Source: Venturia oleaginea (taxonomy: Eukaryota > Ascomycota > Dothideomycetes > Venturiales > Venturiaceae). From it: a stretch of 64,000 bases of DNA. The notes under the pieces are model-generated. The model did no database searches, had not been told where the DNA came from, and saw only the letters and a program-made list of their open reading frames with translations. The translations under genes were made by a program, and so were the position numbers. Within the stretch, counting starts at the first letter, position 1. The number at the start of each line of letters is the position of its first letter. The stretch lies in contig JABMLP010000027.1 in assembly GCA_013176395.1 (NCBI GenBank), positions 496,001-560,000 of the forward strand, written 5' to 3'. Of the stretch, positions 1 through 64,000 are shown piece by piece.

Positions 1-195
1 GGGAATGGCGTTGACGAGGGTGTCTCCAATGGCGGCATTGTCAGGTGTCTGAGCAAAGATCTCACGGATTTTGGTATCAAATAATTTGTAGGGAGTGATG
101 AGGTCCACAACAGGGGTCTTGGGGTTGGCGAGATATGGTATAAATTCATCTCGCTCCACAGGAAGCTCCGGAAGAGACAAAGTTGCCATGGTCAT
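1..195 (-). CDS. 5' end of an unidentified gene, cut by the window edge
   Basis: The reverse strand is open from the window edge up to an ATG at 195, with a second in-frame ATG at 189. The 65 readable residues begin MTMATLSLPELPV and contain no stop. They are mixed polar and hydrophobic, with no signal peptide or membrane segment, so the visible part looks cytosolic. I do not recognise the family. Codon use is ordinary for the neighbouring genes. The stop codon and most of the protein lie outside the window, so no function is proposed. The reading frame and a sensible start context are the only support. Confidence 0.5.
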   Translation of the reverse strand, partial: MTMATLSLPELPVERDEFIPYLANPKTPVVDLITPYKLFDTKIREIFAQTPDNAAIGDTLVNAIP

Positions 196-1205
196 GATGA
201 AGTACAATGGGAAAGGAGATGGAAATTGGAGGGCAGTCAAAGGTGTTCCGAAAGATTGATGCTGTTTGTGGTCTGGTGGAAGCAGGATTGCATGAGGTTG
301 GAACAGTGAAGCAGGTATTGAATTTGAAAGCAGCTGGCTGGGAAAGTGAAAAGACGACGCGTCATGCCTGATTTATGGCAAAGCGCGTAACGCCACTGTC
401 GCGAAATGGTAACGCCAGATGGTGATGCTGCCTGTTGGGAAGACATGGGCCCGAGGCAGCAGTGAGAGATTTTGAGGCATGTACAATCCTGTGAGGCAGC
501 AGAGGCGCAGAGGCAGCAGAGGCGCAGAGGCAGCAGAGGCACTGACGGTACCGATCGACCATGATCTAATGGACAGCCGTTTAGGCGGTGATGGTTAAGT
601 AGGGATCGTGGGAGGTTGGGGAGATTACTGGCTGTAGGGGACGAGGGGATGAGCTGAAAGTGGGTCGCAGCTCTGACCAGGCAAGGCGCTGATCAGTCTG
701 TGGCATTCGAACCAACAAAGGAGATCGATGGTTACATAGTAACAAGCAACAATGCAGATTGTTTGAACAAAGCAAGAGTTCCTCCAGAATCGTGGATATT
801 TCCAGCCGAGAAATCGCCCATCCTCAGCCGTATCGTGCGTCAAGAGAGGATTAAAGCGCTTCATAGGGATCATGAATACGAAGTATGGTCGCGTATTGAA
901 TTATATTCAAGGTCACGGAACAAACGACAGGAGTGAGAAGTAGACGAATAGTTCAATTACACACTAAATATGCATCATATGCACGCTCAAACGTTCAAAA
1001 ATGCAAATATAAGATATCGGCAAGCAGACATTAAAAACGAGAAAGGGGGATATCAGGCCAAAACAACAAGCACGCTCAGCTTTCCAATGATAGGCTTAAC
1101 AAAGATAATATTGGTACACGACACCTACGCACACACACGGGATAGAATCTCCAAACCTCTGGCAAAGCAAAAATAACCATTTTTCATTTCATGCATGCAA
1201 AACGA
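196..1205. other. Intergenic stretch without a supported gene
   Basis: About 1 kb between the starts and ends of two minus-strand genes. The open frames here are short and low in complexity, and I see no splice-consistent gene. It contains one small tandem repeat (listed separately) and an A-rich stretch near 960-1180, probably the 3' flank of the GH17 gene. Confidence 0.5.
493..540. repeat. Short GA/GC-rich tandem repeat
   Basis: A 17 bp unit, GAGGCAGCAGAGGCGCA, is repeated nearly three times head to tail. It is a minisatellite-like tract with no visible gene around it. Confidence 0.8.
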
Positions 1206-3193
1206 TTAGAAAAGTTTAGCACAACCAAAGAATTGCTCAACACCAAAAGAGCCGGCAGACTTCCAAGCATCATCGTCGTAGGAAAAGATGACCGAGTGGT
1301 CACCAGCCTTGTCAATAATGTCGGCAATGGCCTTGGCTTGGTCCAGTGGCGAGGCAATAGCCATATTGTTGGGCTTACCAGCTGATGGCCACCCAGACTC
1401 CAAGTTGTAAGCGGTCTTGCCAGGGCAAACAGCAGCAACGAGAGCCAATTGACTGCTGACGAAAGTACCAGCCTCAGAGGAGCTGACACTAGAGGTGAAG
1501 TATGGCTGGACGTTGGCAGCGACAACGTCGATGACGCTGCAAAGGGCACCAGCGGACTCCTGGAGCTTGTCGATGGGCTCAGTGGTGGTGCATGGACCAG
1601 AGTAACCTGCAGCAGACCAGGTGGACTTGGCCTCGGTGATGAAAGCAGCGAGAGCAGATGCGGAGCAGTAGTTGTTGAAGATGGCCTCATTTCCGATGAC
1701 AATCATGGAAACAATGTCCCAGTTACCGGCAGATCCCCAGGCGGAGATCTCCTTAATCTGAGGGCGGGCATCATCGATGCCTGCAGCCTTGATGAAGACA
1801 CCGAGGATGAGCTTCATGCCGTACTTCTTAGCGGAAGCACCGATGTTGACAAGTCCGGAGCAGTCGGTGGCGTAGAGACGGATAGTGGTGAAACCCTTTG
1901 ATTGGATAGCGGCTACATCGACATCAACCTCGGACGCAGTCTTGCACTGGCCAGCGCTGTTGTATGGAGTGTAGGTCATGGCCCATTTCTTTCCGTTGAC
2001 CTTGACAGCTGGAGCAGAAGCGGATGGCTTAGCGGAGGAGACGGGTGATGAGATAGCGAAGGAGACGGATGATGAGATGGTGGAAGAGCTGTAGACAGAT
2101 GGGGCAACCGATGATGGGACAGCCAAGGATGGGACGACCGATGATGGGACAGCCAAGGATGGGACGACCGATGATGGGGCAATTGCTGATGGGACAACTG
2201 CTGATGGGACGACTGGAGGGGCTGGAGTCGACTTGGAGTACACAGAGGTGACAGCTGACGTGGTGTATTTGGCAGTCACAGTGGCGACCTTGGTAGTGGT
2301 AACGGCCTCGTATGGGCAGACATAAACCTCATCATAGGCAGTAGCAGTGTAAGTCGCGGCTGGCACAGTGTAGTCACCAGGAGTATAGGTTGTTGGAATG
2401 GCGTAGACGATGATAGTCTTGGTGCTGAGAACAGTGACGGTTGGTGTAACTGGGGTGTAGACACCGGCGGATGGGCAGACGGTGGTAGTGTAGCTGACAA
2501 CATCGGTGACCTTGCCGCCATTCGTCTCTTGTGCGACGTATGGGCACGTGATGGTGCTTAATCCGTTGACAGTGGTCGAGTATCCTCCAAAGGTATTGGT
2601 TCCCGAGGTCAGGCTGGTGGTCTTCTTGGCAACAACAGTAATCGTGTTGTTGAGGTGTACGGTTACAGTTGGGAGTGCATAAGTGCCTGGGGTCTTGAAG
2701 ATGGTGACCACTGGAGTTGGGGCAACAATGATTGGGGTCACAGTGCTGTAAGCAGTGCTGGTGGGTGGGACGATAGGCTTGACCGGGGCTAGATATCTAG
2801 TCAGCGTTGGGTCACTTACTGTTTTGATAATCAAAACATACTGGTGGAGTCATCAGCGTAGACTGTGACAGTTTTGGTGAAGGTAGCCAGGCAAGTCTCG
2901 ACCGGCTTCACTGGCGCGACCAAGGTACCGCTGCTGGTATACTCTGGAACCTTGGAGTCGCTGTATGAGGAGCTCTTGCTGATGGTCACTGGCTTCGCTG
3001 GGGTGCTTGGCGTCTTGTAGGCTGAGGATAAAGACGAAGCCGCTGAGGAGGTGGAAGGCTTGATGGCAGACGCGGGTGTCGCCGAGGAGACAACTGGCAT
3101 GTCGTAGTCGTAGCCGTACTCAGCTCTCTTTGCGTGGTGCTCGTGGAGAGCAGCGACAGAGCCTGCCGCGATGGCAATAAGGCCGGCCTTCAT
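1206..3193 (-). CDS. GH17 cell-wall beta-1,3-glucanase-like protein (btgE type)
   Basis: This is probably a secreted or wall-anchored enzyme that acts on beta-1,3-glucan. Two exons (3193-2842 and 2788-1206) are joined across a 53 bp intron with GTATGT, CTGAC and TAG signals, giving 644 residues. The N-terminus has a short hydrophobic stretch after MKAG and a KR site near residue 22, which suggests secretion and Kex2-type processing. A long Ser/Thr/Pro/Val-rich linker follows, with repeated VPS-type units. The last 260 residues form a GH17 domain. The acid/base glutamate lies in VIGNEA and the nucleophile in NLESGWPS. The layout matches Aspergillus BtgE-like proteins, although reaction specificity (hydrolase or glucosidase) cannot be read from sequence. 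The frame is intact, so this is likely a working gene. Confidence 0.9.
2099..2190. repeat. Tandem repeat inside the GH17 linker
   Basis: A 30 bp unit built from GATGGGACAGCC and GATGGGACGACC half-units is repeated about three times in frame. It encodes the alternating VVPS and AVPS steps of the low-complexity wall linker, which is a typical site of length variation between strains. Confidence 0.75.
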
Positions 3194-4384
3194 ATCGACA
3201 GATTCTCGTTATGCGCGTTGAATCGTAAGTTCCAATTAAGACAATAGCTATTATCGCAAGTAGTAATGAACGGCCGCTGAACGAGTGAAGCGGTTGATGA
3301 GAGGAAAACGACAGACTGTCGAGCAAAGGAAAGCAGGACAAAGATAGTATTATGGTAGAAAGCAGGTACGGTGAGAGGAGGCACAGGAAATGAGCACGAA
3401 GTCGACGGCAGTCCGTGAGGCATTGCCTTGTCCAAGCTGGGTTAGCATCAAGGGGTAAAAGCCACTGATGGCGCACTAGGATGGCTCCCATTGGTAGACC
3501 CCAGACGGTAGTGGCTTGACGTTACGGAGGGAAAGGCTTGGGTTGTATCTTTCCTTTCTTTCCTTGAAGGAAGATGGCGCCTCATTTCCTCTCCCTGTGG
3601 TGGAGAGACGTGCTACTGGCAAACAGCAACCCGGCGCGAACAGCGCTGGCATTCCATTGGGTTCTGAGTTCGCGAACTTTTATTGTACGCTGTGGCTCTG
3701 TCACGCCCTGCATTCTCATAATGCCACGCGAGGGTGAAGTTCTGTTGCTGGAGGGGAAATGTTGTAGAGGTGCGGTTGTCGTAGGTCGCAAGTCGTCTCG
3801 CAGTCGCACACGCCAGCCGCTTTGCAAGCGACCCGCTTTCCATTGTTTATCAAAACAAACATCAGTGGAGTAAACGGTAAACAAAGACCCATCTCGACCC
3901 AAACAGGACGAAACGGCAATGGTCGACTATCGACCACCAGCTGTTTCTTTTGTCCAGGCAGCCATCAGCAAATGAATCGCTTCAGAATCGTGACGATTCG
4001 TCATCGCACAAACCGGAGAAATTGCTTTGTCGTCAGAAACAAAAACAACCGTGTTAGCAGTTCGCATACACACTTGCTCCAAGAATAGTGAAATAAGACC
4101 CTGCAAGAGCACGCTAGACATTGGCTAGGCCAAAATCATCACACCCTCGGCCATCTGCAGCATATCATTTTGAATTCTACGAAGTCGACGAATGTCCTCA
4201 TTTCGAACACGGGGCCCTCACAATCGGATCGTGGGCTTGACGACATCAATTGCTTGACCAATGCCATCGTACCCCGGTGAAACCCGCAGAGAGATGCCTT
4301 TTCATTGGTTGGATGACTTCTTCGCCGATTCCACCGTGCTGTTCTTTCGAAGTTTTGTCCAGCCGACCGCAGCCCCCGGTTTCG
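3194..4384. other. Upstream region of the GH17 gene, no gene seen
   Basis: About 1.2 kb between the GH17 start and the ATG14 stop. Open frames on both strands are short, lack splice support and do not resemble proteins. It should contain the GH17 promoter on the right-to-left strand and the ATG14 3' flank; I cannot point to a specific site. Confidence 0.45.
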
Positions 4385-6138
4385 TCAATAACGGGGAGGG
4401 TCCGGCGCTGCTCTGGCTCTCGGCACGGGCCAGTTTGATCCCGCTGATCGTCTTGGATTCTCCGACACTGCGTTGCTCTGCACAGCCTTTCCGCCTTTGT
4501 CGTCATGTTGGCGACCCCCTACAAGTACAGCCTGATCCTCCGCCCTGTCTAGCTCCCACTCCACTCCATCAACTACCTCCCATTCTGCTCTCTGAATCTC
4601 CGCCCGCAGATACTCCTTGATCTTGTCAAGAGACCGTGCGGGGTTTTGCAGCTTCCAACTCTGCATTATCTCTTTACCGCTCTGATATCCGAAAAACGAA
4701 TGGGCTGTGCCATGGGAGAACTGACCGAACAGAGCCGGCACACGTGACCGAGGTTCTGACGTAATAGCATTTGGACCAGACTCCCTGCCTTCTGGCCCCA
4801 TAGACTCAGTCCGAGGCATGGAGTCTTTCGTCTCATCTAACAGTAAATTCCAAAGGTTCCGTCCCATCGAACATATGTCGACTTCCGAGTTCAACCCGCC
4901 CATGCCTTGGGTTTTACAGAGCCATGCAATGTCCCATGCCAAAAGTGTGACGCCTTCGACGAACATAGAGAAGCCTGGTGGATCGTCTCTCGAAAACTTG
5001 GCTAGTGGAGACTGCACAAATAGCGGTCGTGGTCGAGGTACGGTTCTGTAATCAGCAGTTCGAGATATCGCTGGGCTGCTAGCGGACGACGGGCCACTGC
5101 CAGCAGAAGAGAATTGCAAGTCGTGGGACGTATATGACGACGGAAGGTTAAATATGGTGGCAAGCGGATAGTCGCGATGGGGCAGTGTAATCTCGGCTGG
5201 TAAACGGAGGGCTAGATAAGTCGAGACTCGGACTGTCAAGTACGCAAGCTGGGTCAAGGAGGCAGTCAGCTCTTCCGGTTTGGCAGCTACGAAACGTCAG
5301 TCAGAATCATAATCAAAATTGACAGTGTACGGTCTCCGCCTCGAGTCTTTTGCAGACCAGACCTATCTCTGGTGAAACAATATACTATCATGCCAACTGC
5401 GGTTCAAGAAGAGGATCGTGGCCTAGAAATACCAGCCTTCTCGCTTCAAAGGCAACTCAAGAAATGGAGCACTTGACTGGAGAGCAATGAAGATGAGGAC
5501 TTACTGTGAAGCTCGCGCAGGTCGAAGATATTTAACCCCGTACCGATCGTGTAGTACTCGCGTATCACACCATCCTCTCTCGCTCTCTTAGTACGTTTTA
5601 GACCAGCAAGTCTTGCAGCCTCTCTGCACAAGGAGGATCTGCCAACAACGATATCCTCGTGCTTCATCTCCCATCTGCGTTTCATTCTCTTGATCGAGCC
5701 TTCCACTGTTTCTAGTTCCTTCTTCTCGCGACCTTCTCGGCCATAGGTAGCAGACTCGGCATCAGAGCGTCGCTGCGAAAGGGCTGCCTTCTTGCTAAAT
5801 ATATTCTTCTTATGCTCATGCATTTCTAGATTCAAGGCTTCTGCTCTCTCGCTGATGAGGCGGATTCTCTCAAAAAGTGCTGCTGACTCCGACTGTATAA
5901 CCGAAAGCTCATGTGCCTTTGCGCAGTCGTGCGTGTCTATAATCGCCCCGGACAGCGACAGACTCTCCCGAGGTGCAATATTGTCAGCAGCCTTGACTAC
6001 AGCCTCCACTCTCCGGCCCATGGCCTCTTTATCGGCGAGCGTAACAGCATATTCGTGTCGAACAGGATAGAGGGCCGAGCGAGCACAGATATGGCAGTGG
6101 AATGGAGGTTTATGTTGTCCGCATATATCGCATTCCAT
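4385..6138 (-). CDS. ATG14: ATG14, autophagy subunit of the PI3-kinase complex I
   Basis: Atg14 directs the Vps34-Vps15-Atg6 lipid kinase complex to the pre-autophagosomal site. Exon 1 (6138-5505) and exon 2 (5286-4385) join across a 218 bp GTAAGT...GTAG intron and give 511 residues. The N-terminus has the paired CxxC motif typical of the family (Cys3, Cys6, Cys15, Cys18), followed by a long charged coiled-coil region. After the splice, the conserved core reads STYLALRLPAEITLPHRDYP, which I recognise from fungal Atg14. The C-terminus carries FGQFSHGTAH and a segment ending AEWEVVDG, as in orthologues. It is transcribed divergently from the next gene. The intron is longer than its neighbours', but the frame and conserved residues across the junction support it. 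The last 40 residues after the conserved part are not recognisable. Confidence 0.9.
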
Positions 6139-6609
6139 GGCTCGTGTTCGTGGTGTTGGTGCCTGTCGTGGCCGTAGGCAAAGCTCAGGGTGCTCCTCAT
6201 ATCATGGTATGACGGGTAAAGTCTGGAAGAAGGTCGAACTGCGCTTTGGGAGTCAGTAGATGCTATCGATTGTTGTGGATGCTGATAAGTCCCTGGTCAT
6301 TGCTGTTGGGTTTGCAGGAGATTGGCGCATGCTCTGGGCGAAGGGCGTACCTTCAAATACATGTAGGATTCCAAGATGGGTGCGAAAAGAAAGGGGGATA
6401 GTAGATTGGGGCGTTGAGTGACTGGAAGTGGCACACGGGTGACTTCGTTGATAGTTCGTGTTCGTGATTCATTTAGCCCGCATTTCAGGGTTCAACTTGA
6501 GAGCGCGTCAGGTTCCAACCAGCGACAACATCCATTTCGTCTTTCCAGATCCCACATCCTTTGTTCCTACAGCCACCTCCCTTGCTCCGCTTGGCTGCAG
6601 CTCAATACA
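6139..6609. promoter_or_regulatory. Shared divergent upstream region
   Basis: A 470 bp spacer separates the ATG14 start on the minus strand from the start of the next gene on the plus strand, so both promoters must lie here. The last 70 bases before the plus-strand ATG are pyrimidine-rich, as in many fungal leaders. No specific operator is visible. Confidence 0.5.
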
Positions 6610-7337
6610 ATGAACGGTGTCGGATCCTCTCCGCAGTCTCTGTTCGGTCGCAAGAAGGACGAAGACAACAAGGACCAGATCCAAGACACCATTGCAGCTG
6701 ACGCCCAGCGGGAGTCTCTCACACGAACGGTTACACCAACCCAAGCCAGGTCAGATATCACTGAAGTGCCATCAACCCCTTCAAGCGCTCCTGGCGGTAA
6801 GGCCGGAGCCGGATCTGCAAATGGAGCCGCATCAATGGCCGAACTTGCTGTCGAACGCGAAGATGAGATGGAAGTAGACCCAAAACAGGATATCCAAAAG
6901 TTTGATTGGGAAGATCTTGAGCAGCGTTACCACCGCATGATTGGAGACCAAACTCTTGCCGAGGAACAGCTATATGAAGAGTTCTTGCAGCTCATAAATG
7001 TGCGAGCTTCCGCTTCAACGCGCGTCAGCATACCACGCTCACACATGTCCAGTACTTCACTATATGGTCTGAGACAACTCAAAGCTATGAAGTCGATAGA
7101 TCGTTCAAACGGTTAGTAGTTTACTGGCTTCTTATGCAGACCGGTGCAGCTAATCTCAACATAGCCTGAAGACACGCATACACCATGTCCAGTCTTCCGA
7201 GGATCAGTTCGAGGAAAAGCTGAAGCATTGTAGGTGATACACAGTCTTCATCGAGATCAACTTGCTGACTGTATTCTCCAGACATAAGCGTAGTGGATGC
7301 CTTTACAAGTGCGCTCGCCCTCCTCAGAAAGTCTTGA
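6610..7337 (+). CDS. Small conserved-looking protein, function unknown
   Basis: Four exons (6610-6999, 7053-7111, 7165-7229, 7282-7337) with introns of 53, 53 and 52 bp keep one frame and give 189 residues. The first 75 residues are polar and probably disordered. From about residue 85 the protein is rich in acidic and aromatic residues, with the pattern DWEDLEQRYHRMIGDQ. The spliced C-terminal half reads like a helical bundle with conserved-looking aromatic and charged positions (YFTIWSETTQSYEV across the first junction). I believe the C-terminal half belongs to a small fungal family, but I cannot name it. The first donor (GTGCGA) is weaker than the others. The protein has no signal peptide or membrane segment. 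Confidence 0.7.
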
Positions 7338-9762
<2,425 letters not shown>

Positions 9763-10057
9763 GCGCTTGCGACTTCCTTTTTGGTAAGCATATTGAATCT
9801 CAGCTAGATTTTGGGCGATGCATAGTTCTGCTCTGGGGGAGGAAGCAATGATGATTTATTAGATCTTGCGGGAATGATCTGTCAAATGACATAGACGTTT
9901 CCACGATACCTCTCACCCTCGATCTTTTGTTGACATTGTGTTAGACGCCCATCCAGCCTTTCAATGGTGCGCCAGATGTACCACGCTGCACGATTCAACG
10001 CCATCATTTCACATTGTTCAATAGCATCAGGCCGATGTCATGAGCCAGAACCATACT

Positions 10058-10591
10058 TCACAGCCACTGCTGAAAATAGTCCACCGTCGCCTCGTAGGCG
10101 ATGTCCATGAACTTACGAGCCTCTCGAGGCCCTAAAAGAACATAAGCACCCGAACAGCCATCCTGATCTACATAGATAGACTGACAAAGCTGGAACACTG
10201 CCTCCAACTGCCCCCATTTCTTGCAGCCAGCTCTTCTCCACAAATCCCATATCCCCTGCAATACTGTCATGTACGCGAGATAGCTCTTCCGTCCAGCCTC
10301 AAATGGCTACAGCCATGGTGTTTTTGGTCCAGTATACCGAGGGATAGGTCGTTGCTTTTGCGGCGGACGTGAGACGCGCGGAATGCAGGAGTATCTTTTG
10401 GCGTAATTCGCGTGGTAGCGAGGGGGAAAGTAGTAGGTTCGCGGGCGCTAGATTGGCCTCTCAATATCATGATGCCTTGCCGTGTAAGGACTGCAACGTG
10501 GGTGATAAGAAGCACTGTGTGTTCTTGGCAAGTTGACTTACCTCTTCTTTTGACCGCCATTGCTACCCTTTCCTTGAGCTTCGACTGACAT
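10058..10591 (-). pseudogene. Unknown gene with two in-frame TAG codons
   Basis: An ATG at 10591 opens a 17-residue exon that ends at a perfect GTAAGT donor. A 51 bp intron (10491-10541) leads into a frame running to a TGA at 10058. This frame looks like real protein for its whole 143 codons but is interrupted by TAG at 10448-10450 and at 10307-10309. After the second TAG the sequence is clearly protein-like, with motifs such as GRKSYLAYMTVLQGIWDLW and LEAVFQLCQSIYVD. Both stops are one C-to-T step from CAG (Gln). No intron of plausible size removes either TAG. I do not recognise the family. It is either a recently inactivated gene, an allele with two point mutations, or a gene read through TAG. 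Intact genes around it use TAG and TGA as normal stops. Confidence 0.55.
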
Positions 10592-11580
10592 GATGTCTAT
10601 AAACAAGTTGACTGCAGGTTTTATTATCGAATATGAGCGTGCATTCGCCGTCTTTTTGTTGTGGAAGCTTGTTGTTGTTTATTGGGAGAGGAATTTGTGC
10701 TGCTAGAACTTGACATGGTAGGACTACAAATTCTCTATCCGTTGACAACACTCAAAAGTCTGATCTGACCATCTATATTGAAGATCGAAGCGAGATGCCG
10801 AACTCAACTTGCCAGAAATTCATCGTATTGATCTCGAGGCTAAGAACTTCATAGCCAATGAAATATGCGATTACTGTCATATGTTTGAAGGGTATTGAAT
10901 CAACAACGCCGTTCTATTGAGGTCACGTAAGCTTTAAGGGCACGGTATCAAATGAGGTAAATGTCGCCATTATCTGAAAGGTATTCCTAAAAGGTATTCT
11001 TCAAATGCTCGCCATTGAAATCTTGCAATTCCCCAGCAAACGACCTTCCTATTGCCCTTGACGGTCTCGCTATACATTCTTACCCAAGCTTTCATAGTTT
11101 GATCAATATCTTGCTTTTTCCAGGTACGGCACCAGTATTTCCGACAAGGTGAGTTTTGAATTTGATTTTTTTGGCGTAGTTCAAGTTGACGCGAGGAAAG
11201 TGCTAGGTAGCCTACCAGTAAGTATGGTCTACTTTCTATGGTAGGCTCTCACAAATGTGAGGTGCAGTGGCCTGTCATCTTGCGAGTGACATGCAATCCC
11301 GTCACGTGGCAAGGAGACATGAACTGCATTATTGTTCGGTTTACCATAGTTTGACAAGGCGAAACGTGAAATGGAAATGTCCTATTGGTCTCTAGAATGC
11401 ACACTGCACGTGGGGCATTCCTAAGTAAGGTAACCGTCGATTTTCCACGGTTCAACCAGGCGGAAGGAGACACCAGACACCTCTGTCACGGAATGAGCGT
11501 CCACCACCATCTACGCCATCGCTATAAATTAAAGTCCCTGCAATTTCTTTCCACTCCAGCCAAGCTTATCCATTTTCAAT
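10592..11580. other. Intergenic region, no gene seen
   Basis: About 1 kb with short, unconvincing frames only. It must hold the promoters of the minus-strand relic to the left and of the UBC/F-box gene to the right. A TATAAAT-like run at about 11523 lies some 55 bases before the next start and could be a TATA element. Confidence 0.4.
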
Positions 11581-13430
11581 ATGGCTCAAACTCGAACCCA
11601 AATCCTGGCGACCCGACGCCTCGTAGATATCGACGAACTCGTTAGCAAACCCTACCCGGGCATCGAGCTTCGAGTTCAGGATGCGAACCTCTCAGTACTC
11701 TGTCTGATACTTTCGCCGCCAGAACAGAAGCCGCTTCATTTGAAGATACATCTTGGCCCGGACTACCCTCTCAGTCCTCCAACAGTCTCGATACAAAGCG
11801 ATGTCGAGCACCCAAACATCTACGGCATTTATGTATGCGCGAGTATCCTCAATGACGACGAAGCGTATACTCCGGCATACACACTGAAGGGAATCGCTAT
11901 CCAGCTGCTCAGCTTTTTCGCTTCCGAAAGCATAGAGCAGGATCATGGGGCTGTGATCAGTCGCAGTGAATACTCGATGTACTCACACCGCCCTATTATA
12001 CAACCATATGCCTTCGTTTGCGGAAAGTGTGATTTTGGCAAGGAAAACTCTGATTCAAGGATGTCTGTGAACGCCATCAGCAATGCGCTTCCAAGTGCTG
12101 GTGCCATTGTGAAGGACCCTCTCACCTGCCCCATCGCCAGACTTGGCGACGAGATGCTTCTTCAGATCTGTGAAAAGCTCGAGACAGAGGACCTCCTTCG
12201 TGCAGCATCAGCGTGGGAACCCTTCTGACGTATGCTGCATACAATCACGCCGATCCGCAACTTGCGATGCTTCATTTTGAAGGAGGGCTTCAAAGAAGCA
12301 AATCTCGGTGTTGGAGTGCACGTCAGGAGAGGATCCTTGCAGTCTGAATTTGACCTTATCTCGTCTTCTGCTTTCACCAATCTCCAGGTTCGCCGGTCCA
12401 TATACGGTCTCTGTTTCGAGCATTGGCTACCACTTCCTCGCTCCCAGGCTCATTGGCATCGAGTGCAGAGATCGCTACTCAACGATTCTCTCGACGGTAT
12501 CAGGCGGTCCATGACTCATTCATCGCCCGTCACCCGCGTGCAGGTTCTCTACACGTTCTTGAATGATGTAGTTGTACGTCTGTCAAGGGCAGCATCAGGC
12601 AACCCGGAGGAAGTACCAAGAGGCCGAGTTGTGCAGAAGAGTACTCTGATGTACGCTTCGGAGAAAGCTGTGGAGGGCTATCTTTCCCTGTTCCACCTTC
12701 TGGTATGCATGGCACTGCAGCGAAGGGGCAGCTCGATAGACTTTTAGGAGGACAGGAGGACAAATCTGCAGTGCCTAATATTGGCCATCTCCTCATATCT
12801 CGGCTGTTGGCAGACATCGATGCCGGTGGCAGCCCCAATAATGCCGAAGACGTTACGATTGCCATCGTCAGAGAGACAGTGACTCGCAATGTGGTATGGA
12901 TGCTCGATTCCAAGGGTGCTGATTTGGCGGAATTGAGCTACATCGAGCCATCTACCACCTCTGATTATCGCCTTCAGAAGACATTTGAGGCAAGCCGCAC
13001 TTCTTACCAACTGCTCATATTTTCGAATCTCATGCGTCGCGTTGTACTCAGTACACATACTGTAGGCACCCTGACGCTCGATTCGATGCGACAAACACTC
13101 TTCCAAACGCACGGTGTCCCTAGCCCTGGTGTCGCTGCAGATATCGCTCAGTCTATTCGCCAGATTCAAAAGGTCGACAATTTTGTTGACTTCCTTATGG
13201 CCATGGACGTCAAGCATATACCAAAGAAGTCCAACTTCGTCGACCTTCTTAAGAAGACAGTCACAGAGAGTATGGAAAAGGGCTACTCGAAGTGGGCGTT
13301 GACGCAGGAGAGGGCATTATGGTTGAGGCTGACTGAGGAGCCGGATGTTGAGAAAGTGGAGGGAATGGCGCCAATGAGTTTCATGGGAGAGATTCCGTCG
13401 TTCTTACCAGGACAGGCACATGGCCGTTAG
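11581..13430 (+). pseudogene. UBC-fold and F-box protein gene, broken by a TGA and a frameshift
   Basis: The first 215 residues carry a ubiquitin-conjugating-enzyme-like fold with HPN at residues 77-79 and a cysteine at 86, where E2 enzymes have the active site. An F-box-like segment follows near residue 185 (LTCPIARLGDEMLLQICEKL). An in-frame TGA at 12226-12228 then interrupts the frame. The same frame continues at once with clear protein sequence to about 12720. There the reading frame shifts before a third block that runs to the stop at 13430. The three blocks together match the order of a fungal UBC/F-box family that I recall only in outline. The TGA is one C-to-T step from CGA (Arg). No intron-sized segment explains either break. 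A shortened 215-residue UBC-like product could still be made from the first block. Confidence 0.7.
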
Positions 13431-14146
13431 AATAGCCGCCAGAGCGGTGGAAGGCGGGGAGTTTGGGGGAGGGGGATGGGAATGGGAATGGGGCGATGCC
13501 GTGGACGGCGCTGAGGTGTTGACATTCGTTGCTTCCAGGTTATCCTCAGGCATCTGATGCTGAATCCATTGCATACATTGTTGGGCAAGAGAACCAAGAG
13601 TCGGTCGCTAGGAGAAATTCGGCTGTGCTCGGTTCTCTGTATCACGGTAAAAGTGAACGGAGCAACTGCTTGTCGGCTCGAAAGGAACTGGAGGCGATTG
13701 GAACATTGGGCTAGGGAACTTTTTTATTATCAGTACACTGATGAATTTCAATGCCATTCAATTTTACCCAAGCTTTTGTAATGCCATTGCTGCGAGCCCA
13801 CCTATGATATTCACTCTCTCCCCGGTCACAGTGGTCTCATCAATTCATTGCCTCTCGTGGGACCATTAAACAATCTGCAGACCACACATCTGAACCGGAC
13901 ATGATCAGAAATTTCCCGCTTCTGAATTCCTAGAGCGCCCCTTGGCAACGGGGATCTTCCGGTTTCATGGGCTCTTTGAGAATAAATTGGCAGCTTGATG
14001 TTGGTGTTGATGTTGGTGTTGATGTTGATGTTCTCTTAATGAAGTTGGGTTGGTTGGCGGCCTCGCTGCTTATTCATCCAAATTCGAGGTCCCGTCTTCC
14101 CATGTCAATGATTGAACGCATCATCAACTGAATCATCCCAAACATC
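13431..14146. other. Intergenic region with a small repeat
   Basis: About 700 bp between the UBC/F-box relic and SCO1, without a supported gene. It contains the tandem repeat listed next and an A/T-rich tail that is probably the 3' flank of the left gene. Confidence 0.45.
13993..14032. repeat. GATGTTGGTGTT microsatellite
   Basis: A 12 bp unit, GATGTTGGTGTT, is repeated about three times with one variant copy. It lies about 120 bp before the SCO1 start. Confidence 0.75.
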
Positions 14147-15295
14147 ATGTCGTCCTCTAGATATGGTGCGAGGCACACAGGGAGCCCGATTGACTCACTA
14201 TGCAAGATATTTGGCATCTCCAATGTCTCCAAACAGAGCCCGGCAAAGCCCTCGCGTCAGTTCTCGCAAATCTTCCCCAGCCGTATACCTCAAAACTCCA
14301 AAGCCTCCTTTTCCTCCATTCGAACTTCGATACGCACTCCTCTCCGCCAGAATAAACCACCATGTCGCTCATTCTCGAACACGAAACCCACATATGCATT
14401 CAAGACGGTTGAGGAAGCACGGGCAAGAGGAACTTTAGGTGTACTTAAAATCTCTCCGTTTCAGGCACTCGTTCGAGGTGCGTACAACCAGTCGCTGACC
14501 ATTTTCTCAGCCTTTAACGTTGAAGGCAGGTATCGTCTTCCTCCTAACCGGCGCCGCCATCATCATATATTTCCGCGAAGAACGATCGCGAATGGAACGC
14601 AAAAAGATTGCCGAACAGACAAAGGGTATTGGAAGGCCGAAGGTTGGAGGGCCATTTAATCTGATCGATCACGATGGAAAGCCGTTCACAGAACAAGACC
14701 TGAAGGGAAAATACGCCTTGGTAGGCGGAGGCATGGAAACGATAGCGGGTATACGCTGACGAGTTTGTCATTAGGTCTACTTCGGCTTTACTCATTGCCC
14801 AGATATCTGTCCCGATGAGCTTGACAAAATGGCAGACATGATTGACAAAGTCAAGGCTGAATGCGGCGATGTTTTGGTCCCGGTCATGATCTCATGTGAT
14901 CCAGCTCGCGACAAGCCTTCGGTGTTGAAGTCATATCTGAAAGAATTCCACGATGACATTATCGGATTGACTGGAGAGTACGATGAAATCAAGAAGACAT
15001 GTAAAGAATATCGAGTATACTTTTCGACACCTCCTACGCTTAAGGCTGGGCAGGACTACTTGGTCGATCACAGCATCTATTTTTATTTGATGGGTACGTG
15101 TCTACGTGTTTGTCTTCAAGAGTATAAATAATAACCAGTTGAACAGATCCGGAAGGCGATTTCGTAGAAGCGATTGGCCGCAATTTCACAGCGGATCAGG
15201 CTGCGAGGGTGATACGAGACCACGTCAAAGACTGGGACAAACCACTTGATAAAGCATCGAGGAGATTCGTGGAGGCGAAGCCAGTTGTCGCATGA
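14147..15295 (+). CDS. SCO1: SCO1-type copper chaperone for cytochrome c oxidase
   Basis: Sco1 delivers copper to the CuA site of Cox2 in the mitochondrial intermembrane space. Four exons (14147-14440, 14511-14720, 14775-15093, 15147-15295) with introns of 70, 54 and 53 bp give 323 residues. The first 95 residues are rich in Ser, Arg and Lys and poor in acidic residues, like a mitochondrial presequence. One membrane segment covers residues about 102-119. The copper ligands are present: CPDIC (Cys176, Cys180) after YFGFTH, and His267 in VDHSIYF. The first donor is GTACTT, which is weak. I chose it because it alone keeps the frame and gives the family spacing before the membrane segment. Everything after residue 99 is secure. 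Confidence 0.93.
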
Positions 15296-16633
15296 GGGAA
15301 GTGGAGAAACATATAAGCTTGTACTACTACTGAACTGCATAGAGCAATGTATGAAATAGGAACACCCGCTCATCACAGTATCTAGAATCAACTTCGATTG
15401 TGCGCTTACTGATTAGATGGTTACAACGCTCCCAAGGGAGACACGAGGGCGCATGTGATGAGTCTCTATTATTGTCATGTTGCTTCATGTCTACCGAACC
15501 ACTCAACGCACGTGCCCTGTTTCGCTTCCACGACGGTACCGAAAGCATGCATACTTGGGCCAGACGGATTCTAGAAGGATGGCTATCAACGCATGGATCT
15601 TCCCAAAATTCCATGCTGAAGCCGTCGATATTCAACAGGCTTGATGTGATTGGACATGGGAAGCATCAGTATCAAGGCACGGATAGCGTCTGAGCGCTTA
15701 AGGTTGCATGCAGACGCGGAGACGGGTTGGTTCTGGTGTACGCGAGTATCTTATGCGAAGGGCCGATCTCACTTGGCGTGCTATACGATGTTGGGAAGGT
15801 GGATATAAGCCATGAAAATGGATAATTTGATTCGCCATTGATGTACTCTGGCGAGCGACCACTATCGCAGAGTAAGATGGGATGTTTATTTTGATTGAGG
15901 AAGAAGGCAATTGTATTGTTTCCAACCAGGAAGGAGCTGACTCGGGCACAACTGCGCACGATGGCAAATTTGTTGAATCCACCATGAGATTATTTTGTCG
16001 AAGTCACTTTCGACAGTAAATACGGCTTTGCGGACCTTTGCCGCAAGCAAGCCTCGGAAGCAACGCCACACGCCTTAATTCTGCAGTGAGTGCAGTGAGT
16101 GCAGTCTATCGCACCCGTCCTCTTGGCATCGCGATAACGTTTCGACTGGTCGCACGGATCCTTTCCACGTCCGGTTACATGTCCTTCACACCTTCTTCGG
16201 GCGAGCCCGTCAAACTGTAATCCATGTCAATGGCTGATCTTCCAGTGCTGCTGTAACCTTGTCTTCCAAACCCTGCCATTGTGGATGGATGAATTCAATA
16301 CACCCGTCGGGCCAGTATGGCTCCAGGGGGATCATTCTGTCATTGTGGACTGCTGTTCAACCTTCCATATGGATTCTAAGCGTTCCGTCAGGTGTGGCCG
16401 ACCAATTGACCTCCGGTATTATGTAGCAAGGTAACTGATAGAAGGTGGCACTGATAGCATTGACGGACATGGTACGGTAGATCAGACCAGCCTCGTTGCT
16501 CTTTGCAAGTCCGTGTTTAGTATATTACGCCCCGCCTTGTCCTCCTCCACCGACGTTAAGACGTTCAGCTTTCACCGACTCTCAAGCATGCGAGTTGCTA
16601 TTGTTATCGCTCGAGCGCTTCGTGGTGACAGCA
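15296..16633. other. Long intergenic region before the OPT transporter
   Basis: About 1.3 kb with no supported gene. Frames on both strands are short and have no splice structure. A 10 bp unit, GCAGTGAGT plus one base, is repeated at about 16082-16104. The final 150 bases are pyrimidine-rich and probably form the leader of the transporter gene. Confidence 0.45.
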
Positions 16634-19290
16634 ATGGCTACCGAAGTTCTTGATAGGCAGATCGACCTTGGAGGACATGTCAACCCATCAGCGTAAGTTA
16701 GCATTGTGGGACAAAGCTGTCTGTTCTCGAGCTTGACTCAAAATTCTAGGCCTCTTGGAAGCGACATGGAGAAAGATGCTACCATTTTCAACACTCCAGT
16801 TCGAAACGACAGCGACCCTGCCGAATTCTTCCATGGAGACGATAAAGCACGTCAAACCATCGAGGTCGGCAGTGAAGAAGGAGAAGAAGTGGTGGACAGT
16901 TTCATTCGAGACCCATTCAGCCCATTCGACGACCTGCCACCGGAGAAGCACTGGGTGATGACCATTCGTGCTGTCTTTGTTGGTCTATGCTGTGGATGTC
17001 TGGTCAACGTACTGAGTTTATCTTCCCCTTTCAAGATTAGCATCTAACAAAGCCGTAGGCATCCAACGTCTATCTTGGTCTCAAGACAGGATGGACATTC
17101 GGTGCCAATCTGTTCGGAGTGAGTACTCCGATTATCCGCGGAAGCCTGCAAATTGACAGCTTGTTAGGCCATCGCTGGTTTCGCAGTTCTGAAATTCTTC
17201 TCGACCGCTGTCGCGGAAAACTTCCCCATCATTGGAGGTAGTTTTGGCCCCAGGGAGAACAACATCGTCCAGACTGCTGCCATGGCGTCCGGAGGTCTAT
17301 CCAGTGTCTTCGTTTCAGGTTTCCCAGCTCTCTACCAATTAGGTCTGCTCAAAACTCCCAAAGAGGACTTCTGGCGCATCGTTTCCTTGACGGCTGTCGG
17401 TGGCTATTTCGGGTTCTTCTTCGCTACACCGCGTAAGATTTGCAAATGACAAAATCTCTGCCCTCGCTAATTTCATGATAGTGCGAAAGTTCTTCATCGT
17501 CTACGTCGCTCGTGAGCTTCGTCTCATCTTTCCATCTGCTTCAGCCACAGCAATGACCATTCGTTCAATGCACGACGCAACAAGAGGTGAGAAGGTTGGC
17601 AAAATGAAGATGAAGGCTCTTTCCATTGCCTTCAGCGCTTCCTTCATCCTACGCGTTGTTTCGCAATACTGCCTCGGTATCCTTTGGGAATGGCACTTCT
17701 TCCTTTGGTTCTACATTTGGGGCCACTACAAGAATCTTGCCATCCACGTGGAGAACTGGGGATGGTTTATCCAATTCACTCCGGCCTTTATCGGCGCTGG
17801 CATGCTTACCGGCCTCAATGTTTCTGTCTCTTTCTTTGGCGGCAGTGTGCTCGCTTGGGGAATTATCGGTCCGGCTCTTGTCCACAATGGCGCTGCATTC
17901 GGGAAGTTGAGCGCCCCTGGAGATCCAAAGTGGGGTGAGTTGGTGACCTTCTATTCGTTCTCTGGCAAGTCTGCGACCAAAGATGAACCTAGTCCACGTT
18001 ATTGGCTATTATGGCCCGGTGTTCTGGCCATGATTGCCATCTCCTTCACCGAACTTTTGCTCCAATGGAAAGTCATCTGGTTCGCTTTCAAGGCTGTTGG
18101 ACGCGGTTTAGGTAAGGGTATGGTTGATATGGCTCAACTTGCCGGTAAAGACCTGGCCTGGCTTCGAGGAAAGACGGAACAGCCACAGAAAGACCTCGTT
18201 GAGGATCCTGCTCCTGAGAGTGAGCAAGTCAAGATGTGGATGTGGTATGTTATGATCCTGTCGAAAATTTCTGGTAGTTCCGTCCCAAACTGCCAGGGAT
18301 ATGTCGAGCTCAAACACGGGACCAAGCTAACTCTTCGATAGGGCACCGGGTCTCATTGCATCCATCATCTGCATATGTGTCGTCTTGGGCGTGCAATATG
18401 ATATGCCCATTGGCATGTCTATTCTCTCCATCTTCCTCGCCTTCTTCTTCTCCTTCCTCGCCGTTCAGTGTACCGGTGTCACAGATATCACCCCATTGAC
18501 TGCTGCTTCCAAGGCATCTCAGATCATTCTCGGAGGTGCTACCAAGGGAGAGCACTGGCAGACACAACACGCACAGCGACTCAACTTACTAGGTGGTGCC
18601 CTGGCAACCCTGGGAGCCAGCCAAGCCACCGATTTGACTCAGGACTTCCGAACTGGTCTCTTGCTCCGTACGCCTCCAATTCAGCAATGGCTTGTTCAGG
18701 GTCTCGGTACCTTTGTCGCAGTCTTCCTCGCCCCAGCAATCTTCCAGCTCTTCATGACCGCATACCCCTGCGTCATTCTCATGGAAGACAAGTGTGCCTT
18801 CTCTGCTCCATCCGTCTCCGCGTGGCGCATCGTTGCCATTGCAGCCACTGATCCAACATTGCCCATTCCGACTTCTGCTGGTATCTTTGCCATCGTCTTT
18901 GCCGCCTTCGGCTGCTTCATGTGTGTCCTCAGACACTATGTATGGGTTGGCAAGCTCGCGTGGGTGAGGACATACCACCCCAACATGATGTGTGTGTCCT
19001 TGGCTTTCGTTCTGCCACAAACATACTGTAAGTCCTATCATCTTCCACTTTTGCTTCGATCGACGCTGATTATTTCGAAAGATGGTACCGCTATGGTTAT
19101 CGGCTCAGCTACGGCCTACCTGTGGGAGAAGAAGAACGCAAAGCACTACGAGATCTTCTGTTATGCTGTTGCTGCTGGTTTGATTGCTGGAGAGGGAATC
19201 GGAGGTGTGCTCAACGCCATTCTTCAGATCGCGGGTGTGTCGGGAGATTACTATGGCTCTGGGATTGCCTGCCCTGGTGGTGCATGTTAG
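16634..19290 (+). CDS. OPT-superfamily transporter (YSL-like branch)
   Basis: This is a multi-pass membrane protein of the oligopeptide transporter superfamily; members carry small peptides, peptide derivatives or metal chelates. Seven exons (16634-16692, 16750-17008, 17059-17118, 17168-17432, 17482-18244, 18342-19027, 19082-19290) are separated by introns of 49-97 bp and give 766 residues. The cytosolic N-terminus ends in DDLPPEKHWVMTIRA. The OPT core follows with NVYLGLKTGWTFGANLFG and IIGGSFGPRENNIVQTAA, both characteristic of the fungal YSL-like branch. At least a dozen hydrophobic segments are visible. The C-terminus closes with GEGIGGVLNAILQIAGV and a small Gly/Cys tail. Every junction restores frame and conserved residues. 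The substrate cannot be told from sequence. It is intact and forms the last protein-coding core gene before the accessory island. Confidence 0.93.
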
Positions 19291-19744
19291 ATGTTAATCG
19301 TCCATGAACGATGTATAATGGAAGCCAGGCGCAAATAAACCGAAGGAAAACAGGTAGATTGTAATGGCAGAAATCCACAATGATAAATACTGCTGCCTAC
19401 TATTCGTGCGTGGTTCCCGAACTCCGACCTCGTGTGAGATTGTGATTCTGTTGCTTAGACCGGATGTGGAAATATTCCCAATGATTGGGCCGCGCCCTTC
19501 TCAGGCGATCGAGTTTCGAGTTGGTTCATCGTCCGCTTCAGCCTTGAATCTGCAATCTTACTGCTTTCCCACGACCGATTTGTGTACTTCTTCCAACGCC
19601 CCGGCATTTTTTCCGTGAACTTTGAAGTTCGTTATTGGGCAGGGGCGTTAGGTACAGCGTGCTCGGAGCTAGGCGATTTCACACTGAACGGACATAGCAT
19701 TATAATGAATATTTTCGTAACAGCAGACAACAAATCAGTAAATA
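19291..19744. other. Spacer between the OPT gene and tRNA-Val
   Basis: About 450 bp, probably the transporter 3' flank followed by the upstream region of the tRNA gene. No coding or structural feature is visible. Confidence 0.5.
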
Positions 19745-19844
19745 GGTCGCGTGGTGTAGTTGGTTATCACGTCAGTCTAACAACTGCTTGCAATGCAAGT
19801 TAATGGTCCACTGAAGGTCCCCGGATCGAGCCCGGGCGCGATCA
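19745..19844 (+). tRNA. tRNA-Val (anticodon AAC) with an intron
   Basis: The acceptor stem pairs GGTCGCG with CGCGATC (one G-U), the D arm is normal, and the anticodon loop CTAACAC carries AAC at 19779-19781. A 26 nt intron (19783-19808) sits at the canonical 37/38 position. It contains a small CTTGC/GCAAG hairpin and a GTTA that can pair with the anticodon region, as is usual for eukaryotic tRNA introns. The mature length is 74. The T stem CCCGG/CCGGG is complete, but the T loop reads ATCGAGC where nearly all tRNAs have TTCGANC. The internal B box is therefore GGATCGAGCCC rather than the consensus. The gene lies at the left edge of the accessory island. Confidence 0.93.
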
Positions 19845-19849
19845 ACCTC

Positions 19850-19855
19850 TTTTTT
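19850..19855 (+). terminator. RNA polymerase III terminator of tRNA-Val
   Basis: A run of six T residues begins six bases after the discriminator base of the tRNA. Confidence 0.8.
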
Positions 19856-20187
19856 ACCATTGGATTTCCATATCTTTTAGTTATCGCTTTTATTCCTCTT
19901 GGCGGAGTCTCAAATCAGGCATCAACTCTTTATTGCCACCTACTGTGGCGATTTTCGCTGAAATAAAACATGGAGTGTTATCTATGTATGACTCACACAT
20001 GTCTGTTTATAGTAGGGTCCACCTTCGGCTTCGGCTTTTTTTTGGGAACGCACTTTCTACGCACGGACACTTCAGCCAAGCGTGCACTTCATCTAGCCTA
20101 GATTTTACTACTAAAAGCCTCATAGCGATCATCAACCTCACCCTCTCGTAACCACGGCAGGAGATGTGCGATGGCGGTGTAGGCAAC

Positions 20188-20461
20188 TGTCACGGCTAGT
20201 AGTAACTAATGAAAGGCGTGAGCAGCAATCAGGTATGGACTAAATGTGATAGTGAACTACAGGTAGCTATGTAAATGGGGGCTGGGGGCAAGGCCTACTT
20301 ATAGGTCTTGCTGTGGCCCGTGTACTGTGGCGCCTTGTTAGGTGCTTGGACACTGTGGCTGTTCCAGTAGCCTAGCAAGCCGTCACATGGCTCGTGTACT
20401 GTGGCACCTTGTTAGGTGCTTGAACACTGTGGTTGTTCCAGTAGCCTAGCAAGCCGTCACA
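20188..20461 (+). mobile_element. MITE-like element, copy A
   Basis: A 274 bp segment that occurs again, inverted, at 50136-50409. Its ends are short inverted repeats (TGTCACGGCT at the left; the reverse complement of the right end is TGTGACGGCT). The right half contains two 74 bp tandem units, each ending in GCCGTCACA, so the terminal motif is also repeated internally. It has no coding capacity. The right flank begins exactly inside the zinc-knuckle codons of a Fot1/pogo relic, and the left flank weakly resembles the sequence that would precede them. This suggests the element inserted into an older transposon. No clear target duplication is seen. Confidence 0.8.
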
Positions 20462-20614
20462 GCGCGAACGTGTAAAAAGGGTATTGAGATATCTCCTGAA
20501 TCAGATAGCTACACGACAGACTTAGAATCTATTGTTGATAGCGATAAAATTGAAGAGTCGTAACATGAGTGAATCGTGCCAAGAGATTTTGGCGGGTTGG
20601 GTGGCGGAATACGT
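20462..20614 (+). mobile_element. 3' relic of a Fot1/pogo transposon
   Basis: The sequence matches, with scattered changes, the last 50 codons and the terminal inverted repeat of the complete pogo element at 40.4-42.2 kb, in the opposite orientation. Recognisable parts are GCGCGAAC...TGTAAAAA, a TCTGAATCAGATAG-like stretch, ACTTAGAATCTATTGTTGAT and the GGTTGGGTGG terminal repeat. It ends at ACGT followed by TA. The transposase part further upstream is missing or too diverged to read. Confidence 0.75.
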
Positions 20615-21030
20615 TATTATAAGTGGGAAACGACCAACATGAACTTTTTTGAATGGTGGGTATCTTTGTTGCCTTGTCGCCTACAGTTGTGAACCTGTGC
20701 ACCGACATCACCTATACCGCCCTAGCTGCTCGCCGCATTTAGTTGAGGAATGCCCGCACCACTAGAGGGGTAACCTGAGCGCGCGAGATAAGTATAACAC
20801 GATAGACTTAGGCCTAGATCTGGAAGATACTCGTAGAATTAAAAAGAAAGATAGACAAAAAGTGTTCCGTTAAATTTGTAAGGATTACTCGCAAGGAAGC
20901 TTCAAGAAGCTTATAGAATCGACTAAGGAAATTTCTAACAAGTTTAAGTACACGCCTTCCCCTTGACCCTCTGTATCAGAGATACTAAAAAAAAGAGAAG
21001 AAGAGAAAAAGAAGGTGTTAAAACTTCCTC
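20615..21030. other. A/T-rich spacer, no gene seen
   Basis: About 400 bp of low-complexity sequence, including a purine-rich run of A and G near 20985-21015. There may be further worn transposon sequence here, but I cannot assign it. Confidence 0.4.
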
Positions 21031-22132
21031 TTATTCTTTTTCTTCTTGAAAGTGTAGGAAGAATATACGTCCTGATTGACAGCCGATAGCTATAACAAAA
21101 TGATGAACAGCAAAATATTTGGGCCTATACTCAAGTGGTAGCCAGATTGATTTCTTTCCATTAAGAATCACCCAATCTCCCTTCACTTTCACTAACGCTG
21201 CCTGGGGGGAGAGTATGCCATCGATTAACTGCGGCGGCGCTCCTATAACATTGTCCCAGAATGTGACGGAATTGATAGCGTTGGAATAGCCCTCGAGCGT
21301 CTGCAGCGCCGCGCCCGTGCCGGTGTCCCAGAGCCGCACTGTCTTGTCGTCCGAGCCTGAAGCCAGCACTTTGCCGTCCGGCGAGAAGGCGACAGAGTGG
21401 ACCCAATCAGAATGGCCCTCGAGCGTGCCTCGTAAACAGCTCCATATATCCTCTGTCCCCACAACATGTCTTAGCCGTAGATCTCTTTGATCCCAGAACT
21501 GTTGCCTGATTTTGCTATTTTTTGGACTGAACGCAAGTGCGGAAGAATATATCTGGAGAGGATAAGTTTCGATTATTGAGCCGAAACGGAGAATCAACCG
21601 CTGTGCATCTTGAAGAAGTTCCAGAATTTGAGGATCTACGTGCCACTCCTGTTGGACTACATTAATTGAGAAACAGCAGTTTATAATAGAGCTAATTACT
21701 CACTATAAGTGTAGATTCCAGCAATTTTACCATACCGGCTCCATAGGAGAGGTTCTCGATCAGAATTACAGCCTCAAGCCAATGAAGAAAATGTTTACGT
21801 AAGAACTTGTAGACTTGATCTTGCAATTCACTGTCGAGTAAGTATTGATTGTGGCTAGCGTGGAGATAATAAACCCAGAATTTGCACGCATACTGGAGCT
21901 CCTTTGAAAGAAAGAGGACTCGTTGACTTCTTTCAATGTTGCTTAGAAGTGTTTCTGGGGCATTAAGGTTACAAATATCTTTTTTCAAGCCTTTGGACAT
22001 TTGTTTGATAGATTTTTGTGTAAGCGCATAGTAAGCTCTCTGAACATCTGCAACAAATTAGAATTGATATCTTTCAACATGTAGAGGTATGGATGGTAAC
22101 GTGGGTGTAATTTTACTTTAACTTACGAACAT
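21031..22132 (-). pseudogene. Relic of a NACHT-WD40 (STAND/NLR) protein, 3' part
   Basis: Reading right to left, a block at about 22110-21692 carries the helical region that follows NACHT in fungal HET-E/HNWD proteins (for example KGLKKDICNLNAPE, LQYACKFWVYYL and FLRKHFLHWLEA). A 62 bp GTGAGT...CAACAG intron then leads to the linker (ending APLQ-like, here YPLQIYSSALAFSP) and a single WD40 unit, LEGHSDWVHSVAFSPDGK to TVRLWDTGTG. A second unit breaks off at about 21240. The protein stops at 21031 after only one and a half WD repeats, whereas family members carry many. A few more codons of the same gene lie beyond the Gypsy element at 27711-27780. No NACHT P-loop remains. The gene is a truncated relic split by the retrotransposon. 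Confidence 0.8.
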
Positions 22133-22308
22133 TGTTATGGGCATGGCCCATGGTTGGTATAGGCTAAGAGCCTAAGCCTGATTGAGCCTAGTATAGAGAA
22201 AGAACCTCATTGAGGTTCTCTGTTTGTAGATACCTTCACTCTTTAACTGAATCTAAACAATCTTTGGCTACGAGTATGCTGCGTCTTTCCAGCTACCGTC
22301 CCGTAATA
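22133..22308 (+). repeat. Left LTR of the Gypsy element
   Basis: It starts TGTTATGGGCAT and ends CCGTAATA, so the ends are TG...TA rather than the usual TG...CA. It contains a GAACCTCATTGAGGTTC hairpin. It is identical to the right LTR. Confidence 0.95.
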
Positions 22309-22342
22309 TAGATTCAGTTCTTTACAAACCTAGGTGTACTTG

Positions 22343-23437
22343 ATGCGTAGCAACAGTACCCTATCGACTCCTACAACCTACACCCCTACTACCGACGACG
22401 ACCCAATCGCGAGCATTACGCAAGGAATCGACAAACTCTCAATGGCTTGAGCAAATTCGCCTGACACCGTACAACAATTGGTGGCAGCTCTGACCGCAGT
22501 CAGTGTTGATGGGAACACCGGTGCAAAAGCTATTGCATGGCCTAAATGGGACGGGAAAAGAGACAACTACACGCTGTTCAGATGGCAGATCAAGACAAAA
22601 ATCACTGTTGAAAATGGGAAGCTTGGAAGCAATCAAGGAATATGCGCGAACATCTTCAACGGGCTTCCGACAGAGAAACAACAACGCGTCATCCAATGGC
22701 TAAGCAATGGAGAGCAACATGACAACTACGAACCCGAGTCCTTTATCAAGCATATGGACGACAAGTTCTTAGATCATGAAGCGGAAGCTAAAGCTCTCGA
22801 CGAGCTGAACAAGATTAGCCAAGGCAGCAGACAACCGTTCGAAGACTTCCGCCAGCAGTTCGAACAACTGACATCGCAAGCTGGATCCCTAGCGCCGCAA
22901 AGAGCCTCAAAGATCACTATCATGAACAACGCGCTCAACTACTCCCTCCAACAGACCTTGAAATCAGTGCGATTGTCCAGGGACGACTACGACACTTACG
23001 TAAAAGATGTACAGTACTTCGCGACGAAGACAGAGGCTCTATCCCACCAACGCCGCTATCCAAGTACGGATAAGGAGACGCCAACGACTCGAGGGAGGCC
23101 ACAATCACCCCAAACAGTCAGTCGTGACGCAGAAGGCGATGTCGAAATGACTGGCATCAACGCCCTTTCAGCGCAGATCGCAGCACTGATAGCTCGGGTC
23201 GATACACTCGGAAAGGATGCGAAGAAGGACCGACGACCTAGAGCGAAATGGCGATCCCAAACAGAGTTCTTGGCACTTATACAAGCGGGCAAATGCGGGC
23301 GCTGTAAGAAGCCCAAGCACCATCCGAACGTATGCGAATTCCAACCAGCAACACGTCCAAAGACTCAGGTCACTGCGGTAATCACACAGCATACCGATGG
23401 CTCCCTACAGGAAGCCTCATCAGAGTCGGAAAACTAG
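22343..23437 (+). pseudogene. Gypsy gag polyprotein, with an in-frame TGA
   Basis: The gag frame opens at an ATG at 22343 and reads 35 codons to a TGA at 22448-22450. It then continues in the same frame for 329 codons to a stop at 23437. The part after the TGA has the usual Gag features: a capsid-like helical region (WPKWDGKRDNYTLFRWQIK), basic linkers, and a zinc knuckle CGRCKKPKHHPNVC (CX2CX4HX4C) near the end. No ATG close downstream of the TGA could restart a nearly full Gag. Either the TGA is read through, or this copy makes no Gag and depends on other copies. The end of gag overlaps pol by about 105 bases, in the -1 frame. Confidence 0.85.
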
Positions 23438-26400
23438 CTACCCTTGTGCATCGTCGCGCACGAGGGTCTGAAGTAGATGTACATGGCGAAGACATTACAA
23501 AGCTACCAGGCATAAGAGAAATCAAAGCAGCAAAGGATAGGATGGAAAGTACACCCTTCTTGATAGATACCTTGATCAACGGAACTTCTTTCACCGAATC
23601 CTTCTTTGATAACGGCTGCCTCCCTTATGCTGCTTTCAGCGAGAAGAGTGTCCAAACACATCGTCTACCGCGCATCCCAATTGACACCAAACAATTGGCA
23701 CTGGCTAAAGAGAGCCACGAGAACGGAGAAGACCTCCGTATTACGCACATGACCTACGCTACGATCGACATTGATGGTCGAGCAGAGCGAGTCTATGGGT
23801 ATATAGTGAAAGGATTGAGCTTCCCTATTATCCTAGGCAAGGCATGGGCAGAGAGAAACTGGGTGCGATATATAGCAGCTAAGAGAAAGCTGCTTATTGG
23901 TCAAGGATCCCAGCGCATCACGGTAAGAGAAAAGGGGTGGCTAGAACAGAACACCAAAGCGCGAGACCGGCTCGCTCACGTGCGGGCGGCTTGTCTAGTG
24001 TCAGGATCTGTATTTGCAGCTATTGTTGGAAGGGCCCAGCGACGGTTGAGAAGAGATGGACCGGATGGTACACAAGTGCTGGCTATCTCGATGTCGGATA
24101 TCAACAAGGCCCTAAGCAAGTTAGCAGAAAGAAAACAGAGAAAGACTGAGGAAGAAATCCGACAAGAGATACCAGAAGAAATAGCAGAGCATGCTGATGC
24201 CTTTCTCGACGACGAAGACGGAGAGATCGCGCCCCATCAAGAGGGTCGCGATCACGTTATCGAATTGATACGAGATGAACAAGGTCGCGAGGCAGAAGTT
24301 CCTTGGGGCCCATTATACGGCATGTCGAGGGAAGAGCTATTAGTCCTACGAAAAACACTTTCGGACTATATGGACAAGGGCTGGATACGCGCCAGCAACT
24401 CACCAGCGGCAGCCCCAGTCTTATTTGTAAGGAAACCAGGTGGAGGCATTCGGATGTGTGTAGACTATCGGGCACTGAATCGAATCACTCGATCGGACCG
24501 CTACCCATTGCCACTAATCCGAGAAACCCTACGAAATCTAGCAACAGCGCGTTGGTACACCAAACTTGACGTCAGAGCGGCATTTCATCGGCTCCGCATC
24601 AAGCACGGCGATGAGTGGAAAACGGCTTTTCGCACTCGATTTGGACTATTCGAATGGCTAGTTACCCCCTTCGGACTAGCTGGCGCACCCGCGAGCTTTC
24701 AACGATACATCAACGGAGTCCTACGGGAATCCCTAGATATCTGCTGTTCAGCCTACATGGACGATGTCTTGATATGGAGCGACGGCGACTATCTGGATCA
24801 CATGGTTAAGGTTAACCAAATTCTTGCCAAGCTCAAGACTGCTGGACTTCGGCTAGACTTAAGCAAGTGCGAGTTTGCTGTTCAGGAGGTCAAATATCTG
24901 GGGTTCATTATCACTGCAGGAGAAGGGATCAAAGTCGACCCAGAGAAAGTTGCCGCGATTAAAGAATGGGAGGCTCCAGTCAATGTCACAGGCGTACGCT
25001 CCTTCCTAGGCTTTGCAAATTTCTACCGAGACTTCATCGACAACTTCTCAGAGCTCTCCGACCCCTTAATCAAGTTAACACGGAAGGCCGTCGCTTTTGT
25101 CTGGAACAAAGAACATGAGAACGCCTTTCAAGTCTTGAAGGAGCTATTCATCTCCGCCCCAATACTGGCTCACTGGAATCCAGACCTGGATACGGTACTC
25201 GAGTGCGACTGCTCTGGCTACGCGCTGGGAGGCACGTTGTCGCAGAAGGATATGAAAGGAAAACTACGACCAGTAGCATACTTCTCCCGCAAGCTCACTG
25301 CGGCTGAATGTAACTACGAGATCCACGATAAAGAATTACTGGCAGTAATCAAGTCCATTGAACACTGGAGAGGAGAACTACGCAGTGTTGCAGCACCTTT
25401 CAAAGTCCTTACCGATCACAAGAATCTCCGCTACTTTATGACAGCGCAGCGTTTGTCAGAGAGACAAGCAAGATGGTCGCTAATTCTATCTGAGTACCAA
25501 TTCCAGCTGGAATTTCGCGCCGGAAAACTAGCGCAAAGACCAGACGCACTATCAAGAAGACATCAAGATATGCCACATGACAAGAACGACGAGAGACTAC
25601 AAGGGCGAGTGGCCCAGTTGATCAAGGACGAATGGCTTCCTCCTCTTTCCGAGAGGACGACCGAAACAATCGCAATACAAGCCCTTATCTGCCCAGTCAA
25701 TACACCGAATACATCCAATAGTACATGGGACGTTATACGGGAGCCCCAGCAAAATACTGGACTGGACGGTCGACACCAGCTGACTGCCGAAAACGGTCAA
25801 CACCGGTCCACTACTAGGTACGGTCAAAACCGGTCAGTTGCAAAAGGATGCGATCTTTTCGAGAAACCAGAGTTACAACTTCTCTGGGATCGCGCAATAG
25901 CAGAGGACCAATCCTACGAAGCTATTCATACGGCTATAGTTACTGGCGAACGTTCCTTTCCTCCAGAGCTCAAGTTGTCGGTACAGCTACCCGAATGCGA
26001 AGTAGACGACCACGGCGCGGTCACGAGAAGAGGGATCCTATGGGTACCAGATTGGGAACCGCTGCGAACAACGCTGGTCCAACAAACTCACGATTCCCAT
26101 GTTACTGGACACCCAGGGAGAGATAGCACGCTTGCGATTCTATCCAGAAGTTTCTTTTGGCCCCAACAATACAAGACAGTCCGGCAGTTTGTACGTAATT
26201 GCGACGTATGTGGGAGAACAGGAATATGGCGTGATAAGAAGCGAGGTCTTCTGAAACCACTTCCAATCCCGGCCCGCTTCCACAGCGAGCTATCAATCGA
26301 TTTCATGACTGATTTGCCCGCGGAGGAAAACGGCCCAAAATACCTCATGGTTATCACAGATCGCCTCCTCAAAAGTGTTACGTTGGAGGCTATGACTACA

Positions 26401-27522
26401 ATGAGCGCCAAAGAGTGCGCGAAAAGGTTCTTACAATGCCACTATCGCTACCACGGATTTCCCATGGCATTGACGTCGGACAGAGGCAGCAATTGGACAG
26501 GTCGTTTTTGGAGGAAGCTTTGCGAACTTACAAAGATTGAGCAGAGACTCTCTACAGCCTTTCATCCACAGACCGATGGCGCGACCGAGCGTATGAACCA
26601 GGAAGTTCTACGCTATCTCCGCGCCTTCATCGCATACTCCCAACTAGACTGGCCAACGCTACTACCTACGGCTATGTTAGCACTGAACAATCGTGACTCT
26701 TCAGTCACAGGGATGAGTCCATTCTATCTAACCCACGGCTACCATGCGGAACCAATCCAGAAAGTACAACGAATCTCACCCAGTAACTCACCAACAGCCG
26801 ATGCCGAGACCTTTGTGCAACGAATAGAAGAGGCACAAGAATATGCACAGGCAGCGATGGCCTGGTCCCAGCAGAAGATGGAGAACGACGCCAACAGGTC
26901 ACGTCAAGCTGCCGAAACGTTAAAAAAGGGCGACAAAGTCTGGTTGAACCTTAGGAATATCAATACTCCGCAGCTATCAAAGAAACTGTCGTGGACGCAA
27001 GCCAAATACACTGTCGAGAACCAGATCTCCCCGATGGTATACGAGCTGGCTGACCTGCCAAGTGGTATCCATAACCGTTTCCACGTTGACCTACTCCGCC
27101 GAGCCGCAACCGACACACTGCCCTCACAAGAATCCGATGATACCCAGCCGCCACCATTAGTGCCTCAAACCGAAGAAACAGAGGCTGAGTTTGAAGTAGA
27201 ACGTATACTTCGCGCAGAGAAGAAACGGGTTGGGCGAGGCTGGGTTCGTCAGTTATTAATCAAATGGAAAGGCTATGCAGATCCCGATTGGCAGCCACGT
27301 TCATTATTCACAGAAGTCGAGGACTTAGACCGCTTCGAGGCAGAGTATGGCAAGGGCGACGGTGTCGGCGAAGATATAGGAGCTCAAACAGGGGCCCGAA
27401 GAAACCGAGTAGCGGTGGCCAGCGCCTTCGAATCTGCTACAAGCTGGCAGAAGCGATGTATGGCGTTTGTCTGTTTGATTATCCCACCTACCACACCCTC
27501 TTTAGTCCTGCACACCCGGTAA
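23332..27522 (+). CDS. pol: Gypsy Pol polyprotein with C-terminal chromodomain
   Basis: A single open frame of 1396 codons, in the -1 frame relative to gag and overlapping its end, probably expressed by a frameshift. A retropepsin-like region has DNG near residue 94. Reverse transcriptase carries YMDD at residues 475-478, and RNase H follows with the pattern ending FRAGKLAQRPDALSRR. Integrase begins with an HHCC zinc module (CDVC near residue 957) and continues with DFMTDLP and SDRGSNW. The chromodomain covers about residues 1287-1340 (VERILRAEKK, LIKWKGY, DPDWQP). In chromoviruses this module targets integration to marked chromatin. The frame has no break, so the enzymes are likely functional. 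The shown start is the first ATG in the overlap and need not be the true N-terminus. Confidence 0.95.
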   Translation: MRIPTSNTSKDSGHCGNHTAYRWLPTGSLIRVGKLATLVHRRARGSEVDVHGEDITKLPGIREIKAAKDRMESTPFLIDTLINGTSFTESFFDNGCLPYAAFSEKSVQTHRLPRIPIDTKQLALAKESHENGEDLRITHMTYATIDIDGRAERVYGYIVKGLSFPIILGKAWAERNWVRYIAAKRKLLIGQGSQRITVREKGWLEQNTKARDRLAHVRAACLVSGSVFAAIVGRAQRRLRRDGPDGTQVLAISMSDINKALSKLAERKQRKTEEEIRQEIPEEIAEHADAFLDDEDGEIAPHQEGRDHVIELIRDEQGREAEVPWGPLYGMSREELLVLRKTLSDYMDKGWIRASNSPAAAPVLFVRKPGGGIRMCVDYRALNRITRSDRYPLPLIRETLRNLATARWYTKLDVRAAFHRLRIKHGDEWKTAFRTRFGLFEWLVTPFGLAGAPASFQRYINGVLRESLDICCSAYMDDVLIWSDGDYLDHMVKVNQILAKLKTAGLRLDLSKCEFAVQEVKYLGFIITAGEGIKVDPEKVAAIKEWEAPVNVTGVRSFLGFANFYRDFIDNFSELSDPLIKLTRKAVAFVWNKEHENAFQVLKELFISAPILAHWNPDLDTVLECDCSGYALGGTLSQKDMKGKLRPVAYFSRKLTAAECNYEIHDKELLAVIKSIEHWRGELRSVAAPFKVLTDHKNLRYFMTAQRLSERQARWSLILSEYQFQLEFRAGKLAQRPDALSRRHQDMPHDKNDERLQGRVAQLIKDEWLPPLSERTTETIAIQALICPVNTPNTSNSTWDVIREPQQNTGLDGRHQLTAENGQHRSTTRYGQNRSVAKGCDLFEKPELQLLWDRAIAEDQSYEAIHTAIVTGERSFPPELKLSVQLPECEVDDHGAVTRRGILWVPDWEPLRTTLVQQTHDSHVTGHPGRDSTLAILSRSFFWPQQYKTVRQFVRNCDVCGRTGIWRDKKRGLLKPLPIPARFHSELSIDFMTDLPAEENGPKYLMVITDRLLKSVTLEAMTTMSAKECAKRFLQCHYRYHGFPMALTSDRGSNWTGRFWRKLCELTKIEQRLSTAFHPQTDGATERMNQEVLRYLRAFIAYSQLDWPTLLPTAMLALNNRDSSVTGMSPFYLTHGYHAEPIQKVQRISPSNSPTADAETFVQRIEEAQEYAQAAMAWSQQKMENDANRSRQAAETLKKGDKVWLNLRNINTPQLSKKLSWTQAKYTVENQISPMVYELADLPSGIHNRFHVDLLRRAATDTLPSQESDDTQPPPLVPQTEETEAEFEVERILRAEKKRVGRGWVRQLLIKWKGYADPDWQPRSLFTEVEDLDRFEAEYGKGDGVGEDIGAQTGARRNRVAVASAFESATSWQKRCMAFVCLIIPPTTPSLVLHTR

Positions 27523-27534
27523 GGAGGGGGGTAA

Positions 27535-27710
27535 TGTTATGGGCATGGCCCATGGTTGGTATAGGCTAAGAGCCTAAGCCTGATTGAGCCTAGTATAGAG
27601 AAAGAACCTCATTGAGGTTCTCTGTTTGTAGATACCTTCACTCTTTAACTGAATCTAAACAATCTTTGGCTACGAGTATGCTGCGTCTTTCCAGCTACCG
27701 TCCCGTAATA
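27535..27710 (+). repeat. Right LTR of the Gypsy element
   Basis: 176 bp, identical to the left LTR, starting 12 bases after the pol stop. The AACAT target duplication follows directly. Confidence 0.95.
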
Positions 27711-27903
27711 AACATTTTCTGATCTCCATATAAAATCGGGAGAAATTATTTGAGTAGGAAACACCTGCGGTGTCAGTTAGCTTAATCTCGAATGTAAGCC
27801 ACGTATATATGAGATGCAACAGGCCTACATTCTTTTCCTGCTGTTGCACTGGTCGTTCTACATCAGTATTTCGAACTCCTGCCTCTCCCAGTCTAGGGGC
27901 TTT

Positions 27904-28300
27904 TCATTTTTTCATTTGTGGTGCTGAACAAGCATGGCCACCCTCTTTACATCGGGCACACTTCTCCTGGATTCCATCTGGTTGCCACTGACGTTTGATT
28001 GGGAGGCACTAATTAGCTGTTATTGATTACAGTCAAAAAGATCACGTGTTGCCGTAAGTGAGAGAGTAGGAATGCGAGAAATCTGTAGCTTTTTACGCTG
28101 CCCATTTGCTCTTAGAATATAGAAATGAATGAACCAACTTTTTGTTTACTTTCTCGGCAGTTAATGCATTTCTCGATTGGTGGCCGAGGTTTACGTTTGT
28201 TACCATCGGCTTTCGGTGATGGATTCGCTGAAGAGCCACCGCCTTTACTAGGCGGATCAGGCTCTCGAAGGATTGCCAGAAGTAACGCAATCGAGCCCAT
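27904..28300 (-). CDS. Zn2Cys6-type binuclear cluster protein, short or truncated
   Basis: Exon 1 (28300-28139) and exon 2 (28008-27904) join across a 130 bp intron and give 88 residues. The join creates a textbook fungal binuclear zinc cluster: CINCRESKQKC (CX2CX6C), a 16-residue linker, then CARCKEGGHAC (CX2CX6C), preceded by a basic KRKPRPP segment. Such clusters bind DNA in fungal transcription regulators. The frame stops at a TGA at 27904-27906, only about eight residues after the cluster. The same frame continues past it with protein-like sequence for roughly 45 codons towards the NACHT-WD40 relic, so the TGA may be a recent nonsense change. The donor GTTGGT is weak, but the cysteine spacing across the junction is strong evidence. 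It may be a truncated relic rather than a working regulator. Confidence 0.6.
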
Positions 28301-28514
28301 AGATCCGTACGAGATCGGTCGAGGTTTTGTCCAAAACAAGGTTCGCGGCGCTGTACAAGATTATTCCGTGTTTTCGCTTCGGCGTCTGAACAAAGACGGA
28401 CACTTCTATTGTTTAAATAGCAGCGAATACCGCACGCTCGCACGCTCGCACCCTTACATATTTCATTTTGGGTGGAACGTGCGCGGTTGAAACTCACAAG
28501 CCGGCGCATCCCCA

Positions 28515-29460
28515 AGGGCTCTAAGCCAATAACGCACGCTCGCACAGTTGCACATGCACACCAGCGGCAGACTTCTACAGTATCAACAGTTCAACACTTG
28601 ACATCACTCTGCGTCCAATCGCGCGCGCACGCACGAAGAAACTGCTGCGCATTCTCACTCCTGCTCTCGTCAATAATGCACGCTCAACTGGCTGCCTACT
28701 GAGGCATCGAATGGGCGCGCTCAATCTGCAGCAATGTCAAGACATGTTAGGATGGCTGTTGATAGCGACCTTTTCGCACCGAAGAAAGAAGCTTGTACAT
28801 ACTCCACCTCTCCATCACCTCTCGCATGATGTGTTCGGCAACCTAGTGAAATACCTTTGGCGATACAATACTGGCGATGGGTATGATCTTTGTGCTCGTC
28901 TAAGAAGACATAGACTAGATTCTGCAATTCACCGCTCCATGCGTCGCTTCGTTAGTGCGTCCTTAGCACGCTTTTCGACGTGACCCAATCTCCTAGATGG
29001 CTTTAGCCAATAACGCACGATCGCACGCTTATACCTATGTACGCCTGCAGGCCCACGCGTGCCCACCAAGCCTCAGCAGACACAGAGGCTTTCCGATTCT
29101 TAGCATCACGTCGTCCAATCGCGCACGTTTTGCACGAAGAAACTGGTGCGCATTTAACACTCTTCTTCTCCCCAAACATCAACCCAGCCTTCTTTCCCCC
29201 AAACATCAACTGAGCCTTCTTCTGACGGCAATGCGTGTTCGGACGCCCGCACGCTCCAGCAGCTCTACCTTGAAAGCTTGACAGCTTCGACGACTGCCAG
29301 TAGCGCACGTTTTCGCACCGGAGAAATTGAGAGCATAGAAACATGAGACGGATGGGTACATGTCACCCACCACATACGCACATCTCGCACGATATGCTCG
29401 ACGATTTGGTGCTGACCATTTTGCGACGCGCATTCCGGATGATGAACAGGGTCTCACTTG
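28515..29460. repeat. Diverged tandem duplication of about 480 bp with CGCAC-rich motifs
   Basis: Two consecutive blocks (about 28515-28985 and 28995-29460) share the same order of landmarks: AGCCAATAACGCAC, CGCACG(C/A)TCGCAC, TCCAATCGCGC, ACGAAGAAACTG(C/G)TGCGCA, CGCACCG(A/G)AG and TCTCGCA(T/C)GATATG-like. An earlier partial copy of the CGCACGCTCGCAC motif lies at about 28433-28449. Neither block has a convincing long reading frame. I do not know what it is; it could be a worn duplicated gene or a non-coding element. Confidence 0.55.
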
Positions 29461-29566
29461 CTCTTCGTGGTCTCCGTAGTCTCCCTAGCCACCCTCCACA
29501 GTTATATAACAAAGGCCATAATGGTTTTTGTCAAACCAACATTGACCTTTCATTCTCACATTGCAA

Positions 29567-29989
29567 ATGGACAACAACCCACTCCGTTTCCCAATGCTTT
29601 CCACACCACGCAACACCTCATACTCTCCTCCAACGAGCGGTAATCAGCTGATCCCCTTCGAACACCCTGGCACATCTTCCACAGAGATCATGATGATTAC
29701 CTTTGGCATTGTCGGAATTATCATCCCCCTGACCGGTATCGTCATTGCCTACTTTCAAAACCGCAGAAGCATTCAATGCTCAGGAAGAAGAGACGAAGAA
29801 AGCTGTTGAGATACCGCAGCTCAGCAAGTAAGTGCCCTCTTACTGGTCCATCTTTCTTTCTTCGACCCTTGCGTGTCGCTTCGAAGTAGATTCGCAAACC
29901 AGCTTGAGGGAGCAATATCAGAGCTAGATGCTAACCTTCTGCCTCCGACCAGCACCCCACCGTCCCCTGAAGCTTCGACTCCACCATGA
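29567..29989 (+). pseudogene. Small single-pass membrane protein gene with a one-base frame break
   Basis: An ATG at 29567 opens a frame with a polar 40-residue N-terminus and one strong membrane segment (MMITFGIVGIIIPLTGIVIA). Just after it, at the T run near 29750, the frame that fits best shifts by one base. In the shifted frame the sequence becomes a charged tail (AFNAQEEETKKAVEIPQLSK) ending at a perfect GTAAGT donor. A 62 bp intron (29828-29889) joins a last exon rich in Pro, Ser and Thr, with a stop at 29987-29989. The join restores frame, which supports the model. Without the shift, the first frame ends at 29809 after about 80 residues. I do not recognise the family. It lies beside the HET-NACHT-WD40 relic, convergent with it. 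Confidence 0.5.
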
Positions 29990-30509
29990 ACTTGGAGGAT
30001 GCTCAGATACCACAGTTCAGCAAGTAAATCGGAATAACGGACGGAGTTTGTGGTATCACTGGCTCTGTGGCAAGTTTGATGGCTTGGTTTTTTTTTTTGG
30101 AGGCTTTGCTAGTACACTTTTGATTTGGATTTTAGCTCTCTTTTTGTCAGCAGTCTCGAAGCATAGAGAGTTATTCTACCTTTTACTGAGCTAAAGCGCG
30201 AAGTGAACTTTTGCTTCGGGTTCCGTTCGTCGCCCTATGTTTCTGTGAACGTGATACTTCTTTCCGCTAGCTGCAATATTCGCTTCTTCCGATCTTTGCC
30301 CATCCAGTATTCAATGTCTTTAGATTTTGGATCAATTGCCTTTGTGTGGGGTAGGCTGCGATTGGTGATTGCTACCCACTTGGAGTCGCTTTTGTCAAGA
30401 AACCTTTGCAGAACGACCTATTCTATCCCGTTGGTAACTCTTCAACGTGTCGGAATGTGGTAGGTTGGTTTGCTCTGCTTCTCCCTGTTTTGCTTCCACA
30501 GCCTTTTGA
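29990..30509. other. T-rich spacer, no gene seen
   Basis: About 500 bp with a long T run at about 30091-30102 and several T-rich stretches. A phrase of the preceding gene's exon end (CACAGTTCAGCAAGTAA near 30010) recurs here, which suggests a small local duplication. No coding sequence is visible. Confidence 0.4.
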
Positions 30510-33136
30510 CTATTTGCGAGCCAGCTGTTTGAGTCTTGTGAACCCATTAAACGAGCCTGAAGCTAAGATTTTGCCGTCCGGCAAGAAGGCGACAGATGTG
30601 ACCGAGGACGAATGACCCTCAAGCGTGTGCAGCGTACTGCTCCAGTTTTCTTGTTCTTGCGGCTTGCTTTTGATCCAAGCGTGAATACACTTCTTGAATT
30701 GTTTCCGAACGATGCTCTTCTTAGGGGCAAAGATGGGGGCCCAGTAGAATAGTTGGAGGGGTGCCGTTTCAATCAATCGCTTATAGAGAGCGAAACGCGT
30801 CGTATCATGGACGAACGCATAGAGACCAGGACTTTTATCAGCCTTAGCTTAAATTAGTACGAATCATATATCTAGTATAATGGCGACTTGCTGAAACAGA
30901 AGATTCCAAGGAGGTTATCGCAAGAATACCTTGCCAATTAAGCTAATAGCCTCCAGCCAGTATAAGAAGTAATTTTGGAAAAATTGGTAAACCAGCCCGC
31001 TGTCAGCAAGATCACTCTGGAATAAGACGCTACTTCTATAAGCTTCCTGAAAGTGGCGTTCCCAGTAAACGCAAGGATATTGTAGTGGCGCTAACGGGTC
31101 AGGATCAGGTACCTGTACCGAGTTGATCGAGATTCCTGGTAGGTAACTTGTACATGTCCTTTTCTAGTGATTGAGTCATCGCCTGGAGCGATCTTGAGAA
31201 GACAATACAGTGTGCGCCTCCCTCTCCAGACGGGAAGATACTATCGGATTCGTAGGTGAGCAAATAGTCCTTTGCGGACTGATGGACAAAGTAGATAATT
31301 CCTTCTCGAATGGTGAGGTACGAACCACAAAGACCGATAATCTCCGCTAACCATTTCAGGTTGTAATATATGCTTCTAGATAAGTCGACAAGAGTCGTCA
31401 GCTCTCTTAGTGTGACTGGTCGGTATATAATTGCGATTGACGCAAGTATCCGCTTGCAAAGGTTAGTATCGTCGGAATTGTTAACTTGCTCCATCATTTG
31501 CCCGTAAAGAGGGTTTGAGCCCAGGTGGGAACTGGTTCAGCTTGTTAAGGACGTTCCATGGCTTGACTTTCTGTAGGTGCTCATAGACCAAGGCTACCCA
31601 GAGGAGAATGTTATCCGCGTTTGAGGATAGATGCTGTTGCACGGTCACTCGGGTTTTGTCGTCGTAATTCTTCAGCTTTGCCAGCTGTAGTGTTTTGTGC
31701 TGGATGTAGATACCAACTGCTGTCGAAACGGAATCGGCGTTCAGCTCAAGGCTCAGTTTGACCTTTTGACGGCCCCGTTTAGACCTTCTTCAATGTCGGG
31801 CCAGTTGCGGCTAGAAACGAGCCACTTGACACGACGAGATACCGATGACTGCTTGCCGATAAAGTGCAGTAGTTTCGGCAGGTCTTTTACGCATTCATCG
31901 AGCGCATCGATAACCAAGTAGGTGCTGTTCAAGCTCGGATCTTCCAGAATAGATGTCAAGATCTCAGACAAGGCAACCCATGCATTCTTATCCTCGAATA
32001 GAGTCTTGCCGGCGTGATCGTGCTTCTTCTTTAGATGAGATATAAGCGATTGCGACAAGCAAGTACACTAGACCTCGCAGCACTGCAGTAGCGTTGTTGA
32101 TTTTCGAGTCAGTAGCCTGGCAGAAGAAGCAGGATCGATTTATTGTGACCGTCGACATAGCCAGCTCGCTGATAATTCCGCAAAGCAGCATAGTCTTGCC
32201 CTTACCGGGATCGCCTCTAATCCACAGCAGGCGGCTCTTCTGATCGTCGTGCCATTGTTGGAAGCCGGAGTTCTGGAGAATCCCACGATACGAATCCTCT
32301 AGAAGGCCATCCTTTGTCTCCTCAATACGTTTCTTGTCATCGCGGGGACCGATAAGGCGTAAATCTTGGATACATTTCGCTATCTTATCAATCTTCTCCT
32401 CAATTCGTTCGAACGTCTTCGCCATCCCTTCGCCATAACGAAGACGTATATGAAAATCAAAGATGCCGAGTAATGAGTACGCTTTATCTTCTTCCAACTT
32501 AGTCTGGTGACGATTTGTCCACGAGAATTGTTCTTTGGCGCTGAAGTGAGACAAAGAGTCGCCTCGAAGCGCCGACTCAGTAATGCCTGTTATCTCGTGA
32601 ATTTGTTGCATTAGCAAACTCTTGTCACCAAGTCGCCTGCGTTCGCGGGAGAAGAATTCGACCGAAGCTGGGGCAATTAGCTCTTGGAGCGTCCAGCCAC
32701 GAGTGAACCATCTGCTTTTCTGGAACTCCGATTCCCAGGCGCACGCTGAGTTTTCATCTCGTTTCCTTTTCTTTGTACTTCTCCTCATCTTTGCTGAAAT
32801 ATCAGACAGGGACACGTAGCACCGTGTCGTATTACGGTACCAGCGAAACATGGAATTGAGAGAGTGCGAGAGTTCGGCATAAATTTTCTTGTTAATGCAA
32901 CATGTGTCAATCGAAAAGTATTTCAAGTTGTTTCGTCTAGCTTGTTCACCACAAAACCGGATCTTCTCATAGCCAGGCTTGTTCTTGCCAGTGCCATTCA
33001 CAAGGTCTTCGAATGTGACCTCCTCGGTGTCCTTGCCCCATGTGTGGGAAAGTATCGCATATAGAGGTATTGTATCGTCATTTCTAACGCTGTGAAGCCT
33101 GAGCTCGCCAGAATTGCTGCGCTCTAAAAGACGCAT
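30510..33136 (-). pseudogene. HET-NACHT-WD40 (HNWD-type NLR) relic
   Basis: The gene runs right to left from an ATG at 33136. An N-terminal HET domain is recognisable by IPLYAILSHTW, DTCCINK and RGWTLQELIAP. The NACHT module follows with a P-loop GDPGKGKT at about 32197-32217 and a Walker B motif VIDALDEC near 31910. Proteins of this architecture trigger incompatibility cell death on detecting non-self. Frame breaks occur near 32050, 31760 and 31505, and several stops lie in the region 31105-30780. Past these, the post-NACHT helices and one WD40 unit (LEGHSSSVTSVAFLPDGK) remain, ending at 30510. A working homologue would have a much longer WD40 array. The first 350 codons (HET plus start of NACHT) are still open and could make a HET-only product. 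Confidence 0.88.
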
Positions 33137-33649
33137 TGTGCGCGCGAAGCGGGATGGATGCGAGTAGTGACAATCTGGTGTGGCAAGGCTTGGATGTCAT
33201 AGGCTTAGGAAGAAAAAGGGAGGCGGAGGAAATGAGGACGGCAACTTGAGGATCAGCTAGCAATATTATGTCTATCTCTTGAGGTTAGCGAATCTAGAGA
33301 CGCCGCGAGCGCAGTGAACCATACCGAACAATGATAGAATACTTGCGAGGGACAGGCGTGTGCTGTAGGTGTTGGACAAGATTCACTCAAGAGATGCGCG
33401 AGCAAGCACATACCCCAAATGGTGGTGCAGTGAGGCATCAGGCGTTGATTGAATTGGCTTCAGCGGTAAGGTCAACAGTGGAAGGGTGGTGCTTTTTCAA
33501 TATCATGAGTTATGGGCCGGATAAAATGCATGCTTAGCTTGGCTACAATGACCGTGCGTAGAGAGAGCGCGGGAAGAGTAAAACGGAAGTCGGAGGTGGG
33601 CGCTGTATCTTTCTGTTTTGAGCCACTGACTATTGAGAACGATAAGACG
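33137..33649. other. Upstream region of the HNWD relic
   Basis: About 500 bp, probably the old promoter of the HET-NACHT-WD40 gene and the 3' flank of the Hsp70-like relic. No gene or repeat is visible. Confidence 0.45.
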
Positions 33650-35082
33650 TCATGGACCGATTGGATCCGGGAAAGATCCTAGAGGCCAGCAGTGCGGGAT
33701 TGCCTGACTCAGGAAAGTCGTCTGCATCCAAATCTCTAAGGTCGTTGTAGACTGATCGCCGAAAGTAGTTTTCAGCCACTCCGAGGTACTCAGGATATCG
33801 TCAACGATCCTATTAAGATTGCCAAATCCCACCAATTCCGTGGCGCTGGCGACAGGCTGGTACCCTTCCGAGTAGATTATGGTGATATCCTATCTGTATT
33901 AGCAGTGGGTAAAGCTTTTGCAATGTGTGACGTACTCCGGTTGCATCTCTAATATCTAACACCCCACCATGCTCGGTGTCTTCGAGATATACCCCGAGTC
34001 CTCTTCTTTGCTCCACAAGCAACGACTTCAAACGGCCATTGATGGCCGCAGTGGGCTCGCTGATGATGTGAACATCAGCCTTTCCTTCCCACCCCGACAC
34101 GTTTTCAATAATCGTTTGGTACTGGTGAGAAACGTTTTCCGGCCACTCTGCTGGAAGTCCGGTGTAAACGCGAAAGTACTGTATGTCTGGGTTGGCCATT
34201 TTCGATGAGTCAAAGATTGTGAGAAAAAGCCACTCGATGAAATCTCCGATAGATTGCCTTCATCCCAATCTTCTTCTCCTTTATCCGCTGTACTTGGAAG
34301 TGTTCGCTTGCCGGTTTCATGGCGAGTTTCATGTTATCAAAAACGAACACTTCGCCATCCTTTTCGCACACCACGTCTGTATCCGGCCCGAACTCCAAGT
34401 CCCATTCTTCGTCTTCTCCTTTTCGAGCCACAACGCGTGTCCGTATCTGCCTACTACGCGCCGCAGCCGCTCCATTCCAGAAATCGATATCTTCGAGTTC
34501 GCCGAGGCCAAGCACCCTAGATGCTGTAGTGGTGTAGTTTCCAATGTCGGCCAGCACAATCTCAAGGTTCTGACTCTGTCCCTTAGCTGCGAACCTTGCT
34601 CTCGGGCGTGGGACGGTGAAGACTGTTGCGGGATTGGACCCAGTTGGCAATGCATCATGCGCGGCATCAATGCGTTCTGACTTTCTCACACTCTTCGCGC
34701 TTCCTGCTGCATCCTGGGAAGAGCTTAAGCTATTGATGGCGAGAAATCCATGAGCGCTAGCCTCATTCACGGTTGCTGTGTTCGCCTCGTTCGATGCCAT
34801 GAGGTTACTCTCCTGTTTGTCGCTGGTCTTGGCCTCGGAAGTAGCTTGCGTTTGCTGCTTCGCCAGCACCTCCACTTCTTCTCAAATTCGTAATTTGCGT
34901 GGTCTGCCTCTGGCATCCTTTAGCTTGTCAACCCCTTTGCCGGCTTCCAGGCGAGTCGATCTGCCTCTCAGTCGCGTTGGCTTGGTCACACCTTGCGTCG
35001 CACGGCTCGGGTTGGCCTTCTTCACAGCGTTTGGAGCCTTTTGGCCAGTCACACGTTTCCCTTCGACTCTTGTCTTGGCCAT
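33650..35082 (-). pseudogene. Hsp70-like ATPase relic with an AT-hook-like N-terminus
   Basis: The frame opens at an ATG at 35082 and is strongly basic for 65 residues, ending in an AT-hook-like RGRPRK. An in-frame TGA (34882-34884) interrupts it; the same frame then runs on for 220 codons. That part holds a first phosphate-binding-like motif, VLADIGNYTTTA, comparable with the DFGTT loop of Hsp70/actin ATPases. A one-base frame change near 34255 leads to EWPENVS and HIISEPTAAI, the latter close to the Hsp70 NEPTAAA motif. A GTACGT...AGATAG intron (about 33888-33937) then restores DATGDITIIY, in the place of the second phosphate loop, and the protein ends at 33650. Fungi have large families of such divergent Hsp70-like proteins. 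Two breaks make it a probable relic. The substrate-binding half is absent. Confidence 0.55.
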
Positions 35083-36510
35083 CGTGATTGTAGTAGGTAC
35101 GAAGGGAAGGGCTCAACTCAAAACGGCGGTGTTGGAAGATGGGATTTAGTTGCTTTGTCCAGGTAGTTAGAGACTTACAACACAGGGTTTTGGAGGCACT
35201 TCTGTGATGAAGACAGAGAAAGCGATAGGATCATGAAGTGGCAGATGCGGACCACAATGAGGTATAAGTATTATGCCAGGCTGTGAAGTACGGAGGACGA
35301 GTGTTCGAGATGACGAAGCCGAGATTACATCCAAGCGGCTGAAGTTGTTTCGAAAGCTGAGCAATACTCCTGCCCGTAGCCTTCTGCTAGGATTTGGACC
35401 ATGCTTGATGGTACACGATCATCCAATTGATCGTGACACGTCGGCAAACAATGAGTAACCGTGTTTGAAAACTACTCATTCATGTGCGAGACTGCTGGTA
35501 AAGCCACTCTGCATAGCAGCAGGAAGTGGTTTGACGCATAAGTCCCACTCAGGGATCTCCATCACCGCCTACCGTCGCTGCATAATGTGGAGGCTTATCG
35601 GTCGGCTGTTGAGGCTACAGTATTGTCAGTACTTGTTCAGCCCGAGTGTTGTGGAATAAAAGATGGTCGTCTGAGATCCGCTCGAAGCACCAGCCAAATC
35701 TACGTCCCCTCCATGAACCGGCCGATCACTGACGCTGTTTCCGCATTTCGAATGCCTGCCGAACTATCCTCACCGGGAAGCATCCGAGAGGGAGAGGTTC
35801 GTACTCTTAGCCAGAGTTGTACTATCCACCACTGACACGCGTAAGCTTGACCCACGTACTGCGAACCATGAAGCCGCAATCGACATCGAGGGCGCTGAGA
35901 GTTTGATGTCCCTTCACCTGCAGCGATAGGCCGCGCCATCCGTTCATGAGACTAAAGCCGTTGATGATACTGAAGAAGATCTGGAGAACGTGCAAGCTCA
36001 AAGACCTCGCAATCGAGGTACAGGCAAGGCCCAATCGTTGTTGAGTTTGCCAACCCGCATTAAGGCCAAAAGAGAAAACGGAATGACAGCCACGGGAGCG
36101 AAGCCGAACAAACTGTGTCAAAGCTGTGGCGACAAGAGGTACATGTTGAAGGGGTGATTCGTCAGGCCATGCGAAAAACATCGCGAATGCTGAGCGAGGA
36201 TATCATTGGTCTTGATCTGGTTGATATCAACATCTATATGGAGATGCTGTCTAAATTGGTCAGAGCACTTGAAGCGCTGCTGAGCACGAAGTAAATTGAC
36301 TTAGCTAGACTTCTAAACAAATTAAAAGAAATGGCTATCAATACGTACTATACTCTCTGGCAGCAAGCCTTATCCTCCCTCCCTTACCCATCGCCGCGCT
36401 CAGCAGGTAAACGCCATACCGAGAGAAGCGCTGCTTTTGATAGCTAGGCCTTGATTTACTATAGCTTAGATGCTTCTAACCTATCGTTCTCGCTTGAAGA
36501 ACGCCCTGAT
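35083..36510. other. 1.4 kb without a supported gene
   Basis: Frames on both strands are interrupted. A plus-strand stretch near 35880-36190 reads as charged, protein-like sequence with a CQSCGD pattern but contains stops and no splice structure, so it may be a worn gene fragment. No repeats or tRNA-like structures are visible. Confidence 0.35.
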
Positions 36511-38400
36511 CTATCGCTTCTTTTTCGCCGGTTGGGGTGCTGCAGATGAGTCTGGTGTCAGCTGCTGCGGGATTTTGGGACCGTCGTCTGATAGGCTTTG
36601 GTCGTCAAATTGCGGTGAAAGGCCCGAAGACTTTGCAGATAGCGTGTCAGTTCTTTGCAGAGGTTCTGATGCGGGATCCGGTATCCAGTCACCAATTGCT
36701 GTCCGGATAATTTCCAGAAGCTTCAGGCCTTCATCTAGGGCATTGAGGTAGAATTGACGGCATTTCCACCTGTTCCTACCCTTGCGAGTTCTAAAGTCAA
36801 ATGCTTCAATCTCTTCTCGCCAGCACGTTGTGTTTTGACCGACAATTATTGCTTGGTGGCCATATAGCCTGACCGTCCGGGGATCGTGAGATATTGAGTA
36901 AGTCAAAAAAATTCCATGGAGTTCTTGTTCTCTCCCAAGAGCCTGAAGAGTGCAGCCAGACCCCGTAAAGCGACAGTGTGACTATGGGCATTCTGCCGAT
37001 CCGCAATATCAAGTCCAATGTTTCCGCGTTTCACTTCCCGCGTTATGAATGAAAAAAGCATGTAATATGTAGCTCTGAAATGGGACTTGGCGTCCAAATC
37101 GCCAAGCCAAGGTTGAAGCTTCTCGAGTTGTTTCTCTGAAAGTGTAGACACCTTGAACCCTACAGCTGGGTCCCGTTGAGGACGGGTCTGAGTGATTTTC
37201 TTGCAGTTATTCCATCCTTCATCAACGCTTTGGATGAAAGGTTCGTACTTTGCATCGCGAATGGCCATTACTTGAACGTTTGGAAACATCAGTTCTGAAA
37301 TGATTTCGTTGATCATGGTCTCGTTGCGATCTTGAATCAAATCCATAGTTGCCTCGAAATGGTCGTTGTCAAACAGAGATTGCTTGGGTATTGGGTGCTC
37401 GTTCTCGAGAAGCGTCTGACAGAGGTTTTCATTGAGCTCCTTAACTTCTTCGGAAACCTCGCCTGGATATGCTTTCATGAAACTTCCATTCGTTTCAAGG
37501 TTGGTGGCATATCGTGTGTCCTGGTATCCCTGATCGCTGGGCGAGTTGGATGTGACGCTAGATGAGTATCGCTTTCGATGGAGCGTTTTCTTTTCTGCGA
37601 GCAAACGATGCATATTGTTGAGATGTCCGTAGTCAAGGAGCGCTTGCTGTTGCACCGTATCAGTCTCTTCTGCAACTCTCTCCTCCCACTCTGTAATATC
37701 CGAGGTGTTGTGAAGGGTGGCGTCGCTGACAATTTTCGACTTGGCAGTCTTGCCGCTTGGGAATGAGGATCGATGTCTTTTGCGTGATTGTTCTGTCGGA
37801 TTGGGATTGTCCTCTCTAGCTCTCTTTCTTGAGTTTCCGTGTCGCTGTCGCTTCTTGGGGGGTTGGGGTGAAGAAAGGCCAGCTGTCGCCCGATTTAGCT
37901 TCTGAACTGTAGCTGGTTTCCACCGCTTCGATTGTCTGAGGCCGGTAGCTTGCTCAGCTTCGGCCTCTCGAGATCGTTTTCGCGTGGACGCTTCGTGAGT
38001 AGAGGATGTCTTTGGTAGTATGCGGCTTTCGGTTCGGGGACGTAAGGTTCTTCGCGACGCAGAGTTGCCTTCGACAACCTGTTCCTGTGTATCATTAGAC
38101 CACTTGTTACCACAGATGCGGTCGCACGCTTGCCTTTTGCCGCTTGTTATTCGTCTGAGATGCTGGCACTTTCTCAATCGCCGAGATCGTCTCAATACAG
38201 GAGGTTTGTATGCGAATAGCACGTTCGCTATTCCTACGATGCGCTTTGAGGTGTCAGCACATGCTCCGGACCAGCATACAGCAGCAAGGTGCATTCACAT
38301 ACCTCTAATCTCTGAGGACGGCATAGACAGTCTTTCCTCGGCGGCTGGAGGTTTTGAACGAGCAGTCATATCGTTTGAGCCGAGATATCGAGCGCTCATG
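36511..38400 (-). pseudogene. DUF7924-like fungal nuclear protein gene with a frameshift
   Basis: Exon 1 (38400-38301) joins exon 2 (from 38233) across a 67 bp intron with GTATGT and GTAG ends. The next 200 residues are very basic, with repeated Arg/Lys clusters, and are probably disordered and nuclear. A more conserved half follows, with EPFIQSVDEGWNN, ATYYMLFSFITREVK and RQNAHSHTVALRGLAALFRLLG. Near 36920-36932 the frame changes by one base. The expected continuation (LTYSISHDPRTVRLYGH, then a Trp- and Arg-rich region) reads in the other frame to 36511. From memory this resembles a widespread fungal domain, DUF7924, of unknown function; that name needs a profile search. One frameshift next to a run of T residues is the only break, so a sequencing error is possible. 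Confidence 0.6.
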
Positions 38401-40435
38401 TCTTGCCGCGAGGTTTTGTCGCGGAGTTACCTAGCACAAAAAGAGATGTTGGACAAAACCCAACGATAACGCCAAGCCACTTAGATACCGCGACGCACGG
38501 GCCCTTATCCCTGCCACTTAGTCCCGGCAGCTATCACCACATTTGAGCATGTGACTTTACTCCGTAACTAAGTGACAGTCACGCGTTCGCTACGCCATGG
38601 AGAACCACTAAGGCACAATAATTGTGATGACATTGAGCTCATGCCGTCTCAGCTGGACAGGCTCCATTTCTAAGACTCTATTTATGGGTCGACATGCTTC
38701 TGGATTTCACCACCATCTACGCAGAAATGCCTGCGGGAATGGCCATAGAAGAGCAAGGAGAATAAAACAGGCTTCCAAAAACTCCAGTGCAGCTAGGCAG
38801 CTTAGGACTATAACTCAATCAGCACCTTAGGTTTCTTTGCGCCGTTCCATGTCCCTTCTTTGGAATATCACACGTACTTTTGGAGGAGAACCGGTTCTAC
38901 TAGCGGGGCATTGTACCCAGGCTTCAGCACAGCATGCTCGCATGAATGTACAGCTACCTAGTCATGGTCTCCAGGCAGTAACTGTGCCACGCGGATGCAG
39001 TCTTCAGTCTCATCGAGCGCCTGGACATGCTGGCACGGATGAGCAACCTGTTATAGATGAGCCATCATCACAGGGGTACCAGGAGTCTTGTATCCATTCA
39101 GCTTGCGCAGAAGACGCAGTTGTTCCATCATCAGATCACACTCTGAAGGCCCGCTAGCACTAGCTGCCTATACCATGCTTGTTGAGCATCATGCCCCGCT
39201 TACATCGCAGTTCAGGCAGCAGAGAGGCGCTTGACGGAACCATATCCCGACGTTTCTTCTTCCGGTGAGCATGATTTGGCCCTGCACACACAGTACAATG
39301 TGACTCGCTAGTTTCTCACGCAGCCCCGCTCAACTATGGCTAATATGCCTCCCATAAAGGATTCATTCTCCAATCGGATATCTCCAGCTCGCCCCTGAAT
39401 ATTACTAAGAGCTTGTGACTTCTTGAGCGTGGCTTTGACGACGATAGACGTCCTGCTATGTATAGCTTCAGCTCGTTTGGGAAGTGTCTCGTCAAACAAC
39501 TCGTCAGTCTAAGAGACGCTCCCTGGTTGTGGCTTTAACAACGACAGACCTCCTGCAATGTATGGCTCCAGCTCTCCTGGTAGGCGTATCGTCAAACAAA
39601 TCGTCAGTAGATACTCCCTGATAGTGGCTTTGACGACGACAGACGTCCTGCAATGTATGGTTCCGATTCGTTTGGGGGGGGTGTATCGTCGAACAACTCG
39701 TCAGTCTAAGAGACGCTACCTGGTAGTGGCGGCAGCAGGTCCTATACTCCTTCATGGTGATGTTTTGTTCAATGTCACCTCTCGCGATCCTCGTCCAGTC
39801 ATTGGTAACCCTGTCTTATCTATCCAGTGGCAGCATTTCCATTGATCAGAACAGAACAGACTAACCTTGCTGTAAGGCTTGGGGAGCCTTTGGCCACTAT
39901 TACTTCTGTTAGGGGGCTCTGGATAATAACAAATCAGTGAGCTGATAGTTTTTTGATGTCAAGTCTCTTTACAGCTTAATTGAAGATAGATTTTCAGACT
40001 CTTTTGAACTCTGCTCTGTATTAAACTTGATTGTGAAGGCTGCAAAGATTATCATGTACCATTAGCTAAATATCCGAATTGAATTATTCAAGCGGTCTTG
40101 AGAACTGTAGATCAAATCAAAGGAAAGTATTGTCCGTACAGGGAGTCGAAAAGCCAAGCCACGGATGACTTGGGCCCGAAAATGGGACCAGCCAGTGTGT
40201 GACTCCTCGTACCCCCCCTTCATGCTGCTTAAAGATGAAATCAGGCACAATCAGAGGCGCTCAGGCTAGAATCAAGCACGATCACGCCGGCTTACGTTAG
40301 CTCAGGGCGAGCTCATGAGCCTGTTGGATTTGCTCAGGGTGGGGCTCAGTGTGGCTCAGGCGCTACATGAGGGGGGCCTGATTCAGGGGCCTCGTTGCAT
40401 GAGCGGCTTCTCAAGAAGACGTTAAGGAAATATTA
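38401..40435. other. 2 kb without a supported gene
   Basis: No coding structure is convincing. The stretch includes the tandem repeat at 39.43-39.73 kb listed next. At 38.48-38.58 kb there are short mirrored CACTTAG and CTAAGTG motifs that could be a small element's ends. The last 200 bases before the pogo element are rich in GCTCAG-type words. Confidence 0.4.
39429..39731. repeat. Degenerate 95-100 bp tandem repeat, about three copies
   Basis: Copies begin GTGGCTTTGACGACGA, TGTGGCTTTAACAACGA and AGTGGCTTTGACGACGA near 39429, 39529 and 39624. Each contains a GACGTCCTGC(A/T)ATGTAT-like block and a CGTCAAACAA block. A fourth, partial copy starts near 39710. No open frame spans the array. Confidence 0.7.
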
Positions 40436-42246
40436 ACGTACTCCACCACCCAACCGCTCAAAATTTCTTGGCACGACCATCTCATGTTACGACTCTTTAA
40501 TTTTTTCGCTATCAACAATAGATTCTAAGTCCGTCGTGCTACTATCTGATTCAGAACATATCTCGATATCTTTTTTACAAGTTCGCGCATTATGCCCAGT
40601 TACGCCGCAGTTCCCACAGCGCCGTTGAGTTGGTCGGGCTATTTCTTGATCACCGATACCACGAGCCTTCTTCAATCCCAGAGGCGCTACAGACGCCTCT
40701 GCAGCTACCTGCGCTGCTGCAGTCCCATACTCCATAGTACCACCTTGCTGAATCCGCTTCCTTTTGCGCGATTTTCGCTTCGTTATTACTGCCAATTGCT
40801 CTTCAAGCTCGTGGTTGCGCGCAACGAGTAGAGCGTTTTGGTGAAGCATCAATTCAGCGCCCTTAACAAGCTGGGAGAAGCCAGCCTGCGCAGTAACTGG
40901 TGACCGAGTAAAAGAGTTGCTTACGAGCTTGGATTGGGATCCAAATTCATGAGTATTGCTTGGAGTCTTTGCCTGCCACGGCGTGTCTGGGAGACGGGGT
41001 TCTGGCGGGGTACGTAGCCGTACTTCAAGGCGGTCCAATACCGCCTGCGCGTCGCTAGGGACTAGCCCTATTGCCTTTTGACAGTTCTCTTTTGTAAACA
41101 CGTCTTTGAAGGCAGGGAGAAAGCCTTCCTTGTTGATATGGTACACGAGTCGGCGCGCCAAGTCCCGGATGCGTTGGGAGTACTTGCGCTTCAACGGCGA
41201 GAAGCAGACCACGTCAAGGGGCTGGAGTATATGCGACGAGTGCGATGGCATGCAGAGGGTTAGAATCTTATTTTCGAGGCAGTAGTCCTTAAAATTCTGG
41301 TTGAGATGGCTCTCATGGCCGTCCAAAATGAGTAGCCTGTACCCCCTCACCTGCCGCGCCTTTGTATGCGCGTCAAAATGCTTCAACCACTTAAGACCAA
41401 GCGCGTTATTTGTCCAGCCGTTCTCAGAGACTGAAACCTTCCAATTGCGCGGTATATCTGCCTCCTCGTACCACGCAGAGATGTGAACGCGTCCTTTGTA
41501 GATAATGAAGGGTGGGGTTGCATACCCAGCGACGCAGATACTCTGGATAACCGTAACCCATTCGCGATCGCCCGGCTGAATGAGTTCCGGCCTTGTACGT
41601 CTCTCGGAGGCTGTAACGACCTTCATTGACCCAATAACACCCATCTGGAAGCCAATCTCGTCAAAGTTGTGTGTATCCTCGTCGTGGACGCCGTACTTGG
41701 CTTTGGTATCTGCAACGAGCTTGAACCACGCGCCAATAATCTCTGGATCTTCCTGTAGTATCCTCTGTCTATCCTTGGCTCGGTTGAAGGCCATCTTAAG
41801 CTCATCTGAGCGCGTAACGAACCTCTCAGCCCACTTTTTGCCCACTGGCTCTCCACCGCGTATAGCTAGCAGTTTATCGGCCATATCTGCTACCTCACAA
41901 AGCCGGGGCGCAAATCCTCGCGAATCGAGGTCAAGGATGTATCGGACAAGCGTTTTCTCTTCGGTAAGGGTAAGTTTCCGACCATTTGATGGTGTTTCGA
42001 GGATAAATGGGACTCCTTTAACGCGCTCAGAGAGGATTCGCTGTTTAACGTCGAAGGCACGAGCGGCGGCCCGTTGGCTTCGGAATTGGCCGGCTTGGAG
42101 GGCTTGGAGTGCGAGCTGGATACTCCCTTCGTGCTGGAGTAATAGTGCGTTTCGTTGTTCAGACATAATCACATAAGAGGAATGATAGAAGTCTTGGCAG
42201 ATTTTGAGCGGTTGGGTGGTTTGAGCGGTTGGGTGGTGGAACACGT
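40436..42246 (-). mobile_element. Complete Fot1/pogo-type DNA transposon
   Basis: An 1811 bp element whose ends are near-perfect 27 bp inverted repeats (ACGTACTCCACCACCCAACC at the left, ACGTGTTCCACCACCCAACC at the right, both continuing GCTCAAA), flanked by the TA target duplication typical of the Tc1/mariner-pogo superfamily. The right end carries a second copy of the TTTGAGCGGTTGGGTGG block directly inside the first. It encodes one intact transposase. A relic of the same family sits at 20.46-20.61 kb. Confidence 0.95.
40487..42166 (-). CDS. Fot1/pogo transposase
   Basis: An uninterrupted frame of 559 residues from an ATG at 42166. The frame is open further upstream, but MSEQRNALLLQ is the usual kind of start for this family. 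An N-terminal helix-turn-helix/CENP-B-like DNA-binding region is followed by the DDE catalytic core: the first Asp in NFDEIGFQMG, the second in LILDGHESHLN, and the third acidic position in the HILQPLDVVCF region. The C-terminus has a Lys/Arg-rich segment and a CCHC zinc knuckle (CGNCGVTGHNARTC). All expected motifs are present, so the enzyme could be active. The transposase stop is about 50 bases from the left terminal repeat. Confidence 0.95.
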   Translation of the reverse strand: MSEQRNALLLQHEGSIQLALQALQAGQFRSQRAAARAFDVKQRILSERVKGVPFILETPSNGRKLTLTEEKTLVRYILDLDSRGFAPRLCEVADMADKLLAIRGGEPVGKKWAERFVTRSDELKMAFNRAKDRQRILQEDPEIIGAWFKLVADTKAKYGVHDEDTHNFDEIGFQMGVIGSMKVVTASERRTRPELIQPGDREWVTVIQSICVAGYATPPFIIYKGRVHISAWYEEADIPRNWKVSVSENGWTNNALGLKWLKHFDAHTKARQVRGYRLLILDGHESHLNQNFKDYCLENKILTLCMPSHSSHILQPLDVVCFSPLKRKYSQRIRDLARRLVYHINKEGFLPAFKDVFTKENCQKAIGLVPSDAQAVLDRLEVRLRTPPEPRLPDTPWQAKTPSNTHEFGSQSKLVSNSFTRSPVTAQAGFSQLVKGAELMLHQNALLVARNHELEEQLAVITKRKSRKRKRIQQGGTMEYGTAAAQVAAEASVAPLGLKKARGIGDQEIARPTQRRCGNCGVTGHNARTCKKDIEICSESDSSTTDLESIVDSEKIKES

Positions 42247-42817
42247 TACTATATAGAACATTATGAAAAGCTTTTCGGCAGTATATAAGTATGGTAGCTT
42301 GAAGACTAACTTCCTTTATCCAGCTTGCCAACTCTTCAATGTTTGAAGTGAAGATTTTGTGTCAGGGGTGATCTACTCCCAGTTTTCGTTGCCGGAGCTG
42401 CACACACCTAGACATCAAATCCAAGGCTTCAGCATCACGATCTTGAGATTTCCACGTAAAGGCAAGATTGTACATGCTAGTCAGCGTGTTTGGATGCTCT
42501 ACGCCATGGATCCTCTTTCTTGTCTCCGCCACTTGCACCTCCAGCTCTTCGACCTCCGTCCATCGGCCTTGACTCCAAAATGTCAACGCCAGGTTGGCCA
42601 TACTCGTGACCGTGTCAGGGTGCTCTGGCCCAAGCACCTTCTCGCATCCTTTCAGGGCTCGGCGGGTGCATCGCTTCCGCCTCTTCATACTTTCCCAGCT
42701 TCTCCAACACCGACCCAAGCTGGCTCACGCTCGTGAGCGTGTCAGGGTGCTCTGGCCCAAGCACCTTCTCGCATCCTTTCAGGGCTCGGCGGTGCATCGC
42801 TTCCGCCTCTTCATACT

Positions 42818-44416
42818 GATTGATTGATTGATTTTATCCTACTCGGTTGCAGCCGCTTAATCACGCAGCTATGTCCGGTTAGGAGGACTTCATCAGACAG
42901 CCGACACGTGATAGATTATATAATCCACCGCGCCCCACTTCGCCCCGTTCACTGAAACAAGACCAGCTGTCCCCTCCGTCCTCCCTCTTTTCCCTTAACC
43001 AGTATCTCCAAATGCCCGCTGGCTCTTGTAGATACTGGTTATTCTGCTAGTATATCTGTGCTATGTAGACTCAAGAGGCAATGCCTCGTGTTTCGCTATC
43101 CTTCTACCTACAGTCTCCCTCTAATGCTCAGCTTGTCTATCTATTTCGCCTTATCCCTCAAGGCCAATGGGTTCCCTAAGTATGTTTCTGCTTGTGAAAG
43201 TTGCCTTGCACCAGATTCCTATGCGGCGGTGTATTTGGTTGTGTGATGCTGGAGACAATAGTAACCATCGTAGTCGCGATTTCGCTGCTTGGGTGTGATA
43301 CTCCGGGTATGCCCGTGGACGAGGCTGTCTGGTAGCTGCCGTATTGTATGGCGCCGATCGTGCTATAGACCTGCCGTCTTATAGTCGGAGCCTATCTGCT
43401 GCTAGTCGCTCTCCCTACTTGCTATATCGCGCTCCTACTCTTGCCAATGCCATAACTGGGACGCAACAGTCTGGGGAGAGGCTCAAGGCTACGTCTGCTG
43501 GCTTGTAGGGAGGGGATTTGCCGCCAATAAGCTCCTTCTATACGTCCTTACTGCTTACTGTGTTGCGCACCTACTCTTGCCAATGCCATAACTGGGACGC
43601 AACAGTTTGGGGAGAGGCTCAAGGCTCTGGACATCAGCTTGCAGCAGGACGGTTTGCGGAGACGATAGTAGATGAGGTTCTCTAGCAGCTGCCGTATCGT
43701 GTCGCACCGATTGTGTTGTAGACCTGTCGTCTTATAGTCGGAGCCTATCTGCTGCTAGTCGCTCTCCCTGCTTGCTATATCGCGCACCTACTCTTGCCAA
43801 TGCCATAACTGGGACGCAACAGTCTGGGGAGAGGCTCAAGGCTACGTCTGCTAGCTTACAGGGAGGGGATTTGCCGCCAATAGGCTCCTTCTATGCGTCC
43901 TTACTACTTACTGTGTCGCGCACCTACTCTTGCCAATGCCATAACTGGGAGGCAACAGTTTGGGGAGAGGCTCAAGGCTCTGGGCAACAGCTTGTAGCAG
44001 GACGGTTTGCCAAGACGTTGGGAGAGGTTGTCTAGTCGTTGCAGTGGTGTGTGGTGCCGATTGTTGCGCACCGGGCGTCTGGTGTTTGAGTTGTGTTGAA
44101 GGTATTGCCGTTCTAGCAGTGACTCGTCGACTCGGAGCGTTGCAGTGTCATCTGGGGTGATGGACTAGCCGGGAGATAGTGACTAGATGGTTGCTGTTGT
44201 CTTTGGTGGACGCATCGTTCGTGTAGCTTGCTCATGTATTCGTCTGCTTGCTCTGCCGTGGCCGCGACGGCGACTCTAGAGATATCTCATCGACGCTGAG
44301 GGACGCGCGATGGCCTCTAGAGGCCGGAGCGGCCACTGGCAGAGGTGTTTTGATGATCCTTAGATGATACTTCTGTAAATTCCAAAAATTGAGTTCTCGC
44401 TGTGTGTGCTGTTTTT
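42818..44416. mobile_element. 1.6 kb insertion with a 14 bp target duplication
   Basis: The insert interrupts the TPR gene. The host sequence CGCCTCTTCATACT is present on both sides (42804-42817 and 44417-44430). A 14 bp duplication is typical of target-primed insertion by a LINE-type element and too long for most DNA transposons or LTR elements. The left end is a simple GATT repeat, which in the minus orientation would be an A-rich 3' tail of AATC units. Inside, a block of about 60 bp occurs four times (see the repeat entry). No reverse transcriptase is visible, so it may be a truncated or non-autonomous copy. The family is not recognised. Confidence 0.65.
43424..44012. repeat. Internal repeats of the 1.6 kb insertion
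   Basis: The block beginning CCTACTCTTGCCAATGCCAT and ending GGGGAGAGGCTCAAGGCT occurs four times, near 43431, 43569, 43787 and 43922. The longer unit around it, about 355 bp with an upstream GCTGCTAGTCGCTCTCCCT, is repeated twice in tandem. Alternate copies end in TACGTCTGCT or TCTGG. Copies differ by a few bases. Confidence 0.8.
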
Positions 44417-44430
44417 CGCCTCTTCATACT

Positions 44431-45571
44431 TTCCCAGGCCCTCCAACACCGACCCAAGCTGGCTCAAGCTCGTGAGCGTGTCGGGTCCGGCAAAGGCTAG
44501 CTGATGATAAGAATCTAAAGAAATGGCAGAATGATACTGGTACTGGAATGGAATCGAGAAAAGCCTGATGACTGGCGCTTACAGAATGAATGTATATACA
44601 CTTCAAGAGTGAATGTAGCTTCAATGGAACGATTGAGCAATCCATTAATTCCTCTACAAATGACTCAATAAGGCGATTAATCAGTCTTCACATTTGCCGA
44701 ATCCATCGATTAAGTTGCTAAAGTGCTCAATTGATTGATTAATAGACACGCTGCTCATTCCCTACCCCCCTCCTCTCGCGTTGGTGATCTCGATGCAAGC
44801 CGTTTGCCGCTGGTTGCTAGCGCATTGGAAAGTAAAATGTTATAGTATTGTGGCTCAGGTTTTGCTCAGGCCAATGTATGCACCTTGTGTATTCCCGGAC
44901 GAACTAACGTGGTCAGGGATGTTAGATCCCAACTTAATGGCATCTGCTGACGTGCGACGTCTCTTGTGCTTATCAACAGCCCGGCTGACGGCCTCCTGGA
45001 CCAGACCACTGTCGAATGCAGTATCGATGAGTGACTTCACCTGCGAGCGCATACCTGGGAATCTCGTTTCGTTGGGAATGACATCAACAAGAAGAGCTCG
45101 GAGCCCAATTGCTAAATCTGCTCTGATACGAAGCTGTAATTCCGCCGATGGAATTACATCCGCATTGCTGTCGTGCACGTGTACATCTGCCAAGTGGTTA
45201 ATTGTGACGGCACGGCATGGCTCCTTTGCCGTCACGTTACTTCGTGGCTCGGGCGTATCGGCTTAGCCACATTGTGGCTAAGCCGCGATATCTTCGCGCC
45301 CTCGTAGTAACTCGCTCTCTACCGTAAATTCTATTATCACACTCAGTTTTTAGAACCCTAGTTCATTCTATACATCCTATCGCTGCTGTGACATTAATTG
45401 ATTGCTGAGGACTTAACAGGGGCTGGCACTGCGACATACATGGTGACGGCATCACCGTATTTCTTGGAACAGAACCTTGTACATCTTGTTCCACTACTCC
45501 TCCCCACTGACATCGCTCTGGCGTTTGGGTTTTAGCTTGACCATCTACTCTTCCGTGCACCGTACTCCTTC
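44431..45571. other. Intergenic stretch with a perfect palindrome
   Basis: After the TPR fragment ends near 44485 there is no supported gene up to the C2H2 gene. A minus-strand frame at 44855-45235 reads fairly evenly but resembles no family I know and is mirrored by a plus-strand frame. The palindrome at 45259-45285 is listed separately. Several ATTGATTGATTAA-type words lie at about 44640-44750. Confidence 0.4.
45259..45285. repeat. 27 bp perfect palindrome
   Basis: Two 13 bp arms, CGGCTTAGCCACA and its reverse complement, flank a single central T. Outside them ATs continue loosely (TAT and ATA). It could be a transposon footprint, a terminator-like hairpin or a joined pair of inverted repeats. 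No gene is attached. Confidence 0.8.
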
Positions 45572-46011
45572 TCACGCCTGCTCCTCTGTCTGCGCGCACA
45601 CGTCCTTTGCCTCCCAATGAGTTCTGAGCTCGTTTTGATTCTGGAACACCTCATGACATCGAGGGCACGTTATCATGGGACCGTGTCTTCGCTTAATATG
45701 TTCTCTAAGAGGAAAAGACGAATTAGAGGGGCTCTACCAGCCTTCAGAAGATAGCGCTGCTCGTACTTGACTCTGTGGGTAGTTGGCCAGCCCTTTCCCG
45801 TGCAAGATTGCCCATTGACACCAAGGAGACCGTACTTCTTCACAAAAGGGCAGGCAAATCTAGGCTCTGAACTCGATGCAACGGGCTGTTGATGGCCAGC
45901 AAGCTCACTTATGGTGCCTATATTAGGGTTGTTGCTCCAGCCTTGCAGTACTGGTGTTGGCAGTAGAAGTGCGGCCTCGAGCACTTTCGAGGTATCTGCA
46001 GGCGAAGACAT
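45572..46011 (-). CDS. Short C2H2-type zinc-finger protein
   Basis: Exon 1 (46011-45767) and exon 2 (45704-45572) join across a 62 bp GTACGA...TTAG intron and give 125 residues. The protein has the hallmarks of a common fungal family. FACPFVKKYG and CTGKGWPTTHRVKEHIKRRH form a first C-C-H-H finger completed across the splice junction. CPRCHEVFQNQNELRTHWEAKDVC forms a second, degenerate finger. The role of the family is unknown; some members neighbour HET genes. The frame is intact. A longer start at 46086 is possible. The gene is divergent from the HET relic that begins 335 bp to the right, so they may share a promoter region. Confidence 0.72.
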
Positions 46012-46346
46012 TTGAAATAAGGAACATGGAACACACAAGACTTGAAGGCATATATTAGATTTTATACGGAGGTAGGTAGACCCCATGAAAAATGGTGCTG
46101 CCAGATCGCAACACCGCCATCAGCCAGCACAGCTCGCATTTGGCGAAGCCCGTGGTTCGCAGCCTGTGGTGTGCTCAGCTGCGCAGTGCTCACTGAGCAC
46201 ATGCAGAAGCGCTCTTCAATCTTATTGGAGCAATTATCGCTGGAATGCGGTTCAAAATCCATCAACGAGCATAAGTGCAGAGAAATTCAAAAAATTCAAA
46301 CAAATCCAAAAATTTACACAAAAACCAAGCTTAGAAGAAGCTCGAA

Positions 46347-48273
46347 ATGCGTCTCCTCAACACTAAGACGCTGGCGACCGAATGGTTCGGACTCACCCCC
46401 GAAATACGCCATTCTCTCTCATACTTGGGTCGATGACGAGGTCAATCTAATCAAATTAGGTTCGCAGTCCGGTCAGAAGCACGACGAAGGATATCAGAAG
46501 GTTTTAGGCGCAGCCTCCCAGACGGCTAGAGATGGCTTGTCCCATTTCGGGGTCGCCACCTGTTGCATTGACAGGACGAATAATGCTGAGGTCACGGAGG
46601 CCGTCATCTCAATGTACAGATGGTACCGAGCTGCGACAGTTTGCTATGCATACCTGTCAGACGTGAATCTCGCAGAGCCAAGAAACCCGTTGACAGATGA
46701 CAGCTGGGTCCACAAGTTCAGACGAAGTAAATGGTTCTTGCGAGGATGGACACTTCAAGAGCTTATTGCTCCAGGCGAAGTCATTTTTTTGACAGCCAGT
46801 GTGAAATACTGGGAAGAAGAGGTTATCTGGCAGACTCGATCTCCGAAATCACGGACATCCAGTCAAAGTACTCCGAGACGCGACGGGACGGACTCGGATA
46901 CCAGCAGTGTAACATCCTTCAATTCTAGCGACGTCGAGGATGAGTCTCTGCTTGATATGCTGGTGGATGCTCTTGTGAGATCATTACGGAACGCGCATTC
47001 ACCCCAGCTTCGCTTCTCAGCTTGACAGACAGCGTTTTTCACAACCATCATGAAGATTGGGTTTCTAAGACTGGGAGCGTGAATACAGTTTACGCCAACG
47101 CGCTCCAGGCGGCATCGGGCAGAGGGCATCCGTCTGTGGTCGAGCAGCAGCTGGGAAAGAGCAGCGACGTCAAGGTGCAAGAAAGATTCTGCGGCAACGG
47201 CCCCAGGTGATGGATATCTTTAAGAGGGTGCTTTGCGAGGAGCATCCTCCCGCGCTAACTAGCAAGGGCGCCGACCTCATCGTACATGGAGGAGTCTATG
47301 CCAACGCGCTCCAGGTGGCTTCGCACAGAGGGCACGCGGCGATCGTCGAGTTGCCGTTAAGCAATGGCGCCGACATCAACTCGCAAGGTAGAGGGGTCTA
47401 TGCCAACGCGCTCCAGGCCGCCTTAGCGAGAGAACACGAGAAGGTGGTTGAGCAGCTGCTAGCGAAGGGAGTCGACGTCAACGCGCAGGGCGGAGAGTAC
47501 GGTAGCGCGCTCCAGGCGGCCTGTAGTCAAGGGCGGTGAAAGGAGGCAGAAGAGCAAGTGATAGAAATAAGCAAAAGGGTACTTGGCGACGAGCATCCTT
47601 ACACGCTGACCAGCATGTCCAGTCTAGCGTTAAGGTACTCTTCGCAAGGACTATTGGAGAAGGCTGAAGAGCTACAAGTCAAATTGTGTGAGACTCACAG
47701 TAGGGTTATAGGTAACGAACATCCTGGTCCACTGATCAGCTTGGCCAACCTAGCGTCGATGTACAGTAGTCAAGGGCGGTGGAAGGAGCCGGAAGTACTG
47801 CAGGTGCAAGTGATGGAGACGAGTTTGAGGGTACTTGGCGCAGAGCATCCAGACACGCTGACCAGTATGGCCAACCTGCGTCAACGTACAGGAATCAAGG
47901 CCGATGGAAGGAGACTGAAGAGCTGGAGGTGCAAGTGATGGAGACCAGAAAGAGGGTGCTTGGCGCAGAGCATCCTTCTATGCTGACTAGCATGGCTAAC
48001 CTGGCATCGACGTACTGGAATCAAGGCCGATGGAAGGAGGCTGAAGAGCTGGAGTTGCAAGTGATGGAGACGAGTCTGAGGGTGCTTGGCGCAGAGCATC
48101 CAGACACGCTGACCAGCATGAACAATCGTGGAAAGCTCAAGGTCGTGATACGAAGGCTATGGAATTTACTATCTGAGTGTGTACAGCTTCTGGAACGAAA
48201 ATTAGGACCGGATTACCCCCATACAAAATCTTCATTTCAAACACTGAAGAATTGGCAAGACAAGACGACGTAG
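46347..48273 (+). pseudogene. HET domain relic with interleaved ankyrin and TPR repeats
   Basis: An ATG at 46347 starts MRLLNTKTL, the usual beginning of HET proteins. The frame breaks near 46380 and the HET core continues in another frame (KYAILSHTW, CCIDRTNN, RGWTLQELIAPGEV). At the T run near 46786 it shifts again, after which GRRGYLADSISEITDI completes the domain. Downstream is an Asp/Ser-rich linker, then an ankyrin unit (VYANALQAASGRGHPSVVEQ) and a piece of TPR (DIFKRVLCEEHPPALTS). This TPR piece is fused in frame to three more ankyrin units (for example YANALQVASHRGHAAIVE). After a TGA at 47537-47539 the same frame continues as four TPR units (VLGAEHPDTLTSMANLAS type), with a last frame change near 47875. 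It ends at 48273 after the family tail TLKNWQDK. With at least four breaks it cannot make a full protein. Confidence 0.82.
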
Positions 48274-48325
48274 AGGTCCTAGGTACTGTCCCTACACAGT
48301 AGACTAGGTGTCAATAGTATTAACT

Positions 48326-48416
48326 GATGAAATAAGAGCTGTGCAGGAAAGGATTCATTGAAGACTTAGAAACAGCTTGTGGAGGGAAGAAAAGATTGAA
48401 TGGCTTACTCTCCTAA
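48326..48416 (+). repeat. 90 bp dispersed repeat, copy 1
   Basis: This segment begins GATGAAATAAGA and contains AGAAACAGCTTG and AGATTGAATGGCT. It recurs in the same orientation at 49813-49906 with roughly 80 percent identity by eye. Copy 1 lies just after the TPR relic, so it may be part of an old shared 3' end. Confidence 0.7.
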
Positions 48417-48429
48417 GTGATGGCGAATA

Positions 48430-49260
48430 AACGAGGGGGACGGCACATACTGTCACGATAGAAGTTCACTATCCACCACTGGTCGTCGACCGGAAAAGTC
48501 CTTTTGGCCGCTTAGAGGCGATGCAGTCCGTGGAGGCATGTAAAGGTTTTTTCGTGTTCAAATTGAACTTTTGGAGGTTCTAGATAGGGATCCTGTGTCT
48601 CGGCGACATCGATATTCTGTTGGCCAAGACTCTCGAACAACAAAGAATCTCGAATCAGACCGATTATAACGTGTTGAGGCTCGGCAACCTTATATTAGAG
48701 CAGGCTCTGCCCAGCTCGTTTCTAGACCGCCTGTTTGTCCGATCCACTCCATCATGGCTTGCAATCAGCATGAATGGTTTCAACTCACAAATTCCTCCTC
48801 GAAACCCAGCTCCATAATTTTGAGATACTCGCGACGGCTGCATCATTTGGTGCAGCGTCTTCCTAATCCTTGCTCCAAAACTCCCAGTCTCCTGTTATTT
48901 CTTGGACACGAGGATAATAATGCTGCCCTACGCTTCATGTTCCCAAAAAAACGACCTTACAAGGATGTGCTCGTCTGGACTCGCCAGAGTACGAATCGAT
49001 AGAGAGACTTCTGCCACCGACAATCCTCTTATATTTGCAGACAGCAATCTCGACCTTCCAGAAAGCAGATCCGCAACCTCTGGCTGCAGGTTCCACTGGG
49101 CCACTAGTTCCTTCATTGAATGGACACAAGACTTGAGCGTGGCACGAGACTTTATCATTTCACATGCTATCGTACCTTTCTGTACAGTACTGGTCTGGTT
49201 TGTCGAAGGATTCGCTGGGTCTAAGAGCGTGGAAAAATACTTGGAGTCCTAGAAGTCATT
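48430..49260 (-). pseudogene. Relic with a DUF3723-like segment
   Basis: Right to left, a first open block (about 49258-48928) encodes roughly 100 residues of even, protein-like sequence ending RSFFWEHEA. Frames then jump several times. At about 48690-48530 the reading LIRDSLLFESLGQQ, DVAETQDPYLEPPK and FTCLHGLHRL appears. The last phrase resembles the LTCLHG.HRI core of fungal DUF3723 proteins, which are often found in accessory regions. A further in-frame stop precedes a phrase of the type VDDQWW at about 48480. I infer a worn DUF3723-family gene or two overlapping fragments. No full-length product is possible. Confidence 0.45.
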
Positions 49261-50135
49261 GTCAGTTGGCGGGCAAGTCATGAAGCCATGGCCGCAACTG
49301 TTACTGAATTACGAGTCTTCGAGCACTGATTATATCGAGATGAAAGCTTTTGCGCAGCAAACTGGATTGTTTTCTCGCGTGTCTACATGGCGGTTAGAGG
49401 ACCCAGCTGACGTAGGAGATTAAAGATCAAGATCCTTAAACTTACAAAGTCAGCGCAAAGATACGCGAAAAGTCAATACTGAGTGGTTTTTCGTAAATGG
49501 AATCGCACTCGACGCCGACGGGACGAAGTCCTTATTGCATCGTATCCACAACACCCTTCTTATAGGCTGTCTCTATCTCTGTTCTGACATTCTCTTTCCT
49601 TCATCAATTTCGTACCGTCGTCCTTGCGTCTCTCGTCATTTAGTCGTGGTGTTGCAATCGTGCATCGCCGTCAATTTTTCTCTACAATTGCCCTCATTTG
49701 GCGTAGGTCACTCAACTTATTTCGCCCCCTTTACAACACCAAGTAGCCCTAGGCTACCAACGTCGCTACCATTCCGCCAAAAGCCTCTTATAGAGGCTCC
49801 GACATTAAGAGGTGATGAAATAAGATGGTGCAGGCCAAGTATTCATTGGACACCTGAGAAACAGCTTGCAGAGGGATCAAAAAGATTGAATGGCTCATTC
49901 TCCTAAACTGAGAAATAAGACGTAACTATATACATAAGATGTAGAAGATTCGAGAAGTGTCAAGAAGTGAGTGTGTACAGCCACTTGTAGATCATATATA
50001 TCAAACATGTGCTCTTGGCGTGGTGATCAACATCCCATACATCAAGATGTTTCAACAGTTCTGTCTCTTAAGAGGGCCTCAACAGTTCTTACATGCAGAC
50101 ACTCTTTGTGTGATACGTGTCTTACCATCTTAGGC
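49261..50135. other. Intergenic stretch at the right edge of the island
   Basis: About 0.9 kb without a supported gene. It contains copy 2 of the 90 bp dispersed repeat (49813-49906) and leads up to the inverted MITE copy. Short plus-strand frames here lack splice structure. Confidence 0.45.
49813..49906 (+). repeat. 90 bp dispersed repeat, copy 2
   Basis: Same orientation as copy 1 at 48326-48416, sharing GATGAAATAAGA, GTGCAGG, TTCATTG, GAAACAGCTTG and AGATTGAATGGCT. Its upstream sequence does not resemble a TPR array, so here the segment stands alone. Confidence 0.7.
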
Positions 50136-50409
50136 TGTGACGGCTTGCTAGGCTACTGGAACAACCACAGTGTTCAAGCACCTAACAAGGCGCCACAGTA
50201 CACGAGCCATGTGACGGCTTGCTAGGCTACTGGAACAGCCACAGTGTCCAAGCACCTAACAAGGCGCCACAGTACACGGGCCACAGCAAGACCTATAAGT
50301 AGGCCTTGCCCCCAGCCCCCATTTACATAGCTACCTGGAGTTCACTTTCGCATTTAGTCCATACCTGATTGCTGTTCACGCCTTTCATTAGTTACTACTA
50401 GCCGTGACA
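50136..50409 (-). mobile_element. MITE-like element, copy B
   Basis: The reverse complement of copy A at 20188-20461, of equal length (274 bp) and differing at only a few positions. It starts TGTGACGGCTTGC and ends AGCCGTGACA. It has the same two 74 bp internal tandem units. It lies about 160 bp beyond the YEN1 stop, at the right edge of the accessory island. Its flanks show no clear target duplication. Confidence 0.85.
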
Positions 50410-50568
50410 TAACTACAGGTCAACCCACAACCACCCGCCTTTGGAGAAGGCCACCAAAAATCCTACCTATCCGTTATGCCATAAAAACACCTAAGCCAGC
50501 GTTCCCCAACTCCAACGCTATGTAGCCAAAATCAGAGAGGGTATCATTATCATATCATAGCCAACACG

Positions 50569-53481
50569 CTAAACACCCGTCAAATCCAAAACACCAATAC
50601 TACTTATCCTGAACTTGCCTTTGGATGTGGCCGGCAAATCACCTGTCAAGTTCAACTCTTCAATCGCAAAAGCGCCAGGTACACTATCCCTCACTCTGAT
50701 GATTCGTTTTCTCTTTGCTGTGATGACAGGTGTAGCTATGCTATTATCACGAATTACCGTGGACTTGAAGCGCGGTGAGCGGCGGATTGAAGATTGAGCT
50801 GCTCGACCAGGATTTGCCTTTGTCGTTTTCGCCTTCAGTTTTGACTTCACGACTGTGGGAAGAACAAGAGATGGCTCTACTTCCGTGAGATCTAGCTCAG
50901 CAGGAGTCTGAGATGTTGGTAAAGTTGTGCAGCGACTCGAGGGTCCAGGTAGCTTTACTGGTGGCTGTGGCCGACAAGTCGAAGGTTTGACTCTGGGTAA
51001 TGCGGCAAAATGAGAATCTATAGAGAACTGGTTTTCCGCAGGCCGAGGACGGATTCGGACTGCTCTACCCAGGTCGTTTGGTATAGGAGGCGCTCGTTTG
51101 GATTGCTGAATAGGCGACATCGTGAGGTCCAAAGCCTCGACAGCTGGAGAGGGCGAATCCAGTCGTCGCGGACGCTCAGCCTTATTGACTTTGCTTGTAT
51201 CTGCATGCCTAATTTTGGAGGGTGTGAAATAATTAGTGATGTCTGTCTGACGCACAGGCGACGAGAAAATATCAACAGTATCTTGTCTCTTCTTCCGCGA
51301 TGGCGTTGTGGGCTTCTGCGGGAGGGAAGGCTGTGTGTCTAGTCGTTTCTTGCGCTTTATGGGTAAAAGTTGCGATGGGGACGGAGGAGGAGAAAAAGAT
51401 GGGGGTATCCTTAGGCCAAACGAGGCTGAGGTTCGCTTTGGTAGATCTTCCATCATATCTAAAACGGCCGTGTCTGTTTGACTGCGTCTTAATGGAGACC
51501 GCCGTCGCTTAGTGACACACGATGGCATGTCCTCGACGACCGAGGTGCATCGAGAATGTGTCTCGACTGGCTTTGAACAAGGCTTTGCTGGAGGAGAAGA
51601 CAGCAAGTCAATGATCGTGTTTTGTTGTGTCGACGGGATCATGGTAGGTACCTTAGCAGCAACCTTGGATGTAGCTTTAGCCTCGGGCTTTGCTCTTGCG
51701 GAAGGCTTCTTGACCGGATCTTCCCTCGACTGAGGCGGTCCTTGTGACCCAGATTCGAGTAATGGCTCTTTCGGTACGATGGACATGGTTAGACTTGGTG
51801 TTGACTGCGGTCCATCAAGAGATCGCAGTGGAGGGTGGCCTGGTTTGGTGACTGTTGTGAATATATCGAGTGGCCCGCCGCCGCCCACCACCTTCTTCTT
51901 TCCTTTCGTGGGATTCACGACCTTGGGCATATTTCTGTTGGCTGCCTTCTTGTCCAGAGCATCTTGCTTGGCTCGTTGTAAAGCCTCCCAGTCCTGTGTT
52001 TTGAGAGGAGCACCAACTTTGACATATGTTTCGAAAACCCAGATTTTCTCAGGTTTGGTGGGGTCATATGTAGAGGACCCTCGCTTTTTCGAGGGGCTTG
52101 CTGGTGTCTCATCGCTAACCACAAGACCATTTTCCTCGTCTGAATCGTCGTCCGCTGGATATTCATCATCAGGCTCCTCAACGCTCAGATCAATGGGGAC
52201 GAGGTCGTGAGGAATGAAGCTGACTCGGAGCTCAGGGACGCCATCTGTCGCTGCATGGTTACGCCGACCGTGTATTCCAGTAACAAGTTTTGCTTCTTCT
52301 TCTTCAATAGCATCAATGTCTTCAGACGGCCGATCTTCAACCTGACCTCTCATGCACAACTCCCTGACAACAAGGGCGGGGGCAAGATTGCGAATGAATT
52401 TCTTTGCGCCTCCAAGTTTAGTCCAATCGAAAGCATCCCCAGTAAAAGTCCGCAATTCTTCAAAATTCAGGTCCTGGTCCCATTTCAATGATAGTCGTAA
52501 TCGTTCAACTTTATCCAAAGGTGATACGCAAGGTGTGGTATAATATCCAAGAACATCTGGGCTAGGAAAGTCGTCTGGTATCTTTAGTGCCTTGTGTTTG
52601 CACTTGAAGAACTTGCTTTCATTCGTCCGAAGTTCATAAGCAAGCTTCTCTCGCCAGATAGTGAGGGCGGCCTTGTCTTTCTTAGGGATCTTGTAGAGTT
52701 CGTGACCAAATCCAGCTCTCGCGGCCTCACAAGCAATCTTCGGTCCACAGCCAGGAATTCCTTCTGGGACATAGTCGCCCCCGCTCATCAAGGCGATCAG
52801 TATCATGCCTTCCCGGTCGAGTCCAGAGCCATCCTTCGTCTTCTTTGCATCGTAGAGATTCACATGAGAGGGAGTCTTGTTACTCTTGCCAACCTCAGAT
52901 GACCAATTGCGTAAGGTGATGCCGCAGCCGAACATGAGGGTGTCCACATCCTCACTGAGAACGGCATCCACGATGCCTTCTCGTTGTAGCAAAGCACATT
53001 CTGCTTCTGCTTCTCCTGGCGCGATATGGTAGACCAGACCGAACTGTTTGAGCAGTTGCTTCGCTAGGAATTCCGGTATGGAGGCGACGTTTGGACCGGT
53101 TCGCTTGCTTCTTTTAAAAGGTGGCTTGCTCGGTCCATCGAAGACAAAAAGAGGGTGGATGGAGTGGGAGATAAGTCGTAGTAATCGGTAGTAGAAAGTT
53201 CGAAGCGCAGGATTTGTGCCGCCTGTTCACAATGTCAGACGAATGTCGTTTGACTCCTTGAGAGAGACTGAAACCTTTGCTCGCTTGTATCTGGAAGAGC
53301 CAAATAGAGATATCAATAGCAATGCGCAAAGGCCTCCCAGTCTCCTCGAACTTGTCTACAGCGAGCTTGGAGAGGGCGATCCGCTGGCCTGGACCAATTT
53401 CCTTGTAGATGCTGTTGGATGGTGTTAGTTACATGTATCTGTAAATACCCTTCAAGAAGTACTATACCCATGGATACCCAT
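50569..53481 (-). CDS. YEN1: Yen1/GEN1-type Holliday junction resolvase (XPG family)
   Basis: This nuclease cuts branched recombination intermediates in the nucleus. Three exons (53481-53468, 53411-53275, 53222-50569) with introns of 56 and 52 bp encode 934 residues. The 14-base first exon gives MGIHG, so the protein starts MGIHGIYKEIG, as in GEN1/Yen1. Metal-binding acids are in place: Asp38, Asp79, Glu121 and Glu123 in APGEAEAE, Asp142 and Asp144 in SEDVDTLMFG. A helix-hairpin-helix segment with GGDYVPEGIPGCGPK follows. A chromodomain-like position beyond it is not obvious. The C-terminal 500 residues are disordered and basic, with a good PCNA-binding motif QTDITNYF and a weaker QFSIDSHF. 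The frame is intact. This is the first core gene to the right of the island. Confidence 0.93.
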
Positions 53482-53881
53482 CTCCAATCCGATATGTTCC
53501 GTGTACAGACTGCTTTGTTATGGTCGGTCGAGTTGATGTTTGTCACTTTTCGTCCGAGCTTCTGATTGGCGGGCGTTTATTTACTATATTTACAGTATCG
53601 CAAATGCAACAACAAAGCCACCACGATCCGGCATAGAGACCACACCAACTATATAACGACCTCCTGACCTGTGAAATCGAGTCGCGTAGTAAGCAGCTGC
53701 TCTGTTGTGTATTCTTCGGCCTTGCGCCTGTCTGTCGCGGTATGCTTCCACTATCATTGTCTCTTTTCCATCTCGTACACAGAAGTCACTACCCGTTCCT
53801 CACGAGTCTTTTCGTCTGGTCAGTTTGCTTGCCATAGCAATTTTCGCTTACCATTGTAATCTTTCGCTATCCATTGTCCTG
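53482..53881. promoter_or_regulatory. Divergent spacer upstream of YEN1
   Basis: About 400 bp between the YEN1 start and the first possible coding block on the plus strand. It probably holds both promoters; the last 200 bases before 53882 are pyrimidine-rich. No specific motif is identified. Confidence 0.45.
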
Positions 53882-54447
53882 ATGTCGCTGACCAGAACAC
53901 TAGAGCGCTCCAGGATCCAAACACACTCTCAATCCGACTCGTGCCTTTCAAACGAAAAAAGCGATCACTTGGATCCCGCCCTCGACGACCTGATACCGCC
54001 TCCATCTCTCTTCATTGGTACCTAGATTCGAAAAAAATACTTCCAAATCACCCTCGTACAGTTCTGGTTCCTGTGGATTTGCGTCCTAATACTACCTGGT
54101 CGAATTGGGGAGCCTTCCCTTCGCAGGTTAAAGGCACACTTGGTCATATCTTACCCACGCCTCAGGGAAAGGAGACGGAGAGGCACTCACTGGAAGCCTG
54201 ATGCCATTATCTATGCACTTTTGAGGGCCATCGAAATATCGCCGTACACCAGCAATTTTGGCCTGTCAATCCTCAATCACTACAGAAGCTTGTGACCTGC
54301 CGAGAGATTCGCTGTCTTCTTTCTCCTCTCTGGATTCGAAACCCCAGAAATAGGCCCACTCTTCGTGTTTGGACTTACCTTGTGCTTCAAGGTAGCAATC
54401 CGCGTTAACGGGCTGGGCATCCCGAGATGGTATCGCGAGCTTTGAAC
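53882..54447 (+). pseudogene. Coding-like block with frame breaks upstream of the AT-hook gene
   Basis: An ATG at 53882 opens a 45-codon exon that joins a second block (54062 onward) across a 44 bp GTACCT...ACAG intron, restoring frame into VPVDLRPNTTWSNWGAFPSQ. Near 54180 the frame that best reads as protein changes by one or two bases to KPDAIIYALLRAIEISPY, which is interrupted by a TGA at 54293-54295. It then continues as PAERFAVFFLLSGFE and a hydrophobic stretch to a stop at about 54447. It may be the damaged N-terminal part of the following AT-hook gene, or a separate broken gene. I do not recognise the family. Confidence 0.45.
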
Positions 54448-57400
54448 ACAGGACATGTGGCAGACACCAGTGGCATCGATGCTTCATCCATAGATGAGTT
54501 GGCACTGTCGATGCTGGGAGGGCAATCCCCCTTTGCACCTCGATCGACCAACACCAAATTGCAAAAGGTCAACCTCATCGCAACTTCAAAGCTTCAATTA
54601 TCCCCGAAGAAATCGTTCTATCTCGAGACTCCAGGGGTCCCAGGCAGCAGTCCGGCAAGGATCAAGATTACGATGCAGGCAGAGCAAATGGACGCCCAAG
54701 ATGAGCCTGGGACGCCCTCGAAGCGTGGGAGGCCCAGGACAAAAGTGATCAAAGTGCCTCTCAACGATGCAGATGAGCCAGTAAAGCGGAAACCTGGGCG
54801 ACCACGAAAATCAGACGTTGAACCTTCAGCCATTCGGAAGAGAAAAGCAACTCCCATCAGGAGGCAATCGAAACGACTGTCTGGAAGTTCAGAGGTGCAA
54901 GATGACTTTGAGATCCAAACTTTGCCAGCGAAGAAAAGGGGGAGGCCAAGCAAAATCGCACCACAAACTGATTCCGGCGTGGACACAAAATCGCCGAAAA
55001 AGAAGGTGGGCAGGCCGAAGAAGTCACCGCAGACTGACACCAGTAAAGAGCCCCAATCGCGCCAGAAGAAGCTAGAAAGGCCAAGCAAGATAATCCCACA
55101 AGAAAAGCCCGAATCCGACCCGATCGATGAGGGATATATGGACGATGAGCAAGCAGATGAGGAGCAGGCAGGAAACGCTGAGGCTATCTTTGCAGGACAA
55201 GAGCTTCTAGAACCACCAACAGGGTCCTCGGATGGAGCAACGCCAATGTCAGATACCCCTTCGATTGGGCAATCGTCGCAGCAATATATGGACGGAAGAA
55301 AATTCGAGTCTTTTAGGAGTCCAACCGGTACCAGGCGTGCTGGGTTGTCCGAATCAAGTAAGGAATACGACTCCAATTCAATTCGGCATCTTTCTCAGGA
55401 ATCGCCCGAATCTTCATCTTTGCAACAACCATCTACTAAAGCGCAGGCTGGACTCGAACCTAGCAGTGCGTTGTTGCAATTCGACTTCGCCAATCTGACT
55501 CCCCTCCATGAAAAGCACACTATTACGCCCACGGAACCAATACAAGCACAAATGCCTGCTCAATCGACGCCACGACCGAAAGCAGGGGAACCTGTTCTAA
55601 GGAGGCAGGAGAGAAATGAGCCTAAGAATGCTGAGCATTCTCAGATGAAAAGCCTCTTCTTACAACAGTCTGCTTCTCCAGAAAATGCGCAGGACCTATC
55701 TTCAACAAGAAGCAGCAGATATAGAGAACCAAGGCCTGTACCGATCCAATTTGGACAGAGCCAGCCATCCGAACAGGGGTCTACGACTTCGGCAGAGGAG
55801 CAGAACGATGAGCAGAAGCAAGATGACCTGATGTGGCGTGGGATGATTTCACATCGAGATGACAACCATTCCACCGATGAAGAAGCAACGCCAGCCTCTG
55901 ACTCTGACGATTCAGACTACGGAGGGATGGACGATATGACTGGCCGTCCGATGGGCGAGGTGACGCTCATGCAGAGCGAGGAGTTCAGTATGGTTTCACT
56001 CCATTCACTGGAAAGCGTCCGCGAACAAAATAGCAGTTTTGTAGGCGGTAGTCAGGCTGAACGTTCGATGAACGAACCTCAACAGACGCCTGGCACATTA
56101 AGCAATATCCCCCAACAATCAACATCAGTCAAGCACCCTTCAAAGCTCAAGCAAGTGTGGCTTCCTGAAAGCTCGTCCGGTGCACACTTATCTCCAAATG
56201 TTTCCGTGCAGCGAGGAAGGCAATCGTCACGACCACTTTCATCTCCATACCCTGCCAAATCATACTCAAACGGTGGTAAACCTAGCCCACAACATCAGTC
56301 CCAGAACGATGTGGGCAGACGACTTGGCTCTCGCCTATCTTTGAACGATCTTGAAAGCAGCCCAGTGGGTGCAGCTCCGATCAGCTCTTTCTTGCTGTCG
56401 AATATTCAACAAAGACTTAGGAATGGATCTTCACCTAGAGAGGGTAGTGTCAATAATGACAATTCACTTACTAAACCACCGCTTGCACCACATTCCGCAA
56501 ACGGCCGTCTCCCAACACCAAACTCTGCAGACAAAGAAAGCCAGAGCACCAGCAGCTCTCGGCTTAAAACTCGAACTGCTCTTGCTGGGCAGCAATCTCA
56601 ACGCACCACGGCCTTGGAATCTGACTACAGCCCAGCCAAAAGCGATAGCGTGGCTAGCATGCAAAGTCATACACCGGCTGCAACTGAACAAGGTTCTTCT
56701 CCTATTCTTGAGGACGCTACGGACCTGATTCGTAACACGACTTTCCAACAATTGCCGTCATCGCCCCCAGCCCGAATAGAGCGGTCGGGTGGGCTAGAGG
56801 AATCAAGAGCGTGGCTACGAACGCAAAACGCCATGGAGAAAACATGGCGGAAAGCAAAGGAGCAGTTGAGCCCACCATCCCAACCGCAAAACCGCTCCAT
56901 CATTATTTCTGACGATCAGAGCTATAGTGACGAAAGCGAAGAGGGCGAAGAAGTTGCAAGGAACCAAGGCATGGCGATTGAAGAGGATATCGAAGACCTG
57001 TGGCAGGAAGAAGCAAGCCGCGGGTCTAATATTGATGATTCTAACCTGTCAAATCGACCACGGAACGGCAATACTCAGCTCAAGCGCAAACTTTTCTCTA
57101 CTGGGGAGAGACCTCAATCATCAAGACTCGTCAAAGTACCTCGAACATCCAAACCATTCAGCAGCTGTCCTGAGCAACAACATCCAATACAAAACAAAAA
57201 CCCTGAAAAGCCTCAGTCGTCGAACCTCGCCGAAGCTCCTCGAACGTCTAGATCTTTCAGCATTAGCACCGAGCAAGACATCCCGGCACACGCCCAAGGT
57301 CGTGCGAAGGCCCAACCGCCACGGCTTGCAAAAGCGCCTCTAACATCCAAGCCTTTCAGTGCTAGCCTAGGACAGGTTCGCCCTGTTGAGAGCAAGAAGC

Positions 57401-58728
57401 AATCTACGGATCACGAGCAAGAGAGACAGAAGAAGGTCTATTCTACCATTGACGACTTGTTCGAGAATATCGCAGGGAGTAGTACACATCGTGGACCCCG
57501 GGATGATGCAAGCTCGATCAAACCCGTGGATGGCAGCAAGGGTAAGAATCAGGTACAGCAAAGAATCTCAACATCAGGGGACCGCGGTGAGTCTTCGCTA
57601 CCAGCAAAGCCCACAAGATCTAGTCAGCTCAGGGGTCAATTATTACCAGAGACCGATGCCTCTTTTGCAAAGCAGACGGACTCTTTTCTATCTGTGGCAT
57701 CAGATGTACAACAATTACGCAATGATATGATTTCCTCAAATAACTCGCCGTCGAGAGAGGAAAGACCTGCCCCTCAGACCGCTTCCGCGCAAGCGTACTC
57801 AACACGAACCACGACGCAGAAGGTGCCTGTCAACTTAAGGTCTATCGACGCCTCTATTCAGAGTGAAAGTGGGAGATATGACGGCAGCTCCCTGTTGTCT
57901 CTCAATCCCAAGCAAACAGCCAAACCATTATTTCATGCACAGAGGGAGAGTACGAACCCAGCCGTCGCCCAAAATGCTCAGCCGACCGAAACGACGCAAC
58001 TCAAGGCCGCCACGCAGCCGAAAGCAGCCCCACCAAATGAACAACCACGAGCCAGAGAACAACCGATCAAAGATGCACCGCTTGGACCTGGCATCTTCAC
58101 CCGTCTCAAGACGCACATTCCTTTTCTCAATCCCTCGGCAGATATCAGCATCAACGGCCCACCGCGCCCGAAACACAGTTTACTCTCCAACCTGCCTCTC
58201 CTGCCCATGACGCTGCCTTTTACCAAGACGCACTACATCGTCCTCGAGGAGCTATGGAAACGTTACAAAGCGGCGCCGGAACTCTTCCTCACGTCCAGAC
58301 CTGAAAATGCAGGACTGATGACGAAATCACTCAATAAATGGAGTGAGGCTAGATTGAGCGAATGGGGATATGAATGCACTCTCAAACCATCTTGTTTGAT
58401 TCTCGTAGCGCTGTATTGCAGGTTACTCGTCTTGAAAGATGCTCAGGAGTTCAAGAGCATAGAGGGCAGGGAATTAGAGATGGGTAAGCCGGGCATGTTA
58501 TGGCTTGAGCAGAGGAAACGAGAAAAGTCCGAGGGAAAGACAAGGTGGAAGATGGATGAGTTGATTATTAGGGAGGCGTATGTCACGGTCAGGCTTTTTT
58601 CGGTCATGGTTTGTGAGATTGTTAGGGAGGATGAGTCGAAGGGGGTGGGCATTGATAGGGAGTTGAGGTTCAAGTGGAAGGCCAAAGGGGAGAGGGGCTG
58701 GAATTTTTCGTTTTTGGTGAATGAGTGA
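54427..58728 (+). CDS. Large AT-hook chromatin-type protein, unknown function
   Basis: One exon of 1433 codons with no break. The N-terminal quarter holds four AT-hook-like motifs (KRGRPRTK, KPGRPRKS, KRGRPSK, VGRPKKS), which bind the minor groove of A/T-rich DNA, so a nuclear DNA-binding role is likely. The central 800 residues are Ser, Gln and Pro-rich and probably disordered. The last 220 residues are ordered and look conserved: LPMTLPFTKTHYIVLEELWK, a Trp-rich middle and a final WNFSFLV. I believe this C-terminal domain recurs in filamentous fungi, but I cannot name it. The ATG at 54427 is a plausible start, although the block just upstream may once have belonged to the same protein. Confidence 0.8.
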   Translation: MVSRALNTGHVADTSGIDASSIDELALSMLGGQSPFAPRSTNTKLQKVNLIATSKLQLSPKKSFYLETPGVPGSSPARIKITMQAEQMDAQDEPGTPSKRGRPRTKVIKVPLNDADEPVKRKPGRPRKSDVEPSAIRKRKATPIRRQSKRLSGSSEVQDDFEIQTLPAKKRGRPSKIAPQTDSGVDTKSPKKKVGRPKKSPQTDTSKEPQSRQKKLERPSKIIPQEKPESDPIDEGYMDDEQADEEQAGNAEAIFAGQELLEPPTGSSDGATPMSDTPSIGQSSQQYMDGRKFESFRSPTGTRRAGLSESSKEYDSNSIRHLSQESPESSSLQQPSTKAQAGLEPSSALLQFDFANLTPLHEKHTITPTEPIQAQMPAQSTPRPKAGEPVLRRQERNEPKNAEHSQMKSLFLQQSASPENAQDLSSTRSSRYREPRPVPIQFGQSQPSEQGSTTSAEEQNDEQKQDDLMWRGMISHRDDNHSTDEEATPASDSDDSDYGGMDDMTGRPMGEVTLMQSEEFSMVSLHSLESVREQNSSFVGGSQAERSMNEPQQTPGTLSNIPQQSTSVKHPSKLKQVWLPESSSGAHLSPNVSVQRGRQSSRPLSSPYPAKSYSNGGKPSPQHQSQNDVGRRLGSRLSLNDLESSPVGAAPISSFLLSNIQQRLRNGSSPREGSVNNDNSLTKPPLAPHSANGRLPTPNSADKESQSTSSSRLKTRTALAGQQSQRTTALESDYSPAKSDSVASMQSHTPAATEQGSSPILEDATDLIRNTTFQQLPSSPPARIERSGGLEESRAWLRTQNAMEKTWRKAKEQLSPPSQPQNRSIIISDDQSYSDESEEGEEVARNQGMAIEEDIEDLWQEEASRGSNIDDSNLSNRPRNGNTQLKRKLFSTGERPQSSRLVKVPRTSKPFSSCPEQQHPIQNKNPEKPQSSNLAEAPRTSRSFSISTEQDIPAHAQGRAKAQPPRLAKAPLTSKPFSASLGQVRPVESKKQSTDHEQERQKKVYSTIDDLFENIAGSSTHRGPRDDASSIKPVDGSKGKNQVQQRISTSGDRGESSLPAKPTRSSQLRGQLLPETDASFAKQTDSFLSVASDVQQLRNDMISSNNSPSREERPAPQTASAQAYSTRTTTQKVPVNLRSIDASIQSESGRYDGSSLLSLNPKQTAKPLFHAQRESTNPAVAQNAQPTETTQLKAATQPKAAPPNEQPRAREQPIKDAPLGPGIFTRLKTHIPFLNPSADISINGPPRPKHSLLSNLPLLPMTLPFTKTHYIVLEELWKRYKAAPELFLTSRPENAGLMTKSLNKWSEARLSEWGYECTLKPSCLILVALYCRLLVLKDAQEFKSIEGRELEMGKPGMLWLEQRKREKSEGKTRWKMDELIIREAYVTVRLFSVMVCEIVREDESKGVGIDRELRFKWKAKGERGWNFSFLVNE

Positions 58729-59145
58729 GTGGTTGCTCCTCCAGATGTATGTTTGCTTTGCGCATATTCTTTGCAGCCGACTTTTGGGTGCTCTGTGTAG
58801 GTCCTTTTTTGAAGCGTTGGTGTTTGGATGTGTAGATACCCATTTGTATGCCGTTGACGTTTTTGTGGATAGTTATGATTGCATTGGCTATATCTCTTCT
58901 TTTTTTTCTCTTCTTTGGTGTCCTAGACTCGATTACTATTCATTCCTATCGCGCCTGTCCGATTCGTCCTATCAATGAATACATACACAAACATTCCGCT
59001 CCATCTGGTATCTCAAAAACTCGATCAATACCAATTTGCGCCTTTCCGCTCCGTATCATGTCCTCTCACCATTACCATAGCAAAGAGATACTCGATCGCA
59101 TCGTATCTTTCCCTTTAGCCCTTGATGTTCATACATACCAACAAC
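58729..59145. other. Convergent 3' spacer
   Basis: About 420 bp between the stops of two convergent genes. It is T-rich with a run of T near 58901-58910. No gene is visible. Confidence 0.5.
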
Positions 59146-60340
59146 TCAAACATTCTTCCTCTCCAACTCCAACTTCTTCCTCTTGCTCGCGGCGAAATTT
59201 TTGTGACTAATTGCAGCGATCATATTGTAGAAATAAATCACGACAAAGACAGTCCCGACAAAGACCAACAACGCGGCCACCATGGCGATGCTGAACACTA
59301 CGAATCCGAAACTGGCTTTGTTAAAGGCATTGTTGTCCTTCAGATCTAGCACCGTTGTTCCTACCTGCATTGCCGAGAGCACGAGAGAGAACCATACAAA
59401 GACGACAACGACCCATGCGACGTTCCGTTTGAAGAAGACGACGTAGCGGTTGTAATTGTATAGGTAACCACGTACGAAGTGGCCTTGGGCGAGATGAGGT
59501 GTGGTGCGGTAGATTGTGTTTATCCTTCCCAGACGTAGTTCACCGAAGTGGTAGCGTTCGTTTACTTGGTGGAGTGTATCTGGGTCTATGGATTTTAGGA
59601 ACTGGGATACGAGGGTTTTCCATTGGGTCCATTTTAGGGTAGTGGGGATGAGGTTGTTGTCGATTGCGATTTGGAAGTCGAGGGGGGAGCGGAGGAGCCA
59701 GATGTACGAGAGGAGGAAGCCGGCGGCTAGTTTATGGAGTTTCTGGTCGTGGTTGAGATGGTTGATCCAGGCTTGGGGGCAGAGGAGGTAGGAGGGGAGG
59801 GGTTTTATGAGGAGGGTTGTGTCGTAGAAGAGGAGGTGTAGGTCTGCCTGTTCTGTTTTGACGATGACTCTGTTTTCCAAGAGTTGTCTGTGTAGTCCTC
59901 GTGCGTTCATGGGACGACCGCATGTCCACATCTTGTTATGAATTCGATTCAGGCGGTCGAGGTTCAGGTCCACGGCCACGAAGGCTTGGATGTTGTCTCT
60001 GACTTGGAGGACCGTCTTGAGTTCGTCATAATCGTGTCTGATGGTTGGGAGACTCTCCAAGACAGCTTCTGGGAGCTCGGGCGAGATTGTGGTCACGACT
60101 GGAGCAGCTTCTGTACTTCGGTTTGTAGTCGTGTCGACTGTGCCATTGCTGATTGAACTGGGCGTCTGAGCAGACGTGAGAGGGTTGAATTTAGGATCAG
60201 GCGCGAATATATCGAGCGTGAATGGGCATTTCAGTGTTGGTGTTGGTTCCTACACATGGTTAGTCGTGTCCAGGTCGCAATGAAGTACTCACGGTACCAG
60301 CGACCTGGGCAGTTCTCTCGTCAGCTGCCGTGGTATTCAT
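59146..60340 (-). CDS. Two-TM membrane protein, function unknown
   Basis: Exon 1 (60340-60293) and exon 2 (60249-59146) join across a short 43 bp intron and give 383 residues. The first 90 residues are Thr/Ser-rich. A soluble, helical middle part follows, with RIHNKMW, GLHRQLL and LHKLAAGFLLSYIWLLRSPLDF, and a segment HFGELRLGRIN. Two strong membrane helices lie near the C-terminus (VVVVFVWFSLVLSAM and VVFSIAMVAALLVFVGTVFVV), ending in a Lys/Arg-rich cytosolic tail. The layout recalls a common fungal family of uncharacterised membrane proteins, sometimes near recognition genes. No enzymatic motif is visible. The frame is intact. Confidence 0.75.
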
Positions 60341-61226
60341 GGTAGATTGTTTGACAACGTCTGTTCGACATTTCGGCAGGATCTATGTATTGGCGGCGCA
60401 ATCGTGGAGGACGAGCCTGAGTGGCTTGACGCTTTGTTGGAGAGGCAAAAAGGGGGAGGCTGTTTGACCATCGGGAGGCTGCTCCCTACCGTGCTCTCCT
60501 CTCAATAAACTTTCCTTCGCCCACATCTCACAAACACAAAACTTCTTTTCAAGCCCATGTCTGTCCATCTGGCCAAGAGATACCACGGTAGAGACTTTTT
60601 GAAGTCCTAGAGCTGGGTGTTGCATTGACTAGACCAGACCAGCTTTGGAAGCCATCGAAATGATGGGTAAACTCTTGACACCAAATACATACATGATCTT
60701 TGAAGCCTTATGATCAACAAGTGAGTCCGCACACCCACACCAGAATAATTTCAGTCTTTCCGGTATAACTTCAACATTAATCAGCACTCGATTTTCAATC
60801 TCTCAGCGTTCATCAAACAATCTGCAGCACTGAAAAACAACCATGTGATCGAGTTGACCAAAGCCTGCTATTTCAGCATTTTTACCCATCCATATTCATT
60901 TCTGTATATACCATCATTCTATACCTCAAGATATAAACACCGGCCAGGGAAGTAAGGCTATAGAGCGTCATTTTCGAGTGAAATAAAGATCCTTGTTATG
61001 TCCAGGTTCATCATCTCCCGTTTTATAGCCATCGATAACGATCCTACAAAGCCCCACCCCAATATTTCTTCTTCGAAAGTACCCTCATATTGATTCTTGA
61101 CGTGATTCTCAAAACGCTCTGAATCACTTTGCTGTTGCTCAGTTACAACATCCGCTAAAGACCGAGGTTTAACAATTGTTGTTGTTTATGCTATATAAGA
61201 TTAACTGAAATTTCATGTCTAGCAGT
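60341..61226. other. Spacer between the two-TM gene and tRNA-Ser
   Basis: Nearly 900 bp of moderately A/T-rich sequence without a supported gene. It must contain the promoter of the gene to the left. Confidence 0.5.
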
Positions 61227-61360
61227 GGCAATGTGGCGGAGTGGTTATCGCGATAGACTAGAAATCTATTTCCTTCGGGAGCACAGGTACTGTCGAAGTG
61301 GACTGAATCAGTAGAGACTGGTACTAATAACGATATCAGGTTCGAGTCCTGTCATTGTCG
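61227..61360 (+). tRNA. tRNA-Ser (anticodon AGA) interrupted by a GT-AG insert in the T arm
   Basis: The acceptor stem pairs GGCAATG with CATTGTC, the A box reads TGGCGGAGTGG, and the anticodon stem ATAGA/TCTAT encloses CTAGAAA with AGA. The variable arm is TCC-TTCG-GGA, as expected for a serine tRNA. After the T-stem half ACAG, a 53 nt segment (61287-61339) intervenes, beginning GTACTG and ending ATATCAG, with CTAAT eleven bases before the end. Removing it leaves ACAGG-TTCGAGT-CCTGT, a perfect T arm, and a mature length of 81. There is no insert at the usual 37/38 position. The B box GGTTCGAGTCC is intact in the gene because the insert's last G substitutes. Whether the transcript is processed is unknown. 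It could also be a tRNA pseudogene carrying a small insertion. Confidence 0.8.
61287..61339 (+). other. Non-canonical intron-like insert in tRNA-Ser
   Basis: The 53 nt segment has GT...AG ends, a CTAAT branch-like motif and a CAG|G insertion context, which is the proto-splice-site consensus. Its length lies within the range of the spliceosomal introns in this window (43-70 bp). The four bases CAGG occur on both sides, so its exact edges are ambiguous by up to four bases. Confidence 0.65.
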
Positions 61361-61364
61361 TTTT
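61361..61364 (+). terminator. RNA polymerase III terminator of tRNA-Ser
   Basis: Four T residues follow the discriminator base directly. Confidence 0.7.
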
Positions 61365-61598
61365 CTTTGCGTGCTTTTTTACTATTTGATAAAGGTAGAA
61401 AAAAGAGGTAGTACGCTGTAATTACCTTTTGCTTTTTAATTGGTGGCGACTCTGCTTTCTTTCTTTCTTCTGTGGAACGATTGCTTGGAAGGCTCTTCTT
61501 CTCAGTGAGGGATTGGGATGAGGATGTATGGAAGAGGTAAATTGAATGATGTATGCGAAGGTCGAAACCTTCGATTCGAGATAGTACTCGCTATACTT

Positions 61599-63541
61599 CT
61601 ATGTTTCTTTCGTATGATTACCGTTAATTTGGACGACTTCATCTTCAGGCGAACTGAGCGAGAAGGAACTGGTCTGATTGTTGACAATGGCCGCGCGCTC
61701 GTTTTGTCTACAGGGTGGTTAGTCGAGCGGCTCAACGGCGAAATACCAAGGCCGTACCTTTGCAGGTCCTGCTTCTTATGCAGATACTTGATTACAAATG
61801 TGGTGACGATAAGAAGAACCGAGAGACAAGTGACAGTGATATAGCCTGTAAAGGATTAGCGAAACGACACAAAAATAAAAAAGTGACAAAATCTCACCTT
61901 TGCGGTACTCAGGCGCATCAACTTGTTGCCACACAATAAGTGGCAGCCATGCTTGCAACACATAAGACATCTCGTTCATAGTGGCCACAACGATAGCTCG
62001 CTCCTCATTATCTTCGGAGCAAAGTTCGTGGGCCCATGCAAAACACAGACCACTGAGACCACCTCCACAGCCAGCGAGAATGAAACACGCCCATTTCCAT
62101 CGTCTTGAAATGTCCCAGATAGCAAGGCTGACATACACAATGATGTTCGCGACACCGCCAAACACGATCGCAGGCCACCGGACACCTTTGAAAACGGAAT
62201 CGGAGGTCCAAGCATAGATTAACGTTGTGACGACCTGCACTCCGGAAGTTGCTGATGGGATGTTGTTGATCTGGTCGACTGAGTATTTGGGGTCGGTTGA
62301 AGCCTTGAGATATTGTTGGAAAACCGGTTGCGACAGTGCGCCTCCGTTGTTGAAGCAAATATACAACAGGGTGAGGAGATAGATCCGCCAGGAGATGAGA
62401 ATCTTCTTGACCTTGGCCTTTGTGTAGGGCTCTCTATTTTTACGACCTTCCAATTCCATGCGCTTCTTTCCATAGGCGATGTCTTCCTTTGTAAGATAGA
62501 AGGCCTTGGATATTTCGGGAACGTCGGGAAGCATGAAATATCCAGCAATGGCGATCGGGAGGCTAATGATTCCATCCACGATGAACAACCATTGCCAGCC
62601 TTTGAGACCTCCTTTCCCACCTAGATGATACACACCGGCCATGAGGTAGCCAGAGAACATGGATCCCAGAGCACTACTTGTATGGAAGATACAGGAGCGT
62701 TTGGCCAATTCGTCCTTTCGATACCATGACCCAATGATGTATTGCATCCCAGGATAGAATGTGCTCTCGGCAAGGCCAATGAAGAACCTGAGCACGTAAA
62801 TCTGTGTAGCTGAGTTCGATTTACTCAAGATGAACGTCAAGACTGCCCATATAACCTCGGCAGTAGGAATGATGTAGCGAGGCCTGTATTTGGTGAGGAG
62901 GATATTGCTTGGAATCTCTCCAATAACGTAGCCCACTTTGGAAAGATGTCAGCACAGTACAAATATTTAGATCTCAGGGCTCCTACCAGTCCAGCATGTC
63001 TGCATGTAATTAAGCTGGTTCTGATATAGCTCAAGATCCTCCTTCCTGATGACCATGTCAGTTACGTCGATTCGTATAGTTGGAACCGATTATCAATCAA
63101 CTCACATTCCAGAGACAAAAGCATTGTTGATGTTGATTTGGTCCAGATATTTAATGAAGTAGCCAAGAGACGCGTATGTCAGGATTGCCGCGTCCAATTT
63201 AAAAAGAAACTTTCGCTCCTCGGGACTCTTGTCAAATGTATCCCATATGTAGGAGAACTATATCTATACATGTTAATCGATCATGCCAAAGCTAGTGTAC
63301 GACTGTGGAATTAAACAGAATATTCTGAGCTACAGGGTGAAAACTGGGCGAAATATCGAGAACGCTTTCGGACTGCATGTTCGCTGCCGCCAGGGTTTGG
63401 TGAGCACGCGCAACAAGAATTGGCTATCTTTTCTCATTGAGGCTACAGGAATATGACAGATAGAAAGTTCCATACCCATTGTTTCTTCGCTTCTTTGTGT
63501 ATCACAGCATCAGCTTTTTGTGAAGGTATATCGTCTGACAT
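61599..63541 (-). CDS. MFS transporter of the Dal5/allantoate permease (anion:cation symporter) family
   Basis: Six exons (63541-63476, 63257-63106, 63045-62987, 62935-61898, 61845-61758, 61707-61599) give 503 residues. Introns are 50-60 bp except the first, which is 218 bp. Family landmarks are clear: SYIWDTFDKSPEERKFLFKLD at the first TM, [23 protein letters not shown], then [22 protein letters not shown] and RFFIGLAESTFYPGMQYIIGSWY. Twelve membrane helices are present. Substrates in this family include allantoate, nicotinate, pantothenate and biotin precursors; the sequence does not settle which. The C-terminal tail is short and polar (EDEVVQINGNHTKET). The long first intron could hide a small exon, since a 30-codon coding-like stretch lies within it. 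Confidence 0.9.
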
Positions 63542-64000
63542 TGGAAGACGGTGATCAGCAGAGAGAGAGAGCCAGAATGTTTCAAGAACAAGGAGATGCT
63601 AGAAAGCATGTAAGGGATCAAGTACAGGAATCTTGGTACTGGCCTTTGAGGAGATAGCAATGATTCTGGCTGGAGCGGTAGGAACTCCAGAATTCAATGT
63701 CAAGGTAGTCTATCTTGATATGAAAATAAAGACTAAGCAGAATCAAGCTACAAGGCGTGATGCTTGGTGCTATGAGACGCTGTGCTCTCTTTCATTAAGC
63801 GTTTGGACGCTTGAAAGCTCATCATATGCCCTTGCTCTTGCGTGACGCCGATCTGCTTGCTAATTGCATAGTCACGGGTAGACGTGTGGGGTGAGTTCAA
63901 CTGCGGATGCTGACACTGCTGGCGACTTATTTCGCAGGTTCAAGAACAAGGAAGATTGATATTGCTGGTAGAGGTGTGGGTATGGAAGAAATCCGAGGGC
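63542..64000. other. Upstream region of the MFS gene, nothing recognised
   Basis: The last 460 bases hold the presumed promoter of the transporter. A short plus-strand frame near 63633-63845 has no supporting features. Confidence 0.45.

Follow-up and report, generated by a model that had tools for sequence, protein, structure and literature searches.

Introns with spliceosomal signals outside the anticodon loop of tRNA genes in Venturia oleaginea

In its available part, a 2026 review (PMC13149111) presents nuclear tRNA splicing as a process independent of the spliceosome. The window considered here, which is the whole stretch of 64,000 nucleotides of Venturia oleaginea DNA that was analyzed, carries a tRNA-Ser(AGA) gene that is interrupted shortly before its T loop by an insert beginning with GT and ending with AG, and it raises the question of how, or whether, such a gene gives rise to a tRNA. 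The first-pass annotation had left two answers standing: either a Pol III gene has acquired a spliceosomal intron, or a small element has inserted and the gene is dead. In this study, we have found tRNA genes that look functional and carry spliceosomal introns at several positions, an unusual genomic finding that is well supported. Very probably these are working tRNA genes with U2-type spliceosomal introns, some of which would also need the tRNA endonuclease, splicing itself being deduced here from genomic sequence; the data suggest that the spliceosome, beyond the usual tRNA-cutting enzyme, may be needed for some of the tRNAs of this fungus.

The interrupted tRNA-Ser(AGA) gene

At the gathering threshold, Rfam gave a single tRNA match in the window (RF00005; 61227-61360, plus strand; 44.2 bits), with a large insertion. 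The tRNA was the only Rfam gathering match there, and no group I or group II self-splicing core was detected; 53 nt is too short for the catalytic core of either group. The gene is laid out as follows.

61227..61286, plus strand: exon 1 of tRNA-Ser(AGA), comprising the acceptor 5' strand, D arm, anticodon arm, variable arm and T-stem bases 1-4 (RF00005)
61234..61244, plus strand: A box, TGGCGGAGTGG, intact, assigned by its consensus
61260..61262, plus strand: anticodon AGA, called by ARAGORN on the spliced sequence, with coordinates counted by hand
61287..61339, plus strand: intron of 53 nt, GTACTG...TATCAG (GTACTG...TACTAATAACGATATCAG), between tRNA positions 52 and 53
61324..61328, plus strand: branch-site-like CTAAT, inside TACTAAT, with 11 intron bases 3' of the motif
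61339..61349, plus strand: B box, GGTTCGAGTCC, likewise assigned by its consensus, its first G coming from the AG end of the intron
61340..61360, plus strand: exon 2 of tRNA-Ser(AGA), comprising the last T-stem base, T loop, 3' T stem, acceptor 3' strand and discriminator G
61361..61380, plus strand: Pol III-type terminator, T4 at 61361-61364 and T6 at 61375-61380, read from the sequence

Without the 53 nt, the gene is identical at 81 of 81 positions to an intronless tRNA-Ser(AGA) gene at C59:1044521-1044601, and exon 1 matches positions 1-60 of L022, an intronless gene, without a difference. Over the 48 nt on the 5' side and the 45 nt on the 3' side, by contrast, the window gene and the C59 gene resemble each other about as much as shuffled sequences do. 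The intron interrupts the T stem one base 5' of the T loop, and its boundary can slide within CAGGT, a 5-nt direct repeat common to both ends. The first-pass description of a tRNA-Ser(AGA) split by 53 nt just before the T loop is thus borne out by the Rfam match with its insertion and by the identity of the closed-up gene to its paralog; the GT start, the AG end, the CTAAT placed 11 nt from that end and the B box kept through the last G of the insert were likewise found as described. Since the closed-up gene matches its paralog throughout and 11 other tRNA genes contain similar GT-AG inserts (see below), it is unreasonable to attribute the insert to chance.

ARAGORN in bacterial mode called no tRNA gene in the window. 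A tRNA-Val(AAC) gene with an ordinary 26-nt anticodon-loop intron, at 19745-19844 on the plus strand, was missed both in that mode and by the Rfam gathering search.

The genome also has two Ser(AGA) genes that lack the intron, L022 and L036; therefore, the window copy alone need not be essential. Intact copies elsewhere had been put forward in the first-pass annotation as one sign among several of a pseudogene, and for this single gene that sign is present: given its two intronless paralogs, the window copy, taken alone, could be dead. In its general form, this explanation holds that the interrupted copies are dead tRNA genes, hit by short elements or introns that are never removed, and that intact paralogs do the work. 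It draws on the intronless copies that are known for Ser(AGA), Ser(GCT), Gly(UCC) and Leu(UAG), and it has to be weighed against the other split genes of the genome.

Split tRNA genes and their intron signals

The assembly comprises 46 Mb in 61 contigs. Rfam scored 63 of 1697 first-look tRNA candidates and returned 58 matches, which makes for an incomplete census; 40 of these matches were sorted as nuclear, and 14 on contig C38, 2 on contig C58 and the pair L055/L056 were set aside as organellar or unclear. Five of the 40 nuclear matches have a T-arm GT-AG insert. Further split genes came from a DNA similarity search and from gapless patterns requiring AG before the T loop, which gave 94 places; 82 were inspected and 12 were already-known genes or lay on contig C38. 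The three pattern places inspected last gave no tRNA match. Altogether, 14 GT-AG introns outside the anticodon loop were found in 12 of the 52 nuclear tRNA genes examined (Ser, Arg, Gly and Leu), a share that is no genome-wide estimate because the search patterns favor T-arm introns. The 52 genes are the 40 Rfam matches together with L059, L070, L072, L075, L076, L085, L086, L087, L121, L129, L150 and the gene at window position 19745. The split genes are listed here with the means by which each was found.

Ser(AGA), window gene, plus strand: T stem, 52/53; Rfam
Ser(AGA), L057: T-arm GT-AG insert; Rfam
Ser(GCT), L054: T-arm GT-AG insert; Rfam
Gly(CCC), L058: T-arm GT-AG insert and an ordinary anticodon-loop intron; Rfam
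Arg(UCU), L051: T arm, 53/54; Rfam
Arg(UCU), L085: split at the same place as L051; DNA similarity search
Ser(AGA), L086: GT-AG insert before the T loop; DNA similarity search
Ser(UGA), L087: T loop, 57/58, and an ordinary anticodon-loop intron; DNA similarity search
Ser(GCT), L072: T-arm intron and a second intron in the anticodon stem, 29/30; AG-before-T-loop pattern
Ser(GCT), L076: T-arm intron and a second intron in the anticodon stem, 29/30; AG-before-T-loop pattern
Leu(UAG), L129: T-arm intron and an ordinary anticodon-loop intron; AG-before-T-loop pattern
Gly(UCC), L075: D-loop intron, about 20/21, and an ordinary anticodon-loop intron; by way of the pattern places

By tRNA numbering done by hand, the introns lie in the T stem at 52/53 (Ser, Gly and Leu) or at 53/54 (Arg), in the T loop at 57/58, in the anticodon stem at 29/30 and in the D loop at about 20/21. 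Requiring AG before the T loop means that T-arm introns are over-represented, those of L072, L076 and L129 having been found in that way; the anticodon-stem introns of L072 and L076 and the D-loop intron of L075 lay elsewhere in pattern-found genes. L106 was left out as a further split tRNA, since it has one T-stem mismatch, its isotype is not clear and ARAGORN does not recognize it. Just downstream of the Leu(UAG) gene, on the minus strand of L129 (57-126), there is a second, shortened tRNA copy with a GTAAGC...ATCAG insert before the T loop.

All 14 inserts start with GT and end with AG, a count that has to be read with the knowledge that AG was in the search pattern for the T-arm introns of L072, L076 and L129 and that the splice script demanded both GT and AG. 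A chance probability of 10^-27 for such a result assumes independence and ignores the AG-based selection; we do not rely on it. The 5' ends read GTAAG, GTACG, GTATG or GTGAG in 12 of the 14 inserts, with GTACT in the window gene and GTTTG in the anticodon-stem intron of L072. Every insert contains a branch-like motif (CTAAT, CTAAC, CTGAC or TTAAT), the A of which stands 9-18 nt from the 3' end, and the inserts measure 49-57 nt, apart from one of 89 nt.

The protein-coding gene next to the window tRNA provides mRNA introns for comparison.

61605..63532, minus strand: MFS transporter gene adjoining the tRNA gene; 84% identical to Venturia inaequalis BLS_005635
61708-61757, 61846-61897, 62936-62986 and 63046-63105, minus strand: mRNA introns of the MFS gene, 50-60 nt, from protein homology

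Five mRNA introns, in this gene and in a GEN1-like gene, were placed by homology to Venturia proteins, with their exact ends set by eye at GT and AG; they are 50-60 nt long, contain CTGAC, CTAAT or CTAAC and end in CAG, AAG or TAG. The 53-nt insert thus has the size of the mRNA introns of this genome, as had been proposed. Protein homology replaced an ab initio collection of mRNA introns, of which the open-frame list was noisy and the codon-bias version gave one candidate. The proteins coded on either side of the window tRNA are 84-85% identical to V. inaequalis BLS_005634 and BLS_005635, which have consecutive tags, and one protein further away is 83% identical to its V. nashicola counterpart. 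Elsewhere in the window, at 31988-33196 (minus strand), 46021-47025 (plus strand) and 40487-42361 (minus strand), there are HET/NACHT-type genes and a DDE_1 transposase gene.

Ordinary eukaryotic nuclear tRNA introns, at 37/38, likewise interrupt nuclear tRNA genes, and they occur together with the present introns in 4 of the 12 split genes (L058, L075, L087 and L129); however, they differ from them in position, length, terminal dinucleotides and branch motif. No GT-AG insert lies at the endonuclease-type position 37/38. Conversely, a GT-AG reading was found in none of the 23 ordinary anticodon-loop introns compared, and a branch-like motif in 4 of them; the ends of these 23 were set by eye, and the introns of L058, L042, L150 and window position 19745 lie outside the list.

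A different enzyme could in principle be responsible: the inserts might be ectopic archaeal-type introns, cut by the tRNA splicing endonuclease, as in Cyanidioschyzon merolae or archaea. A 2014 review of tRNA gene diversity, the available part of which contains no word beginning with "spliceosom" (PMC4033280), lists tRNA genes with multiple introns in a red alga and in archaea, and the C. merolae and archaeal genes resemble ours in having more than one intron per gene at unusual positions. Unlike those introns, which form a bulge-helix-bulge, the inserts described here have none by the test made and show spliceosomal signals instead. The first-pass annotation had named a bulge-helix-bulge as the structure that would speak for the endonuclease, and it was looked for in all 14 inserts with a simple pairing test, over all the boundary slides that direct repeats allow: the four-base-pair central helix formed in none of them, and the best pairing was either 3 of 4 central with 0-2 of 6 flanking pairs or 1 of 4 central with 5 flanking pairs. 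Moreover, GT, branch motif and AG would not be expected in such introns, and the anticodon-loop introns of this fungus itself have no GT-AG reading among those compared. We therefore give cutting by the endonuclease at these sites almost no credence. Depletion of Pol III terminators within the introns was not significant (TTTT in 1 of 14 introns against a shuffle mean of 2.9; P 0.15).

Predicted spliced products and the possible need for splicing

Removal of the introns restores recognizable tRNAs. ARAGORN called a tRNA with the expected anticodon in all 12 spliced sequences; from the unspliced sequences it called 3 of 12 and gave the right identity in one, an example of how a tRNA gene finder is misled by such introns.

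Comparison of paralogs sets conserved exons against drifted introns. The Ser(GCT) genes L072 and L076, with three exons each, are identical at 81 of 81 spliced positions, yet their T-arm introns are 57% and their anticodon-stem introns 55% identical, against a shuffled mean of 49%, and their flanks are no more alike than shuffled sequence. Between L054 and either of these two genes, the exons agree at 77 of 81 positions and the intron is 59% identical; the corresponding figures are 73 of 81 and 56% for the window gene and L057, and 71 of 72 and 57% for the Arg(UCU) genes L051 and L085. The Gly(UCC) gene L075, with a D-loop GT-AG intron, and L070, without it, have exons identical at 72 of 72 positions. 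Three of the five T-arm intron comparisons were slightly above the 97.5th percentile of the shuffles, splice signals included, and this slight excess likeness of paralogous introns may come from the common splice signals or from remaining kinship. Conserved exons beside drifted introns and flanks are the pattern expected from selection on the spliced product, although exon identity among paralogs could come in part from gene conversion limited to exons.

These comparisons bear directly on the proposal that the interrupted genes are dead. Dead genes would not be expected to stay alike at 73-81 of 81 or 71 of 72 exon positions while introns and flanks fall to near-shuffled similarity, nor to keep GT, a branch-like motif and AG in all 14 inserts, and the searches made brought up no unsplit Arg(UCU) gene that could do the work. 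Two genes do show changes that are unusual for a working tRNA, namely, stem mismatches in L086 and A rather than U at position 33 in L085; these two look partly degenerate and may be decaying. On balance, we regard death of the interrupted genes as a whole as improbable; for the window gene itself, which has intronless paralogs, only the analogy to the other split genes speaks against that explanation. The choice that the first-pass annotation had left thus falls in favor of the spliceosomal intron, on the strength of the 11 additional genes, the recognizable tRNAs obtained from all 12 genes on intron removal, the contrast between exons and introns, and the split in both of the Arg(UCU) genes found.

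The case of tRNA-Arg(UCU) is the most telling with regard to need. An insert-free query found two Arg(UCU) genes, L051 and L085, both split at the same place; this DNA search is insensitive to diverged genes, as it did not list two Arg(CCT) genes, which leaves room for a diverged intronless Arg(UCU) gene. The anticodon-loop word GACTTCTAATC occurs at 12 places genome-wide, one of which is L051, and no tRNA was found at the other 11, either by eye or with two models (E 0.1). AGA makes up 15 of the 1254 codons in two reading frames of the window. If there is no further Arg(UCU) gene, AGA would be unreadable unless the intron is removed. Judging from these sequences, it is likely that spliceosomal tRNA maturation is essential in this fungus, in that it would serve every tRNA-Arg(UCU) gene and several Ser, Gly and Leu genes, that the reading of AGA would depend on it and that some precursors would pass through both splicing systems.

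If the genes are working genes with spliceosomal introns, their expression can be envisioned as follows. Pol III would transcribe the window gene from its A and B boxes, which appear to remain usable despite the introns. Where an intron precedes the T loop, its terminal AG would restore GGTTCGA or GTTCGA (GGTTCAA in L086); in L087, the GTAC at the start of the intron would stand in for the end of the B box, with one mismatch (GTTCGGTAC). T-arm introns would be tolerated because the AG end of the intron regenerates the B box. The spliceosome would recognize GTACTG, CTAAT and CAG and the intron would leave as a lariat; the T stem would then fold to give a normal tRNA-Ser(AGA), which we infer is used in translation. 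For Gly-CCC, Gly-UCC, Ser-UGA and Leu-UAG, both the spliceosome and the tRNA splicing endonuclease would be needed.

U6 genes, intron origin and wider bearing

Introns of the same appearance occur in U6 snRNA genes. The genome has seven U6 matches, four of them of normal length, and two matches carry inserts at two different U6 sites.

C12:1178091-1178250: U6 match (L161) with a 52-nt GTAAGT...CTAAC...AACAG insert after CAGAGAA
C36:59841-60006: U6 match (L162) with a 58-nt GTAAGT...CTAAC...CACAG insert after GCATG

In L161, the first base of the ACAGAGA box is changed; therefore, L161 may not be a working U6 gene. Spliceosomal introns occur in the U6 genes of other fungi, among them fission yeast and Rhodosporidium, and provide a precedent for the removal of an intron from a Pol III transcript. 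There as here, a spliceosomal intron interrupts a short structural-RNA gene of the Pol III type; the present hosts differ in being tRNA genes with internal promoters, in covering four amino-acid types and in being split at several positions, including the B-box region. We postulate that a set of U2-type introns entered both tRNA and U6 snRNA genes in this fungus.

A further U6 match, L163 (C2:1122156-1122218 and upstream), was kept out of the U6 intron count as degenerate. It consists of the 3' half of U6, preceded by a 49-nt insert (GTCAGA...CCTAG) that shares its site with the insert of L161; farther upstream there may be a second insert, which lacks a terminal AG.

The origin of these introns is a separate matter. 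They may have spread as DNA, in the form of introner-like mobile elements that can be spliced out, or each may have arisen in a gain of its own, for instance through reverse splicing into U6 and tRNA; an introner origin, which would be compatible with working tRNA genes that carry spliceosomal introns, seems to us possible but rather doubtful. In its favor, introner-like elements drive intron gain in other Dothideomycetes (PMC4457414, as far as the available part of that paper goes), which gives a likeness to our case in both the short spliceosomal introns gained and the fungal class, and the window intron is flanked by the 5-nt direct repeat. However, the available part of the same paper treats genes at large and nowhere uses the word tRNA, and when the genome was searched with the window intron, the intron itself was the sole match and no second copy was found, although the search skips very common words and so leaves room for an abundant introner family. 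Paralogous introns are only 55-59% identical, the closest pair among all 14 introns reaches 68% in a lenient alignment without a control, and the direct repeats are irregular, ranging from 0 to 5 nt.

Among the matches listed in the open-access literature, there was no earlier report of spliceosomal introns in tRNA genes. If our reading is true, the division between nuclear tRNA splicing and the spliceosome is broken, and intron gain reaches beyond protein-coding or Pol II genes. The split genes would also constitute a natural test of whether the spliceosome can act on stably folded Pol III precursors. Because tRNA and U6 exons are highly conserved, insertions into them could be dated and their source could be traced, which bears on the study of intron gain.

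Some of the other tRNA matches in the assembly are noted here in their own right. L043 (C13:712867-712938) has a CAT anticodon and initiator-like features and differs widely from four identical initiator copies. L055 (C19:646319-646392) and L056 (C60:820814-820887) are identical tRNA-Ile(GAT)-like matches, with the anticodon read by eye; their neighboring bases are identical on both contigs, and one of the two lies near a contig end. Contig C58, of 18.9 kb, carries the identical tRNA matches L027 and L028 in inverted orientation near 10 kb and 17 kb, and it is perhaps an organellar or plasmid-like molecule.
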